The translations under genes were made by a program, and so were the position numbers. A stretch of 64,000 bases of DNA from Opitutus sp. GAS368 (GTDB lineage: Bacteria; Verrucomicrobiota; Verrucomicrobiia; Opitutales; Opitutaceae), in NCBI RefSeq assembly GCF_900104925.1, contig NZ_LT629735.1, positions 2,326,291 to 2,390,290 of the forward strand, read 5' to 3'. A model generated the notes under the pieces. That model was not told the origin of the DNA. It was given only the letters and a program-made list of their open reading frames with translations, and made no database searches. Shown piece after piece: positions 1 through 64,000 of the stretch (position 1 is its first letter; every line of letters begins with the position of its first letter).

Positions 1-2
1 CC

Positions 3-437
3 GTCCACCACAACGGCTGGGTCGGCGCCAACCCGAACGGCTACACGACCTGGCCGGGCTTCCACAGCTGGATTGACGGCGGCTTTGTCGCGAAAGCCGG
101 GCTCAAGCTCGCCGACATTGCACCGGGCATCGTTCCGGCGCAGCCGCTCGCCCTCGCCAAGCAGGCTGACGGCCGCGATCCGTTCTTCGTTGCGACCATG
201 AATTATCTCATCGAGCAGAACAAGCTCGTCGAGCCGCTCTACGCCTTGGAGAAGAAAGGGGTGTTCAAGGCCGAAGTCGCTGCTACCAGCACCGAGGCGC
301 AGGACTTCATCAAGGCCCGCTTCCTGACCGGCGGGCAGATGCTCGCCAGCATCTGGATCACCGCCTGGAAGAACGCCGAGGACGACAAGTATCTGCGGGC
401 CTCCCTGATCAAGCGGGCGATCAAGAACACCCCGTGA
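3..437 (+). CDS. 3' end of an unidentified protein (partial)
   Basis: An open frame runs in from the left edge and stops at 435-437; at least 144 residues are in the window. The visible part has a WPGFHSWIDGG segment and a helix-rich C-terminus (AxxFIKARFLTGGQMLASIW). The His/Trp-rich stretch followed by helices vaguely recalls the C-terminal part of S1/P1-nuclease or phospholipase C-like zinc enzymes, but no complete metal site is visible, so no function is assigned. The stop overlaps the GTG start of crcB by four bases (GTGA), which suggests translational coupling. Confidence 0.75.
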   Translation, partial: VHHNGWVGANPNGYTTWPGFHSWIDGGFVAKAGLKLADIAPGIVPAQPLALAKQADGRDPFFVATMNYLIEQNKLVEPLYALEKKGVFKAEVAATSTEAQDFIKARFLTGGQMLASIWITAWKNAEDDKYLRASLIKRAIKNTP

Positions 438-805
438 GCGTCCTGCCGGCACTGCTCTGGGTTGCCCTCGGCGGCGCGGCCGGCTCGGTCGCCCGCGCGC
501 TGGTGGCGCTGTCACTGCCGGGCCGTTTCCCGTGGGCCACGCTGCTCATCAACGTCCTCGGCTCGCTGCTGATTGGCTGGCTCATGGCGCGGCTCGGGCC
601 GGTCGAGACCACGACGGGCGCCTCGATGCGCAACCTGCTCGTCACGGGTTTCTGCGGCGGCTTCACGACGTTTTCCACGTTCAGCTGGCAGACCCTCGAG
701 CAGATGCAGAAGGGGCAGTGGGGCGCCGCCACGGCGAACGTGTTGCTGTCGGTCTCGCTCTGTCTGGTGTCGGTCTGGCTGGGTTTCCGGTTGGGCCGCG
801 CATGA
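434..805 (+). CDS. crcB: Fluoride ion channel CrcB/FluC
   Basis: A 123-residue, four-helix membrane protein of the Fluc family, which exports cytoplasmic fluoride as an antiparallel dimer. Visible family marks are Arg21 in GSVARA, the central Asn40 in TLLINVLGS, and the signature GFCGGFTTFSTFS at residues 72-84 carrying the pore phenylalanines. Length is typical for the family. The GTG start is chosen because it sits in a GTGA overlap with the upstream stop. The 3' end overlaps the next gene by ATGA, so all three genes are probably one transcript. No fluoride riboswitch is expected here because the gene lies inside an operon. Confidence 0.95.
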   Translation: MSVLPALLWVALGGAAGSVARALVALSLPGRFPWATLLINVLGSLLIGWLMARLGPVETTTGASMRNLLVTGFCGGFTTFSTFSWQTLEQMQKGQWGAATANVLLSVSLCLVSVWLGFRLGRA

Positions 806-2412
806 AGCGGCGCCTCCTCGTCCTTGGCCTGTTGCTCTGGACGGGCGGAGTCGCGGCGGAAACGGACCTGACGGCGCGCGTCGTCATTCTCGCCAACTCG
901 CGCCAGCCGGAATCGGTCCGGCTCGCGGAGTTCTACGCGGAGCAGCGCGCGGTGCCCGCCGCCAACATCCTCGCCCTGCCGCTGCCCGAGGCCGAGAACA
1001 TCACCTGGCGCGAGTTCATCGACCAGGTCTGGCAACCGGTGCAGGACGAACTGCTCCGGCGCGGCTGGATCGAGGGCACGACCAGCAGCCTGCTCGATAA
1101 ACTGGGCCGGCGGCGCTACGCCCCGGCGAGCCACCGGATTTCCTACCTCGTCGTCTGTCGCGGCGTGCCGCTGCGCATCTACAACGACCCGACCCTGCTC
1201 GAGGAAAAGCCGGGCCGGAAGATCCCGGCGGAACTGAACAAGAACGAATCGGCGGTCGACGCGGAGCTGAGCCTGATCGCGCAGGGTGGCTACGACATCA
1301 CCGCGCTGGTGCCCAATCCGCTCTTTGCCAACGACCGGCCGCCGGGGCCTGACGCCGGGATGGTGGTCAAGGTCACGCGGCTTGACGGACCGACCTGGGC
1401 GAGCGCCCGGCATCTGGTCACCGCCGCACTGGAAGCCGAGCGCACCGGGCTGCTCGGCCGCTACTATGTGGATCTCAAGGGACCGCATGCGGAGGGCGAT
1501 GACTGGCTGCAGGCCACGGAGAAGCAGCTGCGGGAACTCGGTTTCGACGGCGACACGGAGTCCACCGGCGCGACCTTCGGGGCGGAGGCGCGCTTCGACG
1601 CCCCCGTGCTTTATTTCGGCTGGTATGCCGGGAACCTCAACGGCCCGTTTGCCCGCGAGGGCTTTGCCTTTCCGCCCGGCGCCGTGGCCCTGCACATCCA
1701 CAGTTTCTCGGCCACGACGCTCCGTTCCGACTCAGCGGGCTGGTGCGGGCCGTTCGTGGCGCGCGGAGTGACCGCCACCGTGGGCAACGTCTTCGAGCCC
1801 TACCTGGAGTTCACCCACCGGCCCAACCTGCTGCTGCGCGCCCTGGCGCAGGGGAAGAACTTTGGTGACGCGGTGTATTACGCGCTGCCGGCGCTGAGCT
1901 GGCAGGCCGTGGCCATCGGCGACCCGCTCTACCGGCCGTTCCGGGTCCCGCTGGAGAACCAGGGTTCGGCCCCGTATGCGGTCATGCGGCGGGCGAATCT
2001 GCTGGGGCGCGAAGGGCGGAAACCGGAGGCGCTCGCCTTACTCAAGGGCGCGCTGCGCGAGCAACCCGGTCTGGCGCTGGGCCTGGCCCTTGCGAAGCTG
2101 GCGGTGGCGGAAAACGATCCGCCGGCCGCGGTGGCCGCGATTGGCTTTGCGCCGGCGCTCACCGCGATCCGGCCCGAGGACTGGCCGTTGCTGCGGGAGA
2201 TGGCCGGCCTGCTGGCGGCCAACGGCGCGCGGCCGGCGGCGCTGCAGGTTTATGCGAACCTCGCCCGGGCCAAGGCGCCGACCCCGGAAGCGCTGAAGGC
2301 GTTGCTGACCGAGGCGCGCTCGACGGCGGACGCCGCCGGCGATCTGAAGCACTCGCTGGAATTCGCGCGGCAGCTCAGCGAGTTGGCGCCGCCGTCCGCG
2401 CCGGCCAAATAA
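802..2412 (+). CDS. TIGR03790 family secreted protein
   Basis: 536 residues. The ATG at 802 overlaps the crcB stop (ATGA) and gives a clean signal peptide (MKRRLLVLGLLLWTGGVAA), so it is preferred over longer in-frame starts. The N-terminal half, with LTARVVILANSRQPES, LAEFYAEQRAVPAANI and YLVVCRGVPLRI, matches the TIGR03790 family, an uncharacterised exported family seen in Verrucomicrobiota, Planctomycetota and Acidobacteriota. The last ~150 residues are Ala/Leu-rich and look like TPR-type helical repeats (REGRKPEALALLKGAL, NGARPAALQVYANLAR). The role is unknown; assignment to the family is by recognition of the sequence pattern only. Confidence 0.8.
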   Translation: MKRRLLVLGLLLWTGGVAAETDLTARVVILANSRQPESVRLAEFYAEQRAVPAANILALPLPEAENITWREFIDQVWQPVQDELLRRGWIEGTTSSLLDKLGRRRYAPASHRISYLVVCRGVPLRIYNDPTLLEEKPGRKIPAELNKNESAVDAELSLIAQGGYDITALVPNPLFANDRPPGPDAGMVVKVTRLDGPTWASARHLVTAALEAERTGLLGRYYVDLKGPHAEGDDWLQATEKQLRELGFDGDTESTGATFGAEARFDAPVLYFGWYAGNLNGPFAREGFAFPPGAVALHIHSFSATTLRSDSAGWCGPFVARGVTATVGNVFEPYLEFTHRPNLLLRALAQGKNFGDAVYYALPALSWQAVAIGDPLYRPFRVPLENQGSAPYAVMRRANLLGREGRKPEALALLKGALREQPGLALGLALAKLAVAENDPPAAVAAIGFAPALTAIRPEDWPLLREMAGLLAANGARPAALQVYANLARAKAPTPEALKALLTEARSTADAAGDLKHSLEFARQLSELAPPSAPAK

Positions 2413-2435
2413 AAAAGCCCGCCGGATGGCGGGCT
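2409..2435 (-). terminator. Rho-independent terminator for clpP
   Basis: Read on the minus strand: AGCCCGCC, 4-base loop, GGCGGGCT, then a run of seven or eight T. It lies 90 bases downstream of the clpP stop and overlaps the last bases of the convergent TIGR03790 gene. The U-tract orientation fits termination of clpP, not of the plus-strand gene. Confidence 0.8.
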
Positions 2436-2442
2436 GGATTGG

Positions 2443-2517
2443 AGGTGGAACCCGGCCTCCGGACGGGTTTGCCTTGGCGTGAATCCTGAAAGCGCGTCCG
2501 GAGGCCGCGCTCCACCT
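2443..2517. repeat. Palindromic element (family A)
   Basis: Two 23-base arms at 2443-2465 and 2495-2517 are inverted copies (21 of 23 match). The left arm, starting AGGTGGAACCCGGCCTCC, is nearly repeated at 54473-54495, and its start resembles the arms at 11817 and 63736. It fills the gap between the convergent TIGR03790 gene and clpP. Confidence 0.8.
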
Positions 2518-2524
2518 TTAAGGC

Positions 2525-3175
2525 TCAGATCTTGTCGACGATCTTGTCGGCCAGGCCGTAGGCGATGGACTCCTCGGCGTTCAGGTAGAAATCGCGGTCG
2601 GAATCCTTGGCGACCTTGTCGAACGGCTGGCCCGAGGCCGTGGCGAGGATCTGGTTCAGCTCGAGGCGGAGCTTCTCCATTTCCTTGGCCTGGATGTTGA
2701 TGTCCGAGGCGGGGCCGACCATCCGGCCGGTGATGAGCGGCTGGTGGATGAGCACGCGGGCGTGCGGGTAGATGTAGCGGTTGCCCTTCTTGGCGGCGGA
2801 GAGGAGGATCGAGCCCATGGACGCGGCCATGCCGGTGACGACGATCTTCACCGGGGAGGTGATGAGCTTGATGGTGTCGTAGACCGCCATGCCGGCCGTG
2901 ATCGAGCCGCCGGGCGTGTTCATGTAGAAGGTGATGTCCTTGCCCGGGCCGGTGGTCTCGAGGTAGAGCAGCTTCTCGGTGAGATCCTTGGCGGTCTCGT
3001 CGGTTACCGCGCCCCACAGGAAGATTTTCCGCTGCTCCAGGAATTTCTTCTGGATCAGGGCGCCGACCGGCGTGGCGGTGGGCTTCGGGGTGGGATCGTC
3101 GCGGTCGTCGTCCTCGTCGTCGAGACGGGGCGGGACCGGGCTCTGGTATTCGCGGGTGAGATTGTGAGCGGACAT
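2525..3175 (-). CDS. clpP: ATP-dependent Clp protease proteolytic subunit
   Basis: 216 residues, serine peptidase family S14. It forms the tetradecameric chamber that degrades proteins unfolded by ClpX/ClpA. Catalytic Ser119 lies in GMAASMGS, His144 in RVLIHQPL and Asp195 in DSDRDFYL; the oxyanion strand TFYMNTPGGS is at 82-91. The family is usually about 195-205 residues. Here the N-terminus has an extra acidic, proline-rich stretch (DDEDDDRDD at 19-27), unusual for the axial-pore loop region. The ATG at 3175 is preferred because the upstream in-frame sequence is Pro/Ser-rich shadow translation. No clpX or tig is adjacent, so the gene is probably monocistronic, ending at the hairpin at 2409-2435. 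Confidence 0.95.
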   Translation of the reverse strand: MSAHNLTREYQSPVPPRLDDEDDDRDDPTPKPTATPVGALIQKKFLEQRKIFLWGAVTDETAKDLTEKLLYLETTGPGKDITFYMNTPGGSITAGMAVYDTIKLITSPVKIVVTGMAASMGSILLSAAKKGNRYIYPHARVLIHQPLITGRMVGPASDINIQAKEMEKLRLELNQILATASGQPFDKVAKDSDRDFYLNAEESIAYGLADKIVDKI

Positions 3176-3242
3176 GGGGTCGAAACGTGCACCGGTCGGC
3201 CCGTTTTGCGAGTAGTTTTTGCACCCGGGCGCGGGGGCGCGC

Positions 3243-5651
3243 TCAATCCGTGCGGAGGGCCACGAGGGGGTCCAGCTTCGAGGCGCGCCAGGCGGGGAGC
3301 AGGATGGCCAGGGTGCCGGTGCCGGTGACGACGGCGGCGGCAAGCAGGAGCGGCGAGGCGGTCAGCCCGTCCATGTCGTAAACGAGTCCCTGCAGCACCT
3401 TGGTGAGGGCCAGGGTGCCGGCGAGGCCGAGCAGGAGGCCCAAGGCGACCCAGCGCAGGCCCTGGCCGAGGACGAGCCGGAGGATGTCGCCGCCGAGGGC
3501 GCCGATGGCGAGGCGCACGCCGATTTCGCGGGTGCGCTGCACGATGTGGTAGCTGAGCGTGCCGTAGAGGCCGACGGCCACGAGGCCGAGCGCGGTGGCC
3601 ATGAAAAAGTCGACGAGACCCGTGACGGCGCGCTCGCCGGCGGTGGCTTTTTGCACGACCTGGTTGAGGGTGCGGATGTCCTTGAGCGGCAGCTCGCGAC
3701 TGATGCTCGCGACGGTCGAGCGGAGGAGCGGGACGAGGAAGGCGGCGGGCTGGGTGGAGCGCAGGTTGACATACACGGTGTTGCCCCAATGGCCCGGCGG
3801 GGTCGTATACATCTCGGGCTGGACTTTGGCCGTGGCATTCCACTGGCGCACGTTCTCGACGACCCCGACGACGGTGGCGGTATACCACGGGTCCTTGGGC
3901 TGGTTGGCGCGGAAGACCTGCCCGATCGGGTTCTTGTCGGGCCAGCATTTTTCGACGAAGGCGCGGTTCACCACCACGCCGAGAAGGCCGTCCTTGGACA
4001 TGTCGTCCGCCGGCGTAAGATTGCGGCCGCGCACCAGGGCGATGCCCATGGTCTCGAAATAACCCGGGGTCACGGACGAGCGCTCGACGCTGGTCCGCTT
4101 CTGGGCGGGATCGTAGGCCTCGTCGTTGACGAGGGCGTTGGTGTTGCTGCCGCCCTCGAGCGGGAGCTTGGAGGTAAGGCCGACCGACGTGACACCCGGG
4201 AGGGCGCCGAGGCGCCCGGCGAGGGTCTGCCAGAGGCGGACGCGGTCCTCGTTCTCCTTGTAGATGTCGCCGCGGAGGCTGAGCTTGGCCGAGAGGACGT
4301 AGTCGGTGGCCAGGAGTTTGTTCTGCCCGATGATCTTGAAATAACTGGCCGAGAAGAGGGCGGCGCCGTTGGCGAGCACGAAGGCGACGGCAATCTGCGC
4401 GATCAGCAGCGTGCGCAGCATGAGGTGGCGGGAACGGGAGCCGACGGCGCCGCGCGCGTCGCTGCGGATGATCCCGGCGAGGGACGTGCGGGCGGCCGCG
4501 AGCGCGGGCGGGATGCCGGCGAACAGCGCGGTGAGCAGGCTGGCGCCGAGGGCGAAAAGCAGCGCGAAGCCATCGATCGTGATGGCGGCCCTGCGGGCCT
4601 CGCCGACGGGGGCGGCGGCCTTCAGCACGGCATTGCCGCCAAAGGCAATCAGAAGACCCAGTGCGGCGCCGAGGGCCGCGAGGACGAGGCTTTCGGTCAG
4701 GGCGAGCCGCACGAGCCGGCCGCGCGTGGCGCCAAGGGCGACGCGCACACCGAACTCGCCCTGACGCTGCGCACTGCGGGCGAGGAGCATCGAGGCCACG
4801 TTGGCGCAGGCGACCAGCAGCACCAGCGCCACGGCGCCAAAGAGCAGCCAGATTTTCCCGCCCACGTCCTTGGTCATTTCGACGCGGAGGGAGCGGACGA
4901 GGAATTCCTTGCGGGTGTTGGAGTCGGGGTAGAGCGCGGTCAGCTTTTTGCCGATGGCCTTGATCTCGGCGTCGGCGGTGCCGGGTGTGACGCCGGCCTT
5001 GAGGCGGGCGAGGCCGCAGAGGTAATGGCTGTCCCGCTGCTTGCGCTCTTTCTCATCCATGGAGTAGGGGAGCCAGATCTGGCAGTCCTCGGTGCGCATC
5101 CACGGGGCGGCGAACTCAAAGCTGGCGGGCATGATGCCGACCACGGTGGCGTCGCCGCCGTTGACGCGGATGCTGCGGCCGACAAGGTCGGGATCGCCGG
5201 CGAAGGCCTGCTGCCACAGGCTGTAGCTGACGACGGCCACGGACGCGGCGCCCTGCAGGCAATCGTCGGGCCCGAGCAGGCGTCCGCGCAGCGGAGCGAT
5301 CCCAAAGGCAGCCAGGACGCCGGGGGTCGCCCTCACTCCGGCGACGGCCTGGGCGTTTTCGCTGCCGACGTTGACCGTGCCCGGGCCATAGACGCCGAAT
5401 TGCGCGAAGGAAGTGCTCTGCTCATGGAGATCGAGGAAGTCGGCCGGGGAGAGGGGCCAGCCGTCGCCGGACCAGACCTGGACGAGCTGGTCGGATTCGG
5501 GGTAGTCGAAAGGATGGACGACGAGGGCTCGCAGCGTGCTGAACATGGCCGTCGAGGAGCCGATGCCGACGGCGAGCGTGAAGGTGGCGACAAGGGTGAA
5601 GCCGCGGGCTTTGGCCAGCTGGCGGAAGGCGAGGCGTAGATCGGTGTGCAT
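3243..5651 (-). CDS. MacB/FtsX-type orphan permease (ADOP family)
   Basis: 802 residues. It has the N-terminal MHTDLRLAFRQLAKARGFTL start, a MacB periplasmic core domain, then two FtsX-type permease domains: four-helix blocks near residues 270-420 (LLVACANVASMLLARSA) and at the C-terminus (TREIGVRLAIGALGGDILRL). This is the layout of duplicated orphan permeases (ADOP), which lack an ATPase gene beside them; none is seen here. The substrate is unknown. By family it probably exports or acts mechanically on the envelope with a shared ATPase. A second, divergent member is at 51936-54347. Confidence 0.85.
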   Translation of the reverse strand: MHTDLRLAFRQLAKARGFTLVATFTLAVGIGSSTAMFSTLRALVVHPFDYPESDQLVQVWSGDGWPLSPADFLDLHEQSTSFAQFGVYGPGTVNVGSENAQAVAGVRATPGVLAAFGIAPLRGRLLGPDDCLQGAASVAVVSYSLWQQAFAGDPDLVGRSIRVNGGDATVVGIMPASFEFAAPWMRTEDCQIWLPYSMDEKERKQRDSHYLCGLARLKAGVTPGTADAEIKAIGKKLTALYPDSNTRKEFLVRSLRVEMTKDVGGKIWLLFGAVALVLLVACANVASMLLARSAQRQGEFGVRVALGATRGRLVRLALTESLVLAALGAALGLLIAFGGNAVLKAAAPVGEARRAAITIDGFALLFALGASLLTALFAGIPPALAAARTSLAGIIRSDARGAVGSRSRHLMLRTLLIAQIAVAFVLANGAALFSASYFKIIGQNKLLATDYVLSAKLSLRGDIYKENEDRVRLWQTLAGRLGALPGVTSVGLTSKLPLEGGSNTNALVNDEAYDPAQKRTSVERSSVTPGYFETMGIALVRGRNLTPADDMSKDGLLGVVVNRAFVEKCWPDKNPIGQVFRANQPKDPWYTATVVGVVENVRQWNATAKVQPEMYTTPPGHWGNTVYVNLRSTQPAAFLVPLLRSTVASISRELPLKDIRTLNQVVQKATAGERAVTGLVDFFMATALGLVAVGLYGTLSYHIVQRTREIGVRLAIGALGGDILRLVLGQGLRWVALGLLLGLAGTLALTKVLQGLVYDMDGLTASPLLLAAAVVTGTGTLAILLPAWRASKLDPLVALRTD

Positions 5652-5772
5652 CGACAGGATGAAGGATGGAACGGGCGCGTGCCGTGATAGAACCCGGATG
5701 TCGCGCCGAGGTTACATGAAAAATCCGCGCGCCATGGCGGACGCACGGATGGGGACCTGTCGACAGCCCGGC

Positions 5773-7362
5773 TTATTTCGCCGGTTTGGCGTTCCAGACC
5801 TCCAGCATATCGGGCGAGCCCTGGGCCCGCACGCCGTTGTCATTCAGGATCTCGTCGGTCGCCGCCAGCATCTCCTTGCGCGGGAAAACCAGGGCCTCGC
5901 CGCCGTGGTTGTCGAACTCCAGGGTGATGAACTCGTCTGCGGAGTCCCGCAACAGGCCGACGAGGTGTCGCAGATTCCGGACGGCGGTGCCGTTGACCGT
6001 CTTGAGCACGTGCCCGACGTGGGGACCGTAGCCCTTCGCGAGCCGGTGGGGGAAAAACGGCGAGGAGAGAATCACGAGTTCCTCGTCCGGGAACGCCGGC
6101 TTGTCGCTGCGCCGAACGGCCAACGGGCTGCGGATCGCGCTCAGCATGACGACGAGGTTGGCGTTGGCGCTAAACGATCCGAGGAGCTGTGCCGTGGCTT
6201 TGGAGAACACCAGCGGCCCGAACACAAAATAAGAGGGATAGGCGTCTTTCAGGTCAGGAATCAGCATTGGCCGGTCGGGCGAGACGGGCAGGTCGACTTT
6301 GAGCTCCCGGCCCGTGCGGACCAGCGTGAGCGGCACCTTGCCGTTCTGCGCTATCTGCTGAATGCGGTATTGGAAACGAACACGAAGGTTCGACCCGAGT
6401 TTGATCATGCCCTGGTCGTCGATGCTTGTGTCACCGACCTTTGTGATGACGTCCCACTCCTTCAGGGGATACGCGGGGTCGGATTCATAAGGTTCGTGGA
6501 CGACGATGCCTTCGACGGATTTGTCGAGCTTGAGGTAGGCGCGCAGCGCCGGATTCTCCAGGGTCTGGAGCTCGTCGAACATGGCGGGTTTTCCCTGGTA
6601 GGGCCCCCGCGCGATGTCCCGCAGGAAAAAATCGATCTCCTCGTTGGGAATGATGTAGCCGATGTTCTGGGTGTTGTTGAGGGTGCTGAAGGCGAGGCCG
6701 ATCATTTTGTCGCCGGCGATGGCCGGGCCGCCGCTGTTGCCGGGGTTGATGGCCGCGTCGATCTGGATGCGCAGGCCCGAGGTCGGGAAATTATAGGGCA
6801 CAAACTCGATCCGCGAGACGATGCCCTTGGTGATCGAGAGGCTGGTGCCGCCCGTCGGAAAGCCGTAGGCCATCACCGCATCTTTGACGTCAGGCAGCGT
6901 GTTCGCCCGGGCCAGCGGCGCATGCGTGTCGAAAAAGGTTTCGTCATCCAGTTTTAACACTGCGAGGTCGATGCCGGGGGCGACCGCGACCACCGAGGCG
7001 GAAATCTTGTCCCCCGCCTGGCTGGCTTGGATCTGGACCTGGCTGGCATAGAGCACGACGTGGGCGTTGGTGAGGATGCGCTTACCCTCGATGACCACCC
7101 CGGAGCCGGTCAATTCGCTGGGCGCCTGCTTGGTCCAGGGCCGATAGAGGTCGGGGTAGCGGACGGTGGAAAAAACCTTCACGACGGAATTCTCCACCCC
7201 GCTCACGCCCGGTTCGGCCGGGGTTTTCGGTGTCGCGGCAGGCGGGTTTGCAGGAGGAGGTATGTTCGTTGTCGGGGTTTGGGCGGCCAGCTGGCCGGTC
7301 AGGCAGAGCACGATGAAAATCAGCGGAGCAAGTGCGCGGCAGGGGCGGAGGAGGATATTCAT
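5773..7362 (-). CDS. Secreted HtrA/Deg-like serine protease
   Basis: 529 residues from ATG 7362, which gives a signal peptide (LAPLIFIVLCLTGQLAAQ) followed by a Pro/Ala-rich linker. The trypsin-like S1C domain has an intact triad: His101 in TNAHVV, Asp132 in GIDLAVLKL and Ser210 in NPGNSGGPA. A PDZ domain follows around residues 290-370, with a second PDZ-like segment near 430-510 (GYGPHVGHVLKTVNGTAV). The arrangement resembles the plant/bacterial Deg9-like branch more than classic DegP. It likely acts in periplasmic protein quality control. About 120 bases separate it from the next minus-strand gene and 145 from guaD; both gaps lack clear signals. Confidence 0.88.
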   Translation of the reverse strand: MNILLRPCRALAPLIFIVLCLTGQLAAQTPTTNIPPPANPPAATPKTPAEPGVSGVENSVVKVFSTVRYPDLYRPWTKQAPSELTGSGVVIEGKRILTNAHVVLYASQVQIQASQAGDKISASVVAVAPGIDLAVLKLDDETFFDTHAPLARANTLPDVKDAVMAYGFPTGGTSLSITKGIVSRIEFVPYNFPTSGLRIQIDAAINPGNSGGPAIAGDKMIGLAFSTLNNTQNIGYIIPNEEIDFFLRDIARGPYQGKPAMFDELQTLENPALRAYLKLDKSVEGIVVHEPYESDPAYPLKEWDVITKVGDTSIDDQGMIKLGSNLRVRFQYRIQQIAQNGKVPLTLVRTGRELKVDLPVSPDRPMLIPDLKDAYPSYFVFGPLVFSKATAQLLGSFSANANLVVMLSAIRSPLAVRRSDKPAFPDEELVILSSPFFPHRLAKGYGPHVGHVLKTVNGTAVRNLRHLVGLLRDSADEFITLEFDNHGGEALVFPRKEMLAATDEILNDNGVRAQGSPDMLEVWNAKPAK

Positions 7363-7507
7363 GAGCGGGACGAGGTTACGCTGCTCCTCGGAACCGGGCA
7401 ATCGCATAGTGCACGGTCGGGATCGCTACTTCGGTTGGACCGCGCCTTCATCCACGCGGCCAGCACCGCGCATTCATCGTCCGTGATCTTGGTGCGATTG
7501 CTGGTAT

Positions 7508-7978
7508 TCAGTAGCGCACTTTGTCCTGCTTGGCCGCCCAGCCCTTGAAGCTGGCCAGCGCGGCATCCCGCAGGAAGGGCTGCATCTTGATCGCGCGCTT
7601 CTCCGGCGCCAGCGGCACCTGCTGATAGATGAAGTCGTCGTCGAAGCCGATGGCGGCCGCGTCCGCCCGCGTGTTGCCGTAATAGACGGTCGGGATGCGC
7701 GCCCAGTAGATGGCCGAGAGGCACATCGGGCAAGGCTCGCAGCTGGTGTAGAGTTCGCAGTCGGTGAGCTGAAAGGTCTTGAGATTGGCACAGGCATCGC
7801 GGATGGCCGTGACCTCGGCGTGCGCCGTCGGGTCGTTGGTGGAGGTGACGCGGTTGTTGCCGCGGCCGACGATCTGGCCCGACCGGACGACGACGCAGCC
7901 GAACGGTCCGCCGCGGCCGGCCGCCATGCCCTCGTCAGCGAGCTTGATCGCTTCGCGCATGAAATTCTCGTTACTCAT
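7508..7978 (-). CDS. guaD: Guanine deaminase
   Basis: 156 residues, the same length as the small Bacillus-type guanine deaminase. It hydrolyses guanine to xanthine and ammonia. The zinc site is complete: His53 and proton-shuttling Glu55 in TAHAEVTAI, and Cys83/Cys86 in EPCPMC. The C-terminal segment (AAIGFDDDFIYQQV), characteristic of the domain-swapped guanine deaminase dimer, is present and separates it from tRNA or cytidine deaminases. ATG 7978 fits the family start. The gene is divergent from the malate synthase/ureide operon and supplies xanthine to the xanthine dehydrogenase at 14716. Confidence 0.93.
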   Translation of the reverse strand: MSNENFMREAIKLADEGMAAGRGGPFGCVVVRSGQIVGRGNNRVTSTNDPTAHAEVTAIRDACANLKTFQLTDCELYTSCEPCPMCLSAIYWARIPTVYYGNTRADAAAIGFDDDFIYQQVPLAPEKRAIKMQPFLRDAALASFKGWAAKQDKVRY

Positions 7979-8030
7979 CGGGCGGCATGAGAACACAGGG
8001 CGGGTGAAAGTTGAAGGGTGAAAGTGTCGG

Positions 8031-8082
8031 GTAGGGCGAGTCGTCCCGACGAGCCGCGGCTCATCCGGAGGATTCGCCCTAC
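8031..8082. repeat. Palindromic element in the guaD/aceB divergent gap
   Basis: Arms 8031-8054 and 8059-8082 are inverted copies with 20 of 24 matches, starting GTAGGGCGAGTC and ending GATTCGCCCTAC, with a 4-base loop. It lies in the shared upstream region of guaD and aceB, so it could affect their expression, but its form is that of the dispersed elements. Confidence 0.75.
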
Positions 8083-8135
8083 CACTCTGGTGCTGACAGG
8101 GCGGGACTCCCCGGCTTTGCTGCCCGGCTACCAAC

Positions 8136-9728
8136 ATGAGTTCCTATCCCTCCATCAGCGGCCTGGAGATTCGCGGCCCGCTGCACCCCGGTTATAACGA
8201 GATCCTGACCCCCGAGGCCGGCGCGTTTGTCGCCGGGCTGCTCGAGAAATTCGGCCCGCGCCGCCTCGCGCTGCTGGCCAAGCGCGTCGAACGTCAGCAG
8301 GCGATCGATGCCGGAAAACTGCCGGACTTCCTGCCGGAAACCGCCGCCATCCGCGGCGGCGACTGGAAGGTCGCGCCCATCCCGCCCGACCTGCTCGACC
8401 GCCGGACCGAGATCACCGGCCCGGTCGACCGCAAGATGGCCATCAACGCCCTCAACTCCGGCGCGCAGTGCTGGATGGCCGATTTCGAGGACGCCAATTC
8501 GCCCACCTGGGAGAACTGCCTCGAGGGCCAGATCAACCTGCGCGATGCCGCCCGTCGCACCATCGCTTACACCTCGCCCGAGGGGAAGAAATACGCGCTG
8601 AAGGACAAGATCGCCGTCATCGTCGCCCGCCCGCGCGGCTGGCACATGGAGGAGAAGCACGTGCATTTCCGTGGCGCGCGCATCTCCGCCTCGCTTTTCG
8701 ACTGGGGCCTGCATTTCTTCCACTGCGCCCGGGCGCTGATCGCGCGCGGCAGCGGCCCGTATTATTACCTGCCCAAGCTGGAGAGCCACCTCGAGGCGCG
8801 CCTCTGGAACGACGTCTTCGTCCACGCCCAGGCCGCGCTCGGCCTCCCGCGCGGCACCATCCGCTGCACGATGCTGATCGAGACCATCACCGGCGCCTTC
8901 GAGGCCGAGGAGATCCTCTACGAGTTGCGCGAGCACGCCTCCGGCCTCAACTGCGGCCGCTGGGACTACATGTTCAGCATGGTGAAGAAACTCCGGAACC
9001 GGCCGGGCTACATGTTCCCGGACCGCACGCTCATCACCATGGAGGTGCCGTTCCTCCGCGCCTACGTCACCCACGTCATCAATGTCTGCCACCGTCACGG
9101 CGCCTACGCCATGGGCGGCATGGCCGCGCAGATCCCGATCAAGAATGATCCCGCCGCCAACGCCGCCGCCCTCGCCAAGGTCCGCGCCGACAAGACCCGC
9201 GAAGTGAAAGCCGGCCACGATGGCACCTGGGTCGCACACCCCGGCCTGGTCCAGACCGCGCTCGATGCCTTCGGCGAGCACATGAAAGGGCCGAACCAGC
9301 TCCATGTCATCCATGAGGCGAAGGTCACCGCCGCCGACCTGCTCGCGCCGCTGTCGGGCCCGATCACCGAGGCCGGCGTCCGTTGGAATCTGCACGTCGG
9401 CGTCCGTTACCTCGAGGCCTGGCTGGGCGGCTCCGGCGCCGAGCCGATCCACCACCTGATGGAGGATCTCGCCACCTCGGAGATCTCCCGCGCCCAGCTC
9501 TGGCAGTGGCTGAAGTTCGGTGCGAAGCTCACCGACGGCCGGCCCGTCACAGCGAAGCTCTACGACGAGTTGCTGCCCGCCGAGCTGGTCGCGATCCGCG
9601 CCGAATACGGTGACGAGCGCTACAACAGCGGGCATTTCCCGGCGGCAATCGAGCTCTTCATGCGCATGTCGAAGAGCGCCGAGTTCGACGAGTTCTTGTC
9701 GCTCCCGGCCTACGAGCTGCTGCCGTGA
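8136..9728 (+). CDS. aceB: Malate synthase A
   Basis: 530 residues, the usual length for malate synthase A (E. coli form 533). It condenses glyoxylate with acetyl-CoA to give malate. Family marks include CWMADFEDANSPTWEN (about 110-125), ARPRGWHMEEKH, MLIETITGAFEAEEILYELR with the Mg-binding Glu, and the C-terminal EDLATSEISRAQLWQW carrying the catalytic Asp. No isocitrate lyase is adjacent. Its place at the head of the ureide genes suggests it consumes glyoxylate released from ureidoglycolate, as in other purine-catabolic clusters. Confidence 0.95.
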   Translation: MSSYPSISGLEIRGPLHPGYNEILTPEAGAFVAGLLEKFGPRRLALLAKRVERQQAIDAGKLPDFLPETAAIRGGDWKVAPIPPDLLDRRTEITGPVDRKMAINALNSGAQCWMADFEDANSPTWENCLEGQINLRDAARRTIAYTSPEGKKYALKDKIAVIVARPRGWHMEEKHVHFRGARISASLFDWGLHFFHCARALIARGSGPYYYLPKLESHLEARLWNDVFVHAQAALGLPRGTIRCTMLIETITGAFEAEEILYELREHASGLNCGRWDYMFSMVKKLRNRPGYMFPDRTLITMEVPFLRAYVTHVINVCHRHGAYAMGGMAAQIPIKNDPAANAAALAKVRADKTREVKAGHDGTWVAHPGLVQTALDAFGEHMKGPNQLHVIHEAKVTAADLLAPLSGPITEAGVRWNLHVGVRYLEAWLGGSGAEPIHHLMEDLATSEISRAQLWQWLKFGAKLTDGRPVTAKLYDELLPAELVAIRAEYGDERYNSGHFPAAIELFMRMSKSAEFDEFLSLPAYELLP

Positions 9729-9734
9729 TAAATT

Positions 9735-9810
9735 AACCACGAATGGACACGAATAGACACGAATTGGTTTTGGATGAGGCATTCGTGTGAATTCGCGTCC
9801 ATTCGTGGTT
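9735..9810. repeat. Palindromic element (family B)
   Basis: The arm 9735-9754 (AACCACGAATGGACACGAAT) is the inverted copy of 9791-9810 with one mismatch in 20. It fills almost the whole aceB-uraD gap, so the two genes could still be co-transcribed through it. Confidence 0.85.
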
Positions 9811-9818
9811 TCCCTCTG

Positions 9819-10331
9819 ATGCCTTCGCTCGATTATCTGAACCAAGCCGACCGCGCCGCGTTCACCGCGGCGCTCGGCCACCTGTTCGAGCACTCGCCGT
9901 GGGTGGCGGAGCAGGGCTGGTTGCGCCGGCCCTTCGCCTCCGCCGAGGCCCTGCACGCCGCGCTTTGCGCGGCCATGCGCGCCGCGCCGGCCGACAAGCA
10001 ACGGGCCCTCATCCGCGCCCATCCCGACCTCGCCGGGCGACTGGCACAGCAAAAGAAACTCACCGCGGAGTCCACCCGCGAGCAGGCCAGTGCCGGGCTC
10101 GACCAGCTGACTGACACCGAGCTGGCGGAATTCACGCGGCTCAACGACGCCTACAAGGTGAAGTTCGGCTTTCCCTTCATCATCTGCGCCCGGCTTAACG
10201 CCAAGGCGGCCATCCTCGCCGCGATGTCGGCCCGCCTGCCGCATACCCCGGCAGTCGAGCGCGACACCGCCCTGGCCGAAATCGAAAAAATCGCCTGGCT
10301 CCGGCTGCAAGACGTCCTGAAGCGGAATTAA
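9819..10331 (+). CDS. uraD: 2-oxo-4-hydroxy-4-carboxy-5-ureidoimidazoline decarboxylase
   Basis: 170 residues from ATG 9819, the usual length. It decarboxylates OHCU to (S)-allantoin. The signature HPDLAG lies at 68-73 with the catalytic His, followed by the conserved LAQQKKLTAESTREQASAGLD and LNDAYKVKFGFPFIICAR segments that line the active site. The upstream in-frame extension is translation of the palindrome at 9735-9810 and is excluded. Its partner uraH follows after a second palindrome. Confidence 0.93.
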   Translation: MPSLDYLNQADRAAFTAALGHLFEHSPWVAEQGWLRRPFASAEALHAALCAAMRAAPADKQRALIRAHPDLAGRLAQQKKLTAESTREQASAGLDQLTDTELAEFTRLNDAYKVKFGFPFIICARLNAKAAILAAMSARLPHTPAVERDTALAEIEKIAWLRLQDVLKRN

Positions 10332-10409
10332 CCGCGGATTACGCGGATGGACACGGATGATTCGATCACTACACTGCCTTTATCCGCGTTAATCAGCGTC
10401 ATCCGCGGA
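10332..10409. repeat. Palindromic element (family C)
   Basis: Arms near 10332-10358 (ACCGCGGATTACGCGGATGG...) and 10382-10409 (ATCCGCGTTAATCAGCGTCA...) form an imperfect inverted repeat. The same family is present at 24664-24733 between sufT and sufD. Confidence 0.8.
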
Positions 10410-10423
10410 GAATTCATTCTCTT

Positions 10424-10768
10424 ATGCCCGGCAAACTCAGCACCCACGTCCTCGACCTCACCACCGGCCGGCCCGCCGCCGGGATGCGCATCGAGCTTTG
10501 GAAAAACGACGGCAAGCACACCATGCTCAAGGCCGTCACCACCAACGCCGACGGCCGCACCGACGGCCCGCTGCTGACCGGGGCCGAGATGGCCGTCGGC
10601 AGCTACGAGCTGGTGTTCTTTGTGAAGGATTATTTCGTCACGCATCTGGAGGACAGCCCGTTCCTCGACCGCGTGCCGGTCCGGTTTGCCATCGCCGATG
10701 CCGCGGTCGGCTACCACGTCCCGCTGCTCGTCACGCCCTGGGCCTACAGCACCTACCGCGGGAGCTGA
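10424..10768 (+). CDS. uraH: 5-hydroxyisourate hydrolase (transthyretin-like)
   Basis: 114 residues. It hydrolyses 5-hydroxyisourate, the uricase product, to OHCU. Active-site residues are His8 in KLSTHVLD, Arg45 in NADGRTDGP, His98 in [10 protein letters not shown] and the C-terminal tetrapeptide YRGS (111-114) that defines the enzyme against true transthyretins. No signal peptide, so cytoplasmic. The next gene starts two bases after the stop. Confidence 0.95.
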
Positions 10769-10770
10769 GA

Positions 10771-11331
10771 ATGTCCCTTCTAGCTGAAAACCTCGTCGAA
10801 GAGTGGATGAACCGACAAGGGTTCTTTACTATTCGTGGTGTGAGAGACGGTGTTGCCGAAATCGATTTATTGGGCGTTCGAACAAAAAAAGGATCGATTG
10901 AAGCTTGGCACATTGAATCACAGGTCAGCTTTAATCCCGTCAGTTACGTGACGCCGTTGACTAACGAGCGGGCAAAAAAAATTGGCAAAGCTAGGACGAC
11001 GGCGTGGAAAAGATCGCCTGAAATTATTTCCGAATCGGTCACTGCTTGGATTGAAAAGAAATTTAACTCCACGGCTAAAACAAAGGTCCGAGAAAGATTA
11101 TGGCCTGGCCTAAAATGGCAGAAGAAGTTGGTTTACGGTGTAGTACGTCACTCCGAAGAGGTGAGTGAGCTGGAGAAGCACATTGCATTAGTCCCGTTTT
11201 ATGAGGTTTTGCGTGATCTATGCTGGAATGAGCATGAGCTGTTCTCTGCAACAGGCACAGACATAGCCAACATAGTTGAATACTATGAGGACTGCGCAGC
11301 TGTTAGGCAGAGAGGGAAATCTAGAAAATGA
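10771..11331 (+). CDS. AT-rich gene of unknown function inside the ureide operon; possible PD-(D/E)XK-like fold
   Basis: 186 residues. ATG 10771 follows a GGGAG stretch and lies two bases after the uraH stop. The 3' end overlaps allC by ATGA. Base composition is clearly lower in GC than both neighbours, and codons such as AAA, ATT and TTA are common, which indicates acquisition from elsewhere. No signal peptide or membrane segment. Residues ~22-50 read GVAEIDLLGVR then EAWHIESQVS. An acidic residue on one strand followed by E-x-Q on the next resembles the D...ExK/ExQ core of PD-(D/E)XK nucleases, but this is only a pattern match. No known link to purine breakdown; function unknown. Confidence 0.8.
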   Translation: MSLLAENLVEEWMNRQGFFTIRGVRDGVAEIDLLGVRTKKGSIEAWHIESQVSFNPVSYVTPLTNERAKKIGKARTTAWKRSPEIISESVTAWIEKKFNSTAKTKVRERLWPGLKWQKKLVYGVVRHSEEVSELEKHIALVPFYEVLRDLCWNEHELFSATGTDIANIVEYYEDCAAVRQRGKSRK

Positions 11332-12596
11332 GCAACGCGGCGCAGCTCCTCGTCTCGATGCTGGACGAGCTCGGCCACATCACGGACGAGCCGGGCCGGT
11401 TGAGCCGGACCTTCCTTTCGCCGGCCATGCAGCGGGCGAACCGGCTCGTGGGCGATTGCATGCGGGCCGCCGGGCTGAAGGTGCGGGTGGATGCCGTCGG
11501 CAATCTCATCGGGCGGCTCGCGTCGGCCAATCCCAAGGCCAAGACCCTGTTGCTCGGTTCGCACCTCGACACGGTGCGCGACGCCGGCCGGTTCGACGGG
11601 CCGCCCGGCGTGCTGCTGCCGATCGTGGCGCTCGCGGAGCTGAAGCGCCGCGGGGTGCATTTGCCCTTCCATGTCGAGGTGCTCGGCTTCTCCGAGGAGG
11701 AGGGCGTGCGTTTCGCCAGCGCCTACCTCGGCAGCAAGGGTTATTGTGGGAAGCTGACCGCGAAGGATCTGGCCATGTGCGATGCCGATGGCGTCAGCGT
11801 GAGCGAAGCGATCCAAAGGTGGAACGGCCTGACCCCAGGACATTCAAGCAAGCGCGTTGGGGTCAACGCGCTCCACCTCAAGGCAGCGCACAGCAAAAGT
11901 AACTTATTAGGTTACATCGAGGTGCATATCGAGCAGGGCCCGGTGCTCGAGGCAAAGAAACTCGCCGTGGGCGTCGTCTCGGCCATCGCGGGCCAGAGCC
12001 GCTTCAAGCTGACCTGGACCGGCAAGGCCGGGCATGCCGGCACGACGCCGATGGCGCTGCGCCGCGACGCGCTCGCTGGTGTCGCTGAATTTATTTCGGG
12101 GGTCGAGGCCATCGCGCGCCGCATGCCGGGATTGGTGGCGACCGTCGGGACGCTCACGGTTTCGCCCGGCGCGGCCAATGTGATTCCCGGTTCCGTGGTC
12201 CACACCCTTGATGTTCGTCATGCCGATGACCGCCGGCGCCGCCAGGGGCTGATGGCGATCGGCCGGCTGGCCACGCGGATTGCCGGCCGCCGGAAGCTCA
12301 GCCGCGCCTGGCAACGCACCCAGGAGAACGGCGCGGTGGCCTGCTCGCCATCGTTGACCGCCTGGCTCGAACAGAGCGTGAAAGCGGTGCAGGGCAAATC
12401 GCTCTCGCTCGTCAGCGGCGCCGGCCACGACGGCGTGGTGATGTCCGCGCTGACACCGGTCGCGATGCTCTTGGTGCGGTGCCGGGACGGATTGAGCCAT
12501 CACCCGGATGAATACGCCTCACCCAAGGACCTGGCCGTGGCGCTGGCGGTGGTGACCGACTTCCTGGAGCGACTGGCGAAGGATCAGCGCGGATGA
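11328..12596 (+). CDS. allC: Allantoate amidohydrolase (M20/hydantoinase-carbamoylase family)
   Basis: 422 residues. It converts allantoate to ureidoglycine, CO2 and ammonia. Dinuclear metal ligands are visible: His79 and Asp90 in GSHLDTVRDAGRFD, the Glu pair 124/125 in FSEEEG, and His200 in IEVHIEQGPVLE. The late His lies in SGAGHDGV and the substrate loop is GLSHHPDE. Choice of allantoate over N-carbamoyl amino acids rests on context between uraH and allB. Odd point: residues 164-184 are translated from a palindromic element (11817-11878) and look unlike the family. The next ~10 residues (AAHSKSNLLG) are also atypical. ATGA overlaps on both sides. Confidence 0.88.
   Translation: MSNAAQLLVSMLDELGHITDEPGRLSRTFLSPAMQRANRLVGDCMRAAGLKVRVDAVGNLIGRLASANPKAKTLLLGSHLDTVRDAGRFDGPPGVLLPIVALAELKRRGVHLPFHVEVLGFSEEEGVRFASAYLGSKGYCGKLTAKDLAMCDADGVSVSEAIQRWNGLTPGHSSKRVGVNALHLKAAHSKSNLLGYIEVHIEQGPVLEAKKLAVGVVSAIAGQSRFKLTWTGKAGHAGTTPMALRRDALAGVAEFISGVEAIARRMPGLVATVGTLTVSPGAANVIPGSVVHTLDVRHADDRRRRQGLMAIGRLATRIAGRRKLSRAWQRTQENGAVACSPSLTAWLEQSVKAVQGKSLSLVSGAGHDGVVMSALTPVAMLLVRCRDGLSHHPDEYASPKDLAVALAVVTDFLERLAKDQRG
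11817..11878. repeat. Palindromic element (family A) inside allC
   Basis: Arms 11817-11837 and 11858-11878 are inverted copies (17 of 21). The left arm, AGGTGGAACGGCCTGACCCC, closely matches 63736-63755, and the right arm's GGTCAACGCGCT matches 63796-63807. The element is read through in frame by allC between the metal-binding domain segments. Confidence 0.85.
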
Positions 12597-13993
12597 AACG
12601 GCGCGGAAAAAATCTCGTCGAGGCGACCGAACCCGAAGTGCTCGACCTTGTGGTCCGGGGCGGCCGGGTCGTGACGCCCGACGGCGTGCAGGCCGCCGAG
12701 CTGGGGATCCTGCACGGCAAGATCGTGCGGCTGGCGCCGGAGGTCACCGATCCGACGCACACGGAACTCGACGCGGCCGGCCGTTATGTCTTCCCAGGCA
12801 TCGTCGACGCCCACGTGCATTTCAACGAGCCCGGCCGGACGGAATGGGAGGGGCTGGCCCATGGTTCCCTCGCACTCGCGGCCGGCGGCGGCACCTGCTT
12901 CTTCGACATGCCGCTCAACTCCGAGCCGCCCGTGCTGGACGCCGCCGCGTTGCGCGTGAAGCGCGAACTGGCCGAGCAGCAATCATGCGTGGACTTCGCG
13001 CTCTGGGGCGGGCTGGTGCCGGGCAATCTCGACAAGCTGGCCGGCCTGCGCGACGCCGGCGCGATCGGCCTGAAGGCGTTCATGTCGAACAGCGGCATCG
13101 ACAGTTTTCCCCGCGTCGATGCCAAGTCGCTTTACGAGGGCATGAAGCGCGCCGCCAAGCTGGGCCTGCTCGTGGCGGTGCACGCAGAGGACGACGCCCT
13201 GGCGGCGAAGTTCACCGCGGAGCAGCAGGCGAAGGGCCGGCATGACGCCAAGGCCTGGCTCGCGTCGCGCCCGGTCGAGGTCGAGCTGGGCGCGATCCGC
13301 CAGGCGCTCGAGTTCGCCGGCGAGACCGGCTGCGCGCTGCACGTCGTGCACGTCAGCAGTCCGGAGGGCGTCGCCCTCATCACCGAGGCCCGGGCCCAGC
13401 GCGTCGACGTGACGGCCGAGACTTGCTCGCATTACCTTTTGTTGAACGACAAGGACGTTGCGAAGCTCGGCGCCCCGGCCAAGTGCGCTCCGCCGATCCG
13501 CGACGAGAAGCGCCGGCTGGCGCTGTGGCAGGAGCTGCGGGCCGGCCATATCCAGACGGTCGGGTCCGATCACTCGCCGTCGCCGCCGGAGATGAAGACG
13601 GCGAAAAACTTCTTTGAAATCTGGGGCGGCATCGCCGGCGTGCAGCATGGTTTCCAGCTGCTGATGAACGAATGTGCCGCGACGGCGGACCAGGATCTGC
13701 CGCGGCTGGCGGCGGTGCTGGCGCGGAATGTCGCGCGCCGCTTCCGGATCGACGACCGCAAGGGCCTGCTGGCCGAGGGGCGCGACGCGGATTTCACCCT
13801 CGTCGAGTTCGGCCCCAAGCGGACCATCAAGGCGGACGACCTGTGGACGCGCCACCGGATCAGCCCGTATGTCGGCCGGGCCAACCGGACGCGTGTGACC
13901 CATACTTATGTCCGCGGCTGCCCCGTATGGGCTGACGGCGGGGTTGCATCCGGCTCGCCGAAGGGTCAGTTTCTGCGCCCAACCCACACCTGA
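12593..13993 (+). CDS. allB: Allantoinase
   Basis: 466 residues, cyclic amidohydrolase family. It opens the hydantoin ring of allantoin to allantoate. Metal site: His74/His76 in DAHVHFNEPG, Lys161 (carboxylated bridge) in GLKAFMSNSG, His197 in VAVHAED, His253 in HVVHVSS and Asp326 in GSDHSPSP. The FNEPGRTEWEG segment and KAFMSNSG are typical of allantoinase rather than dihydroorotase or dihydropyrimidinase. The start overlaps the allC stop (ATGA). The N-terminus has about a dozen extra residues before the beta-sandwich strand LDLVVRGGRVV. Confidence 0.93.
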   Translation: MKRRGKNLVEATEPEVLDLVVRGGRVVTPDGVQAAELGILHGKIVRLAPEVTDPTHTELDAAGRYVFPGIVDAHVHFNEPGRTEWEGLAHGSLALAAGGGTCFFDMPLNSEPPVLDAAALRVKRELAEQQSCVDFALWGGLVPGNLDKLAGLRDAGAIGLKAFMSNSGIDSFPRVDAKSLYEGMKRAAKLGLLVAVHAEDDALAAKFTAEQQAKGRHDAKAWLASRPVEVELGAIRQALEFAGETGCALHVVHVSSPEGVALITEARAQRVDVTAETCSHYLLLNDKDVAKLGAPAKCAPPIRDEKRRLALWQELRAGHIQTVGSDHSPSPPEMKTAKNFFEIWGGIAGVQHGFQLLMNECAATADQDLPRLAAVLARNVARRFRIDDRKGLLAEGRDADFTLVEFGPKRTIKADDLWTRHRISPYVGRANRTRVTHTYVRGCPVWADGGVASGSPKGQFLRPTHT

Positions 13994-13994
13994 C

Positions 13995-14738
13995 ATGTCC
14001 GACCTTTTTGGCCACACCCGCGCCCGCATCGCCGCCCGCCACGCCCTGATCACGCCGGGCAACCACGTGAACAGCTCCGTGCCGGGCATCACGGGCGCGA
14101 CGACGGTCGTCCTGTTCAACGAGGCCATGGGCGCGAAGTTCGCGCAGCTGCTGGTGACCTTCACGGCCGACGGCCGCGCCGCGCAGCCGGCGAGCGGCAC
14201 GCAGACCTTTGGCTACGTCGTGCACGGGGGCGGCGCGCTGACGGTGGGGAAGGAAAAGGCGAAGATCGGCGCCGGCGGGTTTTTCTACGTGCCCGCCGGC
14301 CAGTCGTGGAGCCTAGCCACGCCCAAGGCCGGCACGCAGCTGACGCTTTTCCAGAAAAAGTATGTCGCGCTTCCCGGCACGCCCCTGCCCAAGGCCATCA
14401 TCGGCGATGCGGCCAAGGTGAAGGGCGCGGCGTTCCTCGGCGACCCGGCGGCCAACCTGCAGGTGCTGCTGCCCGACGAGCCGGCCTTCGACCTGGCCGT
14501 GAACATTTTCGCCTACCAACCGGGCGGCCACCTGCCGTTCGTGGAGGTGCACGTCATGGAGCACGGCCTCGTCATGCTCGGCGGCGCGGGCGTCTACCGC
14601 CTCGAGGACAGCTGGTATCCGGTGCAGGCGGGCGACGCCGTCTGGATGGCGCCGTATTGCGCGCAGTGGTTTGTCGCCATGGGCAAGGTCCCCGCGAGCT
14701 ATCTCTATTACAAGGATGTCAACCGTCCGGCCATCTGA
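13995..14738 (+). CDS. allE: (S)-ureidoglycine aminohydrolase
   Basis: 247 residues, bicupin of the YlbA/AllE (UGHY) family. It releases ammonia from (S)-ureidoglycine to give (S)-ureidoglycolate. The C-terminal cupin carries the Mn ligands Glu184, His186, His190 (EVHVMEHG) and Gln224 (YCAQWF). ATG 13995 is one base after the allB stop and fits the family start; longer in-frame starts run through allB. The 3' end overlaps the xdh start by 23 bases. The ureidoglycolate-degrading enzyme expected next (AllA or AllD) is not in the window. Confidence 0.9.
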   Translation: MSDLFGHTRARIAARHALITPGNHVNSSVPGITGATTVVLFNEAMGAKFAQLLVTFTADGRAAQPASGTQTFGYVVHGGGALTVGKEKAKIGAGGFFYVPAGQSWSLATPKAGTQLTLFQKKYVALPGTPLPKAIIGDAAKVKGAAFLGDPAANLQVLLPDEPAFDLAVNIFAYQPGGHLPFVEVHVMEHGLVMLGGAGVYRLEDSWYPVQAGDAVWMAPYCAQWFVAMGKVPASYLYYKDVNRPAI

Positions 14739-17700
14739 CCCGGCGGCTCCGGCCAGTCTCGACCTCATCGTCAACGGCCGTGCCGTCTCCACCGCGGGCG
14801 TGGCGTCCACCACCACGCTGCTGGCCTGGTTGCGCGCCAACGGCCTGACGGGCGCCAAGGAAGGCTGCGCCGAGGGCGACTGCGGTGCGTGCTCCGTGGC
14901 GCTGGTGGACCGCGATGCGAAGGGCAAAGCGACCTACCGCGCCTTCAATAGCTGCATCGCGCTGGTGCCGATGTTCGCCGGCCGCGAGATCGTGACGGTC
15001 GAGGGCCTCGCGCAATGCGGCGCCGACAAAAAGCAGCTCCACCCGGTGCAGGCCGCGATGGTGGAGCACTACGGCTCCCAATGCGGCTATTGCACGCCCG
15101 GCTTCGTGGTCTCGATGTTCGAGGCCTATTACCGGGACGGCTGCAAGGAGCCATGGCAGGTCAGCGACCAGCTCTGTGGCAATCTCTGCCGCTGCACCGG
15201 CTACCGGCCGATCCGCGATGCGGCGGTGGCGGCGCTCGCCCAGCGCAATGTAGGGTCGGCGCTTGCGCCGACCGCGCCGAAGGTCGGCGCAAGCGCCGAC
15301 CCTACAACCGATCACTTTGCCGCCCGCTTGCAGGTCCCGGTGCATCCGCCCATGGCGCTCAACTACACCGCGGGCGAGGCGAAGTTCTTCCGCCCCACGT
15401 CGCTGCCGGGGATGTTCACGCTGCTCGCCACCTACCCGGCGGCCCAGTTGGTGGCCGGCGCGACCGAGATCGGCGTCGAGTTGAACAAGAAGTTCAAGGC
15501 GTTCCCGCTGCTCATCTCCACCGAGGGCGTGCCGGAACTGACGCGCATCACCGCGACGACCGAGGCCTGGCACATCGGCGCCGGCGCCACGCTGACCAAC
15601 GTCGAGGAGGTGCTGGGCCACGAGTATCCCTCCATTGCGAAGATGCTGCGCGTGTTCGCCGCCCGCCAGATCCGCAACCGTGCCACGCTGGGCGGCAACC
15701 TCGTGACGGCGTCGCCCATCGGCGACAGCGCCCCGGTGCTGCTGACGCTCGACGCGAGCGTCGTGCTCGTCACCGCCAAGGGCGAGCGCACGGTGCCGCT
15801 GGCCGAGTTCTTCACCGCCTACCGCAAGACCGTGCTGAAGCCCGGCGAGATCATGCGCGAGATCGTGTTGCCGCGCGGCGGGCCGACCCGCGGCCTGACG
15901 CGCCGGGTGGATTTCCTCAAGGTCTCCAAGCGCCGCGAGCTCGACATCAGCATCGTGGCGGCGGCGTTCTGTGTGGACCTCGATGCCGGCGGTATCGTCC
16001 GCAAGGCGCGCATTGCCTACGGCGGCGTGGCGGCGATGCCGCTACGGGCGTTGAAGGCCGAGACGGCGCTGGTGGGCAAGAAGCTGAATGATCCGGCGGT
16101 GGCGCACCTCCTCCATGACACTTTCAAGCCGATCGACGATGCCCGCAGCGGTGCCGACTACCGGCGCGGTCTGGTCGTCAGCCTCTGGGAGAAATTCGTC
16201 TCGGGCGAACAGAGCCAGGCGCAGGACGCCGATCTGGGGTTCGCCGGCGACAGCCGGTGGCCAATCGAAGATGCCTCCCGCAACCTGCGGCACGAGAGCG
16301 CCGTCGGCCACGTGACCGGCCGGGCGCTGTATGTGGACGACACGGCGCAGCGCCGGAAGATGCTCGATTGCTGGCCGGTCTGCGCGCCGCACGCCCACGC
16401 GAAGATTTTGCGGCGCGACGCCACCAAGGCCCGGCAGGCGCTGGGCATTCACGCCGTGCTGCTGGCCGAGGACATCCCCGGTGAGAACAACACCGGCCCG
16501 GTGCGGCACGACGAGCCGCTGCTGGCGCAGGACGAGATTCTTTTCCACGGTCAGATGGTGGCCTGGGTGGTCGGAGATTCGCTCGCGGCGTGCCGCGCCG
16601 CCGCGGCGCTGGTCGAGGTGGACTACGAGCCGTTGCCCGCGATCATCGGCCTGCCGGCCGCCATCGCGGCGGGCAGCTACCACACCGAGCCGCACGCGCT
16701 GAAGCGCGGCGATGTCGCGACGGCGTTGGGGACGGCGCCGGCCCGGCTCGAAGGCGAGTTCGAATTTGGCGGGCAGGAGCATTTCTACCTCGAGACGCAC
16801 GCGGCCTGGGCCGAGGCGGGCGAGGAAGGCAGCGTGTTGGTCAATTCCTCGACCCAGCATCCGTCGGAGATCCAGGCCATCGTCGCCGAGGTGCTGCATG
16901 TGGCGCGACACAAGGTCGTCGTGCAGGCCCCGCGCATGGGCGGCGGCTTCGGCGGCAAGGAAACGCAGGGCAACGGCTTCGCGGCGCTGGTGGCGCTGGC
17001 GGCGGTGAAGACCGGCCGGCCGGTGCGCGTGCAGCTCGACCGCGACCTCGACATGAAGCTGACGGGCAAGCGGCACCCGTTCCATGCCAGGTTTTCCATC
17101 GGCCACGACAACGACGGGCGGTTGCTCGCCGCGCAGGTCGAGCTGGTGTCGGACGGCGGCTGGTCGCTCGACCTGTCCACGGCGATCAACGACCGCGCGC
17201 TGTTCCACCTCGACAACGCCTACTACATCCCGGCGGTGCATTTAAGCGGCCGGGTGGCGAAGACCAATGTGACGTCGCACACGGCGTTCCGCGGCTTCGG
17301 CGGCCCACAGGGCATGATCGTCATCGAGGAGATCATCGATCGCATCGCGCGCCAAACCGGCCTGCCGCCGGCGGTCGTGCGCGAGCGCAACCTTTACCAC
17401 GGGACCGGCGAAACCAACCGCACGCACTACAACGAGGACATCGGCGACAACCGCATCCAGCATATCTGGCAACAGGTGCTCGCGCAGGCGGAGTTCGCCA
17501 AGCGGCGCACCGAGGTCGACCAATGGAACCGGGCCAATCCGCACATGAAGCGCGGGCTGGCGGTGACGCCGGTGAAGTTCGGCATCAGCTTCACGCTCTC
17601 GCACTACAACCAGGCCGGCGCGCTGGTGCACATTTATCAGGACGGCTCGGTGCAGGTGAATCACGGCGGCACCGAGATGGGGCAGGGGTTGCACACCAAG

Positions 17701-18609
17701 ATTCTCGGCGTCGCCATGCGCGAGCTCGGCCTCCCCGCCGCCAGCATCCGGCTGATGACCACCAGCACCGATAAGGTGCCGAACACCTCGGCCACGGCGG
17801 CGTCGAGCGGCGCCGACCTGAACGGCGCGGCGGTGGCGGCGGCGTGCGCCACGCTCCGCGAGCGGCTGCTGCCGGTGGCGGCGGGCCTGCTTTCGGCAGG
17901 TAGGGCGGGGTTTACCGCCGACATGTCGGGCATAAAGCCAGACCTGCAAGAAATAGTTTTCGAAAACGGCGAGGTTTTCGCAAAATCGAACCCGTCGGCC
18001 CGTCTCCCCTTCGCCCAGGTCTGCGCCAAGGCCTACGCGGAGCGCATCAGCCTTTCGTCGACCGGCTACTACAAGACGCCCGGCGTGAAGTGGGACTGGG
18101 TCAAGGCCGAGGGCCGGCCGTTCCACTACTTCGCCTGCGGCGCGGCCGTGGCGGAGGTGGAGGTGGACGGTTTCTCCGGCATGCACCGCGTGCGGCGCGT
18201 GGACATCGTCCATGACGTCGGCGACTCGCTCAACCCCGGCGTGGACCGCGGCCAGATCGAGGGCGGCTTCGTGCAGGGCATGGGCTGGCTCACGCGCGAG
18301 GAACTGCGTTGGGACAAGCAAGGCCGGTTGCTCACGCACAGCGCCAGCACCTACCAGATTCCCGCGTTCAGCGACGCGCCTGTCGAATTCAACGTCACGC
18401 TTTTGCCCCGGGCCGCGCAGTCCAACACCATCCACGGCAGCAAGGCCGTGGGCGAGCCGCCGTTGATGCTGGCGTTCTCGGTGCGCGAGGCGCTGCGCGA
18501 CGCGGTGGCGGCGTTCGGTCCACCCGGCGGCGAGGTGCCGCTGGCCTCGCCCGCGACGGGCGAGGCGATCTTCGCCTCGATTCAGTCGCGGCTGACTGGA
18601 CCGGCATGA
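14716..18609 (+). CDS. xdh: Single-chain xanthine dehydrogenase (XdhA-XdhB fusion)
   Basis: 1297 residues with all three parts in one chain. The two [2Fe-2S] sites are C51/C56/C59/C80 and C123/C126/C158/C160 (CGYCTPG, CRCTGYRP). The FAD domain is about 210-490 (GGNLVTASPIGD), and the molybdopterin domain follows (MGGGFGGKETQG, TAFRGFGGPQGM, catalytic Glu1247 in GSKAVGEPPL). It oxidises hypoxanthine/xanthine to urate. Many bacteria split this into xdhA and xdhB. The ATG at 14716 lies inside the end of the previous gene. Two palindromes are translated within it: residues 178-197, between the Fe-S and FAD domains, and about 1061-1077. Both preserve the frame. Confidence 0.93.
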   Translation: MSTVRPSDPAAPASLDLIVNGRAVSTAGVASTTTLLAWLRANGLTGAKEGCAEGDCGACSVALVDRDAKGKATYRAFNSCIALVPMFAGREIVTVEGLAQCGADKKQLHPVQAAMVEHYGSQCGYCTPGFVVSMFEAYYRDGCKEPWQVSDQLCGNLCRCTGYRPIRDAAVAALAQRNVGSALAPTAPKVGASADPTTDHFAARLQVPVHPPMALNYTAGEAKFFRPTSLPGMFTLLATYPAAQLVAGATEIGVELNKKFKAFPLLISTEGVPELTRITATTEAWHIGAGATLTNVEEVLGHEYPSIAKMLRVFAARQIRNRATLGGNLVTASPIGDSAPVLLTLDASVVLVTAKGERTVPLAEFFTAYRKTVLKPGEIMREIVLPRGGPTRGLTRRVDFLKVSKRRELDISIVAAAFCVDLDAGGIVRKARIAYGGVAAMPLRALKAETALVGKKLNDPAVAHLLHDTFKPIDDARSGADYRRGLVVSLWEKFVSGEQSQAQDADLGFAGDSRWPIEDASRNLRHESAVGHVTGRALYVDDTAQRRKMLDCWPVCAPHAHAKILRRDATKARQALGIHAVLLAEDIPGENNTGPVRHDEPLLAQDEILFHGQMVAWVVGDSLAACRAAAALVEVDYEPLPAIIGLPAAIAAGSYHTEPHALKRGDVATALGTAPARLEGEFEFGGQEHFYLETHAAWAEAGEEGSVLVNSSTQHPSEIQAIVAEVLHVARHKVVVQAPRMGGGFGGKETQGNGFAALVALAAVKTGRPVRVQLDRDLDMKLTGKRHPFHARFSIGHDNDGRLLAAQVELVSDGGWSLDLSTAINDRALFHLDNAYYIPAVHLSGRVAKTNVTSHTAFRGFGGPQGMIVIEEIIDRIARQTGLPPAVVRERNLYHGTGETNRTHYNEDIGDNRIQHIWQQVLAQAEFAKRRTEVDQWNRANPHMKRGLAVTPVKFGISFTLSHYNQAGALVHIYQDGSVQVNHGGTEMGQGLHTKILGVAMRELGLPAASIRLMTTSTDKVPNTSATAASSGADLNGAAVAAACATLRERLLPVAAGLLSAGRAGFTADMSGIKPDLQEIVFENGEVFAKSNPSARLPFAQVCAKAYAERISLSSTGYYKTPGVKWDWVKAEGRPFHYFACGAAVAEVEVDGFSGMHRVRRVDIVHDVGDSLNPGVDRGQIEGGFVQGMGWLTREELRWDKQGRLLTHSASTYQIPAFSDAPVEFNVTLLPRAAQSNTIHGSKAVGEPPLMLAFSVREALRDAVAAFGPPGGEVPLASPATGEAIFASIQSRLTGPA
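15249..15306. repeat. Perfect 25-bp inverted repeat inside xdh
   Basis: Arms 15249-15273 and 15282-15306 are exact inverted copies (25 of 25), beginning TGTAGGGTCGGCGCTTGCGC, with an 8-base loop. It is translated as an Ala/Pro/Gly-rich linker between the iron-sulfur and FAD domains. Its GTAGGGTCGGC arm resembles other GTAGGG-type elements in the window (8031). Confidence 0.95.
17896..17947. repeat. Imperfect palindrome inside the molybdenum domain of xdh
   Basis: GCAGGTAGGGCGGGGTTTAC at the left and GTCGGGCATAAAGCCAGACC at the right pair imperfectly around a short centre. The right arm's CGGGCATAAAGCC resembles the CGGGGCATAAAGCCCC found at 61381 and 63814. The following ~55 bases are also lower in GC than the rest of the gene. 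Confidence 0.65.
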
Positions 18610-19157
18610 AGGCGTTGGATCGTTTCATCCAGCAGTGGCGGATGCGTCAGGCGATGCGGTTCATCCCGGCCGGCACCCGGGTCATCGACATCGGCGCGCA
18701 TGAAGGCGAACTTTTCCAAGCCCTGGGCGACCGGCTGATCCGCGGGTTTGGCATTGAGCCGCTGCGAAAGACGGTGCTGGACGCGCCCAAGTTCACGATT
18801 ATCCCCGGGTTCTTCCCGGCGGCACGGCCGGCGGAGGGCGGCTGGGATGCGGTAACGATGCTGGCCGTGTTGGAGCACGTGCCGACGAAGGAGCAGCAGG
18901 CGCTCGCGACAGCCTGTCATGAGCTGCTCAAGCCCGGCGGCCGGGTGATCATCACGGTGCCGGCGAAAACGGTGGACCACATCCTGGCGGTGCTGCGCTT
19001 CCTGCGGTTGATCGACGGCATGTCGCTGGAGGAGCATTACGGCTTCGAGCCGGCGGACACGGAGCGGATCTTTGCCGCGCCGCGGTTCCGGCTGTTGCAC
19101 CGGTCGAGGTTTCAGGGCGGGCTCAACCACCTGTTCGTATTCGAACGGACCGGTTGA
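18606..19157 (+). CDS. SAM-dependent methyltransferase (class I)
   Basis: 183 residues. The start overlaps the xdh stop (ATGA), so it ends the purine operon. A Rossmann methyltransferase fold is visible: motif I VIDIGAHEGEL (~25-35), post-I acidic FGIEPL, motif IV LAVLEHVPTKEQQ and the LLKPGGRVIITVP strand. The type-11-like pattern does not reveal the substrate. Its position suggests a minor role in purine catabolism or simple read-through. It converges with xdhC, only seven bases apart. Confidence 0.82.
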   Translation: MKALDRFIQQWRMRQAMRFIPAGTRVIDIGAHEGELFQALGDRLIRGFGIEPLRKTVLDAPKFTIIPGFFPAARPAEGGWDAVTMLAVLEHVPTKEQQALATACHELLKPGGRVIITVPAKTVDHILAVLRFLRLIDGMSLEEHYGFEPADTERIFAAPRFRLLHRSRFQGGLNHLFVFERTG

Positions 19158-19164
19158 CGACGGG

Positions 19165-19968
19165 TTATTTTGCCCCGGCGCGCAATCGGTCCCGCTCGGT
19201 CAGGAGCTGGGCGGCGATGCTCAGGGCGATCTCGCGCGGGTCGTTGCTGCCGAAGGACAGGCCGACGGGACAGTGGAATTCCTTCGCGCGCTTGGCGGGC
19301 AGGCCGGCGGCAATGAGCTCTTTCCGGAGCACCTCCGCCTTGGCTTCGCTGCCGATGACGCCAACGAAGGGAAAGTGCCGCTCGGCGAGCGCGCGCTGCA
19401 GCACGGGGCGGTCGGAAGCGTGGCCCTGGGTCAGGCAGAGCAGGAAAGCGTGGTCGGGCATCGTCGGCACCAGGCCGGCCGGCTCGGCGGCTTCGACGTA
19501 GCGGGCGTTGCGGGCCCGCGGCAGCTTGTCGAGCCACTCCCGGCGCGGGTCGACGACGGTCAGCTGGCAGTCGAGTGGGGCGAGCACGGGCACGAGCGCC
19601 TGGACGACATGGCCGGCGCCGAAGACCCAGACGGGCCACGCCGCGCCGGCACCGCCGCCGGCGTGCGGCTCGAAATAAAGTTTCACCGAGCCGCCGCACG
19701 TCATGCCGACATCGGTCCTGAGCGTCCAGTTGACGAAGCGCGGTGCGGCCGTGGCCCCGGCGAGCATTGCCTGTGCGACGCCGATGGCCTTGGCCTCGAC
19801 CTTGCCGCCGCCGACGGTGCCGGTGTGCAGGCCGGCGGCGGTGACGAGCATCTTGGCCCCGGTGTCCTGGGGCGTGCTGCCGAGCGACTCGGTGAGGATG
19901 ACGAGCACGAACGCCGTGCCCTCGCGCCCGAGGGCGGCCAGTTGTTCATAGAAGCCGGCGTCGTTCAT
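19165..19968 (-). CDS. xdhC: XdhC family molybdenum-cofactor insertion protein
   Basis: 267 residues. The N-terminal XdhC/CoxI domain has TESLGSTPQDTGAKMLV and GTVGGGKVEAKA; the C-terminal Rossmann part has WVFGAGHVVQALVP and GVIGSEAKAEVLRKEL. The family binds sulfurated molybdenum cofactor and inserts it into xanthine dehydrogenase. It sits on the opposite strand just after the purine operon, consistent with serving the Xdh at 14716. ATG 19968 gives the usual start. Confidence 0.92.
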   Translation of the reverse strand: MNDAGFYEQLAALGREGTAFVLVILTESLGSTPQDTGAKMLVTAAGLHTGTVGGGKVEAKAIGVAQAMLAGATAAPRFVNWTLRTDVGMTCGGSVKLYFEPHAGGGAGAAWPVWVFGAGHVVQALVPVLAPLDCQLTVVDPRREWLDKLPRARNARYVEAAEPAGLVPTMPDHAFLLCLTQGHASDRPVLQRALAERHFPFVGVIGSEAKAEVLRKELIAAGLPAKRAKEFHCPVGLSFGSNDPREIALSIAAQLLTERDRLRAGAK

Positions 19969-20008
19969 ACCGGCATGGTGGCGGCGGCGCGGAGCCGCGC
20001 AAGCCCGC

Positions 20009-20641
20009 TCAACCCTTGAACGAGGTGCGGCGCCACTCCTGCCAGCGTTCGCGGCCGGCGAACATGGGCACGGAGTCGTTGACGGGCGAATCCTTCACCA
20101 GGAGGAAATAACGGGCGAACAGCTCGTCGGCCGTGCCCCAGGCGAAGCCGTAGGGCGGCCCTTCCGAGAGCACCGGCTTCTGGTAGTAGAAATAGCCGAG
20201 CAGCGCGCCCTGGTATTTCAGCAGGCTGGCCATGCGGGCGCGGTAGACCTCGCGCCGTTCCGGCAGCAGCGCGCAGAGAAAGGCGCGCTCGTAGACATAG
20301 TCGAACGAGTTGGGCGCGAAATCGTGGCTGAAGAAATCCCCGAGGATGATGCGGCTGGCCAGCGCGGTGCCGTTGAGCCGGCGGGCGCGCTCGACGGCGC
20401 CGGGCGCGAAGTCGATCGCCGTCACGTCGTAGCCGGCCTGGCTGAACGCCTTGATCTCGTGGCCGAGGCCGCAGCCGGGGATGAGCACCTTGCCGCGGGC
20501 CTGCGGGTTGGAGCCGGTGTCCTTGCGCTTGAGAAATTCCCGCAGATCGGCCGGCACGCCGTCGAAATCCCAAGGCGTGTTCGCGCTGAGATAGCGCGAA
20601 CTCCAGAACTCGGGATGACTGGGAGGGATGTCTTCCAACAT
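20009..20641 (-). CDS. Thiopurine/thiol methyltransferase-family protein
   Basis: 210 residues. SHPEFWSSRYLSANTPWDF near the N-terminus is the TPMT-family entry motif, followed by the SAM-binding loop KVLIPGCGLGHEIKAFSQ and the acidic VTAIDFAPGAVERAR. DYVYERAFLCALLPERR corresponds to motif IV. The family S-methylates thiols, tellurite/selenite or halides; the true substrate cannot be told. 40 bases separate it from xdhC downstream. Confidence 0.85.
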   Translation of the reverse strand: MLEDIPPSHPEFWSSRYLSANTPWDFDGVPADLREFLKRKDTGSNPQARGKVLIPGCGLGHEIKAFSQAGYDVTAIDFAPGAVERARRLNGTALASRIILGDFFSHDFAPNSFDYVYERAFLCALLPERREVYRARMASLLKYQGALLGYFYYQKPVLSEGPPYGFAWGTADELFARYFLLVKDSPVNDSVPMFAGRERWQEWRRTSFKG

Positions 20642-20685
20642 GGCGACGGGACAGGGGGAAGGACAGACGGCCGGTTCCGGCGCGG

Positions 20686-21324
20686 TTAGTCAAGTCCGAC
20701 CAGCGTGACGTGGCGCAGCTCGAAGGGCGTGCCCTCGAACTGGAACCCGATTTTACCTCCATGTAACGAGCAGCCCGTGATCCGGTTTTGCCGCACGCCG
20801 TTGACCATGACCTCGATCGTGTCGCCCCGGCAGATGACGTCGCACGTGTTCCACTCGCCGGCGGGCTTTTCGCTGTCGGGGGCGGTATACCCCTTGATGG
20901 CGGTCGCCGCGCCGGGGACGCTCGTGAGCGGTTCGGCAAAGGTGGCGCCGGCCATGGGCAGGAGGTCGCCGACGAACTTGTTCTTCATCTGCACCTGGTA
21001 GCAAAGCGGCCACACGCGATCCCTGGGGCCGGAGCTGATGTGCACGAGCACGCCGCTGTTGCCCGGCTTGCCCGGCCAGCGCCATTCGGCATGCAGGCGG
21101 TAGTTCGAATAGGCCGCCGTGGTGGCGATGAAGCCCACCGGCTGGCCGGTCGCGGCGATGACGCCGTCGGGCCGGACCGTGCAGACCGTGGCGATGGCGG
21201 TGGCCGGGTTGGTCGTGAATTCCCAGCCGGCGAGGTCGCGGCCGTCAAAGAGTTCGCGGGGCTCGGCCGCGGGCGCCGGGGCGGCCAGTGTCAGGGTGGC
21301 AAGAACGGCAACAAGGCAACGCAT
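20686..21324 (-). CDS. Secreted DUF1080 (3-keto-disaccharide hydrolase-like) protein
   Basis: 212 residues from ATG 21324, with signal peptide MRCLVAVLATLTLAAPAPA. A single jelly-roll domain shows ELFDGRDLAGWEF, YRLHAEWRWPGKPGNSGVLVH, VWPLCYQVQMKNKFVGDL, PAGEWNTCDVICRGDTIEVMVNG and GKIGFQFEG, the consecutive marks of DUF1080. Members are exported and abundant in Verrucomicrobiota and Planctomycetota; some cleave 3-keto-glycosides. The substrate is unknown. Upstream longer in-frame sequence is shadow translation. Confidence 0.9.
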   Translation of the reverse strand: MRCLVAVLATLTLAAPAPAAEPRELFDGRDLAGWEFTTNPATAIATVCTVRPDGVIAATGQPVGFIATTAAYSNYRLHAEWRWPGKPGNSGVLVHISSGPRDRVWPLCYQVQMKNKFVGDLLPMAGATFAEPLTSVPGAATAIKGYTAPDSEKPAGEWNTCDVICRGDTIEVMVNGVRQNRITGCSLHGGKIGFQFEGTPFELRHVTLVGLD

Positions 21325-21383
21325 GCCTTCGTCCCTAGCAGGTGGTCGGTGATTTGCAAGGGGACGGAGTCCCGGCTTGGGCC

Positions 21384-21424
21384 GGTTGACACCGTGCGGC
21401 GCTTGCGGCGCACGGTGGCCAACC
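21384..21424. repeat. Hairpin in the gap between DUF1080 and the phosphoesterase gene
   Basis: GGTTGACACCGTGC and GCACGGTGGCCAACC pair around GGCGCTTGCGGC. The 133-base gap holds nothing else recognisable. No T-run follows on the minus strand, so it is more likely a dispersed element than a terminator. Confidence 0.55.
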
Positions 21425-21457
21425 TTCTGAAGCGTGCCGGATTCGCGGCCGCCCGCC

Positions 21458-23983
21458 TCAATCGTCGTCCCGGTCCGTCCTGGCGCGGGCCTTGAAAAAG
21501 GCGGCACGGACCGGCGCGGGCATGGGCGAGCCGGCGCCCTTGACGGAACGCCAGACGATTTCATTGAGCGCGATGTCATCGGCGCGGTCGGCCTCGCGAA
21601 AATCCATGCGGGCCGATTCCTTCGCGCCCCAGCCGCCGGCCGGGTTGCGCTCGTTCAGGTCGACCTGGGCCGGGCGGGCGGTGAAAGGGGTCGGATCGGG
21701 GGTCGCGGTGAAGGCGGCGTGCATCGGCGCGGCCGCGGCGTCGAATTGCGACATGGGCTGCAACCCGAGGATCAGTTCGATCGTGCGGAGCACGCTGGTG
21801 GTGGAATAGAGCGTCGAATCGACCGAGTGACGGGCGGTGTAGGGGCTGATGACCAGACACGGACTGCGATGCGCGTCGACGTGGTCGGGGCCGTTTTGTG
21901 CGTCGTCCTCCAGCACAAAGATGGCGGTATCGGTCCAGAACTTCGAATGGCTGACCGCGTCGACCAGCCGGCCAAGGGCGAGGTCGTTGTCGGCGACGAG
22001 GGCCCGGGGGGTGAGGGCGCCGGCGAGCGTGCCGGAAGTATGGTCGTTGCCGAGGCGCACGACCTGCAGGCGCGGCATGTCGCCCCGGGCTTCGAACCGC
22101 TGCAGCTCGGCGATGAAGCGTTCGGCACGCTTCACATCGGGGTAGTCGAGATCGAAGCCGCGGTAGAGCGGGTCGATGTGCTCGCGCAGCACGGGGAGGG
22201 AGGGCCGGGCGGGATCGGTGGCCCGGCGGCCGTTGAACACGAATTCGCCGTAGCTGCGGTAGCTGACTCCGGCCTGCGCAGCCTGGTCCCAGAGGTAGCC
22301 GCGTTCGGGCGCGGCGATGGCGTAGGCTCCCTCGCTCGGGTAGCCGATCTTATTGCGCTGGTTGTGGCCGTAATTGAGCGGCCAGGTCTTCTCGACGAAG
22401 TCGCTGGCATAGGCCCCCATCGACCACTCGTGGCCGTCGGCCGAGACCTCGCCGTCGGCATAAAAATTATCCAGCAGCACGAATTCACGGGCGAGCGCAT
22501 GGTGGTTGGGCGTGACAGACTCGGGAAACAGGCAGAGTTGCGGTGCGCCGTTGCCCCCGGGCAGGTCGCCCAGCATCTGGTCGTAGGTGCGGTTCTCCTT
22601 CACCACGTAGATGACGTGCCGGACCGGCGACGCCTCGCCGGGCGCGGCAGGCACCGGGCTCCCGGCGGGCCTAGCGGACGTCGCGACGGGCTGGGTAGCG
22701 AGAACCTCCCGGGTCCAGGCGCCAAACACCGCGGTCCGCCGGTCGGCCGCGGGCAGCGCGATGAGGCTGACGGTGCCCTTGAAGAGGCTGCCGATGTAGT
22801 CCTGCAGGTTGCGTGGCCGCGGGTCCCCCGGAAACGGGCCCGCGGGGTTGGCGGCGGAGATCACGCCCTTGCCGTTGGCGACGACGAGCGTGCGGCCGTC
22901 GGCGCTCACGCGCACGCTGGTCGGAAACCAGCCGACCGGGACAAGGCCGAGTGAAACCGTCCGGCGGGCCGCGGAAACGTCGAAGACGGCCACGCAGTTG
23001 TTGTTGGCGTTGGCCACGAAGAGCAGATGGCCGTCGGGGGAGAGCGCGAGGCTGTTGGGCATCGAGCCCGGCAGGGCCCCGGGGGTGGGCGAGGTAGACA
23101 ACGTTTCGAGCACGCGGCCGTCGGCCGGGTCGAGGATGCTCACCGTGTTGGTGTTGGCCTCGGCCACGAAGAGGCGGCCGTCGGCGGAGAGGGCCATTTC
23201 ATTCGGGTGCGGGCCGACGGGCCAGCGGGCGAGTTCGGCGCCGCTCTTCGCGTCCAGCACGAGCACGGCGGCGCGGCCCCACAGGCTGACATAGAGGCGG
23301 CCGCGCGACGGATCGGGCAGGCAAGCATACGGGAACGGTGCATCGGTCGCATCGGAAGGTTGCCACCGCGGCCCCTCGGGGTCGGTGACTGAAACTGGCG
23401 CCGCCGTGGCGAGGGAGACCGACCAGACGGGCTGGCCCGAGGCCGCCTCAAGCTTGTCCACCCGCTGGCCCCAGCCTTCGGCGACATAAAGCGCCCCCGT
23501 TTTGTCGGTAGCGAGCCCGACCGGCACGCCGGTTTCCTTCTCAGGTCGCACGCGGAAATCCGCCGGAGACGAAAGCAGCCCGTCGGCAAAGGCAAAGACA
23601 TGGACGGTCTCGAGCGTGGCGCCGCTGGCGTAGAGGTGCTGGCCGTCGGCGGACCAGGCGAGCCCATAAAACGATTCGTCGAGCGCGACTTGGGAAACTT
23701 GCCGGCCGGAGGCCAGGTCGAGGAGGCGGATCTCATGCTGCGAATACCCGCAGTGCAGCACGGCCGCAAAACGTCCGCCGGGATGGAGGGCGAGGTTGAC
23801 CGGAAAATCACCGACGACCACCTGGCGGCCGGCTGGGCGCAACGACCACTGGTTGGGCAGCAGCACCGAGCCATCGCGCTGCAATCCCGGCAGCATGACC
23901 GGCGGCCGGGGCTCCGCGCCGGCCGTGGCGCCCCAGCCAAGCCCGGCGACAAGCGCCAGCACGCAGCCGTCACGAAATCTCAT
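21458..23983 (-). CDS. Secreted beta-propeller plus phosphoesterase-domain protein
   Basis: 841 residues from ATG 23983, with signal peptide. Residues ~30-430 are YVTN/YncE-like propeller blades (VNLALHPGGRFAAVL, GLAWSADGQHLYASG, NEMALSADGRLFVAEANTN, SLALSPDGHLLFVANANNN). From ~470 a PF04185-like phosphoesterase domain follows: RHVIYVVKENRTYDQMLGD, NFYADGEVSADGHEWS, FVLEDDAQNGPDHVDAHRSP. The Asp/His sets in these motifs fit the alkaline-phosphatase-like metal site. Such fusions are common in Acidobacteriota and Verrucomicrobiota and have no defined substrate. The gene is likely monocistronic. Confidence 0.87.
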   Translation of the reverse strand: MRFRDGCVLALVAGLGWGATAGAEPRPPVMLPGLQRDGSVLLPNQWSLRPAGRQVVVGDFPVNLALHPGGRFAAVLHCGYSQHEIRLLDLASGRQVSQVALDESFYGLAWSADGQHLYASGATLETVHVFAFADGLLSSPADFRVRPEKETGVPVGLATDKTGALYVAEGWGQRVDKLEAASGQPVWSVSLATAAPVSVTDPEGPRWQPSDATDAPFPYACLPDPSRGRLYVSLWGRAAVLVLDAKSGAELARWPVGPHPNEMALSADGRLFVAEANTNTVSILDPADGRVLETLSTSPTPGALPGSMPNSLALSPDGHLLFVANANNNCVAVFDVSAARRTVSLGLVPVGWFPTSVRVSADGRTLVVANGKGVISAANPAGPFPGDPRPRNLQDYIGSLFKGTVSLIALPAADRRTAVFGAWTREVLATQPVATSARPAGSPVPAAPGEASPVRHVIYVVKENRTYDQMLGDLPGGNGAPQLCLFPESVTPNHHALAREFVLLDNFYADGEVSADGHEWSMGAYASDFVEKTWPLNYGHNQRNKIGYPSEGAYAIAAPERGYLWDQAAQAGVSYRSYGEFVFNGRRATDPARPSLPVLREHIDPLYRGFDLDYPDVKRAERFIAELQRFEARGDMPRLQVVRLGNDHTSGTLAGALTPRALVADNDLALGRLVDAVSHSKFWTDTAIFVLEDDAQNGPDHVDAHRSPCLVISPYTARHSVDSTLYSTTSVLRTIELILGLQPMSQFDAAAAPMHAAFTATPDPTPFTARPAQVDLNERNPAGGWGAKESARMDFREADRADDIALNEIVWRSVKGAGSPMPAPVRAAFFKARARTDRDDD

Positions 23984-24094
23984 GTGGGCAGCATGGCCGC
24001 GCCACCGGCCAAGACAAGCGGCGACAGGTGACGATCTGGCGAAGGCCCGGGCCAACCAAGACAAGGAGCGGGATCGGGCATCCCGCCCGGCAGT

Positions 24095-24649
24095 TCAGAT
24101 CAGGCCGAGCTTCATTTTGCCCTCTTCGCTGATCATGGACTGGTTCCAGGCCGGCTCCCAGGTGATGCGAACGTCGGCGGTGCTGACGCCGGGGACGAGC
24201 AGGATTTTGCCCTTGGCATCCTCGGCGATGGCCGGGCCCATGCCGCAGCCGGGCGCGGTGAGCGTCATGGCGACGTCCACCTTGAAGCCGCCGTCGTCGG
24301 CCTTGCCGACGTCCATCGAATAGACGAGGCCGAGGTCGACGATGTTCACGGGAATCTCGGGGTCGAAAACCTTGCGCAGCTGGTCCCAGATCGCCTCGGG
24401 GTCGGGCGCGCCATCGGCCAGCGTGGCCGCGGTGACGGTCTGCACGGCGACGGTCTCGCCGATGGCGTCGGCGTCCTTGCCGTCGAGGCGGTAGAGGCCG
24501 GTCGAGGTCTGGATGGTATAGCTGCCGCCGAGCACCTGGTGGATGAAGACGGTGTCGCCGGCGAACAGCGTCTGCTTGTCGCCGCTGGGGATCTGCGTGA
24601 CGGTGACCTCGCGGGTCAGGGCGCGGTCGCGTTTGTCGGTGGTGCTCAT
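24095..24649 (-). CDS. sufT: Fe-S assembly protein SufT (MIP18/DUF59 domain)
   Basis: 184 residues. An N-terminal SufT-specific part (IPSGDKQTLFAGDTVFIHQVLGGSYTIQT) is followed by the MIP18 domain from ~95 (IWDQLRKVFDPEIPVNIVDLGLVYSM) with the reactive Cys in LTAPGCGMG. SufT proteins help mature [4Fe-4S] proteins. It is the last gene of the suf operon, separated from sufD by a palindrome of family C. Confidence 0.9.
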   Translation of the reverse strand: MSTTDKRDRALTREVTVTQIPSGDKQTLFAGDTVFIHQVLGGSYTIQTSTGLYRLDGKDADAIGETVAVQTVTAATLADGAPDPEAIWDQLRKVFDPEIPVNIVDLGLVYSMDVGKADDGGFKVDVAMTLTAPGCGMGPAIAEDAKGKILLVPGVSTADVRITWEPAWNQSMISEEGKMKLGLI

Positions 24650-24663
24650 GGGAAATGAATTTT

Positions 24664-24733
24664 ACCGCGGATTACGCGGATAAAACACGGATGAAGGCAG
24701 AAGTTATCCGCGTTCATCCGCGCCATCCGCGGA
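24664..24733. repeat. Palindromic element (family C) between sufD and sufT
   Basis: Left arm ACCGCGGATTACGCGGATAA and right arm ATCCGCGTTCATCCGCGCCA... are inverted copies. Same family as 10332-10409. It occupies nearly the whole 89-base gap. Confidence 0.85.
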
Positions 24734-24738
24734 GAATC

Positions 24739-26058
24739 TCAGGTTTTGAATTTCTCGCGGATGATGTTCGTCAGCGTATCGTGGAGTTGTTCGTGCTCGA
24801 TCTTGCCGAGGACCTCCTCGAAGAAGCCGAACACGAGCAGCTCCTGCGCCTGCGCGGCGCGGATGCCACGGGACTCGAGGTAGAACTCCTGCTCGCGATC
24901 GATGCGGGCCGAGGTGGCGCCGTGGGTGCAGCGGACGTCGTTGGCCTGGATCTCGAGGCCCGGAAGCGAATTGGCCTCGGCCTCGTCGCTGAGCATCAGG
25001 TTGCGGTTGCTCTGGTAGGCGTCGGTCTTCTGCGCGTCGGGATCGACGACGATCAGGCCGGAGAAGATGGTCTTCGCCTGGTCCATGAGCGCGTTCTTGT
25101 AGAGGAGGTTCGAGCTGGTGTTCGGCGCCTGGTGGATCTGTAGCGTGCGCTGGTCGAACTCCTGCGTGCCGTGCGCGACGGTGAGCGCGAGCATCTCGGA
25201 GTGGGCGCCGGGGGCGGCCAGCTGGGAGAACGACTCGTGCCGCGCCTGGCGGGCGCCGGCGTGCAGGTTGAGCGAGAGCACCTTGGCGTCGCGGCGGGCG
25301 ACGGTGGCGTTGAACTGGAAGGAGAGGGTCGCGCGGCTCCAGTCCTGCATGGCGAGGTAGGTGACCTGCGCGCCGTGGCCGACGTAGAGATCGTTGCCAC
25401 CGCAGGCGAAGTGCGCCTCGCCGGCCTTTTCCGAGCGGAAGAAGTCGGCGACGGTGATCTTCGCGTTTTCCTCGGCGATGACCAGAGTGTGCGGGAAGAC
25501 CGCGGTGCCGTCGCCGCAGGCGTAGTGGAACACGCCGACGGGCAGCGTGGCCGTGACCCCCTTCGGCACATGGATGAAGGCGCCGTCCTCGAGAAAGGCC
25601 TCGTGCAGGGCGGCGAACTTGTCGGAGCCGAGCTTGGAGGGCTGGGCCAGCAGGTGCGCCTTCACGAGGTCGGCGTGCTGGAGCAGCGCGTGCTGGAGCG
25701 TGTCGAAGATGATGCCCGAGCCGGCGGTGCTGGCGTCGAGCGCCTGCGCGGTGACGAGCCGGTTGTTGGCGAACACGAGGTGGCCGGCGCCGGTGACGCC
25801 GAGCTCGCGGTGGGCCATCTGGTCGAAGCGGACGGCGGCGGGCGTGGCGTTGAAGCCGTCGAGCGTCAGCGTGGAGAGGTTGGAGAAACGCCAACCCTCG
25901 TTGGTGCGCCTGGGCATCGGCGCGGTGGCGAACCGCTCGTAGGCGGCGCGCTTTCGGTCGAGCCACCAGGCGGGGAGGTGCTTCACGCGCTCGAGATGGG
26001 CGGCGAAAGCCTCGCGGGTGAACGAGCCGGTGAGGGAAGTGGTGGAAACTGCGGACAT
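24739..26058 (-). CDS. sufD: Fe-S cluster assembly protein SufD
   Basis: 439 residues; ATG 26058 preferred over an upstream TTG. A beta-helix core follows an N-terminal helical region: VTATLPVGVFHYACGDGTAVFPHTLVIAEENAKI is SufD/SufB-like, and the C-terminal NDVRCTHGATSARIDREQEFYLESRGI carries the conserved Cys/His pair used in the SufBCD scaffold. It partners SufB and SufC in assembling clusters. A 116-base gap to sufB holds only a palindrome. Confidence 0.93.
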   Translation of the reverse strand: MSAVSTTSLTGSFTREAFAAHLERVKHLPAWWLDRKRAAYERFATAPMPRRTNEGWRFSNLSTLTLDGFNATPAAVRFDQMAHRELGVTGAGHLVFANNRLVTAQALDASTAGSGIIFDTLQHALLQHADLVKAHLLAQPSKLGSDKFAALHEAFLEDGAFIHVPKGVTATLPVGVFHYACGDGTAVFPHTLVIAEENAKITVADFFRSEKAGEAHFACGGNDLYVGHGAQVTYLAMQDWSRATLSFQFNATVARRDAKVLSLNLHAGARQARHESFSQLAAPGAHSEMLALTVAHGTQEFDQRTLQIHQAPNTSSNLLYKNALMDQAKTIFSGLIVVDPDAQKTDAYQSNRNLMLSDEAEANSLPGLEIQANDVRCTHGATSARIDREQEFYLESRGIRAAQAQELLVFGFFEEVLGKIEHEQLHDTLTNIIREKFKT

Positions 26059-26066
26059 GGGCAAAT

Positions 26067-26167
26067 GGCTGAAGGACTGAAAGGCTGAATGGCTGAAGGA
26101 ATGGCGGGCTGAGGTTGAAAGGTGGTTGGGCGCTTCAGCCCTTCAGTCTTTCAGCTTTTCAGTCCTT
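26067..26167. repeat. Palindromic element between sufB and sufD
   Basis: GGCTGAAGGACTGAAAGGCTGAA (left, from 26067) pairs with the TTCAGTCTTTCAGCTTTTCA segment ending about 26167. Both arms are built from repeated GGCTGAA/GACTGAA words, so several pairings are possible. Confidence 0.75.
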
Positions 26168-26174
26168 GTCGGCG

Positions 26175-27617
26175 TCAGCCGACCGATCCCTCCATTTCCA
26201 AATCGATGAGGCGCTTGAGCTCGACGGAGTATTCCATCGGGAACTCGCGGGCGAGGTCGTTGATGAAGCCGTTCACGGCGAGGCTCATCGCCTGCGCCTC
26301 GGTGAGGCCGCGCGACTGCATGTAGAAGATCATGTCCTCGGAAACCTTGGAGACGCTGGCCTCGTGCTGCGTGGCGTTCTTGTCACCGCGCACCGAGATG
26401 GCGGGATAGGTGTCGGTGCGGCTGTTGGTGTTGATCAGCAGCGCGTCGCACTCGGTGTTGTTCTTGCAGCCCTTGAGGTGCTTCGGGATGTGGACGACGC
26501 CCCGGTAGGTGGAGCGGCCCTGGCCGACGGAGATGGACTTGGCGATGATGTTGGACGTCGTGTTGTTCGCGGCGTGGATCATCTTGGCGCCGGTGTCCTG
26601 GTGCTGGCCGTCGTTGGCCAGCGCGATGGACAGCACCTCGCCGCGGGCGCGCTCGCCCTTCAGGACGACGCCCGGGTATTTCATGGTGAGGCGGCTGCCG
26701 ATGTTGCAGTCGATCCACTTGATCTCGGCGTCCTCGTGCGCGACGCCGCGCTTGGTGACGAGGTTGAAGACGTTGTTCGCCCAGTTCTGGACGGTGATAT
26801 ACTGGATCTTGGCGCCCTTGAGCGCGACGAGCTCGACCACCGCGCTGTGCAGCGTCGAGGTGCTGAACTTCGGGGCGGTGCAGCCTTCCATGTAGACGAC
26901 CTCGGCGCCCTCGTCGGCGATGATGAGGGTGCGCTCGAACTGGCCGAAGTTCTCGGCGTTGATGCGGAAGTAGGCCTGCAGCGGCTGCGCGACCTTCACG
27001 CCGGGCGGCACGTAGATGAACGAGCCGCCGGAGAACACGGCGCTGTTGAGCGCGGAGAACTTGTTGTCGCCCGTCGGGATGACCTTGCCGAAGAACTTGC
27101 GGAAGATCTCCGGGTGCTCGCGCAGGCCCTCGGTCGAGTTGACGAAGATGACGCCCTGCTTCGCCACGATCTCCTTGATGTTGGAGTAGGCGGCCTCGGA
27201 GTCGAACTGGGCCTCGACGCCGGCGAGGAACTTGCGCTCCTGCTCGGGGATGCCGAGGCGCTCGAAGGTCTTCTTGATGTCGTCCGGCACCTCGTCCCAC
27301 GTGCGCTTGGGTTTCTGGCCCTGCGAGAGGTAATAGCGGATCTTGTTGAAATCGATGTTCTCGAGATCCTTCGTCGCCCAGTGCGTGGGCATGGGCTTCT
27401 CGAGGAAGGTCTTCAGGGCCTTGAGGCGGAACTCGAGCAGCCACGGCTCCTCCTTCTTGACGGAGCTGATGTAGCGGACGGTGTCCTCGTTGAGGCCGGT
27501 GCCCGCGTCGAAGGCGTAGTCGACCTTGTATTGGAAGTCGCCCTTGGTCTGGTCAATGCCGGCGACAGGATTGTTGTCCATCGCGACGGCGGTCTCGATT
27601 TCGGTCGGTGGCTTCAT
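26175..27617 (-). CDS. sufB: Fe-S cluster scaffold protein SufB
   Basis: 480 residues, usual length. Conserved SufB blocks are visible: [69 protein letters not shown] with the conserved Cys, [19 protein letters not shown], and [20 protein letters not shown] plus [18 protein letters not shown]. SufB forms the scaffold with SufC/SufD. No cysteine desulfurase (sufS) or sufE/sufU lies beside it, so sulfur must come from a gene elsewhere. Confidence 0.96.
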
Positions 27618-27635
27618 GGGAGATTTGGTTCGATT

Positions 27636-27690
27636 GTAGGAGCCTGCTTGCAGGCGATGGTTGTGAGGTCGCCTGCAAGCAGGCTCCTAC
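27636..27690. repeat. Perfect 22-bp inverted repeat between sufC and sufB
   Basis: Arms 27636-27657 and 27669-27690 are exact inverted copies starting GTAGGAGCCTGCTTGCAGGC with an 11-base loop. The sequence strongly resembles REP-type palindromes known from other bacteria. No T-run follows, so it is unlikely to be a terminator. Confidence 0.92.
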
Positions 27691-27706
27691 CAGGGGAGAT
27701 GGGTCT

Positions 27707-28474
27707 TCAGGCGGTGGCGGCGGCGAGCTCTTGCTTCACCCAGTCGTAGCCCTTGGCCTCGAGCTCGAGGGCGAGGGTCTTGTCGCCGCTCTTCACGATG
27801 CGGCCGTCATACATCACGTGGACGAAGTCCGGCACGATGTAGTCGAGCAGGCGCTGGTAATGGGTGATGAGGAGGATGCCGGGCGGGTTGGCGGCGGCAC
27901 GGATGGAGTTGACGCCCTCGGCGACGATGCGGAGCGCGTCGATGTCGAGGCCGGAGTCGGTCTCGTCCATCAGGGCGATCTTCGGCTCGAGCATGGCCAT
28001 CTGGAGGATCTCGCAGCGCTTCTTCTCGCCGCCGGAGAAACCGTCGTTGACCGCGCGGGAGGTGAACTTCCGGTCGATCTTCAGGAGGTCCATCTTGCTG
28101 TAGAGCTTCTTGTAGTAGCCGGTGGCGTCGAGCTCTTCGCCCTCGGCCATGCGGGCCTGCACGGCGGCGCGGAGGAAGTTGGCGATGGAGACGCCCGGGA
28201 TCTCGCTCGGGTATTGGAAGGCGAGGAACAGGCCGGAACGGGCACGCTCGTCGGGCTCCATGGCGAGGACGGACTTGCCGTCGAGCAGCACGTCGCCGCC
28301 GGTGATGGTGTAATCCGGGTGGCCGGCGATGGCCTTGGCGAGGGTGCTCTTGCCGGTGCCGTTGGGGCCCATGATGGCGTGCACCTCGCCCGGCTTCACC
28401 GTCAGGTTGAGGCCCTTGACGATGGGTTTGTCGCCGATGCTGATGTGGAGGTCTTTGATGACGAGTTGGCTCAT
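27707..28474 (-). CDS. sufC: Fe-S assembly ATPase SufC
   Basis: 255 residues. It has the ABC-type ATPase elements: Walker [10 protein letters not shown] (36-44), signature [11 protein letters not shown], Walker [15 protein letters not shown] and His switch ITHYQRLL. The FSGGEKKR signature with ETDSGLD is the SufC form. It drives conformational change of SufBD. ATG 28474 is chosen; upstream in-frame sequence is read from the intergenic palindrome. Confidence 0.96.
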
Positions 28475-28516
28475 GTGAGGAAGTGGAAGTGAGAGGGAGG
28501 GTGAAAGCGCCTTTGG

Positions 28517-28600
28517 TGTCATCCTGAACGAAGAGAAGGATCCAGGATGATGTTCGGTGACGGTTGTGTTGCTGGATTCGTCGTTGCGCTCAGAATGACA
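28517..28600. repeat. Palindromic element between the fur-like gene and sufC
   Basis: Left arm from 28517 (TGTCATCCTGAACGAAGAGA) and right arm ending 28600 (TTGCGCTCAGAATGACA) form an imperfect inverted repeat. The same words flank the IS110 transposase gene at 57177-57205 and 58488-58510. Confidence 0.85.
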
Positions 28601-28617
28601 GGTCGTGCGGATGATGG

Positions 28618-29043
28618 TTAATTCGCGGCGGCCTTGCCGCGGAAATTCAGCTCGATGCTGCGCGCGTCGAAACCGGCGGGCAAAATCTGGCGCAGGCGGG
28701 CGACGAAATCGTCGGGCAGGTCCACGTCGTGGATCTTGCCGGTGTGCTCGTCGTGAAAATGCGCGTGCTCGTGCAGATTCGGGCAGTAGCGGGTCGGAGC
28801 GCGCTCGAGGTTGACCTGGCGGACGAGGCCGCCCGAGACGAGCGCCTCGAGGCAGTTGTAGACGGTGGCGAGCGAGATGGTGGGCATCGAGGCCTTTACG
28901 CGGGCGAAGATCTCGTCGGCGGTGGGATGGTCGCGTTTTTCCAGGATGACCTTGAGCACGACCTCGCGCTGGGGGGTGGGGCGCACGTCGCAGGCCTTGA
29001 GCCGCTCGCACAAGGCCGCGTGGTTGTCGGTGGTGGTGGACAT
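28618..29043 (-). CDS. Fur-family transcriptional regulator heading the suf operon
   Basis: 141 residues from ATG 29043. The winged-helix DNA-binding part includes [26 protein letters not shown] (His39, matching PerR His37) and [19 protein letters not shown]. The metal region reads [16 protein letters not shown] (91-106). The first CxxC structural-zinc pair of Fur/PerR is replaced by His97-x-x-His100, and the C-terminal CxxC is absent. It is probably a peroxide- or iron-responsive repressor of suf, replacing IscR/SufR. A 7-1-7 box 56 bases upstream of the start suggests autoregulation. Exact subfamily (Fur, PerR, Irr-like) cannot be decided. Confidence 0.87.
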
Positions 29044-29098
29044 GGTGATGGGGGAACTGGGTAAAACAAAGCAGACGAGACCGGGTTTCAAGTGAGAA

Positions 29099-29113
29099 TT
29101 AGAATAATTCTAA
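29099..29113. promoter_or_regulatory. PerR/Fur-type 7-1-7 operator
   Basis: TTAGAATAATTCTAA is a perfect 7-1-7 palindrome in otherwise GC-rich DNA, of the form NTAnAATnATTnTAN known for PerR/Fur boxes. It lies 56 bases before the fur-like ATG (29043), where a promoter for the suf operon would be expected. Confidence 0.75.
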
Positions 29114-29160
29114 ATCCAGGTGCAGGTGCCTGCGGCCCTGCAGCTTAAGTTGTCATAAAA

Positions 29161-29679
29161 TCACGCCCGCCAGCACCAGTGCCAAGGTTCGTAGCCGATG
29201 CCGTGATGGTTCCTGCGGGGATAGGACAGGTGAAAACCAAAGCGGGCGGCGTGTCGCTTCAACCAGCGGAATTCAGCGGTCCGGGCGAAGTGCTCGTCGA
29301 GCTGCAGGTAAACCGGCGAGCCGACATCGATGGCCCGCCCGGTGTGGTGTTCGCTGCAACCGGGCGCCGCGACGAGCCGCAGGATGCCGCCAATGTTTTC
29401 GCCCGCGGTGAGTTTCCGGCGGATGATCCGCGCCTGCCGTGCCACGCTGCGGTAACCCGAGAGCGCCAGCAGTTCCACCCCGTCGGCGGCAGCGGCGGCT
29501 TGCATCTTCCGCCATGCCGCGGCGGCGCGCGGTGCCAGTCGCACCGGTTTGCCATCGTCCGCCGCCGGGCCGACCGATACCAGCGACCGGGCGACGCGCT
29601 GCACCGGCAGGCCGCGCGTCCGCGCATAATCGGCCGGGATGCCGAGAGCGGCCCAGAGTTGTCGCAGGGTCGGTTTCAT
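29161..29679 (-). CDS. D-alanyl-D-alanine carboxypeptidase, M15/VanY-like
   Basis: 172 residues from ATG 29679. The M15B zinc motif SxHxxGxAxD is present as S109-H111-G114-A116-D118 (CSEHHTGRAIDVG), with the third ligand His167 in EPWH and the substrate motif LSGYRSVARQ at 73-82. It cleaves the terminal D-Ala of peptidoglycan stems. No clear signal peptide or N-terminal membrane helix is visible, which is odd for an envelope enzyme; non-classical export or a cytoplasmic recycling role is possible. Confidence 0.88.
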   Translation of the reverse strand: MKPTLRQLWAALGIPADYARTRGLPVQRVARSLVSVGPAADDGKPVRLAPRAAAAWRKMQAAAAADGVELLALSGYRSVARQARIIRRKLTAGENIGGILRLVAAPGCSEHHTGRAIDVGSPVYLQLDEHFARTAEFRWLKRHAARFGFHLSYPRRNHHGIGYEPWHWCWRA

Positions 29680-29745
29680 GATGCGACAGCGCAACGCATC
29701 GGCCCGGGCAGGGCAAGCGTGCGCCGGCGGACTGATGGTTCGGCG

Positions 29746-32076
<2,331 letters not shown>

Positions 32077-32083
32077 GGAAAAC

Positions 32084-32536
32084 TCATTCGCCGGCCTTCG
32101 GCGGCTGGTTGTGAAGCAGCCAGTAGAGCCCGAGATGACGCACGGCCTCGGTGAACTGCTCGAAATTCACGGGCTTCACGATGTAGCTGTTCACACCGAG
32201 CTGGTAGCTTTCCACCACGTCGCTCTGCTCCTTTGACGAGGTGAGCACGACGATCGGGATCATCTTCGTGCGCGCATCGCCCTTGATGCGCTTCAGCACC
32301 TCGAGCCCGTCCACCTTGGGCAGTTTCAGGTCGAGCAGGATCACCTTGGGGCCGTCCGTGATCTTGCGGGTGGCATGGGCGCCCTCGCAGAAAACAAACT
32401 CGAGGGCCTCGGCGCCGTCGCGGGCGACGTGGATGCTGTTCGAGATCTTGGCCTGGCGCAGGGCACGCAACGCCAGCTCCAGGTCCTGCGGGCTGTCTTC
32501 GACGAGCAGCAGCTCGACGGCGTTGGTGGCGTTCAT
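32084..32536 (-). CDS. Single-domain response regulator (Rcp1-like)
   Basis: 150 residues, one receiver domain: acidic pocket LLLVEDSPQDLELAL, phospho-Asp in KVILLDLKLPKVDGLEVL, Thr/Ser in IVVLTSSKEQ and Lys in SYIVKPVNFEQF. The insertion before beta-3 and the ILLDLKLPKVDG motif resemble Rcp1-type regulators paired with phytochrome-like kinases. No output domain. The start overlaps the stop of the upstream kinase (ATGA), indicating a partner pair. Confidence 0.92.
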   Translation of the reverse strand: MNATNAVELLLVEDSPQDLELALRALRQAKISNSIHVARDGAEALEFVFCEGAHATRKITDGPKVILLDLKLPKVDGLEVLKRIKGDARTKMIPIVVLTSSKEQSDVVESYQLGVNSYIVKPVNFEQFTEAVRHLGLYWLLHNQPPKAGE

Positions 32537-34098
32537 GCTTTGGTCTCCTTTTCCAGGTTGAAATAAAACGTCGCTCCGCAATCGACGGCGCCTTCGGCCC
32601 ACACGCGTCCACCATGGCGCTGCACGATGCGCTGCACGATTGCGAGGCCGACGCCGGTGCCCTCGTATTCCTCCGCGCGGTGCAGCCGCTGGAAGACGCC
32701 GAAGAGCTTGCCGGCATAGCGCATGTCAAACCCGGTGCCGTTGTCGCGGACGAAAAAGGTCTCCACGCCGTTGATTGGCAGGCAGCCGATCTCGATCACC
32801 GCTTTTTCCCGCCGGCCCGTGTATTTCAGCGCGTTGGACAGGAGGTTAAGCCAGACCTGTTTCAGCAACGCCTGATCACCGCAACACGCGGGCAGGTCGC
32901 CGGTGCGGATTTCCACCGACCGTTCCGGCCACGGGGAGCCCAGCTCGGCGAGCACGCCACGCACCAGCCGGCCGGTGGCGATGCTCCGCTTGTCCAGCGC
33001 CTGGCGGCTGAGCCGGGAAAAGGACAGCAAATTGTCGATGAGCACGCCCATTTTCTGCGCTGACTCCCGGATGACCTGCAGCTGGCGCCGGCCGTCCTCC
33101 GACAACGCCGGCCCGTGATCCTCCAGCACCGCCTGCGAGAATCCGTCGACGGCCCGCAGCGGCGCGCGCAGATCGTGCGACACCGAATAGGAAAACGCCT
33201 CGAGCTCCTTGTTCGCCGCATCGAGTTGCGCGGTGCGCGCGGTCACACGACGTTCCAGGTCGTCGTTCAGCTGGCGGATTTTTTCCTCCGCCGCCTTTCG
33301 CTCGGTGATGTCGCGGACATTGCATTGGATCACCTTTTCCTCGCCGGATTGATACACGTTGCTGACAAACTCCACGGCAATGCGCCGGCCATCCGTCGTT
33401 TCCAGCGGCAGGTTGTCATAGCGGACATACCCGTCCTGTTGCAACCGCTCGAGCATGACCTGGTTTGACTCGATGTCCTTGAAGGGGCTGAGCTCCCCGA
33501 CGGTTTTGCCGACCATGTCCCGGTGGGATGAACCCAGCAGGGCGATCAGGAAAGGGTTCACATCGGTGATGCGCCCCGTGACCAGCTCCAGCATCAGGAT
33601 GCCGTCCTTCGCCGCTTCAAACAACCGGCGATAGCGCAGCTCGGAGGCGCGGAGGGCCTGTTCGCTGAGCTCGGCCTGTTGCGTCCGCCGCGCCGCGTCC
33701 CGGTGCAGCAGGCGGACTTCGAGCATATTGTGCACCCGGAGCAAGACCTCGGCGAGATCGATCGGCTTGCTGACGAAATCCTTCGCCCCGGCCTTCAGGG
33801 CGCGCAGCTTGTGATCCGGCTGGGCGGTGATGACGAGGACGGAAAGATAGCCGTCCGTTTCGATTTTCTTCAGACCCTCCATCACCTGGAATCCATCCAG
33901 GCCGGGCATCTGCAGATCGAGCAGGATCAAGTCGTAGCGGTGCTCGCGGTGAAGCGCGCAGACCGCGCGCGGATCCTGCGTGGAGGCGATGCAAGCGTAG
34001 CCGGCTTCGCGCAGCATCTGCTCCAGCAGGGAGATGTTGGCGGCCTGGTCGTCAACGATCAGGATGCTGGCCTTGAGAATGTCCGCGGGGGCGATCAT
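32533..34098 (-). CDS. Histidine kinase REC-PAS-HisKA-HATPase
   Basis: 521 residues from ATG 34098. Receiver at ~10-125 (ILIVDDQAANISLLEQML, LILLDLQMPGLDGFQVM), PAS at ~150-275 (AAKDGILMLELVTGRITDVNP), coiled segment, HisKA FSYSVSHDLRAPLRAVDGF, and HATPase (NLLSNALKYTG, GTGFDMRYAGKLFGVFQRL, GTGVGLAIVQRIVQRHGG). The SYSVSHDLRAPLR box is of the bacteriophytochrome/Rcp1 partner type, fitting the overlapping receiver gene at 32084. Soluble. Eight bases follow the preceding kinase stop. Confidence 0.92.
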   Translation of the reverse strand: MIAPADILKASILIVDDQAANISLLEQMLREAGYACIASTQDPRAVCALHREHRYDLILLDLQMPGLDGFQVMEGLKKIETDGYLSVLVITAQPDHKLRALKAGAKDFVSKPIDLAEVLLRVHNMLEVRLLHRDAARRTQQAELSEQALRASELRYRRLFEAAKDGILMLELVTGRITDVNPFLIALLGSSHRDMVGKTVGELSPFKDIESNQVMLERLQQDGYVRYDNLPLETTDGRRIAVEFVSNVYQSGEEKVIQCNVRDITERKAAEEKIRQLNDDLERRVTARTAQLDAANKELEAFSYSVSHDLRAPLRAVDGFSQAVLEDHGPALSEDGRRQLQVIRESAQKMGVLIDNLLSFSRLSRQALDKRSIATGRLVRGVLAELGSPWPERSVEIRTGDLPACCGDQALLKQVWLNLLSNALKYTGRREKAVIEIGCLPINGVETFFVRDNGTGFDMRYAGKLFGVFQRLHRAEEYEGTGVGLAIVQRIVQRHGGRVWAEGAVDCGATFYFNLEKETKA

Positions 34099-34106
34099 GG
34101 CATTTG

Positions 34107-36647
34107 TCAGGCGTCCAGCGCGACCGACGTCTCGGCAAATTTCAGCGCGATGTTCAATGTGTCCATGAACTCGTTTACCTTGATGGGCTTGGTGAGATAG
34201 CGGAAGAATCCTGCTTCCAGCCCCTTCGCGATGTCGCGGGGCATGGCATTGGCGCTCAGGGCCACGATGGGGATGTGCGCGGTGGCGGGGTCTTCCTGCA
34301 GGATTTTCAGGGCCTTGATCCCGCTGAGGCCCGGCAGGTTGATGTCCATCAGGATCATCGTCGGGCGCGTGGTGCGGGCGAGTTCGATGCCCAGGGTTCC
34401 GTTCACCGCGGTGATCAGTTTTATGTCCGGGCGCAGCGCAATGAGCTGCTCGACCAATTCCATGTTGGCCGGGTTGTCTTCGACATAGAGCAGGGTGCGC
34501 CGCGGTCTGCCGGCCACTAGTTCCGGCTGGACCGGGGCCTCGGCTTCGCCGGGTGGGATTTCGAGTTGAGGCGCCGCCGCCGCGGGCAGATCGCACCAGA
34601 ACACGCTGCCCATCCCGGGCGTGCTTTCCACGCCGAGGGTGCCCTCCATCAGCTCGGCCAGCCGCTTGGTCACCACCAGGCCGATGCCCGTGCCGGCCAC
34701 GCTGCCGGCCTCCTGGCCCAGCCGGTTGAACGGCTGGAACAGCTGCTGCATCTTTTCCCGGGGCAGACCGGCGCCGGTGTCCTTGACGCTGATGCGGATG
34801 CGCTCCGGGGCGATCACGGCGCAGTCCACGACCACCGTGCCATGGTCCTTGTTGTATTTGATCGCGTTGGAAAGCAGGTTGATGACGATCTGCTTCAGGC
34901 GGGTCCGGTCGGCTCCGACAAAGACGGGGTGGTCGAATTGCGGGAAAGTCATGCCGATGCCGCGCTGTTGCGCCTGCGGCTCCATCATGGTCCGGCATTC
35001 GGCCATGACCTCGGACAACGACACCGATTCCTTCGACAGCAGCACCTGCCCGGACTCGATCACCGCGAGGTCGAGGATTTCATTGATCAGCTTCAGCAGA
35101 TGCCATCCCGCCTGGAGGATCTGCGTGATGCGCGCCGCCTGGGCGGCCGTCGGCCGGGGGGCGGCCGACTCCATGAGCTGGGCAAAGCCGAGGATCGCAT
35201 TGAGCGGGCTGCGCAGCTCGTGGCTCATGCTGGAAAGGAAATCGGACTTGGCGAGGTTGGCTTTCTCCGCCGCGGATTTGGCGCCCTCCAGCTCGACATT
35301 CGATTCCTGGAGCGCCTGCTCGAAGCGTTTCCGCTCCGTGACGTCGCGCGCGGCAGCGAACACGCCCTGCAGCCGCCGATCCCGGTCGTAGAACGTGGTC
35401 GCGTTGTAGGAGACGACGGTTTCCTTGCCGTCCCGGGCGCGCGCCGTGAGTTCGTAGTTCGTGACCTTCTTCTCGCTCAGCACGAGCTTGATGCCGGCCT
35501 CGGCCCGCTCCGGATCGGTGAAGTAGTTCTTGAACGGCGCGCCGATCAACTCGTCGCGCGTGCAGTCCGTGAGCGCTTCCATCTGCTTGTTCACGTCGGT
35601 GATGATGCCGGCCGGATCGGTGGTCATCAGCGCGTCGATGTTGGATTCGATGAGCGAGCGGGTGTAGAACTGCTGGTCGCGCAGGCGCTGATCGAGTTTC
35701 TTCTGCTCCTCCTCGACCTGTTTGCGCGCGGTGTTGTCGGTGCCGATCAGCAGGTAGCCGATGATTCCGCCCCGCTCGTCGCGCAGCGCCGTGACGGACA
35801 CCACCGCCGCGAACCGGCTGCCGTCCTTGCGGATGTAGGTCAGCTCGTAGATGTCCTCGATCCCGCGCGAGGCCTTGAAGACCAGGGCCTCGAAGCCCGG
35901 GGTGATGGGGGTGCCGAGCTCGGCGCTGAGCGCCTTCGCGCGCGCGATCACCTCCTGGGGGTCGGAAATGTCCGCCGGCGTGATCTGGTTCATCACCTCG
36001 GCGGCCGTGTAGCCCAGCATGCGTTCGGCGCCGACGTTGAAGATCTGGATGACGCCTTTCGCGTCCGTGGCGATGCTGGAGAAGTTGGCGCTGTTGAAGA
36101 TGGCGCTCTGCAGGGCCCCGGCCTTGAGCAGAGCCTCTTCCGCCTGCTTGCGGGCGCTGTTGTCGGTGCCGATCAGCAGGTAGCCGATGATCCCACCCTG
36201 CTCGTCGCGCAGCGCCGTGACCGACACGATGGCCGGGAAGCGGCTGCCGTCCTTGCGGATGTAGGTCAGCTCGTAGATGTCCTCGATGCCGCGCGAGGCC
36301 TTGAAGACCAGGGCCTCGAAGCCCGGCGTGATCGTGGTGGCCAGCTCCAGGCTGAGGGCCTTGGCGCGCGCGATGACTTCCTGGGGATCGGAGATATCGG
36401 CCGGGGTGATCCGGTTCAGGACATCGGCGGCCGTGTAGCCGAGCATGCGTTCGGCGCCGACATTGAAGATCTGGATGACGCCCTTCTCGTCGGTGGCGAT
36501 ACTGGAGAAATTGGCGCTGTTGAGGATGGCGTTCTGCAGCGCGCCCGCCTTCAGCAGGGCCTCCTCGCGGCGAACCTCGGTGATGACCTCCGCCGTGCCC
36601 GCCGAGAGACGTTCGGCATCGCGGGGCAGGGAAGGGGCATGGGCCAT
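34107..36647 (-). CDS. Hybrid histidine kinase with tandemly duplicated PAS domains
   Basis: 846 residues from ATG 36647. Two near-identical PAS-PAC units at residues 28-169 and 170-311 (128 of 142 identical), a third PAS at ~330-450 (ALMTTDPAGIITDVN), HisKA SSMSHELRSPLNAILGFAQ, HATPase (NLLSNAIKYNKDHG, DTGAGLPREKM, GTGIGLVVTKRLAELM) and a C-terminal receiver (TMILMDINLPGLSG). No membrane helices. It follows a lone receiver gene by 22 bases and precedes the next kinase by eight. Confidence 0.92.
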   Translation of the reverse strand: MAHAPSLPRDAERLSAGTAEVITEVRREEALLKAGALQNAILNSANFSSIATDEKGVIQIFNVGAERMLGYTAADVLNRITPADISDPQEVIARAKALSLELATTITPGFEALVFKASRGIEDIYELTYIRKDGSRFPAIVSVTALRDEQGGIIGYLLIGTDNSARKQAEEALLKAGALQSAIFNSANFSSIATDAKGVIQIFNVGAERMLGYTAAEVMNQITPADISDPQEVIARAKALSAELGTPITPGFEALVFKASRGIEDIYELTYIRKDGSRFAAVVSVTALRDERGGIIGYLLIGTDNTARKQVEEEQKKLDQRLRDQQFYTRSLIESNIDALMTTDPAGIITDVNKQMEALTDCTRDELIGAPFKNYFTDPERAEAGIKLVLSEKKVTNYELTARARDGKETVVSYNATTFYDRDRRLQGVFAAARDVTERKRFEQALQESNVELEGAKSAAEKANLAKSDFLSSMSHELRSPLNAILGFAQLMESAAPRPTAAQAARITQILQAGWHLLKLINEILDLAVIESGQVLLSKESVSLSEVMAECRTMMEPQAQQRGIGMTFPQFDHPVFVGADRTRLKQIVINLLSNAIKYNKDHGTVVVDCAVIAPERIRISVKDTGAGLPREKMQQLFQPFNRLGQEAGSVAGTGIGLVVTKRLAELMEGTLGVESTPGMGSVFWCDLPAAAAPQLEIPPGEAEAPVQPELVAGRPRRTLLYVEDNPANMELVEQLIALRPDIKLITAVNGTLGIELARTTRPTMILMDINLPGLSGIKALKILQEDPATAHIPIVALSANAMPRDIAKGLEAGFFRYLTKPIKVNEFMDTLNIALKFAETSVALDA
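35715..36566 (-). repeat. Tandem duplication of a PAS-PAC coding unit (2 x 426 bp)
   Basis: Unit 1 spans 36566-36141 and unit 2 spans 36140-35715, both inside the kinase at 34107. The encoded 142-residue units differ at 14 positions, so the duplication is recent or kept uniform by gene conversion. Confidence 0.9.
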
Positions 36648-36669
36648 GGTTGGTTCGCTCCGTGCGGCG

Positions 36670-37071
36670 TCATCCACCCAGGCGCTGTTTGAGAAAGGCG
36701 ACCAGTTCTGGCAATATAATGGGCTTGGCCAGAATGGGAAATTTTCCCCCCCGGCCATTACCGGCCGCCACTTCGCTTTTCGTGACGAGTGCCGTCAAAA
36801 ACACGATCGGCACGGCGTTCAAGGCCGGGTCCGCCTGGAAACAAGCGGCCAGTTCCCCGCCGTCCAGGCCCGGCATTCTTACATCCAGCAGAATCAGGTG
36901 CGGCCGGAACTCCTTTGCCGTGGCCAACGCCAGCTTGGCGTTATTTTCCGTCTTTACCACGTAGTCGTTGGTCTGTTCCAGGCAGAGTTCCACCAGCAGG
37001 GTGTCGCTGGCGTTATCGTCCACGATCAGGATGCGCTTCTTCGCGGTTATCGGTGGGGGGTAGGCGGGCAT
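36670..37071 (-). CDS. Single-domain response regulator
   Basis: 133 residues: one receiver domain with RILIVDDNASDTLLVELCLEQ, phospho-Asp in LILLDVRMPGLDGG, Thr in IVFLTALVTK and Lys in ILAKPIILPELV. Of two nearby ATGs, 37071 is preferred because AAAGGGA lies at Shine-Dalgarno spacing; the ATG at 37077 directly abuts it. First gene of the five-gene signalling operon. Confidence 0.9.
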   Translation of the reverse strand: MPAYPPPITAKKRILIVDDNASDTLLVELCLEQTNDYVVKTENNAKLALATAKEFRPHLILLDVRMPGLDGGELAACFQADPALNAVPIVFLTALVTKSEVAAGNGRGGKFPILAKPIILPELVAFLKQRLGG

Positions 37072-37160
37072 CAGCATTCCCTTTGCGGGGAGTGTGAGCC
37101 TAACAGCTAAGGCCAACGGGGACTAGTTGGGTGAACACCCCCCGTAGCCTGGCGACCAGC

Positions 37161-38105
37161 TCAGGCTTCCTTGTCCGCGAGCCAGCGCTCGGCCTCGATG
37201 GCGGCCTGGCACCCCATGCCCGCGGCCGTGATGGCCTGGCGGTAATGGTGGTCGGCGCAGTCGCCGGCGACATACAGGCCGGGCGTCTTCGTCTTCACCT
37301 GGCTGTGGCCGGCGGGGATGAAATAGCCCTGGTCGTCCGTGTCTGCGGCGTCCTTGAACGCGGCGGTGTTCGGCACGTGGCCGATGGCGACGAAGATGCC
37401 CTTCACCGGCAGCACGCTCTCGGCGCCGGTCTTGAGGTTCTTCACCTTCAGCCCGCTGACGGCGCCCTGCGCGACGCCCTCGACGGCGACCGGCACGCTG
37501 TCCCACACCGGCTGGATCTTCGGGTGCGAGGTGGCGCGGTCGGCCATGATCTTGGAGGCGCGCAACGAGTCGCGGCGATGGACGAGGTAAACCTTGCTGG
37601 CGAACCGCGTGAGGAACAGGGCCTCCTCGGCCGCGCTGTCGCCGCCGCCGATGACGGCGACGTCCATCTTGCGGTAGAACGCGCCGTCGCAGGTCGCGCA
37701 GGTCGTCACGCCCTTGCCGCCGTAAAGCTCCTTCTCGCCGGGAATGCCGGTGAGGCGCGGCGAGGCGCCGGTGGCGACGATGACGGTCTTCGCCTTGATC
37801 TCGCGGTCGCTGAGCTTGAGCGTGTAGGGCCAGCTCGCGGTATCGATGCCGGTGACGGTGCCGCTCTCGTAGTGCGTGCCGAATTTCTCGGCCTGCTTGC
37901 GGAGGTTCTGCATCAGCTGGAAACCGTCGATGCCGTCGGGAAAGCCCGGGAAATTCTCCACCTCGGAGGTCGTCGTCAGCTGGCCGCCGGGCAGCGTGCC
38001 CTCGAGGACGAGGGGCGCGAGGTTGGCGCGGCCGGTGTAGATGGCGGCGGTGAGACCGGCGCAGCCGGTGCCGACGATGACGACGTTTTCAACTTTGGCG
38101 GACAT
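37161..38105 (-). CDS. trxB: Thioredoxin reductase
   Basis: 314 residues. FAD-binding [16 protein letters not shown] (the second glycine-rich position has Cys where Pro is usual), redox site CATC (Cys136/Cys139), NADPH-binding [17 protein letters not shown], and C-terminal FAD motif [24 protein letters not shown]. It transfers electrons from NADPH to thioredoxin. Divergent from the dipeptidase gene, with a 124-base shared upstream region in which I see no clear operator. Confidence 0.95.
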
Positions 38106-38229
38106 GGGAAAGGCGGGCTTCAAAGAGAGCCAACCCGGGGCCGAGCGCAACTCCCGAGATGCGCGTAGGCAGAAGGGACCATGAAATGTCCATTGCCGGC
38201 GGCCGGCGACCCCACCTAACTGCGGTGGA

Positions 38230-39360
38230 ATGAATATGACCGGGGCCACTGTCATCTCACTCCACGAACGCCTGTTCACCATCGACACCCACATCGACAC
38301 GCCCACCGCGAGCCTGATGAAGCCGGGCTGGGACTTCGCCGCCGCGCACGATTTCGCGGCCGGCGGCGCGCAGTGCGACCTGCCCCGGATGAAGCAAGGC
38401 GGCATCGACGCCCTGGTGTTCGCCGTCTACTCGGCCCAGATGGCGCGGACGCCCGCGGGTTTCGCCGCGGCGCACGACCGGGCCCTGCAGGTCTTCGCGC
38501 GCACCCACGAAGTCATCCGCCAGAATCCGGGCGCCTGCGGGCTCGCGCTGACCGGCGTCGATGCCGTGCGGCTGAAGCTCGAGGGCCGGCGCGCGCTCTA
38601 CCTCAGCATCGAAAACAGTTACCCGCTCGGGCGCGACGTCGGGAACGTCGCCAAATTCCACCGGCTCGGTATGCGCATGCTCGGGCTGACGCACATGCTC
38701 AACAACGACGTCGCCGACTCGTCCACCGACCCGCGCGGCCCGGAGTGGGGCGGGCTGAGTCCGTTCGGCCGCGCGGTCGTGGCCGAGTGCAACCGGCTGC
38801 GGGTGGTCGTCGACGCCTCGCACGCTTCGGACGCCGCGCTGCGGGACCTGCTGGAGATTTCCAAGTTTCCCGTGATCCTCTCGCACTCCGGCTGCCGCGC
38901 GGTGTGCGACCACCCCCGCAACGTCGGTGACGACCTGCTGCGCGCCCTCGCGGCCAAGGGCGGCGTCATCCAGATCAACGCCCTGCCGGTCGCCGTCGTG
39001 AATATGAAGGAGGATGGCCGGACCGCCGCCACGGCCGCCATGCTGCTGCAGATGCAGGACAAGGTGCTGACGCCCGAGGTGCGCGCGTGGGCCAGCGTCG
39101 AGTGGGGCCGGATCGAGCAAACCTACCCGAATCCGGCCGTCACGCTGGAAGACTATGTGCGGCACATCGAGCACGCGGTGAACGTCGCCGGGATCGAGCA
39201 CGTCGGCATCGGATGTGACTTTGACGGCGGCGGGGGATTCCCGGGGCTCAACAGCGTGGCCGACTACCCGGCGATCACCGCGGCGCTGCTCGCGCGCGGC
39301 TGGTCGGAGACCGCTCTGGCAAAACTCTGGGGCGGCAACACCTTCCGGTTGCTCAACTGA
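38230..39360 (+). CDS. Membrane dipeptidase (M19, renal dipeptidase family)
   Basis: 376 residues; ATG 38230 or the ATG two codons later could be the start. Zinc-site features of the family: His21/Asp23 in TIDTHIDTP, the bridging Glu in [10 protein letters not shown], His in [11 protein letters not shown], and the acidic [11 protein letters not shown] near the C-terminus. M19 enzymes cleave dipeptides including those with D-residues. No signal peptide or lipobox is visible, so it is probably cytoplasmic despite the family name. Confidence 0.9.
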
Positions 39361-39469
39361 CGGGCCGGTTTTGTGGCGGAGACCGGCGCCCCGGGGGTGA
39401 AACCGGCCGGGCAGCGGATACGAAGGTGGATTTAGCCGGCGGGGGTTGGGAGCCTGCCGCCACGCCGGT

Positions 39470-39655
39470 ATGAATCGCCTGAAGACAGTCAGGGTCATGA
39501 TCCTGGCGATCGCCGCGCTCACCCGCTTTGGCATGATCCGCCAGAAAATCGCGGAGAGCGCCCTCGCCAAGGCCGCGGCGGCGGCCGGCAACAACGATCC
39601 CGGCCTGAGCCTTGGCGGACACCCCTCTCCAAGAGGGGATCCCCGTTGGCGTTGA
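39470..39655 (+). CDS. Possible small protein, 61 residues (uncertain)
   Basis: Starts MNRLKTVRVMILAIAALTR, a basic then hydrophobic stretch that could be a membrane segment, and runs into the palindrome at 39619-39680, which supplies the last ~12 residues. No Shine-Dalgarno is obvious. It lies in the 358-base gap between the dipeptidase and osmC, which otherwise contains only that palindrome. Confidence 0.25.
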   Translation: MNRLKTVRVMILAIAALTRFGMIRQKIAESALAKAAAAAGNNDPGLSLGGHPSPRGDPRWR

Positions 39656-39680
39656 TTCGGGTCCCCTCTGGAGAGGGGTG
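39619..39680. repeat. Palindromic element upstream of the OsmC gene 3' side
   Basis: ACACCCCTCTCCAAGAGGGG on the left and GTCCCCTCTGGAGAGGGGTG at 39661-39680 are inverted copies with one unpaired base. It is followed by GGCGCGAAGCGACGGGGTGT and GGCGCTTCGCG, a second smaller hairpin. Confidence 0.8.
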
Positions 39681-39718
39681 GCGCGAAGCGACGGGGTGTG
39701 GCGCTTCGCGCGGAAACC

Positions 39719-40189
39719 TCAAGTCACTCGCGGCGCGATCACGACCTCGCTGCGGACGGAGTTGGCAATGAAGCACTCCTCGTGTGCCTCGTGGTGCAGT
39801 GCGTCGAGCGCGGCGCGATCGGGGAGCTTCGCGCCGCTGAAGGTCACCCGCGGGCGCAGCGTGACGGACGTCATCGCCTGCCGGCCGGCGGCGTTCTTCG
39901 CCATGACGCCCAGCACGTCATCGGCGTAGGCGTCGACGGTGTAGCCGCGCTTCGCGGCGATCGAAAGAAACCAGAGCATGTGGCAGCTCGACAGGCTGGC
40001 GATGAACGCCTCCTCGGGGTCGACACCCTGCGGGTCGGACATCGGCAGCGGCACGACGCTGGGCGAGGAGGACGCGGGCACGACGGCGCCGCCGTCGAAG
40101 GTCAGGGTGTGGGTGCGGCTGTAGCGGTTGTCGGTGAATTTTTCCGCGGCGCCCCGGCTCCAGCGGATTCCGGCGGTGTAGGTGGACAT
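39719..40189 (-). CDS. OsmC family peroxiredoxin
   Basis: 156 residues, OsmC/YhfA-type fold. The two reactive cysteines are Cys69 in IASLSSCHMLWFL and Cys139 in HEAHEECFIANSV, as needed for thiol-dependent reduction of organic hydroperoxides. Length and spacing are typical. Monocistronic by appearance; gene name not assigned because osmC and ohr-like subgroups overlap. Confidence 0.9.
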   Translation of the reverse strand: MSTYTAGIRWSRGAAEKFTDNRYSRTHTLTFDGGAVVPASSSPSVVPLPMSDPQGVDPEEAFIASLSSCHMLWFLSIAAKRGYTVDAYADDVLGVMAKNAAGRQAMTSVTLRPRVTFSGAKLPDRAALDALHHEAHEECFIANSVRSEVVIAPRVT

Positions 40190-40261
40190 GGTGTCATTCA
40201 GTCGACCCGGGCGTCTGGCGCAAGCCGCCGGCGTCGCCGGGCCGGCACAGGGTCGCCGATA

Positions 40262-40678
40262 TCAGACCTTGCCGCCGGCCTCGGTGATCAGCTGGGCCAG
40301 CCGCTCGCGCGCCTTCCCGGCGCACTCGGGGCAGACGCCGTGCGAGGTCTGCGTGGCGAAGTTCGTGCCGAAATACTGCTCCATCGTCAGCCACTCGCCG
40401 TCGTGGCCGACCTTACGGCACCAGCTGCAGATCAGCATGAATTCCTCGAGATGGTGCAGGCGCCGGATCAGGCTGCGGGTCGTGAAATACACCCAGGCCC
40501 AGACGATGATGATCACCGCCGACCGGAGCAGGACGCGGGACCAGTTGAATCCGACGGGATCGTTAAACAGCAGATGCGGCAACCGCAGGATTTCCGCCGC
40601 CCAGCTGAGGAGCAGGATCACCGAGAAGCCGATGTGTTCCTGCCGCAGGATGGCCGCGTGGCTGGTTTTGGTGGGCAT
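40262..40678 (-). CDS. Small two-helix membrane protein with a Cys-rich CSWC...CPEC module
   Basis: 138 residues from ATG 40678. Two hydrophobic helices (~15-35 and ~50-68: VLLRSAVIIIVWAWVYF), then a cytoplasmic tail with ICSWCRKVGHDGEWLTMEQY and HGVCPECAGK. The C-x2-C...C-x2-C module is the small zinc-ribbon-like domain often found at the end of PAS or receiver sensor proteins; here it stands alone behind a membrane anchor. Possibly a metal- or redox-responsive membrane sensor; no function assigned. Confidence 0.78.
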   Translation of the reverse strand: MPTKTSHAAILRQEHIGFSVILLLSWAAEILRLPHLLFNDPVGFNWSRVLLRSAVIIIVWAWVYFTTRSLIRRLHHLEEFMLICSWCRKVGHDGEWLTMEQYFGTNFATQTSHGVCPECAGKARERLAQLITEAGGKV

Positions 40679-40847
40679 GTTACCGGCACCTTGGGCCGGC
40701 AACCGGCGGGGCGCAAGCCGGCTTGTGGGGGTCGTCAGAGAGCGGGCACCGTTGCTGGCTGCTGCCAGCCCGGTGTTTGTCCGGGCCGGTCGCCCGGCAA
40801 AAATTTGTGTTTGCACGGCGGGGAAAACTTCCGCATCAACTGCGCCC

Positions 40848-40955
40848 GTGAACCTGTCCGCCGCCCTCCGCCGTTCCGACGCGACCATCAAACTGATGGC
40901 CGGCAAAAACGTTTGGCTCCCCCCGAGGGCTCGGCGAAGCATGGTGAACGCGTAA
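40848..40955 (+). CDS. Possible 35-residue small ORF with its own terminator
   Basis: A GTG-started frame of 35 codons (VNLSAALRRSDATIKLMAGK...), rich in Arg/Lys, ends at 40955, 31 bases before a strong terminator. No convincing Shine-Dalgarno is seen. The 347-base interval 40679-41025 thus appears to hold a short plus-strand transcript, either a small protein or a noncoding RNA. Confidence 0.35.
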   Translation: MNLSAALRRSDATIKLMAGKNVWLPPRARRSMVNA

Positions 40956-40986
40956 TCCGCAAATTTTAAGCAACCACTTCCACCCG

Positions 40987-41018
40987 AGCCCGACTCCTCC
41001 GAGTCGGGCTTTTTATTT
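40987..41018 (+). terminator. Rho-independent terminator
   Basis: Stem AGCCCGACTC / GAGTCGGGCT with a 4-base loop, followed by TTTTTATTTT. Plus-strand orientation. The nearest plus-strand gene upstream is 1.6 kb away, so it implies a short transcript from within 40679-40980. Confidence 0.88.
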
Positions 41019-41025
41019 TCCTCCC

Positions 41026-41781
41026 ATGCCCACGCTCCTCGCTCCGCTCCCGCCGCCCTCCGCCACCCGGATGGAACTGCCGACCGTGTCGTTCTTCGGA
41101 CGCACGTTCGAGGAATACACGCGCTTCTTCGCCCTCGACCCGGCGGCCCTCCGCCGGCTCTCGGTGCTCGACGTCGCCGCCGGGCCGTCGTCGTTCACCG
41201 CCGAGGCCGTCCGCCACGGGATCGACGCCGTGGCGGTGGATCCGCTCTACGGCCACGGCCCCGCGCAACTCGCCGCGCGCGTGCGGGAGGACTACCGCCG
41301 GATGTTTGCGCAGATGCGCGCCAAGCGGCACCTGTTCCGGCTGAAGTCGTTCAAGACTTTCGCCGCGGCCGAGGCCGACCGCCGGCTGGCCGCGGCGCGC
41401 TTCCTCGCGGACTTCGACGGCAACGAGCGACACGGGCGCTACGTGCGGGCGTCGCTCCCCGCGCTGCCGTTCCTCGACCAGAGCTTCTCGCTCGTGCTCT
41501 GCGCGCACCTGCTCTTCATCTACGCCGACCGGTTCGACTACGCCTGGCACCTCGCGGCCTGCCTCGAGCTGGTGCGGGTGTCGGCAGGGGAGGTGCGGAT
41601 CCACCCGGTATGCAGCGCCGCCGGCCGGACCTACGCCGAGCTCCCGCGTCTGCGCGCCGACCTCGCCGCGCACGGCGTCCGCAGCGACATCATGCCGGTG
41701 GCCTACGAGTTCTTCGCCGGCGCGGACAGCATGCTGGTGCTGCGCCGCGACCGCGCGCTCCGCCGCGCGGCGGCGGCGTGA
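41026..41781 (+). CDS. Probable SAM-dependent methyltransferase-like protein
   Basis: 251 residues. ATG at 41026, or Met16 (MELPTVSFFGRTFEEY), could be the start. SVLDVAAGPSSFTAEAVRHG then DAVAVDPLYG resembles motif I and the acidic post-I strand of class I methyltransferases, and SFSLVLCAHLLFIYADRFDY resembles motif IV. The substrate is unknown. The stop overlaps the next gene by GTGA. Confidence 0.7.
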   Translation: MPTLLAPLPPPSATRMELPTVSFFGRTFEEYTRFFALDPAALRRLSVLDVAAGPSSFTAEAVRHGIDAVAVDPLYGHGPAQLAARVREDYRRMFAQMRAKRHLFRLKSFKTFAAAEADRRLAAARFLADFDGNERHGRYVRASLPALPFLDQSFSLVLCAHLLFIYADRFDYAWHLAACLELVRVSAGEVRIHPVCSAAGRTYAELPRLRADLAAHGVRSDIMPVAYEFFAGADSMLVLRRDRALRRAAAA

Positions 41782-42668
41782 TCGCCCTTGTCGTGCGGCC
41801 GGTCCCCCGCACAATCGCCGGCATCAATCCCAAGTCATCCAGCTTCCCCCCGGGGGCGGCGGTTGCGCTGCTGGCCTTCGCCGCCAACTCCGTCTTCTGC
41901 CGGCTGGCGCTCGGGCGCGCGGAGATCGACGCCGCCACTTTCACCCTGCTGCGCCTGCTCGCGGGCGCGGTCACGCTGGCGCTCCTCTGCGGGGCGCAGG
42001 GCCGGGCCCCGTTCCGGCGGGACGTGCCTTCGGCCGCGGCGCTGTTCGCCTACGCCGCCGCCTTCTCGTTCGCCTACCGCGAACTCACGGCCGGCACCGG
42101 TGCGCTGCTGCTGTTCGGCACCGTGCAGGTCACGATGATCGGCACCGGGCTCTTCCGCGGTGAACGGCCGGGCGCGTGGGAATGGTCCGGCCTGCTGGTG
42201 GCGCTGGGTGGTCTCGCCTGGCTGGTGTCACCGGGACTGGCGGCCCCGCCGCCGCTCGGCGCGGGCCTGATGGCGCTGGCCGGCGTCGCGTGGGGCGTGT
42301 ATTCCCTCCGCGGCCGCAAGCTCGGCGATCCGCTGGCGACGACCGCGGGAAATTTTGTCTGGGCCGTGCCGCTGGGGCTGCTGCTGTTCGTGGCGGCGCC
42401 GGGTCGGGCGCAGGTCTCGGCGGCCGGTGTCACCTGGGCGGTGCTGTCGGGGGCGCTGGCCTCGGGGGCGGGCTACGCGGTGTGGTATGCGGCGTTGCCG
42501 CGGCTGACGGCCACGCGCGCCGCCACGCTGCAACTCACGGTGCCGGTGCTGGCGGCGCTCGGCGGCGTGTTGTTCCTGGCGGAGACCCTTTCCGCCCGCC
42601 TGGTGCTGGCCTCGGTGCTCGTGCTCGGGGGCGTGGCCCTGGCGATCGCCGGCCGTCGCCGGGTGTAG
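41778..42668 (+). CDS. EamA/DMT-family transporter
   Basis: 296 residues from a GTG that overlaps the previous stop (GTGA). About ten hydrophobic helices in two EamA repeats: FAANSVFCRLALGRAEIDAA at the start of the first and AGVAWGVYSLRGRKLGDPLA at the start of the second, ending in LVLGGVALAIAGRRRV. The family exports amino acids, sugars or metabolites. Coupling to a methyltransferase-like gene may hint at export of its product; this is inference. Confidence 0.87.
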   Translation: MIALVVRPVPRTIAGINPKSSSFPPGAAVALLAFAANSVFCRLALGRAEIDAATFTLLRLLAGAVTLALLCGAQGRAPFRRDVPSAAALFAYAAAFSFAYRELTAGTGALLLFGTVQVTMIGTGLFRGERPGAWEWSGLLVALGGLAWLVSPGLAAPPPLGAGLMALAGVAWGVYSLRGRKLGDPLATTAGNFVWAVPLGLLLFVAAPGRAQVSAAGVTWAVLSGALASGAGYAVWYAALPRLTATRAATLQLTVPVLAALGGVLFLAETLSARLVLASVLVLGGVALAIAGRRRV

Positions 42669-42700
42669 GGCGCGTTTCCGGTTTTCCGGGCCCGGCCAAT

Positions 42701-42721
42701 CCCGCGCGTGGGAAGCGCGGG
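42701..42721. repeat. Short hairpin after the EamA gene
   Basis: CCCGCGC and GCGCGGG pair across GTGGGAA. No T-run follows, so it is not a convincing terminator. The rest of the 273-base gap 42669-42941 holds an AT-richer patch near 42770-42790 but no recognisable promoter. Confidence 0.4.
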
Positions 42722-42941
42722 TCTCGGTATCGCAAAATCCCGGACGGGCCGGCGGGATATGACATTTCTTTTTCCGCCGATTTTCCCTCTGGGTTGCAAC
42801 TACCGGCGGCTGTGCGGTGTTTGTTGGCATGGGCGCTGCAAAGAGCCCGTCCACACACGCGCTGACAGCCAAGCGCGGCCAACCCCGGAAGTCCCGGGGC
42901 CCGCATCCACAACCCCCATCCCGCTCCCGCGGGTCCTCCAG

Positions 42942-43298
42942 ATGAAAATCAAATCACTCGTCATCGCGTCCGCCCTCGCCGGCGGTCTGTTCTGCTCCGC
43001 CTCCGCCCTCACCACCGTGGCCCCCGGCAAGATCGCCAACTTCGAGGCGCCGGCCCCGGAGAGCGTCGTGTCCCCGACCAGACTGCCGGCCAGCAGCAAT
43101 GGCTCAATCGTCACCCTTTCGATGACCATCGATGAGTCCGGCCGGCCCCATAACATCAAGGTCGTGTCGCGCGGTGACCAGGATCTCGCCCCGAGACTTG
43201 TGTCCGCCGTCTCGCAGTGGAAATTCAAGCCGGCGCTCCGGAACGGCGTCCCGGTGAGCATCAAGGTCGTGCTTCCGCTCCAGCTGATCGAGGGCTGA
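42942..43298 (+). CDS. Secreted TonB C-terminal-like domain protein
   Basis: 118 residues with signal peptide (MKIKSLVIASALAGGLFCSASA). The remainder matches the TonB C-terminal fold: GSIVTLSMTIDESGRPHNIKVVS then LVSAVSQWKFKPALRNGVPVSIKVVLPLQL. It lacks the N-terminal membrane anchor and proline linker of true TonB, so it is a free periplasmic version of the domain, a type numerous in Opitutaceae. Role unknown. Confidence 0.8.
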   Translation: MKIKSLVIASALAGGLFCSASALTTVAPGKIANFEAPAPESVVSPTRLPASSNGSIVTLSMTIDESGRPHNIKVVSRGDQDLAPRLVSAVSQWKFKPALRNGVPVSIKVVLPLQLIEG

Positions 43299-43378
43299 GC
43301 CCGCGGCCGATCGCGCGTTCCGCCCCAGCCGCCTGCTACCCGACGGGTGGCGGCGGCTTCCGCCTGCCGGCGTTCCGC

Positions 43379-44269
43379 TCAGAGCAGCGCGACGGCGGCG
43401 GCGTTGGCGCGGACCTGCGCGGCATCCTTGCAGCCGGGGATGACGGCGGTGACGGCGGGGTTCTTCAGCACCCAGGCCAGCGCCCACTGCGCCATCGGCA
43501 CGCCGGCCGGGACCTCGGTGGCGGCGATCTGCGCGACCTGGCCCAGCAGGCGTTCCTGACGGGCTTGCATCAGGACCTCCCGGACGTCGTTGGCGGGAAA
43601 CTTGTGGCCGGGCTTGTATTTGCCGGAGAGAAAACCGCTGGCGAGCGGCTCGCGGGCCAGCACGCCGAGGTTCTGCCGTGCGCACGAGGGAAACACGGCC
43701 GTCTCGGGTTCACGCTCGAGGCGGTTGTAGATGAGCTGGATCACGTCCACGCCGACATCGGTCGAGCGGTCCACCTGGTGCGGGTCGGCGGTGTTGCTGC
43801 TGATGGAATTGCCAAGGAAGCGCACCTTGCCCTGGCGCTTGGCCTCGTGGGCCGCCTCCCACATGCCCGGCGTGGCGAACTGCGCGTCGCTGCCGGAGTG
43901 GAACTGCAGCAGGTCCACGTAGTCGGTGCGCAGCGCCTTGAGCGAGGCGTCGAGCTGCCCGAGCAAGTCCGCCGGGCCGACGCACTGCTCGCGCTTGAAA
44001 CATTCGTGGAACTTGTGGCCCCATTTGGTGGCGATGATCCAGTCCGCGCGTTTCCCCGGCAGCGTTTCGCCGATGAGGCGCTCGGACAGGTGGTCGCCGT
44101 AGCACTCGGCGGTGTCGATGAGGTTGATGCCGCAATCCTGCGCGGCGGCGAGGATCTCGCGGGCGTCGGCCGCGGTGTAGGCCCGGCCCCATTCGCCGCC
44201 GAACTGCCACGTGCCGACGCCGACGACCGAGACGTTGATGCCGGTGCGGCCGAGGGTGCGGGTCTGCAT
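43379..44269 (-). CDS. Aldo/keto reductase
   Basis: 296 residues from MQTRTLG (an ATG four codons upstream is also possible). The catalytic tetrad is Asp52, Tyr57 (IDTAECYGDH), Lys82 (ATKWGHKF) and His124 (DLLQFHSGSD). The C-terminal NADP-binding AVTAVIPGCKDAAQVRANAAA is present. TIM-barrel oxidoreductase of the YghZ/AKR-like type; substrate unknown. It converges with the TonB-like gene. Confidence 0.92.
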   Translation of the reverse strand: MQTRTLGRTGINVSVVGVGTWQFGGEWGRAYTAADAREILAAAQDCGINLIDTAECYGDHLSERLIGETLPGKRADWIIATKWGHKFHECFKREQCVGPADLLGQLDASLKALRTDYVDLLQFHSGSDAQFATPGMWEAAHEAKRQGKVRFLGNSISSNTADPHQVDRSTDVGVDVIQLIYNRLEREPETAVFPSCARQNLGVLAREPLASGFLSGKYKPGHKFPANDVREVLMQARQERLLGQVAQIAATEVPAGVPMAQWALAWVLKNPAVTAVIPGCKDAAQVRANAAAVALL

Positions 44270-44383
44270 GGCCGCGAACATGGCGGGCCGGGCAGACCCT
44301 GACTAGGGGATTTTTTACCGCCCAAACCGCCCGGCGAGGTTGACGGCATCCCAAGATTTGTGTGGGTTGATTCCCCTAGGCCG

Positions 44384-45151
44384 ATGACCTTCTTCAGGCG
44401 CATTCTTAAGGAGCCCGAAACCGTGGTGACGGAAACACCGCGGATCGAACGGCGCAGCGTGCCGCGCTTCGCCATCAGCCCGCAGTTTCCGTTGAAGGCG
44501 GTGCTCAGTTTCGTCGCGCGCGATGAGAGCGGCGCGCCGATGAGCAACACCCGGCACGGCTGGAACTGGAAGGGGCGCCTCATCGAATGTTCCGAGCTGG
44601 GTGCACGCATGCAGCTGGGCCCCGGGATCCGCGCCGAGCCTGCCGAGAACTGCGACCTCAAGCTCAGCGTGCAGGCCTATGAGATCACGGTGCCGTGCCA
44701 TGTGGCCAACATCAGCGAGCCGCCCGAAGGCATGGTGCTCGGCTTGGTGCACGATTTGACGGACGCGGCGGTCCGCCGCGACTATCTCCAGCTGCTCGAG
44801 GTCGTGGCGCTCGGCTCGACGCTCAAGCTGCAGCCCAAGGCGGACCAGCCCGACGCCTCCGGCTACCTCGTGGAGGTTTACGCCAGCAGCCGGCCCTCGC
44901 GCCTGACCGTCTGGCGGCATCCGGCCAACGCCTCGGTGGCGGCCTTCGAGTTCCAGCTGAAGGACAACCTGGTGCGGGCGGCCGCGGGGCACGGGGTGGA
45001 ATTTCTCGCGGACATCGCCGGCACGGGCTCGCGGCCCGCCTCGAACGACCAGTGCCTCGAGATCGGCCGGCTGTTCACGTGGGTCGTGCCCAACCTCGCG
45101 GCGGCCGTGCCGGAGGATGTGCGGGCGTTCCTGCAACACTACGCAACCTGA
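44384..45151 (+). CDS. PilZ-like domain protein
   Basis: 255 residues from MTFFRRILKEPE. The segment ERRSVPRFAI (~22-31) followed by RLIECSELGARMQLG resembles the RxxxR and (D/N)xSxxG c-di-GMP-binding motifs of PilZ domains, with Glu in place of the first Asp/Asn. The C-terminal half shows no known domain. It could bind c-di-GMP; the substitution leaves this uncertain. No membrane helices. Confidence 0.6.
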   Translation: MTFFRRILKEPETVVTETPRIERRSVPRFAISPQFPLKAVLSFVARDESGAPMSNTRHGWNWKGRLIECSELGARMQLGPGIRAEPAENCDLKLSVQAYEITVPCHVANISEPPEGMVLGLVHDLTDAAVRRDYLQLLEVVALGSTLKLQPKADQPDASGYLVEVYASSRPSRLTVWRHPANASVAAFEFQLKDNLVRAAAGHGVEFLADIAGTGSRPASNDQCLEIGRLFTWVVPNLAAAVPEDVRAFLQHYAT

Positions 45152-45176
45152 GCCGGCGGGCGGATCGCCGGGCCGG

Positions 45177-45611
45177 TCACCGTTCAATGACCTGATTGGG
45201 CAGCTCGTTGGCGGCGCCCGGCTCCGGTGGGAAATGCTCGGCCAGCAGCACGCCGGCGCGATTGATGCCCTCGATGATCGCCGCGGTGTGATGGCCGTCC
45301 CGGAAATTCTTTTGCATGGCGGCCGCCACTTCGGACCAGAAGGCGTCGCCGCATTTCGCGTGCACTCCCTCGTCGCCGATGATGGCGAAGGACTGCGAGG
45401 TGGGCGCCACAAACAGCAGCACGGCGTTGCGGTGCCGGGTCTTGGGCATCCCCAGCCGCACGAACTCCGCACGTGCGACCGCCACGGCATCATGCGCCGG
45501 CTGCCGATGAATGACGACGCGGATTTCGCCAGAGGTCAGTCGCTCCGCCCGCTGGATGGCTTGTTCGATCTGCTGGCGGTCAAGCCGCGCGATAAAATGT
45601 TTGGGCTTCAT
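45177..45611 (-). CDS. TPM-domain protein (short)
   Basis: 144 residues, TPM domain: QAIQRAERLTSGEIRVVIHR, LGMPKTRHRNAVLLFVAPTSQSFAIIGDEGVH, and GINRAGVLLAEHFP. No signal peptide. The start overlaps or abuts the stop of the larger TPM gene, and both follow lemA, a known gene neighbourhood. TPM domains are linked to membrane-associated phosphatase or photosystem-repair functions; the role here is unknown. Confidence 0.85.
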   Translation of the reverse strand: MKPKHFIARLDRQQIEQAIQRAERLTSGEIRVVIHRQPAHDAVAVARAEFVRLGMPKTRHRNAVLLFVAPTSQSFAIIGDEGVHAKCGDAFWSEVAAAMQKNFRDGHHTAAIIEGINRAGVLLAEHFPPEPGAANELPNQVIER

Positions 45612-45613
45612 GA

Positions 45614-46375
45614 CTACCATTTCCCTCCCGCCCCGCCGCCCCCGAAGCTACCGCCGCCGCCCGAGAAGCCGCCGCCGCCACTTCCGCCGGACCAGCCTCC
45701 GCCGGACCCGCCGCCCCAGTTGATCCAGGTGGACGTGCGGCGCCCGGGATTGAGGAAGAGCGCCGCCGGGTTGCGCCGCCATTGGATCATCTTGATCACC
45801 AGCATGCCGATGAAAAACACCACGAACAGCCAGTTGCCACTGAAGCCGTCCGACCGCGAACCGGCCTGCGTGCGCCCGGTGCCGCGGTATTCGCCGTTGG
45901 TGGCAGCGATCATGGACTCCACCGCGGCGTTCATGCCGCCGTCGATGTCCCCGGCGCGAAAGCGGGGTACGATCTCCCGCTCGATGATGCGCTTGGCCGT
46001 GGCGTCCGGCAGCACGGCCTCGAGGCCGTAGCCGACCTGCAGGTAAAGCTGGTGCTCCTGCATGAACGAGAAGAGCACGGCGCCGTTGTTTTTCCCCGTC
46101 TGTCCGGCCCGCCACGCTTGCGCCACCCGCACCGTGTAGTCTTCGACGGAGGAGTCCGACTCCATCTTTGGGTAGATTGCGACGAGCAGCTGGTTGGAGC
46201 TGTCGCGCTCGAATTGCTCGAGGCGGGCGTTCAGGCGGTCGGCCACGGGAGGCGACACCACGCCGGCGTAGTCGTTGAAATACCGCAGCGGGGCCGGCGG
46301 GATGCGCTCGGCGGCGGACAGGCTCAGGCTGGCCAGCAGCGCACCGAACGCCAGGAGGCGGAAGCAAAGCTTCAC
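45614..46375 (-). CDS. YgcG-type secreted TPM-domain membrane protein
   Basis: 253 residues: signal peptide (LLAFGALLASLSLSAA), TPM domain (~25-165, with LRYFNDYAGVVSPPVADRLNARL and LYLQVGYGLEAVLPDATAKRI), one membrane helix (NWLFVVFFIGMLVIKMI) and a Gly/Ser-rich tail ending GGGGAGGKW. This is the classic YgcG layout. It lies between lemA (8 bases upstream) and a short TPM gene. Confidence 0.9.
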   Translation of the reverse strand: MKLCFRLLAFGALLASLSLSAAERIPPAPLRYFNDYAGVVSPPVADRLNARLEQFERDSSNQLLVAIYPKMESDSSVEDYTVRVAQAWRAGQTGKNNGAVLFSFMQEHQLYLQVGYGLEAVLPDATAKRIIEREIVPRFRAGDIDGGMNAAVESMIAATNGEYRGTGRTQAGSRSDGFSGNWLFVVFFIGMLVIKMIQWRRNPAALFLNPGRRTSTWINWGGGSGGGWSGGSGGGGFSGGGGSFGGGGAGGKW

Positions 46376-46383
46376 GGGTGGGT

Positions 46384-46995
46384 TCAGGGCTTCTTGTTGA
46401 AGTCGAACTGCACCGCCGGCGGCGTGTCCGCGTCCGCCTTGGCGGCGAAATAGGGTTTATCCGTGAAGCCGAAGATTCCGGCGAAGAAGACGGCGGGCAC
46501 GCGCTTGATGGCGGAATTGTAGTCGCGCGCCAGTTCGTTGAACCGGCCGCGTTCGACACTGATGCGGTTCTCGGTGCCCTCGAGCTGGGCCTGCAGTTCC
46601 TGGAAATTGGCCGTGGCCTTGAGGGAAGGGTAGTTCTCCGCCACCACGAGCAGCCGGGACAAGGCCGAGGACAGGGCGCCTTGCGCCTGTTCGAACTGGG
46701 CCAGCTGGGCGGCACTCGGCGTGCCGCCGGCGTTGAGCTGCACCTTGCCCACGGAGGCGCGGGCGTTGGTGATCTCGGTCAGGGTGGACTTCTCGAAGTT
46801 GGCGGCACCCGAGACGGTGGCGACGAGGTTGGGGATGAGGTCGGCGCGGCGCTGATAGACATTTTGCACCTGCGCCCACTGGGCGTCGACGGCCTGGGCG
46901 CGATTCACCAGGCCGTTGTATTGGCCGGTCAGGAAAAGGGCTCCGAAGACGACGATGGCCGCAAGAACCCCGAGGACAATGAGGACTGTTTTCAT
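46384..46995 (-). CDS. lemA: LemA family protein
   Basis: 203 residues from MKTVLIVLG. One N-terminal membrane helix, short outer N-terminus, then an all-helical domain with the family motifs YNGLVNRAQAVDAQWAQVQN, RRADLIPNLVATVSG, AENYPSLKATANFQELQAQL, TENRISVERGRFNELARDYN. Co-transcribed with the two TPM genes. Function is not established for the family. Confidence 0.93.
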   Translation of the reverse strand: MKTVLIVLGVLAAIVVFGALFLTGQYNGLVNRAQAVDAQWAQVQNVYQRRADLIPNLVATVSGAANFEKSTLTEITNARASVGKVQLNAGGTPSAAQLAQFEQAQGALSSALSRLLVVAENYPSLKATANFQELQAQLEGTENRISVERGRFNELARDYNSAIKRVPAVFFAGIFGFTDKPYFAAKADADTPPAVQFDFNKKP

Positions 46996-47046
46996 GGGAT
47001 GGCGCATTGATGAGGCGGTTTGCCTCGGGACGCAAGCTGCTGGCCG

Positions 47047-47265
47047 TTACAGTGTGGAGGGCATTTTCAAATGGGTCATGCCACGACCACTGGCGGCGTT
47101 CGCGGCGTAGATCGGGAAGCCGGCGGCGGCCCAGCCGACGAGCGTCATCTGCTCCTTGCCGCGGGAGGAGCGCGACGGGAATGCCGGGGCAATGGCAGGC
47201 GCCGTTGAACAGCACGGCGGGAGGACGGGCACGTGCGAGGCAGGCGGAACGCGGCACGCCCGCAA
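47047..47265 (-). pseudogene. Degraded fragment of a YHYH-domain protein
   Basis: In the 373-base gap between lemA and the next gene, the minus strand carries LFNGACHCPGIPVALL in one frame and then LVGWAAAGFPIYAANAA in another. These look like decayed versions of the YHYH-family words YHYHG(I/L)P and GWAADGFPIYA. Three single-base changes turn YHYH into CHCP, and a frameshift separates the parts. No start or full domain remains. Confidence 0.45.
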
Positions 47266-47380
47266 CGCAATCCACTCCGGAAGCGTTCCAACTTTCGGCC
47301 CCGGGCCGAAGGGCGGAAGATTGGCGACAGCGCGCCGCCCGGCCGCTACGAGAGGGTCACAGCCAAGGCGGTGAGAGCGA

Positions 47381-47884
47381 TCACCCCTTCACCAAGGTGA
47401 GGCCGTTCCGCACGCGGCGGGCGACGGCCTCCGCCTCGGACGCGAGGTTGGGGACCATGATGAGGGAGGCTGAGGCCACGTGGGCGTCGTCGATCCGCAC
47501 GATGGTCATTTCCAGGCTCAAGGTGAGGTTGCTGGGATTCTGCACGGTCGAGAACCAGGTGAAGCCGGCGCAGCCGGAGATGGCGGTCGGCTCTTTGCGC
47601 GAGACGGGCGTGGCGTGCGCCACCTCCAGAGCTTCCTTCGCGGTCTTGTCCAGCGGGTCGGTGGAGGCCACCACGAGGATCACTACGATCGTGGAGCGGT
47701 TGGCATCGAGGATGAGCAGGTTGCCCGACCCGCCGTCCTGGGTGGTCCAGTCGTCCGGGATGGTGAAGGCATACGCCGGGGCGCCTGTCGCCGGGTGGCG
47801 CACGTCCTTGGCGGAAAGCGGTGCCAGCAACGCCAGCGCGAGAATCAGGAGAGCCGTCCCGGGGTGGCGCATGAGAGATTTCAT
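47381..47884 (-). CDS. Secreted protein of unknown function (paralogue of 55772)
   Basis: 167 residues with signal peptide (ALLILALALLAPLSA). A single domain has FTIPDDWTTQDGGSGNLLIL near the start, KEPTAISGCAGFTWF in the middle and VRIDDAHVASASLI towards the end. The same order of words occurs in the gene at 55772-56281 (CLVPDSW...GNLLL, REPAEISGYRGFKYT, VAIDDKQIAACSM). Not recognised as a named family. Confidence 0.75.
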   Translation of the reverse strand: MKSLMRHPGTALLILALALLAPLSAKDVRHPATGAPAYAFTIPDDWTTQDGGSGNLLILDANRSTIVVILVVASTDPLDKTAKEALEVAHATPVSRKEPTAISGCAGFTWFSTVQNPSNLTLSLEMTIVRIDDAHVASASLIMVPNLASEAEAVARRVRNGLTLVKG

Positions 47885-47938
47885 ACCGTTGAGATAGTCC
47901 TGCTCCGCCCGCGCGGCCAGACTTTATGCAGCAACGGG

Positions 47939-50539
47939 CTACTGGTAAACATACTGGATGCCGGGGCGCACAGGGCGGACCGGCTGCAGGTCGCGGGGCG
48001 CGGGCTGAACCTGCACGTAGGCGCCGCTCAGCGGCGGTTCGCCCGGCTTCATCGCCTGCAACAGGGTCTGCACGTAGGCGTGGACCGCTTGTTCGGTCGG
48101 GGCGAAAACGAGGAGGGCATGCTTGGTCAGCAGTCCGGCGTCCTTACCGGGCAGGAAGCGGGCGAGCCAGGCGCGGCACGAGTCAACCGGCTCCTCGAGG
48201 CGGAGCAGCTGGTTGAGAGCCGGATGAAATACGTCGTAGGCGGAAGCCGCCTTGTCCGCCGCCTTCTTCATGGTGTCGAGCGCGGCATGGATGTATTCCC
48301 GCGCCCGGGCCTTGTCCCGGGCCTCGGCGGCGTGGCGGGCCAGCGCGAGGAGTGCATCGGGGTAGTGGCCCTGGGCCAAGGCGCGTTGGAAAAACTCCAC
48401 CGCCTTGGTGTCGGTGCGGGCGTTCTCGTAGAGATAACCGATGGCCAGGAGCCGGTGGCCCGGCAGGTCGCTTTCGGCCAGCATCGCCAGCTGTTGCTCG
48501 GCGTGCGCGAATTCGCGGCGCAACAAGTGGAAATGGATGCGGAGGTGGACGACATCGGGATCGTAGGCGGCCGCGGGGCCGAATTGCTCCAAGAGCCGGC
48601 CGGCCTCGCGGAGCGCGCCATGATCCAGCAGCAGGCTGACGAACAGCTTATGGTGCTGGGCGGTCGGCGGTCGGGGCTGGCAACAGCGCCGGATGTTCGC
48701 GAGTGCGCTCTGCCACTTGCCGCGGCGCGACTGGCAGAATGCGAGCAGCGCGAGGAGCTGGGGATCGTCCGGCCGGGGTTTCATCGCCTCGTGCAGGAAC
48801 GCCTCGGCCGCCCGCCAGTCGCCGCAGAGCAGCAGCGCCCACGCGCCGGCCCAGGCGGAGGAAGGGGAGCGCAGGCCGGTTTGCTTGAGTGCGGCCGCCA
48901 TCAGGCCCCCGACGACGTCCCGCTGGTCAAACGCCCCCGCGGCGACCAGCGTCACCAGCGCGCACTCGACGGACTTGGGGTCCAGTTTCTGCGCGAGGCG
49001 CGACGCCACATGGGCCCGCAGGTAGTCGACGCGACCGAGCGCCGCCACGCCTTCGTCTACCAGACGCGCCGCTTGGCGCCGTTTCTTGGGTTCGCCGGCG
49101 ATGAGCTGGCGCAGTTCCTCCTCGATTTTTTTCTCGCGGTTTTCGAGGTCTGGCAGCGGGTAATCCTGCCGGCCTTTCATGAAGGCCTCGTAGTCGGGCA
49201 CGGGCAGCGGCCGTTTGTCGCGGTAGCGCCCAAGGATCCAAAACCAGATGCCCAAAGGGACGAGTCCGAGAAAGCATGCCGCCGCGGCCACCCACATGCC
49301 CATGGCCAGCGCGATGGCTCCGCAGACGATGCTCCCCCCGATGACCAGCATGCCGGGCAACTGGGCCGCACGATAGCTGCGGGTGTCCCGGATCTTGCGC
49401 AGCCATTTCCGCAGTTCGCGAAGATCCTTGGCCTCCTCCTTCAGGGCGGTCTGCTGGATGGCCGCGACGAGCTTCAACACGATGTTGTCCGGCTCGGCGA
49501 GAAGCGACAGGCCGGACTGACTCTCGCTCAGCTTTGAATTGTCCGCGGGGAGCGCCGCCAGCCGGTCGCGCAACGAGGGATGCGTGGAATAGCGGTCAAA
49601 CACCTCGGCGGGGCCGTCCTCGGCCGCCGGGCCGGCGGCCGCGAGTTCCTGCTGCAGCCAGCGGCTGAGGCCGTCGGGCGACTCAATCTTCGCCACGCGC
49701 TCATTCCAGGGCAGGCGGGCCAGCTTGGGATGCAGCACCTCAAGCCGTTGCAGCGAGGCGCGCATCGCCGCGCTGCCGCACAGCTCCGCGGCGCCGCGGT
49801 CCGCCTCGAACTCGTTTTGCCGCGAGTAGGCGCCCATCTGGCGGGCGCACAGCCGGGTCAGGGCGTCTGCGCCCAGGAGCATCAAGTCGCCAGGGCCGGA
49901 GCCTTCCCCGGCACGACGGTGGGCATCGACCACGGCCGAGAGCTGGTTGGACACGGTGGCTGCGCGCCCGAGGCCTGCAAACAGCCAGTTGCGCAGGGCC
50001 CGGCTGATCAACTTGGCATGGGTGAGCTCGTGGGCCATCACTGCCTCGACCTCCTGCTCGCTCAAGCCGGCGAGGAGGTCGTAGCCCACGCCAATGCGAG
50101 TGGTGCCGAGGCCGGTCTTCAGGCCGTGCAGCTGCACCCAGGCGCCGCAGTTCATCTCCAGGCAGAGTTCGTCAGGCGGCGGAATCGCGAGACGGCCGGC
50201 AAGTCCCTCCACCATCGCAAACAACCGTGGGGCGTCCGCCCGCTGCAGCGGCAGGCGGTAGGTGGCGCCCTCACTCAGCCAGAGCGAGCGGACCACCAGA
50301 CCGAACAGCCGGACATCTCGCTCGAAAAATTTAATGATGAGCCCGGCCGCGCCGAAGCGGGCGAGGCCGGCGACCACCAGCAGGAACAACCCGAGCCAGA
50401 CCAGCAGGGCCAGGAGTGACAGGCAGATGAACAGATAGAACAGGGCGATGGTCGCGGCGGTGGTGGCAATCAGCACCAACCGGGCCGCACCACTCAGGGG
50501 CCGGGCAGCCGGCTCATGGGAGGTCGGGGAGGTATGCAA
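47939..50539 (-). CDS. M48 metalloprotease fused to TPR-like repeats
   Basis: 866 residues. N-terminal membrane helices (~20-65), M48 peptidase domain with His170-Glu171-x2-His174 in MAHELTHAKLI and the third ligand Glu in QNEFEADRGAAELC (~243). A second pair of membrane helices lies at ~395-440 (SIVCGAIALAMGMWVAAAACF), then a long C-terminal helical region with TPR features (AGRLLEQFG, AVEFFQRALAQGHYPDALLALARHA). HtpX/BepA-like quality-control protease of the inner membrane; the fusion arrangement suggests the repeats recruit substrates. Confidence 0.87.
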   Translation of the reverse strand: MHTSPTSHEPAARPLSGAARLVLIATTAATIALFYLFICLSLLALLVWLGLFLLVVAGLARFGAAGLIIKFFERDVRLFGLVVRSLWLSEGATYRLPLQRADAPRLFAMVEGLAGRLAIPPPDELCLEMNCGAWVQLHGLKTGLGTTRIGVGYDLLAGLSEQEVEAVMAHELTHAKLISRALRNWLFAGLGRAATVSNQLSAVVDAHRRAGEGSGPGDLMLLGADALTRLCARQMGAYSRQNEFEADRGAAELCGSAAMRASLQRLEVLHPKLARLPWNERVAKIESPDGLSRWLQQELAAAGPAAEDGPAEVFDRYSTHPSLRDRLAALPADNSKLSESQSGLSLLAEPDNIVLKLVAAIQQTALKEEAKDLRELRKWLRKIRDTRSYRAAQLPGMLVIGGSIVCGAIALAMGMWVAAAACFLGLVPLGIWFWILGRYRDKRPLPVPDYEAFMKGRQDYPLPDLENREKKIEEELRQLIAGEPKKRRQAARLVDEGVAALGRVDYLRAHVASRLAQKLDPKSVECALVTLVAAGAFDQRDVVGGLMAAALKQTGLRSPSSAWAGAWALLLCGDWRAAEAFLHEAMKPRPDDPQLLALLAFCQSRRGKWQSALANIRRCCQPRPPTAQHHKLFVSLLLDHGALREAGRLLEQFGPAAAYDPDVVHLRIHFHLLRREFAHAEQQLAMLAESDLPGHRLLAIGYLYENARTDTKAVEFFQRALAQGHYPDALLALARHAAEARDKARAREYIHAALDTMKKAADKAASAYDVFHPALNQLLRLEEPVDSCRAWLARFLPGKDAGLLTKHALLVFAPTEQAVHAYVQTLLQAMKPGEPPLSGAYVQVQPAPRDLQPVRPVRPGIQYVYQ

Positions 50540-50691
50540 GGTGAGTGTGGCCCGGCCGAGGGAAACATTTCATCCGCCCGGATCAATCCAGTTTTGCGGG
50601 AGAAGGGTGAAGAGACCGGCGCACGGATTGCGGCCTTGCGCGCCGGCCGGCTTCGGGCAACCTGCGGCTGAAACTTCCGCGCCTTCTTTCC

Positions 50692-51735
50692 ATGACTGTT
50701 CCCGGCATCTACCTCGGCACCGACAGCGGTGCGACCACCTCCAAGACCGGCGGCATCCGCGCCGACGGCTCCATCATCTCCCACCAGCTCCGGCAGAGCT
50801 CGACCAACTCCGCGGCGGGCCGCGCCGCGGTCATCCAGGGCTGGATCGAGGGCGCCAGCGGTTTCCTCGCCGAAAACAAGTTTGCCTGGCGCGACGTGCG
50901 CGGCGTCGGCCTGGCGATCCCCGGGCCCTACGAGGGCTACGGCGTGCTCGGCCGCTCGGCGAACCTGCCCGCGGATTTCGCGGGCTGGGATTTTGCCGGC
51001 GACTACGCCCGGGCGATCGCGGCGGCCGCGGGCCGCGCGGTGCCGCTCATCGTCGGCAACGACGGCAACTACGGCGGGGTGGGCGAGGCGCACCGCGTGC
51101 GCGCGGGCCGCCGGGCCGGCGTGCTGATGTTCGCTCCCGGCTCCGGCCTGGGTTGCGCCTACGTCGACCCGAACGGCCTGCCGCTCGACGGCGACACGCT
51201 CTGCGGCATGGAGGCCGGCCACATGCCCGCGCCACTCCACCTGCTCGGCGGCATCCGGCCGTTCACCTGCGGCTGCGGCCGCGACTGGGGCTGCATCGAG
51301 GCCTACACCACCATCTCCGGCCTGCCGCAGCTGCTCGCGGAAATGCTCAAAAAGCACCCGCAACACCCGCTCGCCACCTCGCCACTCGCGCCGAAGGAAA
51401 AGGCGCTTACGCTGCGCGGCCTCGCGCAGCAGGGCGACGGCCTCGCGCTCGACATCTTTGATTTTCAGGCGCGGGCCCTTGGCCTGCACCTGGCCAACCT
51501 GGCCATGGCGGTGGACGCGGAGTTTGTCGTGATCGGCGGCGGGCTGATCGATCCCGGGTCCACCACGCCCGAATTTCGCGCACGCTACCTGGCGGGCATC
51601 CGGGCGGCGGCCGAGCCCTACCTCTGGCCCGCGCAGCGCGCGAAGATCCAGGTCGTGCCCGCCACGCTCGGCGAACTCTCCCAGGCCATCGGCGCCGCGC
51701 TCGTGGCCCGGGCCAACTTCGGACCGAAGGTTTGA
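50692..51735 (+). CDS. ROK family sugar kinase
   Basis: 347 residues. ATP-binding start GIYLGTDSGATTSKTGGI, IPGPYEGYG, catalytic Asp in IVGNDGNYGG, GVLMFAPGSGLGCAYV, and the zinc-binding stretch FTCGCGRDWGCIEAY typical of ROK kinases. It phosphorylates glucose or N-acetyl sugars. No HTH domain, so it is an enzyme rather than a NagC-type repressor. The exact sugar cannot be told. Confidence 0.87.
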   Translation: MTVPGIYLGTDSGATTSKTGGIRADGSIISHQLRQSSTNSAAGRAAVIQGWIEGASGFLAENKFAWRDVRGVGLAIPGPYEGYGVLGRSANLPADFAGWDFAGDYARAIAAAAGRAVPLIVGNDGNYGGVGEAHRVRAGRRAGVLMFAPGSGLGCAYVDPNGLPLDGDTLCGMEAGHMPAPLHLLGGIRPFTCGCGRDWGCIEAYTTISGLPQLLAEMLKKHPQHPLATSPLAPKEKALTLRGLAQQGDGLALDIFDFQARALGLHLANLAMAVDAEFVVIGGGLIDPGSTTPEFRARYLAGIRAAAEPYLWPAQRAKIQVVPATLGELSQAIGAALVARANFGPKV

Positions 51736-51816
51736 GTCACGGCCTGAGCCGGAATCAGTCCGCGCCCGTTCCTCCCGCCAGACTATATGCGGCGGCATCC
51801 GACCCCTGGTCCGGCC

Positions 51817-51843
51817 TCTGGTAACGTATTACGTTACCAGAGA
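51817..51843. promoter_or_regulatory. Perfect 27-bp palindrome between convergent genes
   Basis: CTCTGGTAACGTA, one T, TACGTTACCAGAG: exact 13-1-13 symmetry, lower in GC than its surroundings. It sits 81 bases after the ROK kinase stop and 92 bases beyond the stop of the convergent permease. The core GGTAACGT...ACGTTACC looks like a repressor operator, but the position between two 3' ends and the lack of a T-run leave its role open. Confidence 0.6.
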
Positions 51844-51935
51844 TGAGGGGTGGCGCGGAAAGCAGTTTACGGTTTCTTTTGCGGCTTCCCCGTCGCGGCA
51901 GCGGCGAATCATGCTTTGTCCGCCGCCGGACCGCG

Positions 51936-54347
<2,412 letters not shown>

Positions 54348-54472
54348 GGGGAGGACTGGGTTGCACCGAAGCCCGGATTCGCGAGGAGCAAGACCGGGTC
54401 GGCAAATGGATGGTTGTCCTATTACCCGGCTGGCCCGCCCAAAGTGGCAGTTTTTTCATCATCGCGGGCGAA

Positions 54473-54495
54473 AGGTGGAGCCCGGCCTCTGGACG
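54473..54495. repeat. Single arm of a family A palindrome
   Basis: AGGTGGAGCCCGGCCTCTGG... matches the left arm at 2443-2465 with two mismatches in 23. No matching second arm is found downstream, so it is a partial copy. The rest of the 306-base gap 54348-54653 shows nothing recognisable. Confidence 0.65.
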
Positions 54496-54653
54496 GGCTA
54501 ATCGGGTGCATGCGGCGAACCGGTCCGGAGTATTTAGGCCGGAGACAAGGGCCCAGTTCCGCCCATCAACCTCCTGCCGGGGATTGCAAGTCCGGCCGGG
54601 CCTGCTGAGATGCCGGGCGCACCGCGAAATGCCGGTCCCAACCTCCGCTTCCC

Positions 54654-55775
54654 ATGACCACGCTCCTCAACCGCCGGCAATGGCTCAAGGCCGCCGGCGT
54701 CACCCTCGCCGCCACCGCCGTGGCGCCGCGCTTGTCCCGCCTCGAAGCCGCCACGCTGCCGGCTGCGCCTTCCGCCACGTCGGGCCTCGTGCAGCTTTCG
54801 TGGAACGAGAACCCTTTCGGCCCGGCGCCGTCGGCGCAGCGGGCGATGATCGCCGCCGTCGCCCGCTCGTGCCGCTACCCGGACGACGAGGAGCAGACGC
54901 TGCTGGAAATGGTCGCCGCCCGCGAGGGCTGCCCGACCGGGCAGATCGTGCTGGGCAACGGTTCGGGCGAAATCCTCGACGCCGCGGGCTTCCACTTCGG
55001 CTACGACAAGGGCGAGATCATCGCCGCCAACCCGAGCTATATGCAGCTCGTCGAGGCCGCGCAGCGGGCCGGCGGCGGCGCCGTGCGCGTCCCGCTCAAC
55101 GCCCGGCTCGAGCACGACCTGCCGGCCATGGCCGCCGCCATCAGCCCGAGGACCTCGCTCGTCTACATCGTGAATCCCAACAACCCCACGGGCACGGTGT
55201 GCGACGCGGCGGAGTTGAAGGAATTCGTGCGGACCGTCTCGGCGCGCGTGCCGGTGTTCATCGACGAAGCCTACCTGGAATGCACGGACGACTTCGCCGG
55301 CCGGACCTGCGCCGGACTCGCGACCTCGGGGCACAACGTCGTCGTCGCGCGGACCTTCTCGAAGATCTTCGGCATGGCCGGCTGCCGGCTCGGTTATGCG
55401 GTCATGCCGGAAAAGCTCGCCGTGTCGCTCCGCGCGCGGATGACGGGCAGCCTGAGTCTGACGACGATCATGGCCGGCACCGCCTCGCTCGGCGACACGG
55501 CCTACGTCACGGCCACGCGCGCCAAGATCAAGGCCGGCCGCGAGGCGCTGACCGCGCAGGCGAAGGCGCTGGGCAAGGAGTGCACCGCGGCGCAGGGCAA
55601 CTTCGTGTTCATGCGGACGGGCCGGCCGGTGAAGGACTTCATCGCCCGGATGCGCGCCGAGGGCGTCATCGTCGGCCGGCCCTTTCCACCGCTGACCGAC
55701 TGGGCCCGCATCACCGTCGGCCTGCCGGAGGAGATGGAAATCTGCCACCGCGCCTTGCGGAAGGTGCTGGGCTAG
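54654..55775 (+). CDS. Tat-exported PLP-dependent aminotransferase (HisC-like)
   Basis: 373 residues. A twin-arginine signal NRRQWLKAAGVTLAATAVA (Arg7-Arg8) precedes a fold-type I aminotransferase: LSWNENPFGPAP, YIVNPNNPTGTV (PLP contacts), VFIDEAYLE with the conserved Asp/Tyr, the Schiff-base Lys in ARTFSKIFGMAGCRLGY and the C-terminal Arg in WARITVGLPEEM. Closest by pattern to histidinol-phosphate aminotransferase. Export of a folded, cofactor-loaded transaminase to the periplasm is unusual; the substrate there is unknown. Its stop overlaps the convergent next gene by four bases. Confidence 0.88.
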   Translation: MTTLLNRRQWLKAAGVTLAATAVAPRLSRLEAATLPAAPSATSGLVQLSWNENPFGPAPSAQRAMIAAVARSCRYPDDEEQTLLEMVAAREGCPTGQIVLGNGSGEILDAAGFHFGYDKGEIIAANPSYMQLVEAAQRAGGGAVRVPLNARLEHDLPAMAAAISPRTSLVYIVNPNNPTGTVCDAAELKEFVRTVSARVPVFIDEAYLECTDDFAGRTCAGLATSGHNVVVARTFSKIFGMAGCRLGYAVMPEKLAVSLRARMTGSLSLTTIMAGTASLGDTAYVTATRAKIKAGREALTAQAKALGKECTAAQGNFVFMRTGRPVKDFIARMRAEGVIVGRPFPPLTDWARITVGLPEEMEICHRALRKVLG

Positions 55776-56281
55776 GGCCCGGGGACAAGGTGGATGGCGG
55801 CCTGCACGAGCCGGGCGGTGCTTTCGTCGGCGGACGACAGGCGGTCGGCCAGCAGCATCGAGCAGGCGGCGATCTGTTTGTCGTCGATGGCGACGAGCAC
55901 GACCTCGGCCCGCACCTCCACGCCGTTCGTGTGCCGGACGCGGGCCGTGTATTTGAAGCCGCGATAGCCGGAGATCTCGGCGGGCTCACGGCTGTCCCAC
56001 GGGGGGTGGACGGCGCTTTCGAGGAGCGCCTTGGCGAGCTCGTCGAGCGACTCGCGCGGTTTGGCGCCGGGCACGAGGGTGAGGGAGAAATTCGTGGTGT
56101 GGCCCCGGTTGGCGAGCAGGAGATTGCCGGCGGCGTCAACCCCGCTGCTCCAGCTGTCGGGCACGAGGCAGCGGAACGCGGGCAGGTCGGCCTTGGGGTG
56201 GAAGACCTCGCGCAGCTGGGCGGACGCGACCGCGGGCACCGCCGCGGCCAGGAGCACGAGCAGTTTCAGGAAGGTGCGCAT
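55772..56281 (-). CDS. Secreted protein of unknown function (paralogue of 47381)
   Basis: 169 residues with signal peptide (LLVLLAAAVPAVASA). Contains CLVPDSWSSGVDAAGNLLLA, LDELAKALLESAVHPPWDSREPAEISG and VAIDDKQIAACSM, collinear with the gene at 47381. It converges on the aminotransferase with a 4-base overlap of stop codons. No catalytic motif is apparent; a ligand-binding or lipoprotein-like helper role is possible but unproven. Confidence 0.75.
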   Translation of the reverse strand: MRTFLKLLVLLAAAVPAVASAQLREVFHPKADLPAFRCLVPDSWSSGVDAAGNLLLANRGHTTNFSLTLVPGAKPRESLDELAKALLESAVHPPWDSREPAEISGYRGFKYTARVRHTNGVEVRAEVVLVAIDDKQIAACSMLLADRLSSADESTARLVQAAIHLVPGP

Positions 56282-56431
56282 GGTGGAACAGGTTGCCGTC
56301 CATCATGCGGTGTTTCCGTCCCGAGGCAAAACCGCGCCGCCGAAAAAACCTTGGAAATACCGGACAAATCTTCGCGCGCACAACGCGGAATGATGTTTTA
56401 CCACGAAGGCACGGAGCGTTGCCGGCAAAGA

Positions 56432-56528
56432 CCACGGCGAGGTCGCCGTGGCTCCAGCATGTGAAGAGCTGGAGCGCGGGCGACCCGCCCGCGTGGGATT
56501 GGGCCAATGCCTCGGGCCTGCCCCGAGG
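56432..56528. repeat. Four consecutive hairpins in an intergenic gap
   Basis: Perfect short palindromes follow one another: CCACGGCGA/TCGCCGTGG (56432-56451), CTCCAGC/GCTGGAG (56452-56474), GCGGGCG/CGCCCGC (56476-56492) and CCTCGGG/CCCGAGG (56510-56528). They are preceded by ACCACGAAGGCACGGAG, a word reminiscent of the element at 59084. They occupy the middle of the 305-base gap 56282-56586. Confidence 0.7.
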
Positions 56529-56586
56529 GTCTTTATCATCGCGGGCACTTGCGCGCGCCGGCCAACGGGGTAACGGTAGGGGCCGA

Positions 56587-57099
56587 ATGAAGCGTTTGCT
56601 CCCCGGTCTCCTGTTGCTGGCGCTATTGTCCCCCGCGTCGCGTGCCGCGCCCGAATATCCCGGTATGGGGCCGGACATCTTCGACCGGCAGGCCAAGGGC
56701 GAGGAACTGGTGGCGCAGGCCGTCACGCGTGCGCAGCAGGAGGGGAAGCGCGTCGTGCTCCTGTTTGGCGCCAACTGGTGTCCGTGGTGCCGGCGGCTGC
56801 ACCATGCGTTCACGGACGATCCGGGCGTGGTTGCGATTCTGCGGCGGAGCTTCGTGCTGGTCCATGTCGACGCCAACACGCGGAACGACAAAAAGCGGAA
56901 CGCCGACATCATCGCGCGCTACGGCAATCCCCTGCTGAAATACGGGTTGCCGGCGATTGTTGTGCTGGAGGCGGATGGCCGGCAATTGACGACCCAGGAA
57001 ACCGTATCATGGGCGGCCCCGGCCGACGAGGAAGTAGCGCGGCGTGTGGCGGCCTTCCTGGCGGACTGGGCGCCCGGCGTTAAGCAGAGTCCAAGATAA
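56587..57099 (+). CDS. Thioredoxin-like periplasmic protein
   Basis: 170 residues from ATG 56587 with signal peptide (LLPGLLLLALLSPASRA). A thioredoxin fold with active site CPWC (Cys65/Cys68) in GANWCPWCRRLHHAF, the cis-Pro loop YGLPAIVVLEADGR, and an extra helix. The DUF255/DsbD-gamma-like WCPWCRRLHHAF pattern suggests reduction of periplasmic disulfides. The long region upstream is the hairpin cluster; no partner gene is beside it. Confidence 0.88.
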   Translation: MKRLLPGLLLLALLSPASRAAPEYPGMGPDIFDRQAKGEELVAQAVTRAQQEGKRVVLLFGANWCPWCRRLHHAFTDDPGVVAILRRSFVLVHVDANTRNDKKRNADIIARYGNPLLKYGLPAIVVLEADGRQLTTQETVSWAAPADEEVARRVAAFLADWAPGVKQSPR

Positions 57100-57164
57100 G
57101 AGGCAAAGCGTGTGCCCGGCCCACTAAGAGAGGCATCGGGGTGACTTGGGGAGTGTTTTCAAAT

Positions 57165-57523
57165 CCAACCAATACCCGTTTCCTGTCATTCTGAACGAAG
57201 TGAAGAATCCATGCTTTCGCTCGCGATATGGCCTTCGCTTCCGTGGATCCTTGTATGTCTTGGGCGATGAAAGTTGAAAAGGGTTTGGCCCGAGCCGGGC
57301 TCCGAGAATGGGCCCGATGGCTCGTCGGAGGAGGCCGGCTTGGGCTGGGTTGCCAAGTCAGTCCGGGTGGATTGACTGGAGGCCGCCCACCAGGGCGTTC
57401 GCCGTGCAGGCCGCACGGTGGACGGCAAGACCGACAGATCGCTGGATCCTTGGGCCCTCGAGCCCGTAGTGAAGCCGGGTCGCGGTCTTGTGCCTGGTCA
57501 AACCTCGAACCGCTGAAAGAGTC
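57165..57523 (+). ncRNA. Candidate bridge-RNA region of the IS110 element
   Basis: IS110 elements studied so far encode a structured bridge RNA in the noncoding end upstream of the transposase (IS1111 types use the downstream end). Here the long noncoding side is upstream, about 360 bases. Local palindromic words are visible (GGGCTCCG.. and CCGGCTTGG stretches), but I cannot fold it reliably, so this is placement by analogy only. Confidence 0.35.
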
Positions 57524-58480
57524 ATGAACTCGTATTACAAGGTAGAGTCGACCGAACCTGTGCGGTACGTCAGCTTGGATATCTCCAAGGCGCGCCTGGA
57601 CTACACCATTGCCGGCCAGAAGTGCCGGCAGGTCCCGAACACGGCAGCGGGCATTGCCACGCTGATCACCCTCGTCCAGCCGCTGCCGGGAGTGCGCGTG
57701 GTATGCGAAGCGACGGGCGGGTATGAACGCCGGTTGCTGGAGCAGCTGCACCAAGCGAGCGTACCGGTCTGCCGCTTGCAGCCCGGGCGGGTGCGTAACT
57801 TCGCCCGGGCGGAGGGCACGCTGGCCAAAACCGACAAGATTGATGTGGGGCTGATCTATCGCTACGCTTGCGCGATGCATCCCCGCGTGGAGAAGCCGCC
57901 GCTGCCCGAGGTAACCGCGTTGCGCGAGCTGCTGGATTATCGCCGGCAGCTGGTAGATCAAGGCACGCAAACGGCCAACCGGCTGGAAACAGCAGGCCCG
58001 ACCTTGCAGGCCTTGCTGCAGGCGCAACGCGAGCAACAAGCCGCCGCCCTGGCCAAGGCCGACGAGTTGGTGGCGCAGCAGGTGCGGGCGCATCCCGCCC
58101 TGCGGGCCAAGGCAGAGCGGATGCAGCAGTTGCAAGGGGTCGGTCCGGTGCTGGCGACGACGCTGTTGGCGTACCTGCCGGAACTGGGCGAAGAGGACGA
58201 CAAGCGCATCGCCGCCTTGGTCGGAGTGGCCCCGCATGCCCACGACAGCGGCGAAACCTCCCGGCCGCGCCATGCCCGCGGTGGCCGCGTGGAGGTCCGC
58301 AACGTCCTGTACATGGCCGCAGTCAGTGCCTCCCAGCACAACCCGGTCCTGTCGCTGTTCTATCAGCGACTCCAGGCCGCCGGCAAACCCGCCAACGTCT
58401 GCCTGCTCGCCGTCATGCGCAAAATGATTGTCGTGCTCAACCGCATGCTCAAAGACCCACACTTTACCCTTGTCGGCTGA
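57524..58480 (+). CDS. IS110-family transposase
   Basis: 318 residues from ATG 57524. N-terminal RuvC-like DEDD site: Asp19 (YVSLDISKA), Glu62 (VVCEATGGYERR), Asp104/Asp107 (AKTDKIDV). The C-terminal Tnp_20 domain has the helix-hairpin LQGVGPVLATTLLAYLPELG and the catalytic Ser242 in HAHDSGETSRPRHARGG, then RNVLYMAAVSASQHNP. Full length and intact, so likely active. The DEDD-plus-serine chemistry distinguishes it from DDE transposases. Confidence 0.95.
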   Translation: MNSYYKVESTEPVRYVSLDISKARLDYTIAGQKCRQVPNTAAGIATLITLVQPLPGVRVVCEATGGYERRLLEQLHQASVPVCRLQPGRVRNFARAEGTLAKTDKIDVGLIYRYACAMHPRVEKPPLPEVTALRELLDYRRQLVDQGTQTANRLETAGPTLQALLQAQREQQAAALAKADELVAQQVRAHPALRAKAERMQQLQGVGPVLATTLLAYLPELGEEDDKRIAALVGVAPHAHDSGETSRPRHARGGRVEVRNVLYMAAVSASQHNPVLSLFYQRLQAAGKPANVCLLAVMRKMIVVLNRMLKDPHFTLVG

Positions 58481-58535
58481 CACCGCTGCTTCTCTGCGCT
58501 CAGGATGACAAACCAAATTTGAAAACACTCCCTGG

Positions 58536-59105
58536 TCAGGAGTCGGGACCTGGAGACTTTGCTCCGGCTTGACGCCCTTCGCCCGGCCTTTTGGAAGGTT
58601 TGGTCGCGGCAAAAGTCAAATGAGTCGCGACTGGACCAAATAGAGCCGCGGCCAAATCAGGTTTAGTCGCGACCAAAGTTAGTTCGGTCGCGGCAAAAAC
58701 GAGTTCGGTCGCGACCCAACCAAATGAAGCGGGGGCAAAAATCAGTCTGGTCGGGGCAAAACCAAACAAAGTCGCGCCCCAGGGAACTTTAAGGCCCGTC
58801 TTCAAATCCTGAAACCGGCCGGAGGAGATCTGGGTGGGGCGGGGCTTTATGTCCCGGAACGCAAAAACCAGGCCGAGGGCAATAGGACCAATGTGGAACC
58901 GTGTGGAACCAATGTGGAACCAGAGTGGAACCAATGCAGGACCAAACCCCGGTGCAAGGCGGCCCGGGCGAGCCGCCGGCGCCCGGCCGTCCTGCCACCC
59001 GCCAAACCGGAGGGCACCCCCCTGACCAAGGAACGTCTTCAAAGGGTCATGGCGAGGAGTCACGCCCATTACGATTTGAGATGAGATTTTACACCAAGAT
59101 CGCAA
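58536..59105 (-). CDS. Open frame of 189 codons containing heptapeptide repeats (doubtful gene)
   Basis: The frame starts at a TTG and spans the repeat region 58594-58782, giving nine tandem 7-residue units of the form FAATELT / WVATELV / PVATHLT. No start signal, no known domain, and the N-terminal part is translated from GTGGAACC repeats. It may be noncoding DNA whose 21-bp period keeps one frame open. Confidence 0.25.
   Translation of the reverse strand: MRSWCKISSQIVMGVTPRHDPLKTFLGQGGALRFGGWQDGRAPAARPGRLAPGFGPALVPLWFHIGSTRFHIGPIALGLVFAFRDIKPRPTQISSGRFQDLKTGLKVPWGATLFGFAPTRLIFAPASFGWVATELVFAATELTLVATKPDLAAALFGPVATHLTFAATKPSKRPGEGRQAGAKSPGPDS
58594..58782. repeat. 21-bp minisatellite, about nine degenerate units
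   Basis: Units of the form TTCGGTCGCGGCAAAAACGAG recur at ~21-base spacing (TCGCG or its variants near 58603, 58624, 58646, 58667, 58688, 58709, 58730, 58751, 58772). Units differ in a few bases but keep the length exactly, and on the minus strand translate as x-A-T-x-L-x-x heptads. Confidence 0.85.
58893..58932. repeat. Short tandem repeat of GTGGAACC
   Basis: Four copies of GTGGAACC start at 58893, 58903, 58914 and 58925, separated by 2-3 bases. The whole 58481-59316 interval (836 bases) holds only the IS end, the two tandem repeats and the palindrome at 59084. Confidence 0.85.
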
Positions 59106-59176
59106 AGAACGCAGAGCAGATTCATGCTCAAACGATTGGGTGCTTTGTGTCCTTGGCGATCTTCGGGTGAAAAATC
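59084..59176. repeat. Palindromic element
   Basis: ACACCAAGATCGCAAAGAAC... (59084-59117) and TTTGTGTCCTTGGCGATCTT... (59142-59176) form an imperfect inverted repeat with a ~25-base loop. Lower GC than the surroundings. Confidence 0.8.
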
Positions 59177-59316
59177 CGATGCCGATTGGTCATTGGTATC
59201 ACACCCTGCGGGAGGACGACACGTCAGCCATACCAGCCTCCCATGCGTGGAGCGGAGTGTGAACCGTCGAGTTGGGTCTCGCCGGGCGGGCGCAGATTCT
59301 CCTCAATCGCGCCGGT

Positions 59317-60018
59317 ATGAACCCCCTGCTCGTCGCCTTTGCCCTCGGTTGTCTCGCGGCGCCGGCTTTGGCCGGCCAGCCGTTTCACGATGCCGTCCAC
59401 CCCGCCGGACCGCAGCGGATCCCGGGGGCCGTGTTCTGCGCCTACTATGACGAGGGCGGGGAGGGCGTCGCCTACCACGACCACGACGCGGAAAACCAGG
59501 GCAGCGGCAAACTCAACCCCGCCGACGGCACCTACCTCAACGAATTCCGGCGGCACGAGGGCGTGGACATCTCCTACACCAAGCAGATCCCCGATCGCGA
59601 TTCACCCTGCAACAAGGTGGTCCCGCCCCTCGGCCTGCTCTACGTCGGCTGGACCGAGCCGGGCGAATGGTTCAACCTCACGGTCGAGACCGCCGCGGCC
59701 GGCACCTACGTGGCCGACCTCCTCTACACGGCGCAGCGCGACGCGACCCTCGCGCTCGACGTCAACGGCGTCCCCGCCGCCGCGCCCTTCGCCCTCGCCT
59801 CCACCTTCGATGCCGCCGAGACGATCCCCTGGCGGCAATGGCACCATTGGAACGTGGCCCGCGACGTCGTCAGCGTCACGCTGCCCAAGGGCGTCAGCGT
59901 GCTCACGGTGCGCATTGTCACCGGCGGTAACGTCAACCTGGCCACGTTCGCCTTCCGCCCGGCGGGCACCGCCCGCACCGGCCCCGGCATCACCACGGTC
60001 AAGACCCCGTCACCCTGA
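59317..60018 (+). CDS. Secreted carbohydrate-binding-module-like protein
   Basis: 233 residues from ATG 59317 with signal peptide (LLVAFALGCLAAPALA). One jelly-roll domain resembling CBM6/35: FCAYYDEGGEGVAYHDHDAEN, FRRHEGVDISYT, VGWTEPGEWFNLTVETAAAGTYVADLLYTA, and ITTGGNVNLA-like VTGGNVNLATFAFRP at the end. No catalytic domain attached, so it probably binds glycans outside the cell. Function inferred from fold-type pattern only. Confidence 0.72.
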   Translation: MNPLLVAFALGCLAAPALAGQPFHDAVHPAGPQRIPGAVFCAYYDEGGEGVAYHDHDAENQGSGKLNPADGTYLNEFRRHEGVDISYTKQIPDRDSPCNKVVPPLGLLYVGWTEPGEWFNLTVETAAAGTYVADLLYTAQRDATLALDVNGVPAAAPFALASTFDAAETIPWRQWHHWNVARDVVSVTLPKGVSVLTVRIVTGGNVNLATFAFRPAGTARTGPGITTVKTPSP

Positions 60019-60161
60019 TGGCGATCTGTCACCACGCCCTGCGGTAGGTGCTGGAGTAGACTACGGTTCGATTCTTGAACTTCCTCATCGGGGAACCAAG
60101 CTGCCGGTGCAACTGCATGGGGGCCAACATGCAGACACCGGATAACCCCAAGAAGGAGAGA

Positions 60162-60679
60162 ATGAAAACGAGCCTAGTTAATTATATCCTGTTGGCGGCA
60201 GCCTGCCCATTCACCCTCAATTCGGCTGAACTGGAGTTGGTCGTCGGCACCTATCGGGAGGGCAGCAACATCACGGAGCCACGGCCGGCCGAGAGCCATT
60301 ATTTCCAGACGAAGCTTGGAGCCTTCCAACTCATCCAGGGGTTCGCTGGCTACAAATGGCTCATCGAGGTCATCAAACACCCCGAAAAGCGAATCTACAC
60401 CCGGAGCGTCATCGAGAATCCTCAGGATCCGAAGAAACCGTTCGTCTATGAAGGCTACATCGACCGGACACTCCGAGCACGACGATCACGCACGGCCCCG
60501 CGGTGGGGCTGAAGATCTACCAAGACTACACCCTCAAGTTCATCGCCTACGCTGATGAAAAGCGGACGAAGGAGATCGACCGGCTTACGCAGAAGATTCG
60601 GTCCTACGTGGACACGACCGGCAAAGAGCTCAAACTATTCCGTGGAATGAAGACGGAGTCTTCGGGCGTCGGGAAGTAA
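60162..60679 (+). pseudogene. Frameshifted gene for a small secreted protein
   Basis: ATG 60162 follows a strong AAGGAGAG. The frame codes a signal peptide and KLGAFQLIQGFAGYKWLIEV, PKKPFVYEGYIDRT, then drifts into Arg-rich nonsense at ~60470 and stops at 60512. Another frame carries a sensible continuation from ~60488 (TITHGPAVGLKIYQDYTLKF, KRTKEIDRLTQKIRSYVDT) to TAA 60677. One insertion/deletion near 60470-60490 explains this; it could be a real mutation or a sequence error. No family recognised. Confidence 0.6.
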
Positions 60680-60750
60680 CCACATCATACTCGACCTGAC
60701 CTTGTTTGCCGTCTGGACAAGTCATCCCGCCGGGGCCGGCGCAGGTGGAT

Positions 60751-61053
60751 TCAAGCGAGGACAAGGCGTGCCTCGGCGACTTCCGATATGGATTTCCCCT
60801 GCTTGCGCGCGGCGGCACGGAGGCGGCGCAGCGTCTTGGGGGTGAGGCGCAACAAGACAGGCTGGCGTCCGGTCGATTTACGGCCGGCCCCGCTGCGGGC
60901 ACCGCCCCAAAACGACACCGCCTGCACTTTGCTGAGGTTGGGCAGGGGTGTTCCGTTCAGATCCTTGATGTTGGTTTGATAGCCCTCGGCATCGAAAACC
61001 GGGGGTTCAATCCTGGGCTTCTTGTTCTTTCCAGTAGATTTCATAGTAGGCAC
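60751..61053 (-). CDS. BrnA-like ribbon-helix-helix antitoxin
   Basis: 100 residues from GTG 61053 or 97 from ATG 61044. The C-terminal half QPVLLRLTPKTLRRLRAAAR plus KQGKSISEVAEARL looks like a ribbon-helix-helix DNA-binding domain, preceded by a basic SGAGRKSTGR stretch. It overlaps the end of the toxin gene by 38-47 bases, the usual toxin-first BrnT-BrnA arrangement. Expected to neutralise BrnT and repress the pair. Confidence 0.75.
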   Translation of the reverse strand: MPTMKSTGKNKKPRIEPPVFDAEGYQTNIKDLNGTPLPNLSKVQAVSFWGGARSGAGRKSTGRQPVLLRLTPKTLRRLRAAARKQGKSISEVAEARLVLA

Positions 61054-61303
61054 GTGAGTTTCTCCAGTATCCGGCGCCGATCAGGCGGATGACTCCACCG
61101 GGACGGTGAGTATAGCGAACGTGAAGGATTCGGGATCCGACGCGGCCCAGCAGCCACCAGCGCAGTTCGTGCGGAGTGCTGTGGGCGTCGTCAAAAAGAA
61201 TAATGAACTTTGGATCATCAAAAGCCTGCTGGGCGGTCGTGAAATCGACGCCATGGCGGGCGACATTTAGCCGCTCCTTGGCCCGATCCCACGAAAACCG
61301 CAT
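61007..61303 (-). CDS. brnT: BrnT family ribonuclease toxin
   Basis: 98 residues from ATG 61303. It begins MRFSWDRAKERLNVARHGVDF, the BrnT entry motif, then FDDPKFIILFDDAHSTPHELRWWLLGRVGSRILHVRYT with the RelE-like beta core and C-terminal YYEIYWKE. BrnT cleaves RNA and halts growth when free of BrnA. Upstream in-frame Met codons lack family similarity. Confidence 0.88.
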   Translation of the reverse strand: MRFSWDRAKERLNVARHGVDFTTAQQAFDDPKFIILFDDAHSTPHELRWWLLGRVGSRILHVRYTHRPGGVIRLIGAGYWRNSRAYYEIYWKEQEAQD

Positions 61304-61351
61304 TACCGGCAGGCTACGCCAGGCTGCTTGAAAAGCAATAGCGGATATCAA

Positions 61352-61402
61352 GAGGGCGGTTGGGGCAACCGCCCCTACCGTCGGGGCGTAAAGCCCCTCC
61401 CA
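61352..61402. repeat. Palindromic element beside brnT and uvrD
   Basis: GGGCGGTT/AACCGCCC hairpin followed by CCTACCGTCGGGGCGTAAAG and CCCCTCCCAC. The second part recurs at 63811-63835 and resembles 17896-17947. Confidence 0.75.
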
Positions 61403-61408
61403 CGTCGA

Positions 61409-63427
61409 TCACCACCCGTAGCTTCGCTTGATTCTTAACTCTTCGTAGAGGTCTTCGTCCAATTCAGTCAGGAAGCGGGAGGGCGTGAGCATCATCCCGC
61501 CGGGGCCGGCGCGGGTGGCGACACGGGGATAGCTGATATACAGCTCGTTCTTGGCGCGGGTGACGGCGACGTAGAACAGCCGGCGCTCTTCCTCGACGTC
61601 GCCGGCCTCGATCGAACGGCGGGTCGGAAATTGTCCATCAGCGGCGCCGATGAGGAAGACGACGTCATATTCGAGGCCCTTGGCCTGGTGCACCGTCGTG
61701 AGCTTGATGGCCGCGGCGTCGGGATCGACCTCGCGCTCGCTGGTCTCGCCGTTGAGGAGCACGATCTGCGCGAGCAGGTCCTGCATCTCCTCGAAGCGCG
61801 AGGCGAAGCCGACGAGGGCCTTCAGTTCCTCGAGGCGGTCGAGGTAGTCGGCGTATTCGCCCTTCATGTAGTCGCCATACCAGCCCTCGAGGGCGACGGT
61901 CACGGTGTCGCTGGGCTTCTGGTTGCTCATGGCGTCGGCGACCTGCACGAGCGACTCGCAGAACTGCGCCCAGTCGTCCTTCGCGTCCTTGGCGACCTTG
62001 CTCTTCACGTCGTCGGTCGAGAGGACGTCGAGGAAGTTCTTCTGCATCATCCGGGCGTGGTCGAGGGCGGCGGCGTGGATCTTCAGCGCGCCCTTCTCGC
62101 CGACCTTGGGCAGGAGGATGGCAATGCGCGACCAGGCCTGGACGTCGGCGGGGTTGTAGACGAAGCGGAGCAGGGCGATGAGGTCGCGCACGTGCTGGCG
62201 CTCGAAGAATTTCACGCCGCTGGTGATGACGTAGGGGATGCCGGCGCGGGAGAGGGCGAGCTGCATCTCGAGGGCGAGAAAGTGCGAGCGGTAGAGGATG
62301 GCGATCTCGTTGGCGGCGACGCCGTCGTCGTTGACGAGGGAGTGGATGCGCTTGAGGACGAACTCGGCCTGCTCGCGGTCGTCCATGGTCTGGACGACGT
62401 AGGGCTTCACCGAGTGCTTGCGGGCGGCGCGGAGCTCCTTGTCGAAGTGGCGGCCCTTGGGCTGGGCGTTGAGCACGCCGTTGGCGAAGGCGAGGATCTC
62501 GGGCGTGGAGCGGTAGTTGATCTCGATGCGATGGATGACGGTGCCCGCGTGGCGGTCGGGGAACGTCATGATGTTCTCGAAGTCGGCGCCGCGCCACGAG
62601 TAGATGCACTGGGCGTCGTCGCCGACGGCCATCACCTGGTGGTGGGCGGAGAGGCGGTCCACGATCTGGGCCTGGAGGGTGTTGGTGTCCTGGTATTCGT
62701 CGACGAGGACGTGGCGGAAGCGGTTGGTGAAATAAGAGGCGATCTCGGGCGCGTCGGTGAGGAGCTTGAGCCAGAGCTCGAGGAGGTCGTCATAGTCCAC
62801 GACGGACTGGTCGCGCCGGGCTTTCTCGTAGGCGGCGGCGAACTCCGGGAGGCGGTCGCTGATCTCGCCGTATTGCGGGAAGTTCTTCGCGACGGTGTCG
62901 TGGAGGGAGAGCTGGGTGTTGCGGGCGAGGGAGAGGACGCTGAAGAGCGGGCCGGGGCGGGGGTTGGTCTTGTCCTTGAAGAAGGTCTTGTCGACGGCCT
63001 CGACGGACTGCTTGAGCATCGTCTCGGATTCGTCGGCGTCGAGGATGGTGAAGTTCTTCGGGAGCTTGATGGCGTCGCCGAACATGCGCAGGGCGCGGTT
63101 GCCGAGGGAGTGGAAGGTGCCGCCCCAGAAGCGCGCCGGCTCGATGCCGGTCAGGTCGTGGACGCGGTGGAGCATCTCCTTGGCGGCCTTGTTGGTAAAG
63201 GTGAGGAGGAGGATCTCGCCCGGGCGGACGCCCTGGGAGAGCAGGTAGGCCACACGGTAGGTGAGGGTGCGGGTCTTGCCCGAGCCGGCGCCGGCCAGGA
63301 CGAGCAGGGGGCCCGGTGCGGCGGTGACGGCCGCGAACTGCTCGTCGTTGAGAAGCGCGCGGAAGTCGATCGCGGGGACTTGGGGCGCGTTGTGGCCGCC
63401 GGGAGTATGAAGGGTAAAATCGGGCAT
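61409..63427 (-). CDS. UvrD/Rep/PcrA-type DNA helicase
   Basis: 672 residues, superfamily 1A 3'-5' helicase for repair and replication restart. Motifs: Q-motif LNDEQFAAV, Walker A LAGAGSGKTRTL, Ia LTFTNKAAKEM, II VDEYQDTN, III GDDAQCIYSWRGA, IV EINYRSTPEIL, V TTVHQAKGLEYDVVF, VI VAVTRAKNELYI. Slightly shorter than UvrD (720) and lacking a long C-terminal tail; closest to Rep/PcrA. Alone on the minus strand, with palindromes on both sides. Confidence 0.95.
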   Translation of the reverse strand: MPDFTLHTPGGHNAPQVPAIDFRALLNDEQFAAVTAAPGPLLVLAGAGSGKTRTLTYRVAYLLSQGVRPGEILLLTFTNKAAKEMLHRVHDLTGIEPARFWGGTFHSLGNRALRMFGDAIKLPKNFTILDADESETMLKQSVEAVDKTFFKDKTNPRPGPLFSVLSLARNTQLSLHDTVAKNFPQYGEISDRLPEFAAAYEKARRDQSVVDYDDLLELWLKLLTDAPEIASYFTNRFRHVLVDEYQDTNTLQAQIVDRLSAHHQVMAVGDDAQCIYSWRGADFENIMTFPDRHAGTVIHRIEINYRSTPEILAFANGVLNAQPKGRHFDKELRAARKHSVKPYVVQTMDDREQAEFVLKRIHSLVNDDGVAANEIAILYRSHFLALEMQLALSRAGIPYVITSGVKFFERQHVRDLIALLRFVYNPADVQAWSRIAILLPKVGEKGALKIHAAALDHARMMQKNFLDVLSTDDVKSKVAKDAKDDWAQFCESLVQVADAMSNQKPSDTVTVALEGWYGDYMKGEYADYLDRLEELKALVGFASRFEEMQDLLAQIVLLNGETSEREVDPDAAAIKLTTVHQAKGLEYDVVFLIGAADGQFPTRRSIEAGDVEEERRLFYVAVTRAKNELYISYPRVATRAGPGGMMLTPSRFLTELDEDLYEELRIKRSYGW

Positions 63428-63439
63428 GACGGGTCAGCC

Positions 63440-63601
63440 TACGCCAAGGCTACGGCCGATTCGTCCAGCGGCCGGAGGCCGCAGGCGAAGAAGATGGCAG
63501 TTCAAAATCCATGAAGAAGGAGTCAGGAGCCAGAATCCAGAATTCAGAAGTGGCAAGGTAAAGGCGCATCCGCCGTCGCCAAGGCTATGGCGGACTCGTC
63601 C
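63440..63601. repeat. Direct repeat pair upstream of the helicase gene
   Basis: GCCAAGGCTACGGCCGATTC (63443) recurs as GCCAAGGCTATGGCGGACTC (63578); the two 27-base copies at 63440-63466 and 63575-63601 differ in a few bases. Between them is GGAGCCAGAATCCAGAATTC, another low-complexity word. Part of the 418-base gap before frr, which contains no gene. Confidence 0.7.
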
Positions 63602-63656
63602 CGAGCCTGTGGCACGGGGGAGAAAGGCGCAAAAAGAGCAAAGGATAAATGGCGGA

Positions 63657-63719
63657 CCCAGCTCCCGCTGGGCCGAAGTGCGGTTGCGATATCACGTTCG
63701 CGGCCCAGCGGGAGCTGGG
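63657..63719. repeat. Perfect 18-bp inverted repeat
   Basis: CCCAGCTCCCGCTGGGCC (63657-63674) and its exact complement at 63702-63719. Each arm is itself partly self-complementary. Confidence 0.88.
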
Positions 63720-63735
63720 CCTTCCACACAAGCCA

Positions 63736-63840
63736 AGGTGGAACGGGCTGACCCCGGCGCGTTGGTTCGATCTGCGCAAAAAAGAAGCGCGTTGAGGTCA
63801 ACGCGCTACACCGTCGGGGCATAAAGCCCCTCCCAGCGGG
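63736..63840. repeat. Family A palindrome plus CGGGGCATAAAGCCCC element
   Basis: AGGTGGAACGGGCTGACCCC (63736-63755) matches the arm inside allC at 11817. The palindrome AGCGCGTTGAGGTCAACGCG.. (63786-63807) is perfect over 22 bases. It is followed at 63811 by CCGTCGGGGCATAAAGCCCC. It ends a few bases from the frr stop. Confidence 0.85.
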
Positions 63841-63845
63841 GCAAA

Positions 63846-64000
63846 TCAATGCGAGGTGAGTTCCTTCTCCTTGTGGCCGAGGTGGGTCTCGATGTCCTTG
63901 ATGGCCTTGTCCGTGGCGGCCTGGATTTCCTTCTCGAGGCGCTTGGTCTCATCCTCGGGCAGCTTGGCCTTCTTGACCTGCTCGAGCACGTCGCGGCGGA
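63846..64000 (-). CDS. frr: Ribosome recycling factor, C-terminal part (cut by window edge)
   Basis: About 50 residues before the stop (complement of 63846-63848): EQVKKAKLPEDETKRLEKEI then TDKAIKDIETHLGHKEKELT. This is the C-terminal helix of RRF, which with EF-G splits ribosomes after termination. The start lies beyond the right edge. Confidence 0.9.
   Translation of the reverse strand, partial: RRDVLEQVKKAKLPEDETKRLEKEIQAATDKAIKDIETHLGHKEKELTSH

Follow-up and report, generated by a model that had tools for sequence, protein, structure and literature searches.

RAYT genes are flanked by their REPs in REPIN/RAYT systems, and the REPIN populations of Pseudomonas and other bacteria have been described as extragenic. 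Palindromes within genes are on record as well. Intragenic GTAG REPs lie inside ORFs, encode about 20-30 residues, are often dimers, are linked to RAYTs and are most numerous in Opitutus terrae, where uvrA and DNA ligase are among the hosts (PMC3733652). Placement in linkers or loops, and neutrality, were proposed for these elements; the recB genes of two Xanthomonas species carry different REPs at about the same site, and genes of the same category other than recB carry REPs at different sites (PMC3733652). Since these intragenic REPs have been published, in-gene palindromes as such are already known. In Rickettsia, RPE-1 to RPE-7 are palindromes inserted in frame at solvent-exposed regions of numerous genes, some of them with housekeeping roles, and RPE-4, -6 and -7 occupy shared sites (PMC3767692). 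All the orthologues compared at the shared sites were filled; a common origin was preferred, with hotspots considered 'still not negligible' (PMC3767692). The first-pass annotation of the DNA studied here had cited Rickettsia as a rare case of protein-coding insertions; a precedent it is, but not the only one, as the GTAG REPs within genes demonstrate (PMC3733652).

The window, i.e. the whole stretch of 64,000 nucleotides analysed here, comes from genome G000 and carries allC and xdh in a purine-breakdown cluster, together with genes for OHCU decarboxylase, allantoinase and ureidoglycine aminohydrolase. Three palindromes had been reported in these two genes, and all of them were re-located in the sequence, with the reading frame preserved at each (Table 1). 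The residue interval given for AllC was correct, whereas the two given for Xdh (178-197 and 1061-1077) become 177-196 and 1060-1077 when numbered from the ATG at 14719, as is done throughout. A gain of about 20 residues per element had been claimed, but the net gain was found to be only 11-17 residues: 33 nt in AllC (versus G004), 51 nt at Xdh site 1 (versus G018) and 42 nt at Xdh site 2 (versus the 60-nt empty orthologues). The net gain is smaller than the element length because some native sequence was replaced.

Table 1. Coordinates of the window, the host genes, the in-gene elements and related intergenic copies (window positions, except for the first line).
Feature	Position	Strand	Basis or relation
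Window	2326291-2390290 of the genome		Single-contig genome of 4,150,783 bp (G000)
allC, allantoate amidohydrolase, 422 aa; hosts the first element	11328..12596	+	NCBIfam NF006775 above cut-off
REP-like palindrome in frame, AllC residues 164-184 (RWNGLTPGHSSKRVGVNALHL)	11817..11878	+	Empty orthologues, family matches, disordered loop in model
xdh, fused XdhA-XdhB xanthine dehydrogenase, 1296 aa; hosts two elements	14719..18609	+	TIGR02963 and TIGR02965 above cut-offs
F1 REP dimer, perfect 25-bp inverted repeat, Xdh residues 177-196 (site 1), linker joining 2Fe-2S and FAD domains	15249..15306	+	
Decayed palindrome, Xdh residues 1060-1077 (site 2)	17896..17947	+	Inverted-repeat search, 76% complementary; similar copies elsewhere; cleaner copy at same site in orthologue L178
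Intergenic palindrome	2443..2518	.	Shares a family with the element inside recD2 (92% over 77 nt)
Intergenic palindrome	61352..61403	.	Right half resembles Xdh site 2 (by eye); 96% over 25 nt to ftsY element
Intergenic relative of the AllC element	63737..63812	.	Right-arm match
Intergenic half-palindrome	63812..63835	.	24/24 to ftsY element; similar to right half of Xdh site 2 (by eye)

The element at Xdh site 1 is indeed a perfect inverted repeat, with a loop of 8 nt between its 25-bp arms, and it is the strongest fold among the 638 60-nt windows of xdh (z = -6.5, 500 first-order Markov shuffles). In the genome, GTAGGGTCGGCGCTTGCGCCGAC had 64 matches at ≤3 mismatches, as against none for the reversed control, and many of these half-sites are oppositely oriented and lie about 30-55 nt apart. 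Like GTAG-tagged REPs, the F1 family thus occurs in many copies, as singletons and as inverted dimers, and TGTAGGGTCGGCG... at both ends of the element provides the unpaired terminal GTAG motif. The REPtron association with a RAYT/Y1 transposase was also found: F1 REPs in inverted order flank one of the 9 Y1_Tnp matches of G000 (1185314-1185562), a gene interrupted by an in-frame TGA. Copies of the TGTGGGAGCGA family, arranged in inverted pairs, stand on either side of intact 174-aa Y1_Tnp genes in both G018 and G010. The TGTGGGAGCGAGCTTGCTCGCGA family presumably resembles Pseudomonas REPs. REP dimers in inverted order that form hairpins are likewise a feature of the REPINs/RAYTs of Pseudomonas and other bacteria (PMC3116915, PMC8049555). 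Xdh site 1 measures 117 nt in the window genome as compared to 66-69 nt in its close relatives G018, G011 and G007. In the predicted model of the Xdh N-terminus, a weaker model with a mean pLDDT of 75 and seven low-pLDDT segments, the lowest-pLDDT block of 10 residues is 181-190, within a segment (179-195) that separates the FAD part from the 2Fe-2S part.

The other two elements are inconspicuous as folds. The AllC element gave z = -1.8 and a best rank of 109 among 201 windows, and the second Xdh element z = -1.5 and a best rank of 182 among 638 windows (500 first-order Markov shuffles in each case); the latter also failed the ungapped-stem test (p = 0.37). Ungapped-stem tests alone thus miss the second Xdh element and folding alone misses the AllC element, and both were therefore judged by family matches and orthologues. 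In the genome, GTCAACGCGCTCCACCTT had 83 matches as against 10 for the reversed control. The AllC arms had been related to an intergenic copy at 63736-63807, which is borne out by the right arm: it is 93% identical to 63785-63812 and 28/28 identical to intergenic L134:2518-2545, both being raw identities. The AllC locus is 153 nt long in the window genome as compared to 120 nt in eight orthologues of the genus and three more distant ones. The family ends in GGTGGAAC and not in the terminal GTAG motif, so the element was not filed as a GTAG-tagged REP; GTAG-20 of O. terrae is reportedly mostly GTGG (PMC3733652). The kinship claimed between the second Xdh element and intergenic copies at 61352 and 63811 agrees with right halves that are similar by eye. 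This element matched one in a UDG-like gene at 95.8% and an intergenic copy at 91.7%, each over 24 nt and again as raw identities. Xdh site 2 is 102 nt long in the window genome and 60 nt in the genus orthologues of G011, G012, G009, G015, G016, G003 and G001. The proposed placement in linkers or loops is supported. The AllC and Xdh site 1 elements fall in low-pLDDT segments, the only AllC segment of at least 3 residues with pLDDT <50 being 172-181, in a predicted model that resembles solved allantoate and carbamoyl amidohydrolases by structure comparison. Xdh site 2 is a clean insert relative to mammalian XOR, where the alignment ends at query residue 1053 (chain residue 1104) and restarts at 1087 (also 1104). 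Since matching repeats occur elsewhere in the genome and many orthologues are devoid of them, the three window elements are insertions.

A search for further in-gene copies covered 864 kb of the genome, comprising the window and 40 nearly evenly spaced 20-kb stretches, 87.1% coding by genes predicted with a purpose-written codon-usage script. It yielded 117 lax palindromes, 12 of them in genes, and 95 strict ones, 8 of them in genes; without the window (800 kb) the counts were 109 and 11, and 89 and 7, respectively. REPs had been said to avoid genes, which is what 8/95 strict palindromes in genes means for a sample that is 87% coding. Further in-gene copies are present in the same genome; if the eight found in the 800 kb beyond the window are extrapolated, about 40 per genome may be expected. 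Pfam supports the host gene in nine of the 12 cases, namely xdh, a 2002-aa UvrA-type gene, and those for TsaD, PurL, FtsY, an RsmB-type methyltransferase, RecD2, a UDG-type protein and NadE. The TsaD element is inside a domain span, while the other eight fall outside the stretches of best domain match or between two of them, the NadE element overlapping one by two residues. For each of the 11 in-gene elements of G000 that were tested, the 864-kb sample contained one or more intergenic copies or half-copies; the purL element, with two 25-nt matches, was the weakest family match and, though counted, is the least REP-like. Three candidates were not counted as supported insertions: L137:18422 and L227:16370 showed no REP-like sequence by eye, in genes outside the Pfam scan, and L231:9885 is in a gene with no Pfam match that probably starts further downstream.

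Alignment with relatives, mostly draft MAGs, revealed orthologues lacking the residues at all three sites. For Xdh (rows L070 = G000, L150 = G004, L152 = G007, L182 = G018 and L154 = G010), families were assigned by eye. Four families occupy site 1: F1 in L070, L080, L154 (half only), L171 and L206; the GGTAGGGCGGCGACTCCG family in L150 and L158; the GGTGGAAC family in L179; and a fourth in L172 and L173, Limisphaerales / Verrucomicrobia subdivision 3 records outside the Opitutaceae branch of the tree. Five families occupy site 2, where the window family recurs in L164 and L178, the TGTGGGAGCGA family is present in L150, L152 and L182, and the remaining three are found in L179, in L154 and in L172/L173, respectively. 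Site 1 holds a palindrome family in 10/39 rows and an unclassified insert in 1/39, and site 2 a palindrome family in 10/38 and unclassified inserts in 2/38; the rest are empty. Parsimony on the Xdh tree (site columns removed; quick LG+G4 with SH-aLRT only; L072 and L179 belong to the same genome and only L179 was used) required at least 10 state changes at site 1 (39 rows) and at least 11 at site 2 (38 rows), gain, loss and interspecies recombination not being told apart. The occupant of L171 site 1 is nested in appearance, though this is unproven.

Occupants follow the genome's own families in part. F1 has 22 matches in G000 and 29 in G016 and occupies site 1 in both. The TGTGGGAGCGA family has 89 matches in G018, 76 in G007 and 35 in G004, the three genomes in which it sits at site 2, and none in G000; copies were also found in G010 (62), G014 (66) and G012 (47), where site 2 has another element or none. 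Origin of the occupant from the resident population fails in G010, barring loss of the family or exchange of the operon: the sole F1 match there at ≤1 mismatch is the xdh copy. This copy has the right half only, and the reading frame of the gene shifts there, which may reflect either an assembly collapse or a real break.

Among the eight further genes, the comparison with relatives extended to TsaD, NadE and FtsY. The TsaD site is filled in 6/20 rows of the genus, four of the six palindromic by test, and the empty rows measure exactly 30 nt; the NadE and FtsY sites have palindromes in 4/30 rows each, which by eye belong to at least two families in either protein. In the compared genes, occupancy of the sites ranges from about one row in ten to one in three. 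Among insertions of at least 10 residues in the five proteins, 35/60 were palindromic (Xdh 19/30, AllC 5/9, TsaD 4/6, NadE 3/5, FtsY 4/10) as against 7/600 control stretches of the same genes, and 30/54 remained so without the window genome's own rows, in proteins picked for having a window-genome insert and with related rows that are not independent. The other 25/60 were non-palindromic by a test which missed two stem-test positives, L150 and L179, both at site 1. Matches to the G000 sample and loci were found for 26/74 occupant stretches, a weak count because the 74 include native linkers. In tsaD of G017, a 54-nt palindrome 100% identical to an intergenic copy of G000 adjoins one half of the element known from G004, an arrangement which suggests insertion into an earlier insert. 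FtsY of G017 had also been considered as a case of palindromes nested in place; it was dropped, because G000 contains the composite as a family of its own.

Whether shared sites are hotspots or relics of a single insertion was left open for Rickettsia (PMC3767692); here the question is directly testable because there are empty sites, distinct families and species-specific family content. If each site had received a single ancient insert that diverged beyond recognition, without independent insertions, one would expect sites common to several species, as is the case, and occupants that partly share flanks or halves, as TsaD does in G004, G010 and G017; occupants of the same family in sister species may also be vertical. 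Against this, orthologues are empty in many rows, outgroups included (28/39 at Xdh site 1, 26/38 at site 2 and 14/20 for TsaD in the genus), the occupants can be matched to different families, each present as repeats of its own, and G000 is devoid of the family found at Xdh site 2 of G004, G018 and G007. The single-insert reading is thus unlikely to be right and is disfavoured for Xdh and TsaD, and the alignments lead us to favour repeated insertion as the probable source of the shared sites.

That the hairpins are retained for a function of their own, be it slowing of ribosomes at a domain boundary, mRNA stability or processing in the purine operon, or a useful peptide, is also quite improbable. 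Most in-gene cases do lie at or outside domain boundaries, and within xdh no other fold approaches that of site 1 in strength; occupancy is, however, patchy, the families differ, and the stems decay, those of AllC and the second Xdh element being no longer strong folds and the site-2 stem retaining 20/23 pairs in L182 and L152 as compared to 22/23 in L150. Chance self-complementarity of GC-rich coding sequence can hardly be the explanation, even though folding does not set two of the three window elements apart and two of the 12 lax in-gene matches look chance-like by eye, since the family members are repeated elsewhere in the genome and absent from orthologues, and a shuffled (Markov) 464 kb gave 1 stem as against 39 observed, much as 7/600 controls stand against 35/60 insertions; this reading is refuted both for the class and for 15249-15306, its exclusion being weakest for 17896-17947 considered by itself.

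The observations at these loci are repeated families, empty orthologous sites, a kept frame, a loop or linker position and differing families per site. In our reading, which we consider very probable, REP/REPIN-type palindromes entered genes and survive in frame in harmless linkers and loops, these linkers have been re-occupied, since different families sit at the same sites in different species, and such elements are a major source of the long insertions in these proteins. The proposal of the first-pass annotation that mobile palindromes are tolerated as coding inserts is supported by the empty orthologues together with the further in-gene copies. Mechanistically, non-autonomous REP/REPIN-type palindromes would move into coding sequence through RAYT (IS200-like, HUH) transposases acting on REP hairpins, as suggested by the flanking arrangement and by the REPtron literature (PMC3733652). 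They would survive only where the added residues are harmless, as in inter-domain linkers and surface loops, and the frame is kept; purifying selection would remove most other in-gene insertions, and an earlier, dispensable insert may sometimes act as the landing pad of a later one.

These elements resemble the GTAG-tagged intragenic REPs in being short palindromes within ORFs, with uvrA among the hosts; unlike in the published account of those REPs, filled and empty orthologues are aligned here across a genus, with several unrelated families at one site in several genes (PMC3733652). As in Rickettsia, insertion into coding genes is in frame and the gene is retained, a likeness in the way of working, judged from descriptions, with no membership in RPE families claimed; unlike the Rickettsia sites, as far as these are described, the sites here are often empty and the families unrelated (PMC3767692). 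We found no description in the open-licence PMC literature of fixed protein sites re-used by several unrelated families across a genus. What appears to be new, on the sequence comparisons, is this repeated re-use of fixed protein sites by unrelated palindrome families.

A wider reading is tentative, and we give it slightly less than an even chance: mobile palindromes may be the leading source of long insertions in this lineage, acting on a genus-wide map of some hundred or more tolerant sites (a number extrapolated from about 40 occupied per genome), including those of housekeeping tsaD and ftsY, which would be emptied and refilled by each species' REP families, often with an earlier insert as the landing pad. 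The loci amount to a natural experiment in which the same enzyme loop carries different peptides of roughly 10-35 residues across sister species, housekeeping proteins included. Such peptides map the insertion tolerance of proteins, and they represent selfish DNA becoming protein sequence.

The ORF that separates allC from the OHCU decarboxylase gene is marked by low GC content, which is 0.47 at window positions 10750-11249 as compared to 0.63-0.70 to both sides, and it gave no match to NCBIfam or Pfam. The ORF looks to be of acquired origin. The OHCU decarboxylase gene is itself the second of two predicted genes between which an inverted repeat is located.

Features described in this part and their positions
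Feature	Location	Remark
30-bp inverted repeat, starting AACCACGAATGGACACGAAT	window 9735-9810	separate family from the others
Low-GC ORF	window 10498-11331	
17-nt palindrome GTAACTTATTAGGTTAC	window 11899-11915	20 nt past the in-frame REP-like element of allC
Half element in xdh of G010	L154:5527	right half of the F1 element
Gene of UvrA-type protein	L131:7945-13950	2002 aa
Match to nadE-type element	L131:12181-12208	28 nt
Insertions in AllC of L158 and L164	near residues 62-67	palindromic
Insertion in Xdh of L164	near residue 272	palindromic
Insertions in Xdh of L211	near residues 336 and 520	palindromic

The AllC and Xdh insertions of loci L158, L164 and L211 fall outside the three sites of the main finding. 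In xdh of the genus genome G010, where one half alone of the F1 REP dimer is present, the reading frame switches at this half (residues 1-186 and 186-1294 are in different frames), reflecting either an assembly collapse or a real break. The UvrA-type gene of locus L131, from the window genome, carries one palindromic insert together with the nadE-type match, and is reminiscent of the uvrA genes of Opitutus terrae, reported as doubly hit in PMC3733652.

The palindrome GTAACTTATTAGGTTAC encodes the conserved NLLGY of AllC and adds no length to the protein. Allowing ≤1 mismatch, it was found in 12 of the 21 genus genomes, while the reversed control gave 0. In some cases it forms the centre of longer palindromes, and in some cases paired copies flank an apparent small ORF, as judged by eye. 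GTAACTTATTAGGTTAC could be the operator for the product of the apparent small ORF between paired copies.
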